From Bacteroidota bacterium (GTDB lineage: Bacteria > Bacteroidota > Bacteroidia > Bacteroidales > UBA1715): 39,601 nt of DNA. Shown here piece by piece: positions 1 through 39,601 of this stretch (position 1 is its first letter; each line of letters begins with the position of its first letter). The notes under the pieces were generated by a model. The model made no database searches. It was not told the DNA's origin and saw only the letters and a program-made list of their open reading frames with translations. The DNA lies in NCBI GenBank assembly GCA_009786075.1, contig WQTX01000014.1, positions 1 to 39,601 on the forward strand, given 5' to 3'. The position numbers were made by a program, and so were the translations under genes.

Positions 1-2
1 CT

Positions 3-83
3 TATGGAAAGTATGTACTTAACTTTGAATTACAAAACAACAAAACAATTGAAAATAGCTGTGTATTGCGGATTGTAAACTAA
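3..83 (+). CDS. possible C-terminal end of a preceding gene (partial)
   Basis: An open frame enters from the left edge and stops at TAA 81-83. It reads as a short, beta-strand-like tail (ending VLRIVN) that could be the C-terminus of a secreted or beta-rich protein. Frame 1 is also open to a stop at 76-78, so the frame choice is uncertain. No family can be named from 26 residues. Bases 84-183 look like an AT-rich spacer before ispG. Confidence 0.3.
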   Translation, partial: YGKYVLNFELQNNKTIENSCVLRIVN

Positions 84-183
84 AAGTTGCGCAACAAGCA
101 CAAAAATCGTGGTTCAGACAAAAAACAACGAATATCTAAAAATATCAATTGAATATCAACCGAATATCAAAAAATAAAAAAAT

Positions 184-1926
184 ATGCAATTCCAAAAATT
201 CCCAACCCCCGAAGTCCAAATCGGCAACGTATCAATCGGCAGTAATTTTCCCATTGCCCTGCAATCAATGACCAACACCGATACCAATGATATAGATGCA
301 AGCGTAGAACAATGTATTCGCATTTTCGATGCCGGCGCCGATTATGTGCGTTTGACGGCGCAAGGCATAAAAGAAGCTGAAAATCTGCGGATTATAAAAG
401 AACAGTTGCGTGCGCGCGGTTACAATCAGCCTTTGGTTGCCGATATTCATTTCAATCCGCAGGCGGCAATTGTGGCGGCTCGTTATGTTGAAAAAGTACG
501 CATCAATCCGGGGAATTATTGCACAATTGCCTCAATGGCAAAAATTGAATATACCGATGAGGAATATGCACAGGAATTGCAAAAAATAAAAGAAAATATT
601 TTGCCTTTGTTGGAAGTGTGCAAAGCGCATAATACCGCTATTCGTATAGGCGTCAATCACGGTTCGCTTTCGCAACGCATTGTGGGCAAATATGGCGACA
701 CGCCGCTCGGAATGGCTATGAGTATGATGGAATTTTTACATATTTGTAAAGAAGCGAATTTTTCCAATGTAGTGTGTTCCATCAAGGCGAGCAATACGCG
801 CATTATGGTGTATGCCACTCGTTTGCTTGCGTACTTGATGCGTGAGCAGGATTGTGTGTTTCCAATTCATTTGGGCGTAACCGAAGCCGGCGCAGGCGAG
901 GCAGGCAGAATAAAATCGGCGGTGGGCATTGGTGCACTGTTGCTCGACGGCATTGGCGATACCATTCGCGTGTCGCTTACCGAAGCACCCGAACGGGAAA
1001 TTCCTGTGTGTAAAGCAATTGTGGCGCATACCAACGCCGTTACTAAGGCGCTTGTAGAAAAAGCAATGGATTATGTGGACGATTACCAACAACTCTTTTC
1101 TTACGAAAAATACATATCGAAGCCGGTTGCCGGAATTGGCGGCGATGCCTTGCCGGTAGTAGTTGCGAGATACGATGGTTGTGGTGCTGATTGGGTTTTG
1201 ACGGAAAAAAGTTTGTACAATAAAAAAACGAAATTGCCCTGCATTTCAGTCGGTCGCTACGCACGTTTCGATAAAGAGAAGCCCTGTGTTTTACGTTTGA
1301 ACGCATACTTTATTGATATGCTTGACGAAATTGAATTGCACCCGAATACAATTATTTTGTTTGAATATTCCGGTTTGCTGGCGTGTAACGGCGTGCGCAA
1401 ATTCTATGCCCGTATGATAGAATTGGATTTATACAATCCGGTAATTTTGCTGTTGAATTGCCAGCAACGTGATTTTGAAGAGCTGCAAATACGAGCCGCA
1501 ATCGACTGCGGCACACTGTTTCTCGACGGTTTGTGCGACGGTTTGATGTTAAGCGCACCGGCAGGTACCTCAAAATTGGTAGAATTATCGTTTGCAATTT
1601 TGCAAGCCTCACGCTCCCGTTTTTCCAAAACCGAATACATTTCCTGCCCTTCGTGCGGACGCACATTGTTCGACATTGAAAAAGCCTTAGCCGATGTAAA
1701 AGCGAAAACTGCGCATTTCCAAGGTTTGAAAATAGCCGTTATGGGCTGTGTGGTCAATGGTCCGGGTGAAATGGCAGATGCCGATTTTGGCTATGTGGGT
1801 GCGGGTCGCGGACGAGTGAATTTATACCGTAAGCAAACGCTTGTGCATAAAAATGTTGATGAACGTGAGGCGGTGAGGGTGTTGCTGGGAATGATAGGGG
1901 AAAACATGACGAAAAGCATATTTTAA
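184..1926 (+). CDS. ispG: 4-hydroxy-3-methylbut-2-en-1-yl diphosphate synthase (IspG/GcpE), long Bacteroidetes form
   Basis: IspG catalyses the penultimate step of the MEP isoprenoid pathway, reducing MEcPP to HMBPP with a [4Fe-4S] cluster. The protein is 580 residues, longer than the roughly 370-residue enzyme of E. coli. This matches the form with an extra domain inserted between the N-terminal TIM barrel and the C-terminal iron-sulfur domain, usual in Bacteroidetes, Chlamydiae and plants. The N-terminus shows the family opening (GNVSIGSNFPIALQSMTNTD). The C-terminal domain has the cluster ligands C488 and C491 (CPSC) and C522 (MGCVVNGPGE), with the glutamate at 529. The start follows an AT-rich leader without a Shine-Dalgarno. 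It is followed by a separately promoted outer-membrane gene. Confidence 0.97.
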   Translation: MQFQKFPTPEVQIGNVSIGSNFPIALQSMTNTDTNDIDASVEQCIRIFDAGADYVRLTAQGIKEAENLRIIKEQLRARGYNQPLVADIHFNPQAAIVAARYVEKVRINPGNYCTIASMAKIEYTDEEYAQELQKIKENILPLLEVCKAHNTAIRIGVNHGSLSQRIVGKYGDTPLGMAMSMMEFLHICKEANFSNVVCSIKASNTRIMVYATRLLAYLMREQDCVFPIHLGVTEAGAGEAGRIKSAVGIGALLLDGIGDTIRVSLTEAPEREIPVCKAIVAHTNAVTKALVEKAMDYVDDYQQLFSYEKYISKPVAGIGGDALPVVVARYDGCGADWVLTEKSLYNKKTKLPCISVGRYARFDKEKPCVLRLNAYFIDMLDEIELHPNTIILFEYSGLLACNGVRKFYARMIELDLYNPVILLLNCQQRDFEELQIRAAIDCGTLFLDGLCDGLMLSAPAGTSKLVELSFAILQASRSRFSKTEYISCPSCGRTLFDIEKALADVKAKTAHFQGLKIAVMGCVVNGPGEMADADFGYVGAGRGRVNLYRKQTLVHKNVDEREAVRVLLGMIGENMTKSIF

Positions 1927-1974
1927 AATGGTGAAAAAATATTATTTTTTCGATACCTGATAAATATTTTTTAG

Positions 1975-1982
1975 TATGTTTG
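1975..1982 (+). promoter_or_regulatory. Bacteroidetes -7 promoter box (TATGTTTG)
   Basis: TATGTTTG matches the TAnnTTTG -7 consensus of the Bacteroidetes primary sigma factor. It lies 34 bp before the outer-membrane gene start at 2017, so that gene probably has its own promoter. Confidence 0.6.
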
Positions 1983-2016
1983 CCAAAAATAATTATCAAT
2001 TTAAACAATAATCATT

Positions 2017-2451
2017 ATGAAAAAAATTTTTCTATCGTTAGTATTCGCAGTTGCAGCTATTAGCTTTGCAAATGCACAAAGCAATGCAATTGGTCTTAAG
2101 TTTGGCTATGGGGTTGATTTATCATACCAAAGGTCGTTAAGTAGCAATCGTTTAGAGTTCAACTTGGGTCTGACCGACTATCACGGAAATGTAGGTTTAC
2201 AAGGATTGTATCAGTGGGTATGGGATTTAAGCCAATTATCTGATGGTTTCAAATGGTACGCTGGCGTTGGAGCTGGTGTTGGAGTGTACGACAGCAACCT
2301 TTCATTAGCAGTTTTGGGTAATATTGGTATTGAGTACAATTTCAACATTCCATTGCAATTGGCTCTCGATTGGACACCGGGTTTCAGAATTATTCCAAGC
2401 ACTCATTTTGGTGCCGAAGGTGTTAAATTAGGTATTCGATATAAATTCTAA
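2017..2451 (+). CDS. small secreted outer-membrane beta-barrel protein
   Basis: This 144-residue protein has a clear signal peptide (hydrophobic stretch after MKKIF, cleavage after ANAQ near residue 21). The rest consists of alternating amphipathic strands rich in Gly, Tyr and Trp. The chain ends in an aromatic residue (GIRYKF), the usual C-terminal signature of an outer-membrane barrel recognised by BamA. The size suggests about eight strands, as in OmpX/OmpW-like barrels. The exact family and cargo cannot be told from sequence. It is monocistronic: a -7 box lies upstream and a strong bidirectional terminator follows at 2472-2510. Confidence 0.75.
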   Translation: MKKIFLSLVFAVAAISFANAQSNAIGLKFGYGVDLSYQRSLSSNRLEFNLGLTDYHGNVGLQGLYQWVWDLSQLSDGFKWYAGVGAGVGVYDSNLSLAVLGNIGIEYNFNIPLQLALDWTPGFRIIPSTHFGAEGVKLGIRYKF

Positions 2452-2471
2452 CAATTAGAAATTGCATCAAC

Positions 2472-2510
2472 AAAAAATCTCAATTCGGTTTAACTGAATT
2501 GAGATTTTTT
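2472..2510. terminator. bidirectional intrinsic terminator
   Basis: A perfect 15-bp stem (2472-2486 with 2496-2510, 9-nt loop) is flanked by an A run on one side and a T run on the other. It lies between the convergent outer-membrane gene (+) and dnaJ (-) and can serve both. Confidence 0.9.
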
Positions 2511-2535
2511 TTCTATCGGTCTTACGTCTAAAAGT

Positions 2536-3699
2536 CTAAAAAAAGTCTTTCATCTTATCAAAAAAACTCGTCCGTTTTTTCGGTTTTACATTTTCTGATT
2601 TCGCTAATTCTTCAAACAGTTTTTTGTCGTCTTTCGATATGCTTTTTGGTATAAAAATTTGAATATGCACCAATAAATCGCCACGTCCGTAACCATTCAC
2701 ATCGGGTATGCCCTTGCCTCGCAGGCGCAGGATTTTCCCAGCTTGTGTGCCTTCTTCAATTTTTATTTTTACAGGGTTTTCTACTGTAGGAATTTCTACC
2801 GTTGTTCCCAACACGGCATCGGGAATGCTTATTTCCAATTCGTAAATCAAATCATTGCCTTCGCGTTCAAGGTCGGGGTGTTTTTCTTCGGCTATAAGCA
2901 CCAGCAAATCGCCGTTAATTCCGCCACGCTGAGGGGCATTTCCTTTGCCCGGAACGTTCATTTGCATACCTTCGGCAACGCCTGCGGGAATTTTTACCGA
3001 AACGGTTTCTTCGCCGTCTATTACACCTTCGCCATGGCAGGTTGCGCATTTTTTTGTAATCACTTTGCCATCGCCGCCGCACACATTACACGGAGCTTGC
3101 TGTTGCATACGTCCGAAAATACTGTTTACGTCCTGTATCACATAGCCGGAACCATGACAGTGTGAACAGGTTTGTACATCGCTTGCACTTGCAGCGCCAT
3201 TGCCATGACAAGTGTTGCAGGCAATTTTCTTTTTGAGTTTTATTTTTTTCTCTACACCTTGCACAACTTCGGCAAGTGTAAGGGTAACTTTTACACGCAG
3301 GTTAGAACCTTTACGTACTGCTCTCGAAGCGCCGCCACGACTGCGACCGCCTCCGCCAAATCCACCGCTAAAACCGCTAAATCTGCCGCCCATTCCACCG
3401 AGGATATCGCCGAAATGTTCAAAAATATCGTTAATATCGGTAAAACCGCTAAAGCCGCCGCCACCGGCTCCACCCATGCCTGCATGACCAAATTGGTCAT
3501 ACTGACGGCGTTTGTCGTCGGTGCTCAACACTTCGTAAGCTTCGGCAGCTTCTTTAAATTTTTCTTCTGCCGCTTTGTCGCCCGGGTTTTTGTCGGGGTG
3601 GTATTGAATTGCAAGTTTGCGATACGCTTTTTTCAGTTCGTCTTTCGATGCGCTTTTTGAAACACCTAATACTTCGTAATAATCTCTTTTTGTTGCCAT
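2536..3699 (-). CDS. dnaJ: chaperone DnaJ (Hsp40)
   Basis: DnaJ is the J-domain co-chaperone that delivers substrates to DnaK and stimulates its ATPase. The 387-residue protein is full length. The J domain is at residues 1-70 with the HPD motif at 34-36. A Gly/Phe-rich linker spans about 71-122. Four zinc-finger repeats CxxCxGxG are at 161-168, 178-185, 204-211 and 218-225, followed by the C-terminal substrate-binding region. The start at 3699 ([12 protein letters not shown]) is 4 nt past the grpE stop; a five-residue upstream extension would overlap grpE and is not needed. It forms an operon with grpE; dnaK is not in the window. Confidence 0.97.
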
Positions 3700-3703
3700 A
3701 AAC

Positions 3704-4291
3704 CTACTCTCCAATTACCACTTTTGCAAATCGTATTACCTTATCATTCAATTGATAGCCTTTTTGAATAACATCAACAATTTTTCCTTTTAAATCTTTG
3801 CTTGGCGCAGGAATTTTTGTAATAGCTTCGTGTTTATCGGTATCAAAATCTTGCGCTTGTGTTTCAATTTCTTGCACGCCGTTTTGTTTCAAATAGGCTT
3901 GGAATTTTGTGTAAATCAATTGTAAGCCTTCTTTTAAAGCAACCACATCGTTCGAAGTTTCCATTGCCTGCATGGCACGCTCAAAATCGTCAATCACGGG
4001 CAATAAGTCAGTTAAGACTTTTTCGCCGCCGTTTTTCATTAATTCAATTTTTTCTTTTGCAGTTCTGCGGCGGAAATTGTCAAATTCAGCGTGTAAACGA
4101 ATATGTTTATCCTGCATCTCGGCAAGTTCTTTTTCTATTGAATTTGCTTCTTCTTCAACGGTTGCTGAACCTGTCGTATCCTCAGTATTTTCTTCGGTTA
4201 CTGAGCCTGTCGAAGCATCAGTTTGTTCTATAATTTCCTCGGTTGCTGAGCCTGCCGAAGCATCGTTTGTAGTTTGTTTTGTATTTGTCAT
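3704..4291 (-). CDS. grpE: nucleotide exchange factor GrpE
   Basis: GrpE releases ADP from DnaK. The 195-residue protein has an acidic, low-complexity N-terminus (about residues 1-50), the long helical coiled coil with the family signature [17 protein letters not shown], and the C-terminal beta domain ending in the conserved hydrophobic pattern. The N-terminal tail contains three copies of a 'TGSVTEE / AGSATEE'-type peptide encoded by copies of a short DNA repeat (see 4160-4264). It is the first gene of the grpE-dnaJ operon. A -7 box at 4377-4384 and a palindromic candidate operator at 4352-4368 lie upstream. Confidence 0.96.
4160..4264. repeat. three copies of a GCTTCGACAGGCTCAG-type repeat inside grpE
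   Basis: On the plus strand, copies begin at 4160, 4196 and 4241. The last two share the pattern GGTTnCTGAGCCTGnCGAAG followed by CATC. They resemble the short dispersed repeats (TTCGACAGGCTCAG) common in intergenic DNA of this phylum, but here they are in frame in the disordered GrpE N-terminus. Confidence 0.7.
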
Positions 4292-4351
4292 TTTTCCAAT
4301 ACATTAAAATTTTCAACTTCGCTCTATCAAAAAATTTGCCATTGCTGTTTT

Positions 4352-4368
4352 TATGTCAAACTGACATA
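4352..4368 (-). promoter_or_regulatory. candidate operator of the grpE-dnaJ operon (7-3-7 palindrome)
   Basis: TATGTCAAACTGACATA is a perfect palindrome of 7-bp arms with a 3-bp centre. It starts 8 bp downstream of the minus-strand -7 box at 4377-4384, so it covers the expected transcription start. That is the position expected for a repressor site. No CIRCE element was seen. Confidence 0.55.
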
Positions 4369-4376
4369 TTTTGCAG

Positions 4377-4384
4377 CAAAAGTA
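4377..4384 (-). promoter_or_regulatory. -7 box for grpE-dnaJ (TACTTTTG)
   Basis: On the minus strand TACTTTTG matches TAnnTTTG exactly. The leader to the grpE start is about 80 nt, longer than the 20-40 nt seen for most genes here, leaving room for the palindrome at 4352-4368. Confidence 0.6.
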
Positions 4385-4500
4385 ATATTTTTACCATGAC
4401 TACTTACTAATTAACGTGAAATTTTGGCAGGATTTTTAAATTGTATTGATTTCTTTGGCGATTTTTCTTTTCAACACCAATAATTTAATAATTGTTTCCC

Positions 4501-4508
4501 TATCTTTG
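4501..4508 (+). promoter_or_regulatory. -7 box for ftsY (TATCTTTG)
   Basis: An exact TAnnTTTG match 37 bp before the ftsY start at 4546. It rules out the in-frame upstream extension to 4492, which would begin before the transcript. Confidence 0.65.
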
Positions 4509-4545
4509 CCAACTCAATAACGATAATAAATTAAAACACAAAGCT

Positions 4546-5499
4546 ATGGGATTATTCGATTTTTTTAGGGGCAGCGCAAAAAAAGAAACTCTCGACAAAG
4601 GACTTGAAAAAACAAAAGAATCGGTATTCAAAAAAATTTCACGCACGCTTATTGGGAAATCCAAAGTGGACGATGAGGTGCTCGATGAATTGGAAGAAAT
4701 TCTTATCACGTCCGATGTGGGCGTTGATACCACTTTGCGCATTATTGAACGTATTGAGCAACGAGTTTCTCGCGATAAATTCCTTGGAACAGGTGAGCTA
4801 AATTCTATTTTGAAAGAAGAAATTACCGCTTTGTTGGCGGAAAATAAAAACGATATTTCCGATAATTTCCTTGACATCAACACCAAACCGTATGTAATTA
4901 TGGTGGTTGGAGTAAATGGTGTGGGAAAAACTACAACCATAGGAAAATTGGCGCACGCTTTCAAAAAAGCCGGTAAAACGGTATATTTGGGTGCAGCCGA
5001 CACGTTTAGAGCCGCAGCAGTGGAACAACTCAACATTTGGGCTGACCGTGTGCAAACGCCAATCGTAAAACAGCAAATGGGCTCCGACCCCGCATCGGTG
5101 GCTTACGACACGCTTAATTCGGCAATAGCCAACAATGCCGATGTGGTAATAATTGACACCGCCGGACGCTTGCACAATAAGGTGAATTTAATGAACGAAC
5201 TCTCGAAAATCAAGCGAGTGATGCAAAAACTTGTTCCCGAAGCTCCGCACGAAATTTTGTTAGTGTTAGACGGTTCTACCGGGCAAAATGCCTTTGAACA
5301 GGCAAAACAATTTAGCGTAGCCACCGAAATTAATGCTTTGGCAATCACAAAATTAGACGGCACGGCAAAAGGCGGCGTGGTTATCGGAATTTCCGACCAA
5401 TTTAAAATTCCGGTAAAATATATTGGAGTGGGCGAGGGGATTGATGATTTGCAATTGTTTAATAAACAGGAATTTGTTGATTCTTTGTTTGGGGAGTAG
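4546..5499 (+). CDS. ftsY: signal recognition particle receptor FtsY
   Basis: FtsY is the membrane-associated SRP receptor GTPase that docks ribosome-SRP complexes for co-translational insertion. The protein has 317 residues: an N domain at about 1-110 and an NG GTPase with the P-loop GVNGVGKTT at 122-130, the DTFRAAAVEQL motif at 152-162, DTAGR at 204-208 and TKLDGTAKGG at 268-277. The acidic A domain found in E. coli is absent, as in many short FtsY proteins. It has its own promoter (4501-4508), is divergent from grpE, and is followed by a short word-like repeat. Confidence 0.97.
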   Translation: MGLFDFFRGSAKKETLDKGLEKTKESVFKKISRTLIGKSKVDDEVLDELEEILITSDVGVDTTLRIIERIEQRVSRDKFLGTGELNSILKEEITALLAENKNDISDNFLDINTKPYVIMVVGVNGVGKTTTIGKLAHAFKKAGKTVYLGAADTFRAAAVEQLNIWADRVQTPIVKQQMGSDPASVAYDTLNSAIANNADVVIIDTAGRLHNKVNLMNELSKIKRVMQKLVPEAPHEILLVLDGSTGQNAFEQAKQFSVATEINALAITKLDGTAKGGVVIGISDQFKIPVKYIGVGEGIDDLQLFNKQEFVDSLFGE

Positions 5500-5504
5500 A
5501 TTTT

Positions 5505-5541
5505 TAGGAAACAAGGTTTTAGGAGACAAGGAAACGAGGCA
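5505..5541. repeat. short degenerate word array (AGGAnACAAGG type)
   Basis: The spacer after ftsY repeats words such as 'taggaaacaagg' and 'taggagacaagg'. Related words recur at 32445-32530 and 38457-38536. Confidence 0.5.
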
Positions 5542-5562
5542 GAAAAATAGATAAATCACAAT

Positions 5563-6438
5563 CTATTCCTCTTCATAATAATACGAATAATCAATCCCTT
5601 TCATAAACATTTCACGGCTGTGAATATCGTCGGTTAAGGCGTTGGAAATTAATCTTTTGAGCATTGCGCTTTTATACGGGCTTAGTTGCATGGCTTTCAT
5701 ATAATCGTTTTTGTCTATTTGACTCCAATCTACACATCTTTTCAATTGTTTTTTTAGAATCAAATCGAGCCACATGCGGGTACTTCTGCCGTTGCCTTCC
5801 ATAAACGGGTGGGCTATATTCATTTCTATGTATTTATCTACAATTTCGTCGAGTGTGGTTTCGGGCATTTGTTCAATTTGCCATAAATTTTGGTGCAAAA
5901 ACCCTGCTGCTGCAAACTGAAAACCATTTTTTGCGATATTCCGGTGTCGTATTTTTCCTGCAAAATCATACAATCCGCCAAAAATGTAGGCGTGAATTTG
6001 TTGCAAACTTTTTGTCGTGCCAATTTCGTGGTCGGCAACAAGATTGCTTTTGAAAAATGCGTATGCTTTTTTCTTGCTTTGTCCGTCAATGCTGTTGTCG
6101 CTGTAAACAAACCAGTCGAGGAATTTCATTGCGTTGGTATTTGGAAATTCCCTTGCGAGAGCAATAACACCCTCACTATCAAGCGTGTCAGCCAAACGTT
6201 TTTTACCGTCTGCCGCAACGAACTTGAAACTGTGAGTGGCACTCACGAGTTGATTTCCTTCTTTGGCAAATTTGCTTTTTAGCCAACGCCAATAATTGTT
6301 CGCTTTTGTATAATCGTCTTGTTCATTAATTGCAGAAACAATATCTACAACATTGAACCACCATTTGGCACTTTCCTCGTCCCAAACAGCGCGTACATCT
6401 CTGTCTTCAAAAAATCGGACTGATAATTTATTTGTCAT
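5563..6438 (-). CDS. Bro-N / Fic domain fusion protein
   Basis: The 291-residue protein joins two recognisable modules. Residues about 5-110 resemble the Bro-N domain of phage antirepressors and BRO proteins (VRAVWDEESAKWWFNVVDIV near the start, then a conserved block ending KFLDWF). Residues about 140-270 are a Fic domain with the full catalytic motif HPFMEGNGRSTR at 210-221 and the flap-like IHAYIFGGLYDFAGKIR at 148-164. Fic enzymes usually transfer AMP from ATP to a hydroxyl on a target protein. An intact HPFx[D/E]GNGRxxR predicts an active enzyme. The target and any autoinhibitory helix cannot be assigned. The gene is monocistronic with a -7 box at 6459-6466. The Bro-N module suggests phage or mobile ancestry. 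Confidence 0.85.
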   Translation of the reverse strand: MTNKLSVRFFEDRDVRAVWDEESAKWWFNVVDIVSAINEQDDYTKANNYWRWLKSKFAKEGNQLVSATHSFKFVAADGKKRLADTLDSEGVIALAREFPNTNAMKFLDWFVYSDNSIDGQSKKKAYAFFKSNLVADHEIGTTKSLQQIHAYIFGGLYDFAGKIRHRNIAKNGFQFAAAGFLHQNLWQIEQMPETTLDEIVDKYIEMNIAHPFMEGNGRSTRMWLDLILKKQLKRCVDWSQIDKNDYMKAMQLSPYKSAMLKRLISNALTDDIHSREMFMKGIDYSYYYEEE

Positions 6439-6458
6439 ATAGGGTAATTTTCAATTCC

Positions 6459-6466
6459 CAAATATA
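6459..6466 (-). promoter_or_regulatory. -7 box for the Fic gene (TATATTTG)
   Basis: An exact TAnnTTTG match on the minus strand, 20 bp upstream of the Fic start codon. Confidence 0.6.
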
Positions 6467-6566
6467 CGATTTTTTGAAATATTTTAATAATTAATAATTA
6501 ATAATTAACAATTAATATTACTTTTACACCTCAAATTTTACTAACCGTTTTAAACAGTAAAAAACT

Positions 6567-7793
6567 ATGACAAAATTAACTTCACAAGATTATATGGCGC
6601 TCGAAGACCAATACGGCGCTCATAATTACCACCCGTTACCGGTAGTTTTGGAACGAGGCGAAGGTGTTTTTATGTGGGACGTTGAAGGAAATAAATATTA
6701 CGATTTTCTTTCGGCGTACTCTGCTGTAAATCAGGGTCATTGCCACCCGAAAATTGTGAATGCAATGATTGAACAGGCAAAAAAACTTACCTTGACATCG
6801 CGTGCATTTTATAATAATGTGTTGGGCGAATTTGAAGAATATACCTCAAAATATTTTGGTTATGATAAATTATTGCCAATGAACACCGGCGCCGAGGCTG
6901 ACGAAACGGCATTGAAATTGGCTCGCCGATGGGGTGTGAAGAAAAAAGGCATCAAAAACGAAGATGTGAAAATTATTTGCTGCGAAGGTAATTTTCATGG
7001 ACGTACTATTACTATAGTTTCTATGTCGAACGACCCCGATTCGTTTGCAAATTATGGTCCGCTTACGCCCGGATTTATTCGCATACCTTATAATGATACC
7101 AAAGCTTTGGGGGCAGTGCTTGAAGAACACGGCAAAACTGTTGCCGGGTTTCTTGTAGAGCCAATTCAAGGCGAAGCCGGAGTGTTTGTACCCGATGAAG
7201 GGTATTTAAAAACTTGTGCTGATTTGTGCAAAAAACACAACGTGCTGTTTATTGCCGACGAAGTACAAACCGGTTTGGCGCGTACCGGCAAAATGCTTGC
7301 CTGCGACCACGAAGATGTACGTCCCGATATTTTGATTTTAGGGAAAGCATTGAGCGGCGGCGTGTACCCTGTATCGTGCGTATTGGCTGACGACGAAATA
7401 ATGCTTGGCATACAGCCGGGCGAACACGGTTCTACGTATGGCGGAAATCCAATTGCCGGAAAAGTAGCAATTGCCGCTTTGGAAGTATTAAAAGAAGAAA
7501 ATTTGACCGAAAAATCGGAATATTTGGGTAAAATCTTCCGTGAAGAATTATCGAAATTTGAGCACCCAATGAAAACATTGGTACGCGGAAAAGGTTTGTT
7601 GAACGCAATTGTAATAGAGCCTCACAAAGGAAAAACTGCGTGGGATTTTTGCTTGAAAATGAAAGAAAACGGTTTGCTTGCCAAACCAACGCACGGACAT
7701 ATTATACGTTTTGCTCCGCCGTTGATAATAACCGAAGAGCAATTGCGCGAGTGTATTGAAATTATTAAGAAAACTTTTAAGGATTTTGAGTAA
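6567..7793 (+). CDS. rocD: ornithine--oxo-acid aminotransferase
   Basis: This PLP-dependent class III aminotransferase moves the delta-amino group of ornithine to 2-oxoglutarate, giving glutamate-5-semialdehyde. The 408 residues fit the family. The start of the fold shows [19 protein letters not shown], typical of RocD. The PLP-phosphate loop includes [16 protein letters not shown] (105-120). The cofactor aspartate is in [12 protein letters not shown] (D231) and the Schiff-base lysine is K260 in [10 protein letters not shown]. It stands alone, with a strong terminator at 7812-7847. The spacer before it is AT-rich; a weak -7-like TACTTTTA is at 6519-6526. Confidence 0.95.
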
Positions 7794-7811
7794 ACTCGAA
7801 AATGCCTAACT

Positions 7812-7847
7812 AACTCTTCCAAAGTTTTAGAACTTTGGAAGAGTTTT
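7812..7847 (+). terminator. intrinsic terminator of rocD
   Basis: A perfect 15-bp stem (7812-7826 with 7831-7845), 4-nt loop and trailing Ts. Confidence 0.88.
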
Positions 7848-7925
7848 AACGAAGAAAAGTTCAACAGTTTAGAAAAAAACTAAAAAATATGTTGCAATAA
7901 ATTTTTTTCTTTGCGAAAAATTCAC

Positions 7926-7933
7926 TTATTTTG
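7926..7933 (+). promoter_or_regulatory. probable -7 box for the rpmB operon (TTATTTTG)
   Basis: TTATTTTG is one base off TAnnTTTG and lies 41 bp before rpmB. It is the best candidate in the spacer after the rocD terminator. Confidence 0.35.
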
Positions 7934-7974
7934 CACCTCAATTTAAGAAAACGTTACAAAAACAGTACACGAAA

Positions 7975-8217
7975 ATGTCAAAAGTTTGTCAAATAACAGG
8001 AAAAAAAGCGATGACAGGGAACAATGTATCGCATTCAAATACAAAAACCAAAAGAGTTTTTGATGTAAATTTGTTCGATAAAAAATATTACTTAGCCGAA
8101 GAAGACCGTTGGATTTCACTTCGCGTGTCGGCTAATGGTATTAGAACAATCAATAAAAAAGGATTATTCAACGCATTGAAAGATGCGAAAGCAAAAGGGT
8201 TTATACAAACTTTCTAA
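7975..8217 (+). CDS. rpmB: 50S ribosomal protein bL28
   Basis: The 80-residue protein opens with [20 protein letters not shown], the diagnostic bL28 N-terminus, and carries [19 protein letters not shown] and [14 protein letters not shown]. Length and order match bL28 of Bacteroidetes. It is first in a three-gene ribosomal operon with rpmG (11-nt gap) and DUF4295. Confidence 0.97.
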
Positions 8218-8228
8218 ATTAAACAACA

Positions 8229-8411
8229 ATGGCAAAGAAAGGTAACAGAGTGCAAGTTATAATGGAGTGCACAGAGCATAAAGAAAGCGGTGTGGCAGGT
8301 ACATCACGCTATATAACTACCAAAAACAGAAAAAATGTACCGGATAGATTGGAAATGAAAAAATACAATCCTATCCTTAGAAAAATGACTATTCACCGAG
8401 AAATTAAATAA
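8229..8411 (+). CDS. rpmG: 50S ribosomal protein bL33
   Basis: The 60-residue protein has the bL33 pattern [18 protein letters not shown], then [10 protein letters not shown] and [17 protein letters not shown]. The paired zinc cysteines of some bL33 proteins are not present (a single Cys in MECTEH), consistent with the zinc-free form. It lies between rpmB and DUF4295. Confidence 0.96.
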
Positions 8412-8420
8412 ATTTGAGAT

Positions 8421-8577
8421 ATGGCAAAGAAAGTAGTTGCAACGCTCCAAAAAGGTGCCGGTAAAGAATTTACCAAGGTAGTACGTTCTATTAAATCGGA
8501 AATAACCGGAGCTTATACATTTAAAGAAGAAATGGTACCTAATGCACAAGTGCAAGAAGTATTGAATAGAAAATAAT
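8421..8577 (+). pseudogene. DUF4295 ribosome-associated small protein, apparent +1 frameshift
   Basis: The gene starts at ATG 8421, 9 nt after rpmG, and encodes MAKKVVATLQKGAGKEFTKV onward, the family long annotated DUF4295 and, to my recollection, now called bL38 in Bacteroidetes ribosomes. In frame it stops early: after GAYTF the run TTTT at 8520-8523 yields TAA at 8523-8525. Removing one T restores KEEMVPNAQVQEVLNRK with a natural stop at 8575-8577, giving a normal 51-residue protein. The residues after the shift are fully family-like, so the lesion is either very recent or a homopolymer base-calling error. It is the last gene of the rpmB operon, before a strong terminator. Confidence 0.8.
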
Positions 8578-8600
8578 AGTATAATTTTATACTGATTTTT

Positions 8601-8634
8601 AAAAACTCGTATCATGTATTTGGTACGAGTTTTT
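8601..8634 (+). terminator. intrinsic terminator of the rpmB operon
   Basis: An 11-bp stem (8601-8611 with 8624-8634) with A-rich 5' and T-rich 3' sides, directly after DUF4295. Confidence 0.85.
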
Positions 8635-8644
8635 TATTCTCCTA

Positions 8645-8744
8645 CGTCATTCCTGCGCAGGCAGGAACGGCGAAGCCCTCAACGAAGTTAATCTCCTCAA
8701 AAATGTGCATATTTAGGGGGATTCCTGCCTACGCAGGAATGACG
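8645..8744. repeat. inverted repeat pair, CATTCCTGCGNAGGCAGGAA family
   Basis: Arms 8645-8667 and 8722-8744 are inverted copies of 23 bp with one mismatch. Each arm is itself partly palindromic (CCTGCGCAGG). The same core recurs at 25102-25129, so this is a dispersed repeat family. No coding sequence lies inside. Confidence 0.8.
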
Positions 8745-8802
8745 GCAACTGCGAACATCATTGGCGAGGAACGAAGCAATCTCTTTTTGGGAAATATTTG
8801 AA

Positions 8803-8843
8803 CAAAAAAAACCGATTTGCTATAAGGGAGTAGCAAATCGGTT
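8803..8843 (-). terminator. intrinsic terminator of the tpiA operon
   Basis: A 13-bp perfect stem (8810-8822 with 8831-8843). On the minus strand it is followed by a run of eight Ts, placed about 27 bp after the tpiA stop. Confidence 0.87.
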
Positions 8844-8870
8844 CCGGGAAAACTATGAAAAAACAACTTC

Positions 8871-9620
8871 TTAGAATGCGTTGATAATTGTATTGAAATC
8901 AGCAGCTTTTAACGATGCACCACCAATTAAACCGCCGTCAACATCGGGATTTGAGAATAATTCCTGTGCATTTTGCGCATTGCAACTTCCTCCGTAAAGG
9001 ATTGAAATTTCTTGTGCTACATCGTTGCCAAATTGTGCTGCAATAGCATCACGAATTGCTTTGTGCATTTCTTGTGCTTGTGCAGTTGTGGCGGTTTTAC
9101 CTGTTCCAATAGCCCAAATTGGTTCATAAGCGATGATTATTTTTTTGAAATCTTCAACCGAAAGCGTGAAAATAGTTTCTTTCAATTGGTTGATTACGTA
9201 TTCGTTTTGTATTCCTGCTTCGCGAATAGTCAATGCTTCGCCGCAGCAATAAATTGGAGTAAGGTTGTTTTCCAATGCAAGAGCAAGTTTTTTGTTTAAA
9301 ATTGCGCTTGTTTCGCCATAATATTCACGGCGTTCGCTGTGTCCTAAAATTACGTATTTCGCACCTGTTGAAGCAACCATTGCGGCTGAAACTTCGCCGG
9401 TGAATGCACCTTTTGCCTCGGCTGCACAGTTTTGTGCGGCAACTGAAATTGCTTTGTTTGTTACTGTTTTTGCAACTTCGGTAATGTGGGTAAATGGTGT
9501 TCCTAAAACTACCACAACACCTTGTGCCGTAACCACATCGTTTACTTCTTTTGCTAACGCAACTCCTTCGGCAACAGTGGTATTACATTTCCAGTTACCT
9601 GCAACTACTTTTTTTCTCAT
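8871..9620 (-). CDS. tpiA: triose-phosphate isomerase
   Basis: TpiA interconverts dihydroxyacetone phosphate and glyceraldehyde-3-phosphate in glycolysis. The 249-residue TIM barrel has the catalytic lysine in GNWKCN (K11), the electrophilic histidine in LGHSERR (H94) and the general-base glutamate in [11 protein letters not shown] (E166), with the flexible loop after it. It ends the DUF1599 / BT_3928-like / tpiA series, with 13 bp between its start and the stop of the upstream gene. Confidence 0.97.
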
Positions 9621-9633
9621 TGTATAAAATTTA

Positions 9634-10971
9634 TTATTTATTGTTTAACATTAATTTTTCAAATTTCGCAATTGGCGGAATATCGTTTCCATTCCAATTA
9701 GCAATAACTACACCATTTTTAAGCACCACCAATCCGGGATTTGCCCGCACAATTGTTTTCAATGCAATGGGGTCGGCAATTAAAAATTCATATTGTGCCT
9801 GCGTTTTCTCGCGGAATGCCGCCACATCTTCGGCAAGACTTGCTGTTAATCCATAAAACGCAAAATCATGTTGTTGCGCCCAATCGTAAAGCGCATTTAT
9901 TGCTTGTGCATTCTTTGTGCAGCTTGTTTTTATATCATATTGCACCAATAAAAATACAAATGATGTATCTGTTATAATATTGCAGGTGTAATCTTCGCGA
10001 GATTGCGAAGAAATAAAAAACGGGTCGAGTTTAAAAACTTTTTCTTCGGTTTTCAAGCGGATTATTTCATTACGATACGGTTTTAGGGTATCTATGTCCC
10101 AAATTTCCCAATCGGGATAATTTTCGGTAATTTCAAATTCTTTGCGTTCGCCGGTTTGATTGTTTACAAATTCGGCATACATATAAGTTTTGGTAGTGGG
10201 TGCAACTGATTGTCCGCAGCTTTCGCTAACTAATTGTGTTCCAATTTTATAAGGACGGAAATCAATCGGCGGCAAATGAATAAGTGCGTACGCTGAAAGT
10301 CCAACAATGGAAAGTGTTAAAACAATTGTTGCAATCAATGAAAATACCGGAGTAAGCGAAGGCTGTATTTTTTTGCGACAGAAAAATAAAAACGCTACCG
10401 GCACTAAAATAAATATGTTTTTTACAAACGTTTGCCAATTGGTAAGAACCAAAGCATCGCCAAAACAACCGCAATCGTGCACCAATTCTTTACCGGTAAT
10501 ATTTTGCTGAAACGCCAAATAGAGCGTAACCGGCGTAAACCCAAGCATAAAAATCAATGCGCCGAGCGACGAAAGTTTCGGGTAAATTTTGAACAGCAAA
10601 CACAAACCCACCAACAATTCCGCAGTGCTCATAATAATACCAAGCGTAAGAGCCGCCGGAGCCAAGAAATCCATGTTCCACGCTGTGAAATAATCTATAA
10701 ATTTATAATTTGAACCAAGCGGGTCAACAGCTTTTACAAAACCTGAGAAAACGAATAAAATACCGGTAAAAAATCGAGAAATTGAAATTGCGTAGCTTTT
10801 TTGTTCAAAAATCAAAGCCAAACCAACCGATGCTGCTGCAATTGTTCCTAAAAGTACCCACAGTTTTGTCCACGTGGCATCTTCAAAAACTCCGAAAAAC
10901 GCAACCGCTGTGAGCGATGCAAAAATCAGCATTAAACCTATGCCGAATTGGATGTAATTTTTTTGTTTCAT
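9634..10971 (-). CDS. BT_3928-like membrane protein: DoxX-type domain plus periplasmic thioredoxin-like domain
   Basis: The 445-residue protein has two N-terminal membrane segments (about 9-29 and 36-56), then a DoxX/MauE-like four-helix region (about 62-200) with [21 protein letters not shown] and the cysteine motif HDCGCFGD (C167, C169). After a further membrane helix (about 205-235), the C-terminal half (240-445) is extracytoplasmic and looks like a thioredoxin-fold domain (ending in a [15 protein letters not shown] strand pair). This architecture is typical of the Bacteroidetes protein next to tpiA. A role in envelope redox chemistry is plausible but unproven. Confidence 0.82.
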
Positions 10972-10985
10972 AATTTTTAGATTTT

Positions 10986-11059
10986 AAAGCCCCCTAAATC
11001 CCCCTCAGGGGGGACTTTAAGAAACTTGCAGTTTCTTTACTCCTCCCCTTGAGGGGAGG
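10986..11059. repeat. C-rich palindromic repeat cluster overlapping the DUF1599 stop
   Basis: Three palindromes sit side by side: 10986-11018 (CCCCCT..AGGGGGG type), a hairpin 11019-11037 (7-bp stem AAGAAAC/GTTTCTT) and 11042-11059 (8-bp stem CCTCCCCT/AGGGGAGG). The last two overlap the stop codon (11037-11039) and final codons of the DUF1599 gene. The reading QPLPTSPQGEE is the usual translation of this C-rich repeat. Confidence 0.75.
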
Positions 11060-11618
11060 TTGGGAGGGGCTGCTTTTCTATTACTAATTTTATCAATGCA
11101 AAAATAGCATAATTTATCATATCATAATAATTTGCGTCTATTCCTTCCGAAATTTTTGTTGCGCCGTTGTTGTTTTCAATTTGTTTTGTACGGTGTATTT
11201 TCATCAAAATCAAATCGGTGTACGAACTTGTGCGCATACTGCGCCACGCTTCGCCGTAATCGTGATTTTTATCAAGCATAAGCGTAGTGGCGGCATCGTA
11301 ATATTTTTCGTACAAATTCATTGTTGCCGCTTTTTCCATTTCCACAGGTGCATCGTCGCTTAATTCCAATTGAATTAAACCCATAATTCCGTAATTGACA
11401 ATGGCAATAAATTCGGGCACAATGCCTTCGTTTACTTTTGAAATGCCTTTTTGTTCAATGCTTTTTATGCGTTGCGCTTTTATAAAAATTTGGTCGGTAA
11501 TAGATTCTGCACGCATTATGCGCCACGCAGTGCCATAGTCGTCGTATTTTTTTTCAAAAATATCGAAACATATTTTTTTAACTTCCGCAAATTGCGTTTT
11601 GGTTAATTCCATTGACAT
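11037..11618 (-). CDS. DUF1599 family protein (two tandem domains)
   Basis: The 193-residue protein contains two related halves. Residues about 10-85 hold YDDYGTAWRIMRAESITDQI, and about 100-180 hold HDYGEAWRSMRTSSYTDLIL; each is followed by a KAQRIKSIE/KIHRTKQIE helix. This duplicated D-Y-G-x-A-W-R pattern is diagnostic of DUF1599. The function is not known to me. The C-terminal QPLPTSPQGEE comes from a palindromic repeat that has replaced the natural tail. A minus-strand -7 box lies at 11641-11648, and the gene leads the BT_3928-like / tpiA series. Confidence 0.88.
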   Translation of the reverse strand: MSMELTKTQFAEVKKICFDIFEKKYDDYGTAWRIMRAESITDQIFIKAQRIKSIEQKGISKVNEGIVPEFIAIVNYGIMGLIQLELSDDAPVEMEKAATMNLYEKYYDAATTLMLDKNHDYGEAWRSMRTSSYTDLILMKIHRTKQIENNNGATKISEGIDANYYDMINYAIFALIKLVIEKQPLPTSPQGEE

Positions 11619-11640
11619 AGTAAAAAAATCTTATTTTTGC

Positions 11641-11648
11641 CAAAAGTA
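11641..11648 (-). promoter_or_regulatory. -7 box for DUF1599 / tpiA series (TACTTTTG)
   Basis: An exact TAnnTTTG on the minus strand, 22 bp upstream of the DUF1599 start; divergent from the PIN gene promoter. Confidence 0.6.
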
Positions 11649-11691
11649 AAAAAATATTGTGAGTTTTTACTGTGTGCAGTTAAAAAATGTC

Positions 11692-11699
11692 TATTTTTG
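11692..11699 (+). promoter_or_regulatory. -7 box for the PIN gene (TATTTTTG)
   Basis: An exact TAnnTTTG 20 bp before ATG 11720. It argues against the longer reading from ATG 11687, which begins upstream of the box. Confidence 0.6.
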
Positions 11700-11719
11700 T
11701 GCTCAATGTAACATTTTTG

Positions 11720-12184
11720 ATGAAAGTATATCTTGACAATTGTTCTTACAACCGCCCTTTTGACGACCAAAGTCAGATGCGTATTTACTTGGAAACGCAA
11801 TCCAAGTTATATGTTCAGCAATTGATATGTTTTGGTCGTTTATCATTGGCTGTTTCTTATGTTTCTCGTTATGAGAACGGAAATAGTCCTTATTCAAAAA
11901 ACAAAATAGCAATTGGAAGATTTTTTAAGAATGCAACAACATATATTGATATTGACAAAGCAGATATAATTGAAGAAAGAGCAGCTGGAATTATGAAATA
12001 CGGAATAAAAGCAAAAGATGCACTACACATTTCGTGCGCAATAGAGGCACAATGCGATTATTTTATAACTACCGACGACGGGATTTTGAAAAAACACAAA
12101 ACAGGCGATATACAAGTGTGTTCGCCGATAGATTTTATTACTATTTGGGAGGATTATTTATGTACAGCACAGCAACCATTATGA
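11720..12184 (+). CDS. PIN-domain protein, probable toxin of a toxin-antitoxin-like pair
   Basis: The 154-residue protein begins MKVYLDNCSYNRPFDDQSQ, the opening of a PIN-like subfamily common in Bacteroidetes, Chlorobi and cyanobacteria. Acidic residues expected in a PIN nuclease site are D6, the D15-D16 pair, the aspartate in KAKDALHISCA and the terminal TTDDGILKK. PIN proteins of TA modules cleave RNA. The start at 11720 is set by the -7 box. The next gene overlaps it by 25 bp, indicating translational coupling. It marks the left edge of the accessory island between DUF1599 and folP. Confidence 0.75.
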   Translation: MKVYLDNCSYNRPFDDQSQMRIYLETQSKLYVQQLICFGRLSLAVSYVSRYENGNSPYSKNKIAIGRFFKNATTYIDIDKADIIEERAAGIMKYGIKAKDALHISCAIEAQCDYFITTDDGILKKHKTGDIQVCSPIDFITIWEDYLCTAQQPL

Positions 12185-12363
12185 ACGACGGCATAAATTG
12201 CCTTGTAGAACGATTGGGGATTATTGAAACGGAAATTTTTATATCTCAAATCATTCGTGAACCACTTGATTACACAAAATGGCAAAGAGAACACTATGCC
12301 GATATGTCGCTAAGCGAATTGAATAAAAAGGCTGTGGAATATGCAAAAAACTCACGTTCGTAA
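12160..12363 (+). CDS. small partner of the PIN gene, possible antitoxin
   Basis: The 67-residue protein begins MYSTATIMNDGINCLVERLG and continues with an IIETEIFISQIIREPLDYTKW segment. This resembles the small proteins encoded next to PIN genes of the same subfamily. It overlaps the PIN gene by 25 bp in another frame and must share its transcript. The gene order (PIN first) is the reverse of the classic antitoxin-first order. The antitoxin role is inferred from position only. Confidence 0.6.
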   Translation: MYSTATIMNDGINCLVERLGIIETEIFISQIIREPLDYTKWQREHYADMSLSELNKKAVEYAKNSRS

Positions 12364-12526
12364 TTTTTAATTCATTTTTATTGTCTAAACTGTGATTTTA
12401 AAATGATTATGTTGATTTATGTGATTTTTTAAATTGCATTGGAATTCAACTTTCGCAAGTTAAATTTATAGCAAAAACAAACATTTCGACTACGCTCAAT
12501 GACCACCTAATTTGCACCTAATTTAA

Positions 12527-12656
12527 AACAAAACAACCTAAGTAACAGATAGATACACACACATAACCTAATTACCTTTCATTAAAAATTTTTATTGAAA
12601 AATCAGGTAATTAGGTCTTTTATATGTGTGTCACGTGTTACTTAGGTTGTTTTGTT
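12527..12656. repeat. 130-bp imperfect palindrome upstream of the DGR target gene
   Basis: Three nested perfect arm pairs are visible: 21 bp (12527-12547 with 12636-12656), 9 bp (12557-12565 with 12623-12631) and 12 bp (12566-12577 with 12605-12616), around a 27-nt AT-rich loop. The rest of the gene-free stretch 12364-12766 holds a TTTCGACTACGCTCAATGAC word at 12484-12503, three ATCAGGT words, and the target promoter. The palindrome is too long for a simple terminator and could be a MITE-like insertion or a regulatory structure. Confidence 0.85.
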
Positions 12657-12730
12657 AGAAAACAATCAGGTATAAATCAGGTGTTATTGCGAATAATCAG
12701 TAAAAAAACAATCACTTCTCTGAAAAATTC

Positions 12731-12738
12731 TATATTTG
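12731..12738 (+). promoter_or_regulatory. -7 box for the DGR target gene (TATATTTG)
   Basis: An exact TAnnTTTG 28 bp before the target start at 12767, and 75 bp after the end of the 130-bp palindrome. Confidence 0.62.
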
Positions 12739-12766
12739 TGGATTGAATTTGAAATTATCTTGAGAA

Positions 12767-14569
12767 ATGGCAGGAAATAAAAAAAATCGTATTATTTTAA
12801 TTGGGAATGGGTTTGACTTGGCGCATAAAAAAAATAGCTTAAAAGCAAATGGGTTAAAGACTGGTTACATGCATTTTATAAGTAATTTTTGGAAAAATGA
12901 ATTAAATTTAGTTAATTCTACTTCAACGAAAATTATTAGTAATCGGAAAGAAAAAACTTATTCTGCATACGAAGATGAATTTATAATTGTAAAAAAAGAA
13001 AAAGAAAAGATTGATAGTGTAGATGAATTAAAACTGAAAATTGTCAATTATAAAAATAAATTTTTAAGTGCTATTGTAAAAGAACAACACATTAGAAATT
13101 GGGTTGATGTTGAAGAAGTTTACTATAAAGAATTAATCAAGTGCTGGAAAATAAAAAAAGATAATTTGGAAGAAGATTTTTTTAATTCTTCAATTAGAAA
13201 ATTGAACAACGATTTTGAGGCGATTAAGAATCAGTTGGAAAATTATCTTCGAGATAAATGTCAAGTAACTATAGATAACAGTTCATTTTTAAAAAACCTA
13301 AAACAAAAAGATATCGATAATAACTTAAAAGATGAAAAGAATGCTTATAATAAAACTCTTTTTCTGTCTTTTAATTATACAGATACAGAACAACATTATA
13401 ATACAAAAGAATACAAAGAAAATTTTAAAAAAGGGAACGAATTGATTTTTGATGAAAACGTAATTCATATACATGGAAAATTAGGAGATAAAACAAATCC
13501 AATAATTTTTGGCTATGGGGATGAATTGGCGGAAAACTATAAAGATATTGAAAACTTAAATGACAATGAATTTTTAGAATATACCAAGTCAATTAAATAT
13601 TGCGAAACCAAAAATTATATAAATCTGTTGAATTTTATTGATTCTAATGATTTTGATATTTATATTTTTGGTCACTCTTGTGGAAACAGTGACCGCACTC
13701 TATTAAATAAATTGTTTGAGCATGATAATTGCAAACATGTAAAAGTATTTTATTGGCAGAAAAATAATATTCATGATGATTATACTGATATTTTGAAAAA
13801 TATTTCTAGAAATTTTGGCAAAAAGGATTTATTTAGAAGTAGAGTTGTAAAAAAGAATGCTTTAGTTAAATATAGAGAACCAAAAGAATTAGTAACATTT
13901 CAAAAAGAAAGACTTGAAAAAATGGAGGTTCCCGATAATTATAAATATAAATTGTTGGAAAATGGAGAAGAACGAGAGATTAATGGTAGTTTTTATATTG
14001 GAAAATGGCAAGTAACCCAAAGGCAGTGGCAAGAAATGATGAGTAATAAATATAAAGAAAATAAACTCCCAGTTGTATCTGTCAGTTGGTTTGATGCGAT
14101 TGAATTTTGTAATCGTTTAAGTGAAAGATATGAATTGGAAAAATATTATGATATAAGAGGGACTGATGTAGAGATAAATAAAAATGCAAAAGGTTTCCGC
14201 CTGCCTACCGAAGCCGAGTGGGAATATGCAGCGCGGTATTGCCGTCAAGATGGGACAGAGACGAAGGAATATGCTGGAACGGATAGTAAAGACGAATTGA
14301 AGAATTATGCTTGGTATTCTGAGAATAGCGAAAACGAAGCACATGAAGTTGGTACTGCACCAAAAGCAGATGAATTAAAAATTCACGACATGTCCGGCAA
14401 TGTTTGGGAGTGGTGCGAGGATTGGTACGATAATGACGGTCGTTTCCGTGTGCTGCGCGGCGGTAGCTGGAACAACTACGCCGAGTACTGCCGCGTGTCG
14501 TTCCGCTACTACTACGAGCCGGGCTACTGCAGCAACGGCATTGGGTTCCGCTTGGCGCGTTCCCTCTAG
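12767..14569 (+). CDS. DGR target protein: AbiH abortive-infection domain fused to a hypervariable FGE-sulfatase/C-type-lectin-like domain
   Basis: This 600-residue protein has two parts. Residues 1 to about 350 match AbiH: IILIGNGFDLAH near the N-terminus, SFNYTDTE at 201-208, VIHIHGKLGD at 232-241 followed by IIFGYGDEL, and FGHSCGNSD at 301-309. AbiH proteins are abortive-infection phage-defence factors. Residues about 409-600 are an FGE-sulfatase (SUMF1-like) domain: FYIGKWQVTQRQW from 409, GFRLPTEAEWEYAAR at 476-490, DMSGNVWEWCEDWYD at 541-555, then the terminal RGGSW...GFRLAR block. Codons 558-600 are the variable region; nine differ from the template, seven of them to Tyr or Phe. The N-terminal part is markedly more AT-rich than the C-terminal end, which suggests domain shuffling. 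The protein has no signal peptide and is probably cytosolic. Confidence 0.93.
   Translation: MAGNKKNRIILIGNGFDLAHKKNSLKANGLKTGYMHFISNFWKNELNLVNSTSTKIISNRKEKTYSAYEDEFIIVKKEKEKIDSVDELKLKIVNYKNKFLSAIVKEQHIRNWVDVEEVYYKELIKCWKIKKDNLEEDFFNSSIRKLNNDFEAIKNQLENYLRDKCQVTIDNSSFLKNLKQKDIDNNLKDEKNAYNKTLFLSFNYTDTEQHYNTKEYKENFKKGNELIFDENVIHIHGKLGDKTNPIIFGYGDELAENYKDIENLNDNEFLEYTKSIKYCETKNYINLLNFIDSNDFDIYIFGHSCGNSDRTLLNKLFEHDNCKHVKVFYWQKNNIHDDYTDILKNISRNFGKKDLFRSRVVKKNALVKYREPKELVTFQKERLEKMEVPDNYKYKLLENGEEREINGSFYIGKWQVTQRQWQEMMSNKYKENKLPVVSVSWFDAIEFCNRLSERYELEKYYDIRGTDVEINKNAKGFRLPTEAEWEYAARYCRQDGTETKEYAGTDSKDELKNYAWYSENSENEAHEVGTAPKADELKIHDMSGNVWEWCEDWYDNDGRFRVLRGGSWNNYAEYCRVSFRYYYEPGYCSNGIGFRLARSL
14438..14569 (+). 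other. DGR variable region (VR) with 3' IMH-like end
   Basis: These 132 bp align without gaps to the template at 15197-15328 (offset 759). Differences are at 14444, 14445, 14477, 14486, 14502, 14507, 14510, 14525 (template A to T) and 14532, 14537, 14538 (template A to G). No other base differs. The last 31 bp (14539-14569), ending in the stop codon, are identical and GC-rich, as expected for the initiation of mutagenic homing site. Confidence 0.96.
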
Positions 14570-14585
14570 TTCTACCACGAGAGGG
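14562..14585 (+). other. hairpin at the 3' end of the VR
   Basis: CCCTCT (14562-14567) pairs with AGAGGG (14580-14585) around a 12-nt loop. The same left arm after the TR lacks the right arm. A hairpin beside VR but not TR is a known target-recognition feature of some DGRs; this one is weaker (6 bp) than the Bordetella phage example. Confidence 0.55.
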
Positions 14586-14607
14586 CATTTATCCATGTTG
14601 TAAGCTA
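14573..14607. repeat. inverted copy of the TR 3' flank, located after the VR
   Basis: Bases 14591-14607 are the exact reverse complement of 15326-15342 (TAGCTTACAACATGGAT). The complementarity continues to 14573/15361 with four mismatches and one gap. The helix would enclose the accessory gene and the TR. Confidence 0.9.
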
Positions 14608-14620
14608 AAAGGAAAAAAGA

Positions 14621-14701
14621 GTATTTGCAAAGAGGCGAAGTGAGGGACGAACGAAGCCGAAGGGCAAATACGAGAATAGTATAAATACCGCCTGTGGCGG
14701 T
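14621..14701 (+). other. two hairpins between target gene and accessory gene
   Basis: GTATTTGC (14621-14628) pairs with GCAAATAC (14664-14671). ACCGCC (14687-14692) pairs with GGCGGT (14696-14701) around a TGT loop. The second is followed by a T-rich stretch (14708-14714) just before the accessory start, so it may attenuate or terminate target-gene transcription. Confidence 0.55.
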
Positions 14702-14718
14702 CGAAAATTTTTTTAAAA

Positions 14719-15204
14719 ATGCAATTTAAGATTTATACAATTCCATTGCTCGATGATGGGCAAATAGTAGAAGAAATGAATCGTTTTCTGCGTGGAAACA
14801 AGGTGGTTAATGTAGATAAACAGTTAGTTACGCTTAATGGCGGCGGAGCTTATTGGAGTTTTTGCGTTCAATATATCGGTAATGCCGTTATGACCAACAA
14901 AGAGGAGTTTGAACGTAAAGGAAAAATCGATTACAAGAACGAACTTAGCGAGGCGACTTTTGCTGTGTTCAGCCGGTTACGCGCTTGTCGCAAAAAAATA
15001 GCCGATGATGAGGCTATACCCGCTTATGCCGTCTTTACTGACGCCGAGTTGGCAGAAATAGCCCGTTTAGACGAAATAACGGAAAAGAATATGCTTTCTA
15101 TTCATGGAATCGGAAGCAAAAAAATGGAAAAATACGGCAAACAAATGTGCCAAATGATATTGGAAAATAATGCCGTTACTAACGATAAAGTCGAAGGGTC
15201 GTAA
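14719..15204 (+). CDS. DGR accessory protein with C-terminal HRDC-like domain
   Basis: The 161-residue protein takes the place that Avd has in the Bordetella phage DGR. The N-terminal half ([20 protein letters not shown], then a [13 protein letters not shown] strand region) is a compact alpha/beta segment. Residues about 80-150 look like an HRDC domain ([40 protein letters not shown]), a small nucleic-acid-binding fold known from RecQ and RNase D and reported as an alternative DGR accessory. It probably helps bring the reverse transcriptase to the template RNA or target DNA. Its stop codon (15202-15204) lies inside the first bases of the TR. The start at 14719 follows an AT-rich leader. Confidence 0.85.
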
Positions 15205-15328
15205 CCGTGTGCTGCGCGGCGGTAGCTGGAACAACAACGCCGAGAACTGCCGCGTGTCGTACCGCAACAACTACGAGCCGGGCAACTGCAACAACAACAT
15301 TGGGTTCCGCTTGGCGCGTTCCCTCTAG
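15197..15328 (+). other. DGR template repeat (TR)
   Basis: This 132-bp non-coding template matches the VR except at 11 of its 29 adenines. It reads in the target frame with 11 AAC codons, the codon type that gives the widest amino-acid range when adenines mutate. The first eight bases overlap the end of the accessory gene; the accessory stop codon uses template adenines 15203-15204, which are both mutated in the VR copy. Confidence 0.96.
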
Positions 15329-15361
15329 CTTACAACATGGATGGATGTCCTCATAGTGGTA
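15326..15361. repeat. TR 3' flank, inverted partner of 14573-14607
   Basis: It begins at the last three bases of the TR and is the reverse complement of the sequence after the VR (17 bp exact, then about 14 of 18 matched with one gap). Confidence 0.9.
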
Positions 15362-15380
15362 AACAGACTTTTATCGCGCT

Positions 15381-15483
15381 TTCTGCCTTCGGTGCGGAAA
15401 CAAACATGAGCAGTCGTGCACTGCCTGATAAACCGGTGTCGGTAGCTCTGCCGGATAGCAGTGTCGAAAACTCCGGTTTTTTT
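15381..15483 (+). ncRNA. structured TR-RNA spacer between TR and reverse transcriptase
   Basis: Three hairpins can be drawn: 15381-15399 with a C(UUCG)G tetraloop and one bulge; 15410-15424 (GCAGT/ACTGC, 5-nt loop); and 15430-15479 (AAACCGG pairing with CCGGTTT), followed by T7 at 15477-15483. The last resembles an intrinsic terminator. In the Bordetella phage DGR the equivalent spacer is needed for cDNA synthesis, so this is likely the 3' part of the template RNA. Confidence 0.65.
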
Positions 15484-15496
15484 AAAATTGATATGT

Positions 15497-16468
15497 ATGA
15501 ACAGAACAGGTAATCTAATAGAGCAAATATACGACACCGATAATCTGTATTTGGCTTATTATAAGGCAAGTAGAGGCAAGCATGTGAAACAGGCTGTAAT
15601 AGATTTCGGGCGCAATTTGGATATAAACATTCGTTTACTCCGGCAACAATTGCAGACAGGAGAGGTGCAGGTAGGAAATTACCACTATTTTACCATCTAC
15701 GACCCTAAGCAGCGTACAATTTGCGCCGCCGCTTTTCAAGAAAGAGTTTTGCATCATGCGTTGATGAATGTTTGCCACCCCTATTTCGACCGGCATTTGA
15801 TTGCCGGTTCGTATGCTACCCGGATTGGCAAGGGTGTTTATGCAGCTATTGATAATGCGTTTTCCGCCATGAGCCGATACCAATATGTATGCAAGTTGGA
15901 TGTACGCAAGTATTTTGGTTCCATTTCGCATATCGTACTGAAACAGCAACTTCGCCGTTTATTCAAGGACGCCGATTTATTGAAATTATTTGATAAAATA
16001 ATTGACAGTTATGATACACAGGCGGGTTATGGTATTCCCATAGGTAATCTTACCAGCCAGTATTTTGCCAATCACTATTTGTCGTCTGTTGACCATTATG
16101 CCAAGGAACAATTGAAAATCCCTGTTTATATTCGTTATATGGATGATATATTATTTTTTGGAAACGACAAAGAAATGATAAAAACATGGGTTGTCGAATT
16201 GACGGTGAGGGCTTCCTCTGCGTTAGAATTAAATTTCAAACCGTATTCCATCTGTAAATGCAGACAGGGCATCTCTTTTCTGGGTTATCAATTGTTTCCC
16301 AACAAAATACTGTTGAATAGCCGCAGTAAAAAGCGTTTCCACAAAAAAATGATGCAATATGCTCAATGGATGAATAGCGGTCGTTGGAGTGAAGCCGATT
16401 ATTGCAGTCACGTACTACCGCTCCTTGCATTTGCAAGGCATGCTTATACCAAACGGCTTTTTTATTAA
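15497..16468 (+). CDS. DGR reverse transcriptase
   Basis: The enzyme copies the template RNA with adenine-specific errors to make the mutagenised cDNA. The 323-residue protein has the RT palm and fingers in order: FQERVLHHALMN, KLDVRKYFGSI, the DGR-type motif GIPIGNLTSQYFAN at 179-192 (DGR enzymes have this SQ where other RTs differ), YIRYMDDILFF with YMDD at 214-217, and FLGYQLF. There is no maturase, endonuclease or retron-type domain, so a group II intron or retron is unlikely. The ATG at 15497 is preferred; a GTG at 15461 lies inside the terminator-like hairpin. No Shine-Dalgarno is seen. Confidence 0.96.
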   Translation: MNRTGNLIEQIYDTDNLYLAYYKASRGKHVKQAVIDFGRNLDINIRLLRQQLQTGEVQVGNYHYFTIYDPKQRTICAAAFQERVLHHALMNVCHPYFDRHLIAGSYATRIGKGVYAAIDNAFSAMSRYQYVCKLDVRKYFGSISHIVLKQQLRRLFKDADLLKLFDKIIDSYDTQAGYGIPIGNLTSQYFANHYLSSVDHYAKEQLKIPVYIRYMDDILFFGNDKEMIKTWVVELTVRASSALELNFKPYSICKCRQGISFLGYQLFPNKILLNSRSKKRFHKKMMQYAQWMNSGRWSEADYCSHVLPLLAFARHAYTKRLFY

Positions 16469-16479
16469 ATTTCCGCATA

Positions 16480-16505
16480 AAAAGTTTCAAAATTTTGAAA
16501 CTTTT
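16480..16505. promoter_or_regulatory. 26-bp perfect palindrome, candidate HigA operator
   Basis: AAAAGTTTCAAAA followed by its exact reverse complement. It ends 2 bp before the -7 box at 16508-16515, so it covers the spacer and upstream promoter region, the place expected for an autoregulating antitoxin. It may also act as a terminator for the reverse transcriptase gene. Confidence 0.6.
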
Positions 16506-16507
16506 GT

Positions 16508-16515
16508 TATATTTG
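16508..16515 (+). promoter_or_regulatory. -7 box for the HigBA-like pair (TATATTTG)
   Basis: An exact TAnnTTTG 29 bp before the short toxin remnant at 16545. Confidence 0.6.
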
Positions 16516-16544
16516 TCAAATAAAAATTAATCCTAAAATATTGT

Positions 16545-16673
16545 ATGCAATTTTTTGAAACTATCTTCTTGGACGAAGCTGATGAATTTATTTTTTCTTT
16601 GGATGCAAAAACGAGAAAAAAGATATTTTATAATGTGCGTCTTGCCGAGCAAACTAATGACCCTGAATTATAG
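16545..16673 (+). pseudogene. truncated HigB/RelE-type toxin remnant
   Basis: The 42-residue reading starts MQFFETIFLDEADEFIFSLD, continues with KTRKKIFYNVRLAEQ, and stops at NDPEL. This matches the N-terminal third of phage-derived Gp49-like/HigB toxins, which are normally about 100-115 residues. The C-terminal part holding the catalytic residues is missing, and the antitoxin starts only 3 bp after the stop. The pattern suggests an internal deletion that removed the toxin's active region and left the promoter and antitoxin. Confidence 0.7.
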
Positions 16674-16676
16674 AAT

Positions 16677-17003
16677 ATGGAACGCTTAAAAAAACGTACT
16701 TTGTCGGAAATGGAAGACAAATACATAGGAAAAATAGGTGCTCCCGAACGTGATGAGTATGAATATGAATTGCGTATGGATTTATTGGCGCGAATGATAA
16801 AAAAAACACGAAAAGAACGAGGATTGACCCAAGAAATGTTGGGCGAAATTGTCGGCGTGAACAAATCGCAAATTTCAAAACTCGAAAATCATAGTAATAG
16901 TGCCACTATTGACACAATTATACGAGTATTTAAAGCTCTAAAAGCTGATATTCAGTTTAGTATAAAATTAGAAAATGCGATGCCTCTGCAAATGAGTTTT
17001 TAA
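16677..17003 (+). CDS. HigA-like antitoxin, HTH XRE family
   Basis: The 108-residue protein has an N-terminal segment (LSEMEDKYIGKIGAPERDEY) typical of HigA antitoxins paired with Gp49-like toxins, then a helix-turn-helix (TRKERGLTQEMLGEIVGVNK, then SQISKLE and the TIDTIIRVFKAL helix). It should bind the partner toxin and repress its own promoter, probably at the palindrome 16480-16505. The toxin is truncated, so this is effectively an orphan antitoxin. The folP start follows 12 nt after its stop. Confidence 0.85.
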   Translation: MERLKKRTLSEMEDKYIGKIGAPERDEYEYELRMDLLARMIKKTRKERGLTQEMLGEIVGVNKSQISKLENHSNSATIDTIIRVFKALKADIQFSIKLENAMPLQMSF

Positions 17004-17014
17004 ATCGAAAGCAT

Positions 17015-17815
17015 TTGAACAATAACCAATTCATACAAAAAACGCCCCTCGTAATGGGCATACTCAATTGCACCCCCGATTCGTTTTTCGATGGCGGTGT
17101 GCGCATTTCGATTGATGCGCAATTGCAGCACTGCGAAACTATGATTTCCGAAGGCGCAGCAATTATTGATATTGGTGCATTTTCCACCCGTCCGGGTTAT
17201 TCGGAAATTTCGGAAGATGAAGAATTGCAGCGGCTTTTGCCTGTAGTTCGAGAAATTCGCAGAAAATTCCCAACTACTACATTATCTATCGACACCTTTC
17301 GTTCAGCGGTAGTTCGTCGAGTTTTCGGCGAAATAGGGGAGTTTATTGTCAATGATATTTCGGGCGGATTGTACGACAACGAAATGCTCAAAACCTGCGG
17401 AGAACTTTCGTTACCATATATTTGTATGCACTTGCAAGATGTTACGCAAAGCAAAACAATGATTGCCGATATGCAGCAGTTTTTTGAAACACAAATTGCC
17501 GAAGCGCACAAATATGGTATACAACATATAATTATAGACCCCGGATTTGGATTTGGCAAAACAATTGAGCAGCAGTATGAATTGCTTAATTGTCTCGATG
17601 AATTTATGTACTTTAATCTGCCGTTGCTGGTGGGTGTTTCCCGCAAATCAATGATTTGGAAAACTTTGCAGTGCACGCCACAAGAGGCTCTTAACGGAAC
17701 AACAATTCTCAATACAATTGCACTTACAAAAGGTGCGCATATTTTGCGTGTGCATGATGTGAAAGAGGCGGTGGAGTGTGTACAAATATGCCAATGTTTC
17801 AATGTGCCAATATGA
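17015..17815 (+). CDS. folP: dihydropteroate synthase
   Basis: FolP condenses p-aminobenzoate with 6-hydroxymethyl-dihydropterin diphosphate in folate synthesis and is the sulfonamide target. The TIM-barrel motifs are present in order: MGILNCTPDSFFDGG, IIDIGAFSTRPG, LSIDTFRSAV, NDISGG, IIDPGFGFGKT and LLVGVSRKSMI. No ATG precedes MGILNCTPDSF in frame, so a TTG start at 17015 is chosen; it gives the usual 13-residue lead-in. The end after LRVHDVKEAVE reads CVQICQCFNVPI and is encoded by the first units of the word repeat at 17788-17970, so the natural tail is altered. Confidence 0.94.
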   Translation: MNNNQFIQKTPLVMGILNCTPDSFFDGGVRISIDAQLQHCETMISEGAAIIDIGAFSTRPGYSEISEDEELQRLLPVVREIRRKFPTTTLSIDTFRSAVVRRVFGEIGEFIVNDISGGLYDNEMLKTCGELSLPYICMHLQDVTQSKTMIADMQQFFETQIAEAHKYGIQHIIIDPGFGFGKTIEQQYELLNCLDEFMYFNLPLLVGVSRKSMIWKTLQCTPQEALNGTTILNTIALTKGAHILRVHDVKEAVECVQICQCFNVPI

Positions 17816-17970
17816 CAATATGCCAATGTTTCAATATGCCAATGTGCCAATATGACAATGTTTCAATATGCCAATATGCCAATGTGTTAATGAAATGTAT
17901 TAATTTTCTAATTGACTTATTGGCACATTATCGTATTAGCACATTGGCATATTATCAAATTGGCACATTA
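17788..17970. repeat. degenerate tandem array (ATATGCCAATGT words) with an inverted half
   Basis: Units of about 8-12 bp (atgccaatgt, ttcaatatgcc, gtgccaatatgac) run from about 17788 to 17890. The inverted words (attggcacatt, cattggcatatt) fill 17931-17970, so the array can fold on itself. The folP stop codon is within it. Unit length and order are irregular and there are no spacers, unlike a CRISPR. Confidence 0.8.
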
Positions 17971-18003
17971 AAAAAAGCGACCTGTTTCCAAATCGCCTTT
18001 TTT
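17971..18003 (-). terminator. probable bidirectional terminator
   Basis: AAAAAAGCGA pairs with TCGC(C)TTTTTT across a 12-nt loop with one bulged base, between convergent folP and the lipoprotein gene ending at 18020. Confidence 0.6.
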
Positions 18004-18019
18004 ATTTTTACAAATTCGC

Positions 18020-19714
18020 TTATTGTACAATCGCTTTAAAGTTTGCGTCTTGTGCAAATGCTTTAAATTCAATATCTTTTTTCGCACGTTGACGTAATGC
18101 TGGGTCTGCATTTATTGCTTTTTGCAAGTTAGAAGTTACCATATCAAGGTTTTTTTCGCGAGCGCCAATTACCGCTCTTAAATAAAATGCTACTGCACTT
18201 TGTTCGGCACGGTTCAGTGTTTGAAGAGCTACGTCGTTGTTGTTGGTCATTACTTGTGCAAGAGCAGTATTGAAACGTGGAGCATTGCCAAACATTACAA
18301 CTGCTTCTTCGTAGTTACCTGCTTTGAATTTTGCCCAACCTAAATTGTAACGAACTTCGGCTCCGGCACCTTGTGCAAGTTCAAAATATTCAAGACCTTT
18401 TGCTAAATTACCTTGTTTTACGGCTAGCACACCCAAGTTGTTTTTCACAACATTGTCGCCTTCCGAAATTTCATTTGCTTTGTTTAATGCTTTCAATGCG
18501 TTGTTGAAATCATTTGCGGCAATGTATGCAACACCCAAGTTATTGAATGCAGCCCATTCATTAGGGAATTTCACAGTTGCATTTTTAAGAATAGTGATTG
18601 CATCGTTTTGAGAATTGGCAAGAGTTGCCGCGAATAAATATTCTTGCAGTGTAAGTACAACATTTGATTGACCTAAGGCAGCAGCAAAAATCACATCATC
18701 GGACTTGTCTTTTTTAGTAGCCGAAACAACTACTTCCGAACGACGAAGTTGTGGTAAGATTTGTTCTGCAAGTTCTTTAAATATAACCGACATTTTTTTC
18801 ATTTCGGCTTTACGAACGTCTGGGTCGCTGTAAGTGCTCAATATTTGAAGAATTACTTCTTTGTCTTGAATATTAGAGTTTTGAAGTAAGATTACGAATT
18901 TATCCCAGTCTTCTTTTGTATATGTACCAACAAATTCTTTTTTGTTCAATTCACGTTTGATTGCATTTCCGGCAGCAATTTCACGTTGCGATGCCAAACG
19001 GTGGTTCAAATCCAACGGACCATCGGGCGAAGCATAACCGTGAATATCTATACCTTTATATATAAGATTTGTATCTTTTTCAACTTTTTTTGTAAAATCC
19101 TTCAACGCCTTTGTTTCCGGTTTGTTCATTTCGCGGCTTTGAATGTTGGCTTGCTCAATTTGGAACATAATGTTCGACTCGGCAGTAATTATTTGATTGC
19201 GTCTCAATTGGTGGTCAACGTCAATTGCCATAGCATCGTTTTGCAACAACGCTGCAGTAGCCATCACACCATCGCCGATTTTCACGGTAGGCATAGTTAC
19301 ACCTTTACCTTTTACCGATGCTTTTGAATTTACAACCAATTCCGATTGCATCATTGCATCATTATAAGGCACTTTTGCAGTGTAAGCAAAACTTCCGCCG
19401 GTTGCATACGGTACCATAGTTGCATTTGATTGAACCGATTCGCCGCGAAGGTCTTTTGGTTTCAATACCACGCTGCCGCCGTCCCATTTAAGTTCAGGTG
19501 CAATGTGCATTTCGGCTTTTTTCGCAAAGTATTTCGCAGGATATGTTCCGCGAATAGTAATTTCTACGCTATCGCCTTTCATTTCCAAAGGATTGGGGCT
19601 TACTTGGTAACGCACTGTGTTAGCATCTTTAAGCATTTTTTTTGGTCCCGCACAACCAACCGACAATAAAACAACTGACGCTACGGTAAAAATGTGTAAT
19701 TTTCTCATCTTCAT
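18020..19714 (-). CDS. outer-membrane lipoprotein with OmpA-like and TPR regions
   Basis: The 564-residue protein has a lipoprotein signal peptide with lipobox LSVGC (Cys at 21). Residues 35-160 are beta-rich. Residues about 215-330 look OmpA-like: GIDIHGYASPDGPLDLNHRL (221-240) followed by ASQR matches the peptidoglycan-binding loop of the OmpA C-terminal family. Residues about 355-550 form TPR-type helical repeats (WAAFNNLGVAYIAANDFNNA, VKNNLGVLAVKQGNL, VRYNLGWAKFKAGNY). The likely role is an anchored envelope scaffold in the periplasm. A similar OmpA-plus-TPR makeup occurs in the T9SS protein PorE, but the domain order differs, so I do not assign that name. A -7 box lies at 19756-19763. 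Confidence 0.8.
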   Translation of the reverse strand: MKMRKLHIFTVASVVLLSVGCAGPKKMLKDANTVRYQVSPNPLEMKGDSVEITIRGTYPAKYFAKKAEMHIAPELKWDGGSVVLKPKDLRGESVQSNATMVPYATGGSFAYTAKVPYNDAMMQSELVVNSKASVKGKGVTMPTVKIGDGVMATAALLQNDAMAIDVDHQLRRNQIITAESNIMFQIEQANIQSREMNKPETKALKDFTKKVEKDTNLIYKGIDIHGYASPDGPLDLNHRLASQREIAAGNAIKRELNKKEFVGTYTKEDWDKFVILLQNSNIQDKEVILQILSTYSDPDVRKAEMKKMSVIFKELAEQILPQLRRSEVVVSATKKDKSDDVIFAAALGQSNVVLTLQEYLFAATLANSQNDAITILKNATVKFPNEWAAFNNLGVAYIAANDFNNALKALNKANEISEGDNVVKNNLGVLAVKQGNLAKGLEYFELAQGAGAEVRYNLGWAKFKAGNYEEAVVMFGNAPRFNTALAQVMTNNNDVALQTLNRAEQSAVAFYLRAVIGAREKNLDMVTSNLQKAINADPALRQRAKKDIEFKAFAQDANFKAIVQ

Positions 19715-19755
19715 AAATTATTTTTAAATATTATACTCTTTAAAATTTATACCGA

Positions 19756-19763
19756 CAAATTTA
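19756..19763 (-). promoter_or_regulatory. -7 box for the OmpA/TPR lipoprotein (TAAATTTG)
   Basis: An exact TAnnTTTG on the minus strand, 41 bp before the start. Confidence 0.55.
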
Positions 19764-19865
19764 CAAATGTTTTTTTATTCCGCAATGTATTACGTGTTTT
19801 TTTTCATTTTTTATTGAAAAACAACGAAAATAATTGAATAATTGAATAACGGAGTAACCGAATTA

Positions 19866-22700
19866 TTACATTGCTCCAAAATTAAATGACAACAAACCTA
19901 TGGCGCTCCACTTTTGTGTCTGCTGCACAAAAGCTGTGCGCACTCCGGCGGTAATTGGTGCGCGAAAGTGAAACAAGTGCATTTCGGCATTGAGGTCGAA
20001 TCCGTAGCTGGTGTAGTTTTGCGTACTGTTGCTAATTTTGCTGCGCGTGTAGGCGTAATCGAAAAATGCAGTAGTCCACAATCGTTTACCGTAAAACACC
20101 GCTCGCCACGCAATATCGGGATACCACAATGGCAAAGTATATTCCAAACGAGTGGAAATCATTTCTTTTCGCTGAAAAATCATAGTTTCAGTGCCTCGCG
20201 GCACAAAAATTTCGCGATTGAAAAGCAGGGCGTTTTCATTCGCGTGCCAATCGGCGGCAATTGCACCGTGAATTGAATGATTTTTGAAAATCGAGGGGAA
20301 ATATAAATCAACTCGTGAATACACATAATCGGAACCAAGTGCGGCGGTTGAATAGGGATTGTGCAAATAAGCAATTTCCAAGCGTTGCCCCCACACAGGA
20401 AATAAATCGCGAGGCGCACCGCTGCTCATATTTGAAAAAACGGCTGCATATTTGCACGCTACAATTGAAAAAGTTAAAAAATTGCTGCTGTGAGGTTGCA
20501 TATATGAATGTAGTAATTGAGTTTGAAGTACAAAAAGACGAGAAAATCCATTGCGTGAAAAATTAAAAGGCAGCGAAATTGCCGCACTGCTATTTATGAT
20601 ATTAAAATCAACTCTCAGCAAAGAGTCAATCGGAATTTCCTGCTTGCCAACCTCAGTTTCTATATCAATAATCGGAAAAAATCCGGTATAGCGAAATGCT
20701 GCAAAACCAACTTGTTTGGGACTACTGTCGAATGTTGCCCTATAGCCAAATCGCGAAACTGCTGTTGCTAATTTATTTTGTGAAACTAACTGTGCGCCAA
20801 TTCCAAAATTGGTAGTATTCTGCGAATAATCCAAATAAAACGGACTCCAACTGTGAATGTTGAACAAATGCGCCAATTTTGAATATTTGCGTGAGGAAAA
20901 CACCGTATCGGGCATTTTTGCAAAATTAAGCGACGTATTTTCTTGCCAGTTAAGAGTTGTGGCAAGCGGAAAGGAATATTTACGCACGGCATTTATAGTA
21001 TGCCACCGGTGTGGTTCTGCTGGCAAACTGCCAACGCAAAAACCGGTGGCGCTATAATCGCTAAATGTAATTTTGTTGCCATACACCCGTGGAAATTGCG
21101 CACCAAATTCCGAAACCGTAACACGCCATTGTTGCTTATTTTCGGTGTGTACGGCATATACATTATCAACGCCGGAATATGACGATGTGTATAAAATATA
21201 GGATTTGAAATACACCGGTGAACGCAAATCTTCGGTAGAGTGGGGCAGAATTTCGTTGAACGATTGTGTGCGCACATCGTATTCTACCAAACGTTTGCCT
21301 TTGCTCGAAACGCCCACATAGGCAATTTTTGAGGCATCGGTGTTCCATGTAGGCGCAAGTGCATATTCGCCTTGCGGCAAAGGAATTTTGCTCCATTGTT
21401 TATTTTCAATCGTGTAAAACACTAAATCATAAGTGCCTGTGGCACCAATTTCTACTGCAACTATCTGTGTGCCGTCGGGCGAAATTGCCGGAGCAAATAA
21501 GCGCATGGGAGTACTGATTTTTTTCTTGCGTTTCGTTTCCAACGAATACATATATATATAGGTATAGTTTGTCAATTCCCAGCGAATGTGCGGTTTTGTT
21601 TCTGCCCATACCACGAGTTTGTTGTTGGTCGAAAATGCTTCGTTTGCCGGTTTCAATGCCGTGTTGGCAATTGGTTTTGCTCGTTTTTCGCCGGTGGTAA
21701 TCAGCACCAATTGGCGGCGATTAGCAAGTCCGCTACGTTCGGCAATATATTGTGTGTCATTTATTTGCTGTGTAAAATTGTAATTTACAAATCCTTTTTT
21801 TGCAGGGGAAATAATTGTGTCGAATGGCTTTTGAATTTCACGTTCACGCAGCAATCGCCATTCCAAAGCCTGCACTTTGAATGTTGTATCGTAGAGTTTT
21901 ATTTTTCCGCTGCCTGTTTGTGCTTTCAACGCATTGTCGAACGGACGAATTGAAAGCGGACGCAGCGCAACATTTTCTACAACTTTTGCAAATAAATACG
22001 GATTGTACAACGAGCGAGCGTTGGCAACTACCACATAGCCCATTGCATACGAATTTGGCACAAAATCACGATACGAGCCAAAATATGCTTTTGCATAGCT
22101 GAATTGCTTTTTTTGAGCAAGTTGCGCTCGTAGTCCCATTGAAAAATCGGCAGTTCGTCCGCGTCCGGCAGTGCCAAGAGCGGTTTCGCACACCACAGCA
22201 TCGCCTTCCATAAACCAATCGGGCAGGTACAATCCGGCAACGGCACCTAGCGCTTGTTCGCCCAACAGGAAATATAAAATTCGGGTCATACCCTCATTGA
22301 GTTTGTCCATTTGCACCACGTGGCGATATTCGTGCAAAATCAAACTTTCCCACCAATCGTCGGGAGTTTGCGTAGGCGAAACCACATCGGACACGTCAAT
22401 TCGCTTTGGAGCCCACGCCACCGAACCGTTTGAAATTCGCGATTGCGTGTGCAAAATAACCGAAATTTTTGCCGGCTTGTGTTCCAAAGTTTTGCCAACG
22501 GCTGAATACACATAGTGCAAAATTCGAGTACAGCGCTGTGCAACACTATCGTAGCCTTGTGGGTAAATTACTTGGAATTGTTCTGTTTCAATTTGTTGCC
22601 ATTTTGTGGAGCCGCGTTCGTTGCCCCATGAGAAATATTGGGCGTGGAGCGCAGCAATACTTAGAAAAAATAGAGCAGAAAAAATAAAGAGTGTTCGCAT
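19866..22700 (-). CDS. secreted metallopeptidase-like protein with beta-propeller and C-terminal barrel-like region
   Basis: The 944-residue protein has a signal peptide (cleavage near residue 20, LHAQ). A gluzincin-type zinc site is visible: HEYRH at 123-127 (HExxH) and the third ligand glutamate in DWFMEGDA (E165). The middle region (about 300-570) has TolB-like propeller strands (RLFAPAISPDGTQIVAVE, APTWNTDASKIAYVG). The last 330 residues are rich in aromatic alternating strands and end FNFGAM, consistent with an outer-membrane barrel. The layout suggests a surface-anchored protease whose substrate is unknown. It starts 5 bp after the stop of the upstream gene, so the two form an operon. 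Confidence 0.75.
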   Translation of the reverse strand: MRTLFIFSALFFLSIAALHAQYFSWGNERGSTKWQQIETEQFQVIYPQGYDSVAQRCTRILHYVYSAVGKTLEHKPAKISVILHTQSRISNGSVAWAPKRIDVSDVVSPTQTPDDWWESLILHEYRHVVQMDKLNEGMTRILYFLLGEQALGAVAGLYLPDWFMEGDAVVCETALGTAGRGRTADFSMGLRAQLAQKKQFSYAKAYFGSYRDFVPNSYAMGYVVVANARSLYNPYLFAKVVENVALRPLSIRPFDNALKAQTGSGKIKLYDTTFKVQALEWRLLREREIQKPFDTIISPAKKGFVNYNFTQQINDTQYIAERSGLANRRQLVLITTGEKRAKPIANTALKPANEAFSTNNKLVVWAETKPHIRWELTNYTYIYMYSLETKRKKKISTPMRLFAPAISPDGTQIVAVEIGATGTYDLVFYTIENKQWSKIPLPQGEYALAPTWNTDASKIAYVGVSSKGKRLVEYDVRTQSFNEILPHSTEDLRSPVYFKSYILYTSSYSGVDNVYAVHTENKQQWRVTVSEFGAQFPRVYGNKITFSDYSATGFCVGSLPAEPHRWHTINAVRKYSFPLATTLNWQENTSLNFAKMPDTVFSSRKYSKLAHLFNIHSWSPFYLDYSQNTTNFGIGAQLVSQNKLATAVSRFGYRATFDSSPKQVGFAAFRYTGFFPIIDIETEVGKQEIPIDSLLRVDFNIINSSAAISLPFNFSRNGFSRLFVLQTQLLHSYMQPHSSNFLTFSIVACKYAAVFSNMSSGAPRDLFPVWGQRLEIAYLHNPYSTAALGSDYVYSRVDLYFPSIFKNHSIHGAIAADWHANENALLFNREIFVPRGTETMIFQRKEMISTRLEYTLPLWYPDIAWRAVFYGKRLWTTAFFDYAYTRSKISNSTQNYTSYGFDLNAEMHLFHFRAPITAGVRTAFVQQTQKWSAIGLLSFNFGAM

Positions 22701-22705
22701 TGTGA

Positions 22706-23950
22706 TTACATGTTTTTTCTAAGCCAATCCGAATATTCTTTTGCATATTCACCGTAAAAAGGGTACTTTTTTTCGTTTGCCAATGTATCTAACAATTTCA
22801 TAAGTTCTTTTGCTTCTTTCTTGTCGCCTGCAATCAAATAATTGCGAATGACATCGTAAATACCGCCTCGAATATCATATTCAAATATTCTATGCTCATC
22901 TGTACTATTCAAATTCAACACTTGCACTAAACGTAATAATTCAGTAAAATTCTTTTTATAATCTTCAAACGACGGCAAAGTTCTATCGGAAATTGATAAT
23001 TTAGAGACAGTACCAAGTGGGAGTAAATATTTGTCTAAGCTCACTATTTGATTTTCGCCAAATCCTGTGGTAAAATACACATCTCTTTGAAACTTGTTTG
23101 CTTTGAGCAAACTTAAAAGAATTATATCGCCACGTATCAGCCATGTGTCGTTGTAATAGCGGTAGGTTGGATGTACAGTCCACGAAAAATCGTTGATTGT
23201 AATAACACTGTCGTTCCATATGGCGTAGTCCACCGTATCAAGCACTTCACTCGGAAGGTCGAAGGAAACGATTTTGTTGTTGGATAAAAATGCAGGATAC
23301 CACGTTGTATTCAATAAATTAATTTCAACCACAGCAACGTCCGGTCGGTAATTTTCCACAATTTGTAAAAACAAAAGCGAATAAAAATGAATATCAGCAG
23401 CAGCAATAAGAATAGCATTTTCACTGCAATTATCTAGGGTTTTTCTATGCGTTTCAAGCATAAAATCGCTAAAGCCACCTCGTTTTTTTCCTTCGTTAAA
23501 AGCCCAAATTGCACTATCAACGTCGTTTCGGTACCAATAAGCCACAGCTAGTGAACCCCATTCGGCACCCAATTTTGAATACGGGTCGAGAGCAATGATT
23601 TCGCCTGTGTATTTGGGGGTCAATTCAATAATTTTTTCAAATTGTTCGCTTGTTTTGTACAATAAATCTAAATCCACATTTGTCATACTCTGTCCGTCGG
23701 GAGAATTCATGCGACCGTATGTATATCCCAAAAAATACCTTGCTTCGGTATCATTCGGATTTATTTCAACAACTTTTTCAAGCATCGAAGCTATTTGCCG
23801 GTAGTCAAATTTGTATAATTCTTCTTGGGTAAGGTTTCTGTCTGATTTGAATAATGTTTTTGCACTATCTAAAAGAGCTTGGTAGCTATTGGTTTGTGCA
23901 TAAATTGCCGTTGCAAAGAGTGTGAAAATTATCGTTATTATTGTCTTCAT
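22706..23950 (-). CDS. secreted TPR-containing protein of unknown function
   Basis: The 414-residue protein has a signal peptide (MKTIITIIFTLFATAIYAQ). Residues about 20-160 contain TPR-like repeats (EKVVEINPNDTEARYFLGYT, AVAYWYRNDVDSAIWAFNEG). The middle section (AILIAAADIHFYSLLFLQ, then ENYRPDVAVVEINLLNTTWY) resembles the C-terminal soluble part of large Bacteroidetes membrane proteins of the DUF2723 type, here without membrane helices. No catalytic motif is seen. It is the upstream partner of the metallopeptidase-like gene and is probably periplasmic. Confidence 0.65.
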   Translation of the reverse strand: MKTIITIIFTLFATAIYAQTNSYQALLDSAKTLFKSDRNLTQEELYKFDYRQIASMLEKVVEINPNDTEARYFLGYTYGRMNSPDGQSMTNVDLDLLYKTSEQFEKIIELTPKYTGEIIALDPYSKLGAEWGSLAVAYWYRNDVDSAIWAFNEGKKRGGFSDFMLETHRKTLDNCSENAILIAAADIHFYSLLFLQIVENYRPDVAVVEINLLNTTWYPAFLSNNKIVSFDLPSEVLDTVDYAIWNDSVITINDFSWTVHPTYRYYNDTWLIRGDIILLSLLKANKFQRDVYFTTGFGENQIVSLDKYLLPLGTVSKLSISDRTLPSFEDYKKNFTELLRLVQVLNLNSTDEHRIFEYDIRGGIYDVIRNYLIAGDKKEAKELMKLLDTLANEKKYPFYGEYAKEYSDWLRKNM

Positions 23951-23954
23951 AAAA

Positions 23955-24001
23955 AGTGTATTTTCTCGTCAACTTGTCAACTCGTTTACTCGTCAACTAA
24001 A
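23955..24001. repeat. word array (CTCGTCAACT type)
   Basis: Words such as ctcgtcaact, tgtcaactcg and actcgtcaact repeat in the 52-bp spacer between two minus-strand genes. Confidence 0.5.
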
Positions 24002-24002
24002 T

Positions 24003-24962
24003 CTAATCAAACGACTGATTAGCCAGTTTCGATTGTGCCAAAAGGTCGGCATATTCCTGTGGCGTAAGGTCGTTCAAATAGTAGTTGATAGGATTGACCG
24101 GAGTGTTGTGGCGGCGCACTTCGTAGTGCAGGTGCGAGCCGGTTGATGTGCCGGTATTTCCCACAAGCCCAATTAAATCGCCGCGTTTTACTTTTTGACC
24201 TCTTTGTACAAGTATTTTACTTAAATGTCCGTACACTGTTGAAAAATTATAGCCATGATTGATAACTACTTGTTTGCCGTAACCTCGCTCAAAATCGGCA
24301 TTTTTCACAGTGCCGTCGCCGGTGGCATAAATTTTTGTGCCGGTGGGAGCCGTGAGGTCTATACCGGTGTGTATGCGCACGGTTTTGTAAATCGGGTGCA
24401 TACGATAACCAAATCCCGACACCAATTTACCATTGCGTATGGGTTGAATTGCCGGAATACATTTAAGCATTTCGGTTTTGTTTTTTGCCAAATGTATAAT
24501 GGTGTCGAACGAAAGCGATTGTATGTATAATTTTTTTTGCAATATATCAATGCGTTTCGATACATCTACCACCAATTCCATATTGGGTATGCTTTGCAAT
24601 TCAGCATAGCGGTTCACGCCGCCAAAACCGGCATTGCGCACTTCTAAGGGAATTGGGTCGGCTTCAAATACCACACGGTAAATAGAATTATCACGGTCGG
24701 CTATGTCGTTCATAACCAATTCCACACGGTTAATTTTTTCATTGAGTATTTTATATTGTGCTCGCAGCCCTTTGTTTTCTTCAATAAGCGAATATTCGCG
24801 CGCCGACGGAAAAAAATGCAGCCACAAAAACATAAAAGCGAAACCAATAGTTACGAAAATAGAAAAATACGTGAGCACCAACAAAATTATTTTTTTTGTT
24901 GAATGGTTTATTTTCTCGTAGGTTAACGATTCGGGATTAAATCTGTATTTTCCTTTTGACAT
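24003..24962 (-). CDS. M23 family zinc metallopeptidase (membrane-anchored, LytM-like)
   Basis: The 319-residue protein has a short cytosolic N-terminus, one membrane helix (about 24-47), a coiled coil (about 55-90) and a C-terminal M23/LytM domain (about 180-300). All zinc and catalytic residues are present: H198 and D202 in RIHTGIDLTAP, the histidine in VYGHLS (H246), and H277/H279 in SHLHYE. M23 enzymes cut peptide bridges in peptidoglycan, so this protein likely acts in cell-wall remodelling or division in the periplasm. The start at 24962 is set by the -7 box at 24991-24998; a 13-residue extension would begin before the transcript. Confidence 0.93.
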   Translation of the reverse strand: MSKGKYRFNPESLTYEKINHSTKKIILLVLTYFSIFVTIGFAFMFLWLHFFPSAREYSLIEENKGLRAQYKILNEKINRVELVMNDIADRDNSIYRVVFEADPIPLEVRNAGFGGVNRYAELQSIPNMELVVDVSKRIDILQKKLYIQSLSFDTIIHLAKNKTEMLKCIPAIQPIRNGKLVSGFGYRMHPIYKTVRIHTGIDLTAPTGTKIYATGDGTVKNADFERGYGKQVVINHGYNFSTVYGHLSKILVQRGQKVKRGDLIGLVGNTGTSTGSHLHYEVRRHNTPVNPINYYLNDLTPQEYADLLAQSKLANQSFD

Positions 24963-24990
24963 GGATTTGTGTGAATAGTTTTGAAGAGAG

Positions 24991-24998
24991 CAAAGATA
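24991..24998 (-). promoter_or_regulatory. -7 box for the M23 gene (TATCTTTG)
   Basis: An exact TAnnTTTG on the minus strand, 28 bp upstream of the start at 24962. Confidence 0.65.
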
Positions 24999-25059
24999 CA
25001 ATAAAATTTAAAATCTTTATTACGTTGTTAAGAATTATTTATTGTGGACGTGGGTAATT

Positions 25060-25190
25060 TAGCCTGCATTATTCATAAAAGTCGAGACTTTATCGGTTTT
25101 ACGTCATTCCTGCCTTCGCAGGAATGACGGTCTTTTTTGAAGGCTTGTGCAAGGCAATAAAATTGCGCCTCTTATGAATAATGCAGGCTA
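25060..25190. mobile_element. MITE-like element with 19-bp terminal inverted repeats
   Basis: TAGCCTGCATTATTCATAA at 25060-25078 is exactly repeated in reverse at 25172-25190. Inside lies a 12-bp-stem palindrome (25102-25129) of the CATTCCTGC..GCAGGAATG family also present at 8645-8744. There is no transposase and no clear target-site duplication. The right terminus contains the stop codon of the LptF/G gene. Confidence 0.75.
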
Positions 25191-26270
25191 TATTTTAGCA
25201 TTGCGATACAAGAAAAAACAAACAATAGCATAGAGGAAATTGGGCAACCACACCGCTATAAATGGGTCTAAGTTGGCGTAAATAGTGAAGGTGGTGGTTA
25301 CTTGAAAAAGCATAATATACATAAATGCAAGGGCAAATCCAATCACAATATTCACAACCGTGCCGCCCCGTTTTTTCTTGTTCGACAAACACACACCCAA
25401 AAGCATAAGTATAAAATTGGAAAACGGAAACGACCACCGTTTGTGTTTTTCCACCAACAGACGGTCAATATTGTCGGTTCCTTGCAGTTTTTGTGTTTCT
25501 ATGTAAGCATTGAGTTCGTCTATATTCATGCGGTCAACATACACATTACGCATTTTGAAATCTTCGGGAGTGAGGTAAAATACCGTGTCTAACAATTGCC
25601 CTTTGCGTATAATTTGTTGGTTGGGCTGCATATCGCGTATCACGTAATTATACACGTCCCAACGCTCGGTTTCGGAGTTCCAACGGGCATAATCACTCGT
25701 GAGTTTTGATTGTAAAACGCCATTTTCGTCGAATTTTTCCATTGAAAAACGAAAAGCATTATCGCTGTCGATATTATAACTTTCAATATAAATAAATTCG
25801 CCCGGACGTACCTGCCTGTGAATATTGCGTTCCCAATTGACCACTTTGTTGAACACATATTTGTCCTCAAAATCAATTTTAATAGTGTTGGAAACCGGAA
25901 TAATGTACATAATAAGCACCCACGAAAGCACCGCAATAACCGTAGTTGCCACAAAATAGGGGAGTAGAAAACGGTTGAAACTAACGCCGCTTGCGTGAAT
26001 TGCAATAATTTCGGTATTGTTTGCCATTTTCGAGGTTACAAATATGGCGGTAATAAACACAAATAAGTTGGTAAACAGATTGGCGTAGTAGGGTATAAAA
26101 TTGAGATAATAATCAATAATAATTTCTTTAAGCGGCGCATTGTTGAGTACAAAATCTTCGTATTTTTCTTGAATATCGAAAATTACGGCTATGCACATGA
26201 TTATGAGCAAGGTAAAGAAAAACGTACCCAGAAATTTTTTGATTATATAGAGGTCTATTATTTTTAGCAT
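25188..26270 (-). CDS. LptF/LptG-family permease (YjgP/YjgQ)
   Basis: The 360-residue protein matches the inner-membrane permeases that, with LptB, extract lipopolysaccharide and pass it to the Lpt bridge. The N-terminus LKIIDLYIIKKFLGTFFFTL is characteristic. Three N-terminal helices, a central soluble beta-jellyroll-like region (about 130-270) and three C-terminal helices follow. Bacteroidetes usually have two such proteins; which of LptF or LptG this is cannot be told. Its stop codon lies in the inverted terminus of the MITE-like element 25060-25190. It has a -7 box at 26296-26303. Confidence 0.9.
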   Translation of the reverse strand: MLKIIDLYIIKKFLGTFFFTLLIIMCIAVIFDIQEKYEDFVLNNAPLKEIIIDYYLNFIPYYANLFTNLFVFITAIFVTSKMANNTEIIAIHASGVSFNRFLLPYFVATTVIAVLSWVLIMYIIPVSNTIKIDFEDKYVFNKVVNWERNIHRQVRPGEFIYIESYNIDSDNAFRFSMEKFDENGVLQSKLTSDYARWNSETERWDVYNYVIRDMQPNQQIIRKGQLLDTVFYLTPEDFKMRNVYVDRMNIDELNAYIETQKLQGTDNIDRLLVEKHKRWSFPFSNFILMLLGVCLSNKKKRGGTVVNIVIGFALAFMYIMLFQVTTTFTIYANLDPFIAVWLPNFLYAIVCFFLYRNAKI

Positions 26271-26295
26271 AATGACGAACCTGTTTAAATTTCCG

Positions 26296-26303
26296 CAAAG
26301 ATA
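26296..26303 (-). promoter_or_regulatory. -7 box for the LptF/G gene (TATCTTTG)
   Basis: An exact TAnnTTTG on the minus strand, 25 bp upstream of the start. Confidence 0.65.
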
Positions 26304-26350
26304 TTATTATGCACTATAAATTATGTGCTTTTTTGTGAAAATTTACCCTA

Positions 26351-27412
26351 TTACCCCGAAATATGTTTCCCTATAAAAGGAATTTTATGAACCGCGTAAA
26401 TTATTCCTGCCGATACTCCTACACAGAGTATTGTTGTTATTACAATACCTATCGAAGGGTGAATAAAATATGCGTTTATTCCTAAAAATTTCCATAAATA
26501 GGTTAACACGAGTATATGTATCAAATATATTCCATAGCTATATCTGTCTAAAAAATGTATTATTTTCAGCACTATTTTATTTTTCAATGTGCACGACTTT
26601 ATCAATAGAAATATTCCTATTGCAGCCAATAAAACATTGGGCATTAAGTATTCATAGAATAAACTATCAAATTTATTCATTCTAACTGAATTAAAATATG
26701 TCCCCAAAATAGTTGTCGAAAATGCAATTACTATTATAATTCCCAAAATCAATTTATTGGAAATCAGCAACTTGCCGCCGGTTTTTAATCGTAAATTGCT
26801 AATTCTATATTTTTCGGCATGTGCTAAATAATAACCTAACACTAAATAACCCACATAACCCGAAAAATAAACTAACTTTAAATCTTTATGTATGAATGTA
26901 TGACTCAAAATGAGGCTTATCAGCCACATACAGAGAAAGTATACAATTTCTTTTTCGGTGCAGTGGCGTATCCATTTATTGAGTATGGGTACAAAAAACA
27001 ATAAGCCAATAAGCATGTAAACGTACCATAAGTGAAAACTAATATCGCCTTTGACCAACCGTTCCCAAAAATTTGAATTCCAAAGGTCTGTTAAAAAGTT
27101 TGTTTCTTCCTTCCAAAATACTCTATTCAAAACATACACAAAACTCCAAAAAATAAACGGAATTACAATTCGCATAAATCTTTTTTGAAAAAAACGTTTC
27201 AAGTCAATTTCTTTCGACAACAGCAACGCACCTGTTATCATAACAAACAAAGGAACGCAACAACGAACCATGCCGTCGTACACATTCCCAATCCACCAGT
27301 AGAAACTTGGCGAGGTAGAAAAATTATATAAAAGTCCTGCCGCAATGTGAAGCAAAACCATGCTTACAAGGGCAAATACCCGTACATTGCTTAGCCAGTT
27401 AATTCTTTCCAT
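26351..27412 (-). CDS. membrane acyltransferase (acyltransferase 3 family)
   Basis: The 353-residue protein has about ten membrane helices and the family features: an early histidine in SMVLLHIAAG, an arginine-containing loop VRCCVPLFVMITGALLL, and KRFFQKRFMRIVIPFIFWS. Such proteins transfer acetyl or other acyl groups to surface sugars. The substrate is unknown. The start at 27412 (MERINWL) lies 7 bp after the tgt stop; the upstream Met would overlap tgt. It is cotranscribed with tgt. Confidence 0.88.
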   Translation of the reverse strand: MERINWLSNVRVFALVSMVLLHIAAGLLYNFSTSPSFYWWIGNVYDGMVRCCVPLFVMITGALLLSKEIDLKRFFQKRFMRIVIPFIFWSFVYVLNRVFWKEETNFLTDLWNSNFWERLVKGDISFHLWYVYMLIGLLFFVPILNKWIRHCTEKEIVYFLCMWLISLILSHTFIHKDLKLVYFSGYVGYLVLGYYLAHAEKYRISNLRLKTGGKLLISNKLILGIIIVIAFSTTILGTYFNSVRMNKFDSLFYEYLMPNVLLAAIGIFLLIKSCTLKNKIVLKIIHFLDRYSYGIYLIHILVLTYLWKFLGINAYFIHPSIGIVITTILCVGVSAGIIYAVHKIPFIGKHISG

Positions 27413-27419
27413 ATAATTT

Positions 27420-28550
27420 TTACAATCGTTGAGCAAGTTGTTGTACCATTTTGTTTTTCCAAGGAGTAAAAGTTCCCCGCGCTATTTGATTGCGAGCTTC
27501 GGCAACGAGAGTCAAATAAAAACCAAGATTGTGAATACTCGCAATTTGCGCACCAAGCATTTCGCCTGCTTGGAATAAATGCCGCACGTAGGCTTTGGAA
27601 TAATCTATATCAACAAATGTGTGCGCATCGGCATCAAGTGGCGAAAAATCGTGTTCCCATTTTTTGTTTTTTATGTTAATGATGCCATTCCATGTAAAAA
27701 GCATACCGTTTCTGCCGTTGCGAGTGGGCATTACGCAGTCGAACATATCGGTGCCGAGCGCAATACCTTCTAAAATATTCACGGGAGTACCTACGCCCAT
27801 TAAATAACGAGGTTTATCTTTGGGTAAAATTCCGTTTACAATTTCGAGCATGGCGTACATATCTTCCACCGGCTCGCCCACGCTCAAACCGCCAATGGCA
27901 TTGCCTTCGCAGTTTTGCGATGCAATAAATTCCGCCGATTGCGCACGTAAATCTTTGAACACAGAGCCTTGCACAATGGGGAAAAATGTTTGGTCGTAAT
28001 CGTAAATAGGCTCGGTGTTTTTGAAATGTTCAACACCTCGTGCAAGCCAGCGGTGCGTAAGTTCCATTGACTTTTTCGCATAATCGTAATCGCAGGGGTA
28101 GGGAGTACATTCATCAAGAGCCATGCAAATATCAGCTCCTATAATGCGCTGTGTTTCAACTACATTTTCGGGAGTAAATAAATGTTTTGAGCCGTCGATA
28201 TGTGATTTGAAAACTGCGCCGTCTTCGTTTAATTTTCTATTGTGTGCAAGCGAAAATACTTGATAGCCACCACTATCGGTAAGTATTGGTTTGTGCCAAC
28301 TGTTGAATTTGTGCAATCCGCCGGCTTTGCGCAATGTTTCCAATCCGGGACGCAAATATAAATGGTAGGTATTGCCCAAAATAATCTGTGCTTCAATGTC
28401 ATTTTTGAGTTCACGTGCATGAACGCCTTTTACCGAACCAACAGTTCCCACCGGCATAAAAATAGGAGTTTCTATTTTTCCGTGAGCCGTTGTGATTGTT
28501 CCGGTGCGAGCTGCCGATTGCGAATCTTGCGATTGTATTTCAAAAATCAT
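27420..28550 (-). CDS. tgt: queuine tRNA-ribosyltransferase
   Basis: Tgt exchanges guanine 34 for preQ1 in tRNAs with GUN anticodons. The 376-residue protein has the catalytic regions TDSGGYQVFSLA, the GVGTPVNILEGIALGTDMFD segment followed by CVMPTRNG, and the C-terminal YVRHLF..IASIHNLGFYL. The usual C-terminal zinc cysteines are absent (region reads HTFVDIDYSKAYVRHL), which I recall as normal for Bacteroidetes Tgt. The start at 28550 is fixed by the -7 box at 28573-28580; the longer frame runs through a repeat. The acyltransferase gene follows after 7 bp. Confidence 0.95.
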   Translation of the reverse strand: MIFEIQSQDSQSAARTGTITTAHGKIETPIFMPVGTVGSVKGVHARELKNDIEAQIILGNTYHLYLRPGLETLRKAGGLHKFNSWHKPILTDSGGYQVFSLAHNRKLNEDGAVFKSHIDGSKHLFTPENVVETQRIIGADICMALDECTPYPCDYDYAKKSMELTHRWLARGVEHFKNTEPIYDYDQTFFPIVQGSVFKDLRAQSAEFIASQNCEGNAIGGLSVGEPVEDMYAMLEIVNGILPKDKPRYLMGVGTPVNILEGIALGTDMFDCVMPTRNGRNGMLFTWNGIINIKNKKWEHDFSPLDADAHTFVDIDYSKAYVRHLFQAGEMLGAQIASIHNLGFYLTLVAEARNQIARGTFTPWKNKMVQQLAQRL

Positions 28551-28572
28551 TGCGATTGTTTTATTTTGTTTG

Positions 28573-28580
28573 CAAAAATA
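28573..28580 (-). promoter_or_regulatory. -7 box for tgt (TATTTTTG)
   Basis: An exact TAnnTTTG on the minus strand, 22 bp upstream of the tgt start. Confidence 0.65.
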
Positions 28581-28591
28581 CAAATTATTTA

Positions 28592-28677
28592 GAACGCAGA
28601 TGACACGGATAACGCAGATTTTCGCAGATTTTAATTTTTGGTATAAAAAATCCGCGTCATCTGTGTCATCTGCGTTC
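28592..28677. repeat. word array/palindrome (GCAGATGACAC type)
   Basis: Arms 28592-28606 and 28663-28677 are perfect 15-bp inverted repeats; between them cgcagat words repeat. The right arm overlaps the stop codon of tsaC (28676-28678). Confidence 0.8.
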
Positions 28678-29299
28678 AAAAAGACAATTCCCCAATCCCC
28701 TGCCGCACAATCTCAAAATCGCCGAGCGAACAATCAACAATAGTAGAGGCGGTGTTGTTGCCATAACCACCATCAACAACAGCATCTACCACGTTTTCAA
28801 ATTTTTCAAGCAACAATTCGGGGTCGGTTATGTATTCTTCAATTGCATCGTCGGTACGTACGGAAGTTGTGAGTATAGGGTTACCAAGTTCTTTTACAAT
28901 GGCACGGCAAATATTGTTGTCGGGAATACGAATACCTACGGTTTTTTTCTTGCTTTCAAACAATTTCGGCACATTATTGTTGGCATTGAGTATAAACGTG
29001 AAAGCTCCCGGCAGGTTGCGTTTCATTAATTTATAGGTTGTGTTTGAAACAGCTTTTGTAAAGTCCGACAAATGACTTAAATCGTAGCAGATAAACGAAA
29101 AGTTAGCCTTTTCTAATTTTATGCCTTTTATGCGAGCAACCCGTTCTACGGCTTTTTTATTGAAAATATCGCACCCAATGCCATACACAGTGTCGGTTGG
29201 GTAAATAATTACACCTCCGCTGCGCAGAATTTCAACAATTTGTTGAACGTGCCGCTCGTTGGGATTTTCGTTGTATAATTTAAGGTGTAAACAGCTCAT
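28676..29299 (-). CDS. L-threonylcarbamoyladenylate synthase (TsaC/Sua5/YciO family)
   Basis: The 207-residue protein has the YrdC-fold signature GGVIIYPTDTVYGIGCDIFN near the N-terminus, then KGIKLEKANFSFICYDLS, RNLPGAFTFILNA, VGIRIPDNNI and the NPILTTSVR strand. The family makes threonylcarbamoyl-AMP for tRNA t6A37. The phrase KANFSFICYDLSHLSDF is nearer to the YciO branch, whose activity is less certain, so no symbol is given. Its stop codon lies in a repeat arm. Confidence 0.87.
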   Translation of the reverse strand: MSCLHLKLYNENPNERHVQQIVEILRSGGVIIYPTDTVYGIGCDIFNKKAVERVARIKGIKLEKANFSFICYDLSHLSDFTKAVSNTTYKLMKRNLPGAFTFILNANNNVPKLFESKKKTVGIRIPDNNICRAIVKELGNPILTTSVRTDDAIEEYITDPELLLEKFENVVDAVVDGGYGNNTASTIVDCSLGDFEIVRQGIGELSF

Positions 29300-29380
29300 A
29301 TATTAGTGGTTAATGGTTAGTGGTTAGTAGGGGCGATGCCTGTGTGCTCGCCCTATGATATTGAGATATTCAATTGATAT

Positions 29381-30229
29381 TCATAGATATTCATCGTCTT
29401 CTGTCCGGATTGGCACTATATGCAGTATTCTTCTATCGCCCGAAAAAGCGGTAAAATGCCCCAATGCGCCGCCAGAAAAATTTGATTGAGGATTGTCGGG
29501 CACCGAAAATGCGCCGCCGGTTTCCATTGCAGCCTGCATGGTTGTGTAAAATCGATATGCTGCACGGTCAATCGAACGCAGTTCAAATGTGAGTATATCG
29601 TTTTCATAAAAATTCTGCCATGGCGAATATTGTATAGTGTCGGCGGTAAAATACTGGTCGTTTATCACGGTCAAATCGTTGCGGCGAGTAAGTGTATCGT
29701 TTCTAAGAATAATCAAGCGATAAAAATTTTCTTCGTTTGGAGGGTCTAAAAATGAGAGTGTTACGTTGTAGGTAGTGTCGCCATACTGTATTGAGGGAAA
29801 GTATGGATTTTCAGTAATTTTTTCATACGTTATGTTGGTAAACGCCACTTTACGAGGCATATACGAGGTTGCTACGTAGGTTTTCCCTTCAACTTCTACC
29901 GTGAGTTCGTAGGTTGTTTCTTCGGGAAATATGGTGTAGGCAACGTACAATCCGCCGCTTTGTTCGCTTAGAGGTTGTTTGCTGGAATTGTAGCGCAAAG
30001 TAATAGTGGCACCCTGCACCGGCTGATTTTGTTCGTTACCCAAGAAATCAACGGTTTTTGAAAGCCGCACTGTAATCGAATTGTTCATTGCATTACACTC
30101 GGCATCAATTACAAGGAGTTCTTGCGCACTTTCTATTTCAAAATCTTTCATTTCTTCTTCGCACGATGTTGCGAAAAACACAAGAAAAAATCCCAAAACA
30201 ATAAAAAAATAATGCCGTAGAGTGTTCAT
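29381..30229 (-). CDS. DUF4249 family outer-membrane lipoprotein
   Basis: The 282-residue protein has a lipoprotein signal peptide with lipobox FATSC (Cys near residue 23). The rest matches the DUF4249 layout: ELLVIDAECNAMNNSITVRL, PVQGATITLR, YELTVEVEGKTYVATSYMP, and a C-terminal NFSGGALGHFTAFSGDRR. DUF4249 proteins are usually encoded beside TonB-dependent receptors; none is nearby here. The start at 30229 is supported by the -7 box at 30254-30261. Function is unknown. Confidence 0.85.
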   Translation of the reverse strand: MNTLRHYFFIVLGFFLVFFATSCEEEMKDFEIESAQELLVIDAECNAMNNSITVRLSKTVDFLGNEQNQPVQGATITLRYNSSKQPLSEQSGGLYVAYTIFPEETTYELTVEVEGKTYVATSYMPRKVAFTNITYEKITENPYFPSIQYGDTTYNVTLSFLDPPNEENFYRLIILRNDTLTRRNDLTVINDQYFTADTIQYSPWQNFYENDILTFELRSIDRAAYRFYTTMQAAMETGGAFSVPDNPQSNFSGGALGHFTAFSGDRRILHIVPIRTEDDEYL

Positions 30230-30253
30230 TTGAGCTAACGTAATTTTCGCCGA

Positions 30254-30261
30254 CAAAGATA
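30254..30261 (-). promoter_or_regulatory. -7 box for DUF4249 (TATCTTTG)
   Basis: An exact TAnnTTTG on the minus strand, 24 bp upstream of the start at 30229. Confidence 0.65.
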
Positions 30262-30296
30262 TAATTAATTAATAATTGACAATTAATAATTAACAA

Positions 30297-30358
30297 CTAA
30301 TCTCTATTCTCTAATCACTATACTCTAAACTCTAATCACTAAAAACTATTCTCTATTC
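30297..30358. repeat. word array (CTCTAATCACT / CTATTCTCT type)
   Basis: Words ctctaatcact, tctctattct and ctctaaactct repeat. The right end encodes the last four residues (QNRE) and stop codon of dtd. Confidence 0.6.
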
Positions 30359-30804
30359 TGCGTATCAATACAAATTGTTACCGGACCATCATTTAAAAGT
30401 TCCACTTTCATATCGGCGGCAAATTCACCGGTTTGCACGAGTTCGTTATTTCCCAATTCATGGCGAAGTTGCGCCACAAATTCTTCGTACAACGCACGAG
30501 CTTGTTCCGGACGAGCGGCACGAATAAACGATGGACGATTGCCTTTTTTTGTAGAAGCGTGCAGCGTAAATTGACTTACCACAATGCACTTACCGCCGAT
30601 TTGCGAAATATCGCAATTCATCAAACCGGCGGAATCGTTAAAAATGCGCAGTTTGGCAATTTTGGCGCAGAGCCATGCTACATCGGCAGAAGTATCGGCG
30701 GTTTCTACACCGAGTAAAATGAGCAAACCACTGTCAATTGCTGCTATACAATTGTTATCGACAGTTATCGATGCTCGGCTTACTCGTTGTATTACAGCTC
30801 TCAT
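30346..30804 (-). CDS. dtd: D-aminoacyl-tRNA deacylase
   Basis: Dtd removes D-amino acids and glycine mischarged on tRNA. The 152-residue protein has MRAVIQRVSRASITVDN at the start and both signature motifs: SQFTLHAST (the SQFTL motif) and a C-terminal NDGPVTICID (the Gly-Pro motif that enforces chirality). The final residues after the conserved strand come from a word repeat. It starts 9 bp after the stop of the coiled-coil protein gene. Confidence 0.96.
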   Translation of the reverse strand: MRAVIQRVSRASITVDNNCIAAIDSGLLILLGVETADTSADVAWLCAKIAKLRIFNDSAGLMNCDISQIGGKCIVVSQFTLHASTKKGNRPSFIRAARPEQARALYEEFVAQLRHELGNNELVQTGEFAADMKVELLNDGPVTICIDTQNRE

Positions 30805-30813
30805 GATAAAAAT

Positions 30814-31317
30814 TTATTTGTATTGAGCTTGTATATTTTTTATTTTGGTTTTCAACCCTTTTTGTTGGTTTTGTATGTCTTTTTGTTGTTTTTTCAATTT
30901 ATCAATCTGTGTCTTAATGTCTTTTTCTTGTTTTTTCAGGTTGTCCATTTGCTTATTAACTTCCGATAATTTTACATTCATTTCTGCTTTTTTGTTAGCT
31001 GCATCAATTTTGTCAATTTTTTTGATTTCGTTATCCCAGTTAATTGCATCGTTAGCTTCAAAAGTGCTTATTTGTTCGGGAGTTAACAATTGACGAGCTT
31101 GTGCATCGCGGTTGTTTTTCAATTTATTTAGTTGAGCTTTTTTTTCCTCTGCCGACAGTTTGTCGTTTGTTACCACAGCATTGACCTGCTTTGCCGTTTC
31201 TTTGTTTATTTTACTCACTTGTTTTTCTTGTTCCTTACTAAGAGGAATGTTGGTTGGCGCTTGACTAAAGGCATTGGTAGCCGCACAAATTAGTGCTAAT
31301 AATAAAAATTTTTTCAT
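30814..31317 (-). CDS. secreted helical coiled-coil protein
   Basis: The 167-residue protein has a signal peptide (MKKFLLLALICAATNAFSQ). The mature part is nearly all charged helix: a Spy-like N-terminal segment (LSKEQEKQVSKINKETAKQV, ..LTPEQISTFEAND) then a long Lys/Gln coiled coil (MDNLKKQEKDIKTQIDKLKK and beyond). The TPEQ segments recall periplasmic Spy/CpxP-like or DUF4890 proteins, but the match is weak. The dtd gene follows 9 bp downstream. Confidence 0.65.
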   Translation of the reverse strand: MKKFLLLALICAATNAFSQAPTNIPLSKEQEKQVSKINKETAKQVNAVVTNDKLSAEEKKAQLNKLKNNRDAQARQLLTPEQISTFEANDAINWDNEIKKIDKIDAANKKAEMNVKLSEVNKQMDNLKKQEKDIKTQIDKLKKQQKDIQNQQKGLKTKIKNIQAQYK

Positions 31318-31441
31318 GATAGGGTAGGTTTATGATTAATACTTATGCAAGTATACACATTGTTTATTAGATAGAGAACAAAAAAACAAATTTCTTATTG
31401 AATAAAACGATTCTCATGTTAAAAAACATGGATTGCTTTAA

Positions 31442-32437
31442 TTAAAACGCCTTAAACCCAATAATTTCACGCACATCACGCACAGTTTTACGCGCACTTT
31501 CACGCGCTTTTTCTGCTCCCAAGCGAGCGGCGCGTTGCAAGTACGCTTCGTCGGCGGAAATTTCTTTGATTCTTTCGCTGAATGGCGCAACAAAAGCAAT
31601 CATATCTTCGGCTAACTGTTTTTTCATATCGCCGTAACGAATTGCGCAGGAATTGTACAAATCGTCGAAATGTTGTACGGTATCGGGTGTAGAAACTATT
31701 TTCATAAGTGAAAATAGATTTTTGATTTCTTCGGATTTGGTTTGATTTGGCTCGGTTGGTCCGGCATCGGTTTTTGCCTTCATCACTTTTTTGCGAATAC
31801 TTGCGGCATCGTCTGCCAAATAAATTGCATTGCCTTCGCCTTCCGATTTGCCCATTTTGCCTGCGCCGTTCAGTCCGGGCACTTTTACCAATTGCTCGCC
31901 AAAATTAAATGCTTGCGGTTCGGGGAAATAATCCACGCCATACATACGATTGAAACGGTTACCAAAGGTGCGGGTCATTTCCAAGTGTTGCTCCTGGTCT
32001 TTGCCCACAGGTACTTTTGCAGCGCGGTGAATTAAAATATCGGCAGCCATAAGGGTAGGGTAGGTCAGCAGTCCGGCATTAATGTTCTCGGGCTGTTGGC
32101 GAATTTTATCTTTGAACGATGTACAGCGTTCCAATTCGCCCATATAAGCGTTCATATTTAAAAATAAATACAATTCCGCCGTTTCGGGCACATCGCTTTG
32201 AATGTACAATGTTGCTTTTTCGGGGTCTAAGCCGGCAGCCAAATATTCGGCAAGCACCTGCCGCACGTTGCCGTGCAAATCTTTGGGATTGGGGTGCGTG
32301 GTAAGCGAATGATAATCGGCTATAAAAAAATAGCAGTTATATTCGTTTTGCATTTTTATAAAATTGCGCAATGCGCCGAAATAATTTCCGAGATGTAAAT
32401 TTCCTGTGGGGCGTATGCCGCTTAATACTGTTTCCAT
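31442..32437 (-). CDS. trpS: tryptophanyl-tRNA synthetase
   Basis: TrpS charges tRNA-Trp. The 331-residue class I enzyme has the HIGH-type motif in GIRPTGNLHLGNYFGAL, the tryptophan pocket segment TLYIQSDVPE, the conserved YPTLMAADIL and VPVGKDQEQHLEMTR, and the KMSKS-type loop KMGKSEGEGNAIYL. No exact -7 box is seen; the upstream spacer is a word repeat. Confidence 0.97.
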   Translation of the reverse strand: METVLSGIRPTGNLHLGNYFGALRNFIKMQNEYNCYFFIADYHSLTTHPNPKDLHGNVRQVLAEYLAAGLDPEKATLYIQSDVPETAELYLFLNMNAYMGELERCTSFKDKIRQQPENINAGLLTYPTLMAADILIHRAAKVPVGKDQEQHLEMTRTFGNRFNRMYGVDYFPEPQAFNFGEQLVKVPGLNGAGKMGKSEGEGNAIYLADDAASIRKKVMKAKTDAGPTEPNQTKSEEIKNLFSLMKIVSTPDTVQHFDDLYNSCAIRYGDMKKQLAEDMIAFVAPFSERIKEISADEAYLQRAARLGAEKARESARKTVRDVREIIGFKAF

Positions 32438-32444
32438 TTTTTTA

Positions 32445-32530
32445 GGTTTTTAGGTTGTAGGGATTAGGTTTTTAGGGATTAGGTAATAGGTTTTTAGGTT
32501 GCCTCGTCTCCTCGTCTCCTAACACCTCGT
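32445..32530. repeat. word array (TTTTTAGGTT / GGGATTAGG / CTCGTCTCCT)
   Basis: Repeated words ggtttttagg, agggattaggt and cctcgtctcct fill the spacer between two minus-strand genes. It shares words with 38457-38536. Confidence 0.65.
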
Positions 32531-32534
32531 TTCC

Positions 32535-33464
32535 TTATATCAAATGTGAGGTGTTTAAGTTTCCAAGACTAACGGTTATCATACGTTGCGATTCGGCTCG
32601 TTGCCAGCGGCTTGCTATTTGAATGTGCACATTATATACAATCAATTCCGATTCTTTTGATTTGATTTCGCCGATTTTGAGCACATCGGAATTGATAACG
32701 CCAAATTCACGGGTGCTGTGTTTTGCAAAAATAGCATCGGGATTGTGTTCCAAAATAGTGAAATCGTAACTGCCTTGTATGTCGTAGATATTGGCAACAT
32801 CGTCGATTGTAATAAGTTGCAGGTTTTCCAATCCGTCGATATTGAGTGTAAACCAATCGTACACATTTTGGTCGATAATGCAACGGTTGAGCGTATCTTT
32901 GGTCAAAATACGGGCATTGTTTATAACTGCCGAGCCGTAATGACTTTTGTCGAAATAATACAAACTATCGTAGGTAATAGCATAACGCAAACTTGCGCCG
33001 CCCACTATTTTACGCAGTTTCGGAAAAAAGTGATATGAATTGTAAGCTCTGAGCACAATTGCAAAATTGCAGGCAAAGAGCAATGCGTGTAGCGGAATGT
33101 CGAAAATCACAAAACCGCCGTCTCCGGTTGATATAAAATTTTCTTCGATTTCGTTTTTCGTATATTTTTGAAACAAAAATGCGTGGTTTTTGAAACACAT
33201 ATCTATGGTTTCGTTAAACAAAATTTTGAACATAAACGGCACCAACGATTGTTCAAATTTTTCGTACGAACTGTATTTGTAAATGTCGATACCCAACACT
33301 GATTTACGATTAATATTTTCAATATCAACATATTGCGTTAGGCGTTGTTTGAGGTCGTATTCTTTGGGAATAAGATTTACTTTTTCAAACACATATTTTT
33401 CGTCGAAATCTTCGAGCAAACGGGTAATTTGTTCGTAATCGAGCAAGCGGGTTGTTTTGTTCAT
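32535..33464 (-). CDS. class III nucleotidyl cyclase-like protein
   Basis: The 309-residue protein has the spaced motifs of a class III adenylate/guanylate cyclase domain: VLGIDIYKYSSYEKF (metal aspartate D60), FISTGDGGFVIF (second metal aspartate D115 in GDG), GGASLRYAITYD (R160), and YGSAVINNARIL (N183 and R185, matching the G-x-x-V-N-x-A-x-R motif). The N-terminal 50 residues are helical; no membrane or signal sequence is seen. The family makes cAMP, cGMP or, in Pycsar phage defence, cyclic pyrimidines. No effector gene is adjacent, so a defence role is not supported. The start is set by the -7 box at 33481-33488. Confidence 0.6.
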   Translation of the reverse strand: MNKTTRLLDYEQITRLLEDFDEKYVFEKVNLIPKEYDLKQRLTQYVDIENINRKSVLGIDIYKYSSYEKFEQSLVPFMFKILFNETIDMCFKNHAFLFQKYTKNEIEENFISTGDGGFVIFDIPLHALLFACNFAIVLRAYNSYHFFPKLRKIVGGASLRYAITYDSLYYFDKSHYGSAVINNARILTKDTLNRCIIDQNVYDWFTLNIDGLENLQLITIDDVANIYDIQGSYDFTILEHNPDAIFAKHSTREFGVINSDVLKIGEIKSKESELIVYNVHIQIASRWQRAESQRMITVSLGNLNTSHLI

Positions 33465-33480
33465 ACTGCGTAGTTTTTTA

Positions 33481-33488
33481 CAAAAATA
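33481..33488 (-). promoter_or_regulatory. -7 box for the cyclase-like gene (TATTTTTG)
   Basis: An exact TAnnTTTG on the minus strand, 16 bp upstream of the start at 33464. Confidence 0.62.
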
Positions 33489-33547
33489 CAAATCAATGAA
33501 CAATTAACAATGAATAATTAACAATTAATTTAGGAAACATTAAAAAC

Positions 33548-33582
33548 AAAAACGGCAAACCTGAAAATGGTTTGCCGTTTTT
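33548..33582 (-). terminator. intrinsic terminator of the T9SS repeat-protein gene
   Basis: A perfect 14-bp stem (33548-33561 with 33569-33582) with A and T runs. It is preceded on the minus strand by another hairpin at 33600-33632 (GTAGAGACG/CGTCTCTAC), a common repeat word in this phylum. Confidence 0.85.
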
Positions 33583-33653
33583 GTGTTTGTAAAGTGGTTG
33601 TAGAGACGAATAATTTTAGTATCCGTCTCTACGGTTGCGCACCGAAATATCGG

Positions 33654-36600
33654 TTATTGTTTCACCACTTTTACTACTTTTTTGCCGTTTATCTGCAAGA
33701 AATACACTCCTTTCGCATAGTTCGACAAGTCTATTTCGTTGCCGAAACCGCTGTATAACAATCCGCCTTGTTGATTGAGCAGTTTAACTTTGGCTTCAGC
33801 TGAAAGGAACACTTTGTCGGAAGTTGGGTTTGGATACACGTTGATATCAACAGCGTTTACGCCTTCTGCCGATGTAAGGAGTTCATCATGGAAGTATTGG
33901 TCGAATCTCTCCACATCACCCGTTTTAAGCGTTACTATCAGATTGTTGCGAGTATCTAAATATTTAAGGAATTTAGCTCCCGAAACATCGAGTGAACCGA
34001 GTTGGTTGCTACTGCAATCCAATCCCATAAGATATGGTAAGCACGACACATTGAGCGAAGTGAGGTTATTGTTTTGCACATACAAATATTGAAGACCGGT
34101 AAAATAACAGATACCTGTAAGGTCGGTAATACCCAATCCCGCAAGATTCAATGTTCTCACACCTTGCATTTGGTCGCAAGTAATGTAGCCGTCTTTAGCG
34201 AAGTTAGCCAAAACAAACACTCTGAAATTAACATCGGGGAAGTTTACTGCGGTTACAGCAATAACGCACTCGCGAGGTTGTGGAATAAGAACCTTAGAAG
34301 TACTACAGCCTACGGTCAAAGCATCGCCACTGTACAAGAACGCATCTAAGTATTGTACGCCGCAAATTTCGCATATAGCTTCGTATTTAGCAGGGCTTTC
34401 GCAGGTTGCAGGGCTTATCAGTGCACCAAGTTCCGAGAAAATGTGTGCACAAGGTTCATTACCGGTGCAATTGCAAGTAAGTTCATTGCCCTTACCTTTG
34501 TTATTGCCGGCGCCGTTACCATTGCCATTGCCGTTACCATTGCCATTGCCGTTACCATTGCCATTACCTTCGCCACCTCTGTTTTCGCAATCTAAAACCC
34601 ATTTAGCTGCGCCTTTATTAATCGCATCAACCGGAAGCGGATTACCGCAATAATTCAACGATTGAAGATGTTCTAAGCACGATACATCGAGCCAAGTGAG
34701 CTTATTGTTTTCAACCGACAATTCTTTAATGTTGTCGAAAAAGCAAAGACCTGTTGGGTCGGCAATGCCTAAATTCGAAATATCTAATTTTTGTACGCTT
34801 AGTGCTTGTTCGCAAGTAATATAGCCATCGCCGTCGGTGTCGAATTTAGTTGCAACAAACTCATAGAAATTATTGTCGGGGAAGTTGACTTCGTTTAGAG
34901 CAATAACACACACGTCGGCAGGAGGAGGACAAGTTAAGGCTTCAACTTCGTCAAGAATATCTCGATGACCGTCGCAATTACTTACACGAGCCGTATAGCC
35001 TTTTCGGGTACAAGTTGGCGGCATTGTTATAATTGTATAATTGTGTCCCAAAGCAGCAACGAAATCGCTGTCATACGAATCGCCGCAACGAGAACAAGTG
35101 TAGGTTGAGAAACCTTGTTCATCGCACGTTGGTGCTGTTATTGCCGTAACTCTATGGTTGTGTCCCAAAGCAGCAATCACATCGCTGATAACTTCCACAG
35201 CGCCGCAAATAGATGTTGTATAACCATCTCCGGTACAAGTCGGAGGAGTTATTACAACTTTATCATAACCCGATGCAGGAACTACTTCTGTTTCTATACC
35301 CAATTTACCGCAAACCGAACATTTCTCGGTTTTCACACCGTCGGTTGCACAAGTGGCTGCAGTTGTAATTTGCCATTCGGTAAATTTGTGCCCCGCAGCG
35401 GGAATTACTTGTGTAATTTCGTGTGTGCAACCGGCACGAGTACAGGCTTTAAATTCTAAGCCGTTATTTTCGCAGTCGGCAGCTGCTCGTTCCGTCCATG
35501 TTGCGGGATAGTTGTGTCCCAATGCAGCAACATAATTGTCGATATATTGACTGCCGTTACAAGCACTTGTATAGGTAGTGAAACCTTGTGCCGTACAAGT
35601 TGGCAGAGTTACAACACCAGTGTAACCGTGGTTTAATGCCGGAATTGCCTGTGTTTTTGTTCCGGTAGCTCCGCAAACGGCGCATTTTTCGATTTCTAAT
35701 CCTGCAACTCCGCAATCGGCGGGTGTTACAACTTGCCATTCGGTAAATTTGTGTCCCGCAGCGGGAATTACTTGTGTAATTTCGTGTGTGCAACCGGCAC
35801 GAGTACAGGCTTTAAATTCTAAACCGGTAGTTGTGCAACCGGCAGGGGTTCGTACCGTCCATGTTGCGGGATAGTTGTGCCCCAATGCAGCAACATAATT
35901 GTCGATATATTGACTGCCGTTACAAGCACTTGTATAGGTAGTGAAACCTTGTGCCGTACAAGTTGGCAGAGTTACAACACCGGTGTAATTGTGAGGCAAT
36001 GCAGGAATTACTTGTGTATCTTCAACATTGCAACCGTCGCGAGCACAAACTTTAAATTCTAAACCTGCAACTTCGCAGTCGGCAGGGTCTCGTACAGTCC
36101 AAGGTTCAGACCAATCGTGTCCTAACGCAGGGATTACTACGGAGTTTGGTCCGTGGTCTCCGCAAATAGGGCATTGTTCCCATTTTAAACCGGTGGTTGT
36201 ACAAGTAGGGAATACCGTAGTATCCCAATCGGTAAATCCATCGTCGTGTCCACATGGTAAATAAATCAAGGTAATTGTACCGGTTATCCATTGGGGGCGG
36301 GATATGTTTGTATTGTCGCTTAGAATTATTTCTGACGAAAAAGGCGTAGAGAGAATAGTGTTAGAGGTGCTTATCAAAAAGCCGCCACTGTATGAGATAC
36401 CGGGCACAAACAGCGCTATCTGAGGATTATTCAACGCAACAGGTGCGCGGTACGAACCGGGTCTGCCCACCATAACGAGGGTTACTTGCTGATTACTTGC
36501 ATTTATAGTTTCGAGGCTTCCACCATTTATTCCTGACAAATCAAGCATAGTAATCGCATTGCCGGAGCAATTCAAAGTTTTAAGATGTGTCCAAATTCCA

Positions 36601-36842
36601 ATTCCGGTTAGGTCTTTTATTCCTTTATTGGAGCAATCCATAACAGTAGCAGAAGCTTTACCGCCCTGCAAATCGGAATTCTTGATAGGATTTCCGTACG
36701 TTGTTGCTACCCACGCCCTAAAAATTGGGTCGGGGAAAGTAGTTGCGTTTACAGGAAAGTCCATTTGTGCAAACGCTCCCGCCGTCATTGCTACGAGCAA
36801 TAGGCAGATTCCAAATGTTTTTGTTAGTAAGTGTTTAATCAT
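33654..36842 (-). CDS. large T9SS-exported repeat protein with Cys-rich and leucine-rich-like modules
   Basis: The 1062-residue protein has a signal peptide (ending GAFAQ, about residue 25). Three modules of the type NFPDxxFxxFV..DGYITCxQ..L.L.GI.DLTG.. are leucine-rich-like. Between them lies a long series of about 40-residue repeats with CxxCG or CTRAGC motifs and a terminal A-L-G-H-N/D sequence (CAVCGATGTKTQAIPALNHG), a surface-protein repeat style I know mostly from Firmicutes. A Gly-Asn tract (about GNGNGN x9) links modules two and three. The end (INVYPNPTSDKVFLSAEA to FLQINGKKVVKVVKQ) is a type A C-terminal sorting domain for type IX secretion. It is probably attached to or released from the cell surface; ligand unknown. 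Confidence 0.88.
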   Translation of the reverse strand: MIKHLLTKTFGICLLLVAMTAGAFAQMDFPVNATTFPDPIFRAWVATTYGNPIKNSDLQGGKASATVMDCSNKGIKDLTGIGIWTHLKTLNCSGNAITMLDLSGINGGSLETINASNQQVTLVMVGRPGSYRAPVALNNPQIALFVPGISYSGGFLISTSNTILSTPFSSEIILSDNTNISRPQWITGTITLIYLPCGHDDGFTDWDTTVFPTCTTTGLKWEQCPICGDHGPNSVVIPALGHDWSEPWTVRDPADCEVAGLEFKVCARDGCNVEDTQVIPALPHNYTGVVTLPTCTAQGFTTYTSACNGSQYIDNYVAALGHNYPATWTVRTPAGCTTTGLEFKACTRAGCTHEITQVIPAAGHKFTEWQVVTPADCGVAGLEIEKCAVCGATGTKTQAIPALNHGYTGVVTLPTCTAQGFTTYTSACNGSQYIDNYVAALGHNYPATWTERAAADCENNGLEFKACTRAGCTHEITQVIPAAGHKFTEWQITTAATCATDGVKTEKCSVCGKLGIETEVVPASGYDKVVITPPTCTGDGYTTSICGAVEVISDVIAALGHNHRVTAITAPTCDEQGFSTYTCSRCGDSYDSDFVAALGHNYTIITMPPTCTRKGYTARVSNCDGHRDILDEVEALTCPPPADVCVIALNEVNFPDNNFYEFVATKFDTDGDGYITCEQALSVQKLDISNLGIADPTGLCFFDNIKELSVENNKLTWLDVSCLEHLQSLNYCGNPLPVDAINKGAAKWVLDCENRGGEGNGNGNGNGNGNGNGNGNGAGNNKGKGNELTCNCTGNEPCAHIFSELGALISPATCESPAKYEAICEICGVQYLDAFLYSGDALTVGCSTSKVLIPQPRECVIAVTAVNFPDVNFRVFVLANFAKDGYITCDQMQGVRTLNLAGLGITDLTGICYFTGLQYLYVQNNNLTSLNVSCLPYLMGLDCSSNQLGSLDVSGAKFLKYLDTRNNLIVTLKTGDVERFDQYFHDELLTSAEGVNAVDINVYPNPTSDKVFLSAEAKVKLLNQQGGLLYSGFGNEIDLSNYAKGVYFLQINGKKVVKVVKQ
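34501..34570. repeat. 18-bp tandem repeat encoding the Gly-Asn tract
   Basis: Units of CCGTTACCATTGCCATTG repeat about three times with partial copies. It is in frame in the T9SS gene, so copy-number change would lengthen or shorten the linker without breaking the frame. Confidence 0.85.
35371..35993. repeat. 363-bp direct duplication inside the T9SS gene
   Basis: The stretch from 35371 to about 35630 recurs at 35734 to about 35993 (offset 363, exactly 121 codons). Two near-identical blocks of about 90 and 125 bp are separated by a diverged patch of about 40 bp (35461-35500 versus 35824-35863). Confidence 0.88.
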
Positions 36843-37301
36843 GTTATAAATTTAAAGAGTTAATAATATATATATGTATGCACAACTGTATGCTTACTAC
36901 CGTTACAGTAACACGAGCCGGAAATTGGCGAGCGAATATGTGTTTTATGAGATTTCATATTCTTTGTGTTTTTAAAAACAATGCAAGCTGTCTGCATTTA
37001 TTGTGTTCATTACCAATGTACAAACGTACAATATTTTATTACAAAATGCAAGTTTTTTTTGTGTTATTTTTGCTTTTTACTGTTTTTTGAGCATAAACGC
37101 TTATATTTTTATTGTGAAAAAACCCATATAATTGTTGTGAGAAACCTCATGTAAAAACATGATAATAATCATACTTTAATTATATGGAGTTTGTTTATAA
37201 TTTATTTTCGGTAGTTTTACATCGTGCAAATAATTTATAATTTAAATTGACTTTCATCGAACTTTGTTTCATAATTTATAATTAAAGTCTATTTTTGCGC
37301 C
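36843..37301. other. gene-free AT-rich stretch
   Basis: No convincing gene is seen. The word ATAATTTATAAT recurs near 37195, 37231 and 37271. A minus-strand TACGTTTG (37021-37028) could be a distant -7 box for the T9SS gene. A 70-residue open frame at 36878-37090 has no protein-like features. Confidence 0.5.
37290..37297 (+). promoter_or_regulatory. -7 box very close to the glycosyltransferase start (TATTTTTG)
   Basis: An exact TAnnTTTG, with a TTTG at 37263-37266 as a possible -33 element. It ends only 4 bp before the ATG at 37302, so transcription would begin at or inside the start codon. Confidence 0.5.
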
Positions 37302-38453
37302 ATGATTGAAATAAAATACATAACCATAGAAATAGCGCTTACTTACGCACTATTAGCTTTTGCAGCGCTGCAAGTGTTTTATTATATGTTCTTTTATATG
37401 CGTTTGGTGTTTGCAAAACGCAAGCAACCGGCAGAAAACAATCAAGTACCCATTTCGGTAATTATTTGTGCCAAAAATCAAGAAGATAATTTGCGGAAAT
37501 TTCTTCCCATAGTGTTGGAACAAAATTATAAAAATTATGAAGTAGTTGTAGTAAACGATTGTTCCACAGACGATACCGAATTTTTGCTGCCGCAATTGCA
37601 AAAAAAATATGCACACCTGCGTTCCACTTTTATAAAAGAAGATACACGATTTAAACACGGAAAAAAACTTGCCGTAACCATAGGAATAAAAGCTGCCCGT
37701 TACGATTATTTTGTGTTTATTGATGCCGATTGTTACCCCGAAAGCGCCGATTGGTTACAGGCAATAAGCAATAAATTCCGGAACAACAAACAATTGGTGC
37801 TAGGCTACGGTGGGTACGAAAGCAAAGCGGGAATGTTGGACAAACTTGTACGCTACGATACTTTGCAAGTTGCCATGAATTATTTATCGTTTGCCCACGC
37901 CGGCTTGCCCTACATGGGCGTGGGGCGCAATATGGCTTACTCTCGTGAGGCGTATATGAAAAGCAGCCGTTTTACGAAACACTACCATATACTTTCGGGC
38001 GACGATGACCTGTTTGTAAGCGAAATTGGGCGACGACACAATACGGCAATAGAAATTTCGCCGCAATCAATTACTCGTTCCTTGCAGGTTGATACCTTTG
38101 CGCAGTGGTGCGCTCAAAAACGCCGCCACTTGACAAGTTCCAAAAAATATAGATTTATTCATAAATTCTTGTTAGCACTCGAACCATTTTCACGGGAAAT
38201 GTTTTATTTGTTTGCGGTTTTTTATGCGCTGTTATACGTTTTTGCCGGTTGGTCGCATTTATTTGAGTTTGTGGTTTCGGCAGTTGCGCTACGCTTTGTG
38301 TTGCAACATATAATTGTAGGATTTACGGCAAAACGCCTTAACGAAAAAGGTTTATTCCCCTATATTGTGCTTTTCGATATATATTTGCCGCTGAGTACGG
38401 CGTGGTTTTTTGTGCAGAATAAAATGAGGAGGAATCGGCAGTTGCGGTGGTAA
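37302..38453 (+). CDS. membrane glycosyltransferase, GT2 family
   Basis: The 383-residue protein has an N-terminal membrane helix (about 10-34), a GT-A catalytic domain and two or more C-terminal helices (about 300-375). Motifs: PISVIICAKNQEDNL, VVVVNDCSTDDTE (nucleotide-sugar binding), VFIDADCYPE (DxD-type D141/D143), SGDDDLFV (catalytic acid region) and QWCAQKRRH (in place of QxxRW). The family builds or extends surface polysaccharides or glycolipids; the sugar is unknown. The N-terminal helix looks real, so the start is kept even though the -7 box is close. Confidence 0.9.
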   Translation: MIEIKYITIEIALTYALLAFAALQVFYYMFFYMRLVFAKRKQPAENNQVPISVIICAKNQEDNLRKFLPIVLEQNYKNYEVVVVNDCSTDDTEFLLPQLQKKYAHLRSTFIKEDTRFKHGKKLAVTIGIKAARYDYFVFIDADCYPESADWLQAISNKFRNNKQLVLGYGGYESKAGMLDKLVRYDTLQVAMNYLSFAHAGLPYMGVGRNMAYSREAYMKSSRFTKHYHILSGDDDLFVSEIGRRHNTAIEISPQSITRSLQVDTFAQWCAQKRRHLTSSKKYRFIHKFLLALEPFSREMFYLFAVFYALLYVFAGWSHLFEFVVSAVALRFVLQHIIVGFTAKRLNEKGLFPYIVLFDIYLPLSTAWFFVQNKMRRNRQLRW

Positions 38454-38456
38454 ATG

Positions 38457-38536
38457 ATTAGGAGACGAGGGATTAGGGACGAGTTGACAAGGGACAAGGG
38501 ATTAGGGACGAGGGATTAGGAGTTAGGGATTAGGTA
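38457..38536. repeat. word array (AGGGATTAGG / GACGAGGGA type)
   Basis: Irregular repeats of gggattagg, gggacgagg and gacaaggg after the glycosyltransferase. With the next two repeat features it fills the gene-free stretch 38454-38847. Confidence 0.65.
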
Positions 38537-38563
38537 ATGTGAAATAAAAAATTTATAGCAGTT

Positions 38564-38725
38564 CAATATTACGGTGCTACGCACCTTATGTTGCGTTTAT
38601 GTATTTTTACTACAAAGATTAACGGTGCTCTGCACCTTTAAATGCAAACGAAAAAGTTGCGTAGCAACGCAATATTTGTAGTATAAATGTTTGTTGTTAG
38701 CAAGGTGCAGAGCACCGTAATATTG
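38564..38725. repeat. 162-bp palindromic element (ACGGTGCTCTGCACCT family)
   Basis: Arms 38564-38587 and 38702-38725 are inverted copies of 24 bp with two mismatches. A third core copy (ACGGTGCTCTGCACC) lies at 38622-38636, and a small hairpin GTTGCGTAGCAAC at 38653-38665. No gene is inside. Confidence 0.8.
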
Positions 38726-38761
38726 TTATAAATTGTTTATTTCGTGTCCCTAAATTATTTT

Positions 38762-38845
38762 GTATCTATAGTCTAAAAGTCTTGTGTCTTGTATCTAAAA
38801 ACCTCGTATCTCGTATCTAAACCCTCGTACCTAAAAACCTAAAGA
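38762..38845. repeat. word array (CTCGTATCTAAA type)
   Basis: Repeated gtatctaaa, cctcgtatc and acctaaaaacc words directly before rsmG. No -7 box is seen between the array and the gene. Confidence 0.6.
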
Positions 38846-38847
38846 AA

Positions 38848-39471
38848 ATGAAAGAAATCTACGAATATTTCCCCGATTTAACCAAAGTGCAATACGAGCA
38901 GTTTGCACAATTAGACGAATTGTATCGTTTTTGGAATGAGCGCATTAACGTAATTTCACGAAAAGATATTGATAATCTGTATTCACACCATGTGTTGCAC
39001 TCATTGGCAATTGCCCGTTGTTTTGAATTTAAACAAAATAGTTCAATACTTGATGTGGGTACTGGTGGCGGATTCCCGGGTATTCCGCTGGCTATAATGT
39101 TCCCCAAAGTGCAATTTTGTTTGATTGATGCTATTGAGAAAAAAATAAAAGTAGTAAACGAAGTGGCAGGGTCGCTTGGTTTGCAAAACGTGCGGGCGCT
39201 GCAAATGCGCGTTGAAAATTTTCCGGAACGTTTTGATTATGTTGTGAGCCGGGCAGTAACATCATTTCCGGAATTTTACAAAATTGCCCGTAATTCGGTA
39301 AGTACTATTTGTAACAATAAGTTACACAATGGAATAATTTACCTAAAAGGTGGCGATTTTTTTGAAGAAATGAAAGGTTTTAAAAAATATAAAATATTCA
39401 ATATCAGCAATTTTTATACCGATGAGTTTTTTGAAACGAAAAAGATAATTTATTTGCCGGTGGAATATTAG
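38848..39471 (+). CDS. rsmG: 16S rRNA (guanine527-N7)-methyltransferase
   Basis: RsmG methylates G527 of 16S rRNA using S-adenosylmethionine. The 207-residue protein has the family opening (YEQFAQLDELYRFWNERIN, VISRKD, HHVLHSLAI), the SAM loop ILDVGTGGGFPGIPLAI, and the FDYVVSRAVTSF motif. Length is normal. Its spacer on the left is made of repeats. Confidence 0.96.
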   Translation: MKEIYEYFPDLTKVQYEQFAQLDELYRFWNERINVISRKDIDNLYSHHVLHSLAIARCFEFKQNSSILDVGTGGGFPGIPLAIMFPKVQFCLIDAIEKKIKVVNEVAGSLGLQNVRALQMRVENFPERFDYVVSRAVTSFPEFYKIARNSVSTICNNKLHNGIIYLKGGDFFEEMKGFKKYKIFNISNFYTDEFFETKKIIYLPVEY

Positions 39472-39501
39472 AGTCTGTTTAAATTTTATTTAACTCTTAC
39501 T

Positions 39502-39598
39502 CTTCGTGTCTTTTTGTCTTCGTGCCTTCGTGTTTATTTTTTTAAGCGCAAGCGCATTTTTAGTAAACACGAAGACAGAAAGACATGAAGACACGAAG
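39502..39598. repeat. inverted word array (CTTCGTGTCTTT / AAACACGAAGAC)
   Basis: Arms 39502-39536 and 39564-39598 are imperfect inverted copies of about 35 bp around a GCGC-rich centre. The array follows rsmG and runs to the window end; it may terminate transcription. Confidence 0.7.
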
Positions 39599-39601
39599 TT
39601 A

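Follow-up and report, generated by a model that had tools for sequence, protein, structure and literature searches.

An AbiH-FGE fusion protein as the single target of a Bacteroidales DGR: a predicted abortive-infection receptor

The window analysed here, a stretch of 39,601 nucleotides from a bacterium of the Bacteroidales (contig WQTX01000014.1), carries a complete DGR cassette in which a target gene ending in a variable repeat (VR) is followed by an HRDC accessory gene, a template repeat (TR) and a reverse transcriptase (RT) gene. The first-pass annotation of this DNA had recognized all these components, but its order of template, accessory gene and RT needs to be changed, as the HRDC gene precedes TR and the RT comes after it. 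The target gene (12767-14569, +) is one uninterrupted frame of 600 codons fusing an AbiH domain to an FGE/C-type-lectin-like domain, just as that annotation had read it. By Pfam, AbiH occupies residues 9-328 (12791-13750, +; 7.8e-26), where the annotation, staking its model on this result, had expected it within residues 1-350; the match to PF14253 is full length (92.2 bits for a cut-off of 30.9, profile positions 1-257 of 260). FGE-sulfatase covers residues 407-598 (13985-14560, +; 6.9e-36), a putative variable sensor whose best sequence match in the PDB is the DGR target TvpA of T. denticola (2y3c, 1.2e-32). We relied on this homology rather than on the residue geometry of our full-length model, because the FGE half is poorly predicted. 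These two are the only domains above the Pfam curated cut-offs, with no STAND, vWA, TIR or CHAT domain above them, and no signal peptide is visible in the N-terminal sequence. A PADLOC scan gave no match for the target and only general matches for HRDC and RT, an Rfam search gave none, and a plasmid search with the whole target returned only partial matches below 60% identity, none covering 80% of it, those listed falling on the FGE side.

Both repeats are 124 bp long, VR (14446-14569, +) including the stop codon of the target and TR (15205-15328, +) beginning with the base that directly follows the stop codon of the HRDC gene. They differ at nine positions, all of them adenines in TR, an outcome with a chance probability of about 1e-6 given 27 adenines in 124 bases, and the adenine-targeted variation claimed at the outset is thereby borne out. 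Since the repeat extends through the shared stop codon, VR comprises the last 40 codons plus the stop rather than the 43 codons originally counted, even if its location at the C-terminus of the target stands. VR constitutes the C-terminal part of the FGE/C-lectin domain and contains 16 mutable codons, corresponding to about 2e15 protein variants, and no change of TR adenines can produce a stop codon in its frame. The 3.18 Mb assembly holds no further copies of TR or VR and a single DGR RT.

The RT gene (15497-16468, +) encodes 323 residues with the motifs IPIGNLTSQ and YMDD, GxxxSQ and YMDD being hallmarks of DGR-type RTs, and is identified by RVT_1 (1.6e-10), a PHROG reverse transcriptase match (4.9e-92), alignment and tree. 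The start is most likely the ATG at 15497 and not the listed GTG at 15461, since relatives align at the former. The HRDC protein of 161 aa (14719-15204, +; Pfam HRDC 9e-18) represents a known type of DGR accessory protein (PMC10053308); HRDC genes accompany the RT in its relatives too, most of which adjoin TR/VR pairs. Hence the following features by which DGRs are recognized are found at this locus: a TR/VR pair near an RT with differences confined to adenines, a VR inside a target of C-lectin fold (the TvpA-like FGE domain), an RT of the appropriate type and an accessory protein of the Avd, HRDC or MSL class.

Just downstream of VR, the TR 3' flank recurs in inverted form as F' (14581-14614, -), whose 34 nt are 85% complementary to F, the segment formed by the 3' end of TR and its flank (15319-15352, +). 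Such inverted similarity between the 3' flanks of TR and VR is a feature of the RT/HRDC lineage as a whole, reaching p<0.05 in 26 of 27 loci within it compared with 2 of 13 loci outside it, and the pairing of these flanks is likely to be a homing or priming element. F and F' might instead bound a mobile cassette; a link to TR is favored, however, by the arrangement in the window, where F remains next to TR and the RT falls beyond the F'-F interval. The DGR of phage BPP-1 (PMC3240598) follows the same VR/TR logic, and its VR too is directly followed by a structured element; this is a local hairpin/cruciform in BPP-1, whereas the lineage of the window has an inverted copy common to the flanks of VR and TR.

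Locus comparison places the cassette in an accessory island of ~5.4 kb (11619-17014) between a DUF1599-like gene (11037-11618, -) and folP (17015, +). These two genes stand head to head, separated by about 70-660 bp, in 9 of the 12 family loci, including both congeners, from which the island with its DGR unit is absent. Upstream of the target gene there is a palindromic MITE-like repeat (12522-12661; 26-nt arms, 92% complementary), which is present at some 20 genomic sites, including one just upstream of a standalone AbiH paralogue. The island also contains an HTH antitoxin-like gene (16677-17003, +; HTH_3 2.8e-12, HipB/HigA-like NCBIfam matches) that is not clearly part of the DGR. A short ORF of about 43 aa precedes it and may be a truncated toxin.

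The fusion recurs in other Bacteroidales. A genome scan found 492 relatives, of which the best 80 were examined, and there are at least four further AbiH-FGE genes in three other genomes, with 37-57% identity. One of them, L106, has its own HRDC gene, RT and TR, and thus provides a second complete DGR, of the kind that the first-pass annotation had proposed to look for, with 11 of 11 mismatches at adenines. L254 (the L144 contig) has two fusion genes and has lost DGR machinery, while for the fusion gene of L105 no recognizable TR, even in trans, is present in its genome assembly; consequently, the coupling of AbiH-FGE to a DGR is not obligatory. When the TR and VR of L106 are compared with the two VRs of L254, 12 of 14 template adenine sites vary as against 1 of 55 other sites (Fisher p 1.3e-10). 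Related loci therefore show variation almost only at template adenines, the opposite of the fixed repeats with non-adenine changes that had been named as contrary evidence, and the non-adenine framework of VR is kept between them. The AbiH parts of the fusions are only 37-46% identical, yet the GNGFD motif, the Asn and the His of [HY]IHG are retained, and all five fusion genes have open frames and the conserved residues. Such conservation despite the divergence of AbiH, together with the kept VR framework, implies long-term constraint. The other AbiH genes examined are standalone, of about 300-460 aa, except for L172, a long AbiH ORF that was rejected as a further fusion for its C-terminal tail of ~170 residues is unassigned and not FGE. 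In viral contigs, a single-protein query found no AbiH relatives; an alignment query brought up 20, and the flanks examined contained no FGE, HRDC or RT.

The AbiH part was modeled with pLDDT 85 and pTM 0.86. In VIA-align the rows listed for this model are SIR2-containing or sirtuin complexes, with the best Z of 11.4-12.0 over ~250 residues (for example 8w9l_A, PsSIR2: Z 11.4, 263 residues, rmsd 6.1), and the best Foldseek match is to SIR2-HerA (E 4.6e-05). The likeness is remote, at ~11-15% identity, and a sequence-profile search of the PDB with AbiH returned nothing meaningful; the SIR2 assignment thus rests on predicted structure and on the comparative analysis that places AbiH in the Sir2 superfamily (PMC3506569). 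N203 and H236 are invariant across 55 AbiH homologues, a conservation read from the AbiH alignment. From the model we infer that the AbiH part would be an enzyme of the Rossmann-type SIR2 fold resembling the NAD+-consuming antiphage SIR2 proteins (SIR2-HerA/Nezha, ThsA of Thoeris, DSR2 and Avs5), with which it has in common the predicted fold; the retained Asn and His may correspond to the conserved Asn and His of their NAD site. In DSR2 and Avs5, too, a SIR2 effector and a sensor are parts of one protein, but no DGR is known to diversify the sensors of these NADases.

In functional terms, these observations raise a question: What would a bacterium gain by mutating one face of an AbiH protein? 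Our preferred answer, to which we assign a probability of about 0.6, is that the single target of this chromosomal DGR would be a cytosolic receptor for abortive infection whose sensor can be retargeted. Adenine-mutagenized cDNA copied from TR would replace VR in individual cells, so that the population would come to hold many receptor variants. A variant FGE face might then bind a component that the phage produces inside the infected cell, whereupon the AbiH domain would be released or oligomerize and break down NAD+ or a related nucleotide. Cell death or growth arrest would follow before phage release. Diversification would in this scheme be anticipatory, preceding infection, and not a memory of past invaders. 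The immune-sensor reading is strengthened by the recurrence of the fusion in other genomes and by the SIR2-like fold with its invariant Asn and His, and the same pairing of protein and retroelement in other bacteria suggests a hypermutable one-gene immune receptor.

The alternative that survives best, though we consider it unlikely, is that the FGE domain senses a small molecule, a sugar or a self/kin signal, with AbiH serving kin discrimination or a stress response as a signaling or toxin module. The ligands of C-lectin folds are many, and the same RT lineage includes FGE targets that look secreted or lipoprotein-like (L087, L088, L095), those of L087 and L095 beginning with signal-peptide-like sequence; immunity is therefore not the sole use of this lineage. 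Against a non-phage ligand, AbiH is a gene family known for phage resistance, protecting Streptococcus thermophilus from some phages (PMC12322248), the window target has no export signal, and neighbors in the RT clade diversify proteins of other kinds: in the tree, the nearest RT with another target (L085) diversifies an LRR protein that has a P-loop-like motif, the target in L087 being a caspase-FGE protein. Less probable still is that insertion of a mobile DGR-FGE unit at a defense gene left a decaying hybrid of little function with inactive AbiH. The AbiH part is indeed AT-rich (GC ~0.23-0.29) beside VR, HRDC and RT (0.38-0.51), an insertion of 8 residues, at approximately 21-28, adjoins its conserved GNGFD motif and could impair it, and L254 and L105 lack machinery or template; such decay is nevertheless difficult to reconcile with five fusions that have kept conserved residues, open frames and the non-adenine VR framework at the AbiH divergence reported above. 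An artifact of assembly or binning by which an unrelated FGE-DGR locus became attached to an AbiH gene, conceivable with 176 contigs and an estimated contamination of 5.76%, is most improbable in view of the uninterrupted 600-codon frame and the independent fusions in three other genomes.

The predicted abortive-infection receptor has to be qualified with respect to published systems. The first-pass annotation implied that a diversified defense effector was unprecedented, a view overtaken by reports of putative antigen sensors that are diversified by DGRs and associated, through fusion or linkage, with STAND, CHAT and TIR domains (Dore 2024, PMC10907252; Kaur 2020, PMC7159879; Belalov 2023, PMC10053308). 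The sensors of Dore and Kaur share with the window the RT, TR and accessory gene, a C-terminal VR in a C-lectin/FGE domain with defense-type domains, mobile-element-rich loci and an immune role that is a proposal. Their targets, however, are STAND NTPase, CHAT, TIR or vWA proteins, often with separate effectors and adaptors, and AbiH is not mentioned, whereas in the window a single protein without NTPase comprises both a predicted SIR2-like effector and, directly fused to it, the variable sensor. TvpA has the same FGE-type C-lectin target domain but is described as an outer membrane lipoprotein (PMC10907252), while the window protein has AbiH at its N-terminus. With the AbiH of Lactococcus lactis and S. 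thermophilus it shares the full-length Pfam domain, to which a variable sensor has been added. Hence, DGR-diversified defense sensors as such are known, and what appears to be new is AbiH fused directly to a DGR-variable domain. More tentatively, and with odds somewhat short of even, the locus may exemplify a one-gene anticipatory receptor that combines a SIR2-like, NAD+-consuming suicide enzyme with a randomized sensor, needs no NTPase or adaptors, and is served by a homing or priming signal in the TR and VR flanks. A clonal population would then hold a repertoire out of about 1e15 conceivable specificities.

The published immune-sensor idea for DGRs draws mostly on large systems of many components from uncultured bacteria. 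A protein of 600 aa that contains both effector and variable sensor, in a compact cassette and with a predicted enzymatic readout, makes this idea directly testable. Separately from immunity, the inverted flank gives a lead, open to testing, on target finding or priming by cellular DGRs. The finding thus bears on the role of DGRs in cells, as opposed to phages.

The window holds one complete DGR, in which the target with its variable repeat (VR), the HRDC accessory gene, the template repeat (TR) and the reverse transcriptase (RT) follow one another in this order. The target gene (12767-14569) encodes a protein of 600 aa in which residues 9-328 match the Pfam profile of AbiH (7.8e-26) and residues 407-598 that of FGE-sulfatase (6.9e-36). 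The first-pass annotation was therefore right in describing a complete DGR with an AbiH-FGE target and in placing its N-terminal part in AbiH, but its order of template, accessory gene and RT was slightly off: the HRDC gene (14719-15204) precedes the TR, its stop codon directly abutting the TR start, and the RT (best start ATG 15497, end 16468) comes after. The VR (14446-14569) comprises the last 124 bp of the target, stop codon included, and the TR (15205-15328) repeats it with nine differences, all at template adenines (9/9, chance ~1e-6). Read in the frame of the VR, the TR has 16 mutable codons and cannot yield stops. Searches of the 3.18 Mb assembly found neither an additional TR or VR copy nor a second DGR RT.

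How frequently does such a fusion recur? An AbiH alignment was scanned against the genomes of 84,980 species and the best 80 of 492 relatives were kept, among which AbiH is fused to FGE at three loci: L105, from a Prevotellaceae MAG, and L106 and L144, from Bacteroidales MAGs. The contig of L144 (L254) carries two such genes (L254:591-2699 and L254:9480-11354, 6.8 kb between them), and the fusion genes in this set, window included, number at least five. These MAGs look like termite-gut bins from their sample names, for which a literature search gave no confirmation. In a Pfam survey of 395 genomes of the class, no other AbiH match over the cut-off lay in a frame longer than 450 aa; hence, the fusion is rare. 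A further relative (L172:4995-6683) has AbiH followed by a C-terminal tail of ~170 residues without Pfam assignment, with a weak WWE-like match, and is possibly another AbiH-sensor fusion.

Of these loci, L106 has a complete DGR, with its own HRDC gene, an RT 57% identical to that of the window and a TR differing from the VR at adenines only (11/11 over 79 bp). This TR (L106:3991-4097) lacks ~24 nt of VR sequence, in frame, reflecting either TR shrinkage or a repeat collapsed in assembly. For the first-pass annotation, fixed VRs with non-adenine changes at related loci would have refuted the model, and this is not what the loci show: relative to the TR of L106, its own VR and both VRs of L254 vary at 12 of 14 adenine positions but at 1 of 55 other positions (Fisher p 1.3e-10). 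Identity between the fusions is only 37-46% in the AbiH part and 42-57% in the FGE part, yet GNGFD, the [FC]NY Asn and the [HY]IHG His are retained in all five. In gene a of L254, an HRDC stub of 32 residues runs into sequence that in L106 follows the TR on its 3' side, which indicates loss of the DGR machinery at this gene; gene b, followed by a TPR gene common to L106, is also without machinery. A diversified target can therefore persist after its cassette is gone.

The AbiH part, modelled alone (55 homologues; pLDDT 85, pTM 0.86), is predicted to have the SIR2 fold. All 50 VIA-align matches listed for the model are SIR2-containing or sirtuin complexes, including 8yhx_Q, from an entry titled HerA complex (Z 12.0, 248 residues, rmsd 4.7), PsSIR2 (8w9l_A; Z 11.4, 263 residues, rmsd 6.1) and, lower down, SIR2-HerA, KomC, ThsA, DSR2 and Avs5; the best Foldseek match is E. 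coli SIR2-HerA (8sub_A, E 4.6e-05). AbiH was predicted to be a Sir2 superfamily enzyme by Makarova et al. 2012 (PMC3506569), and it restricts some phages in S. thermophilus (PMC12322248). Residues G13-D17, H20, N203, H236, G302, S304 and D309 are invariant in the 55 AbiH sequences. Directly after GFDLAH, the window copy has an insertion of eight residues (~21-28, 12827-12850), poorly predicted in the model and not found in the AbiH homologues aligned with it, which may affect the active site. Among solved structures, the best sequence match to the sensor half is TvpA, the DGR target of T. denticola (2y3c, 1.2e-32). The C-terminal region of TvpA aligns with the window's VR. One of the two catalytic cysteines of FGE enzymes seems to be replaced in the window's domain, a lead that would be consistent with a domain that binds ligands and does not act as an enzyme.

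In the RT tree, the window groups with L106 and L085 (support 100/98). The L085 target is a protein of 1416 aa with LRR, a GMGGSGKS P-loop-like motif and FGE, in an NLR-like layout; other targets are a caspase-FGE protein whose start resembles a signal peptide (L087) and an FGE domain behind an N-terminus without assignment (L094), and all three loci have an HRDC gene. Wherever the repeat pair of a lineage relative is resolved, the order is VR, accessory gene, RT, TR; only in the window does the TR precede the RT, lying between HRDC and RT (14719-16468). Elsewhere in the phylum, one family (L218-L237) has many DGRs of this lineage, several per genome.

The same RT/HRDC lineage shares another feature: the 3' flank of the TR reappears, in inverted orientation, right after the VR. 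In the window, 15319-15352 (the TR 3' end and flank) pairs with 14581-14614 over 34 nt at 85%. By shuffling, the inverted match within each locus has p<0.01 in 22 and p<0.05 in 26 of 27 lineage loci (the window, L106 and 25 further), as against 0 and 2 of 13 DGRs outside the lineage; direct-orientation matches are at background level, two loci excepted. In most loci, the inverted match begins near the 3' end of the TR. It exceeds all cross-locus controls in 11 of 15 Bacteroidia loci, so the flanks co-vary. The TR transcript could thus pair just beyond the VR, either with the message or with the top DNA strand; a 3' end at this site would adjoin the TR and could serve as primer for cDNA synthesis. 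Alternatively, the pairing might mark the target. The inverted flanks are then a possible homing or cDNA-priming element, differing from the local hairpin after the VR in BPP-1 (PMC3240598); a limited search of the open literature found no description of such a pair.

The cassette lies within an island of ~5.4 kb between a DUF1599-like gene and folP, two genes that are neighbours, separated by 70-660 bp, in the two congeners and in seven further members of the family; the flanking genes are of housekeeping type (folP, BT_3928 family), not phage. GC is 0.23-0.29 in the AbiH part versus 0.38-0.51 across VR, HRDC and RT. A MITE-like palindrome, present at roughly 20 genomic places, immediately precedes each of the two AbiH genes in the genome, at 12522-12661 before the target and at G000:C24:27735-27892 before the standalone paralogue.

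The first-pass annotation considered an AbiH-DGR system undescribed. This stands insofar as AbiH is absent from the main texts of Dore (PMC10907252) and Kaur (PMC7159879), and the sole paper in the open literature with both terms places AbiH beside a different RT class; however, DGR-diversified putative antigen sensors are already published, with FGE/C-lectin domains on STAND, CHAT, TIR or vWA proteins (PMC10907252, PMC7159879, PMC10053308). Compared with these, AbiH-FGE is therefore a simpler, one-protein variant with a different effector, through which, we infer, phage sensing would lead to NAD+ loss and abortive infection.
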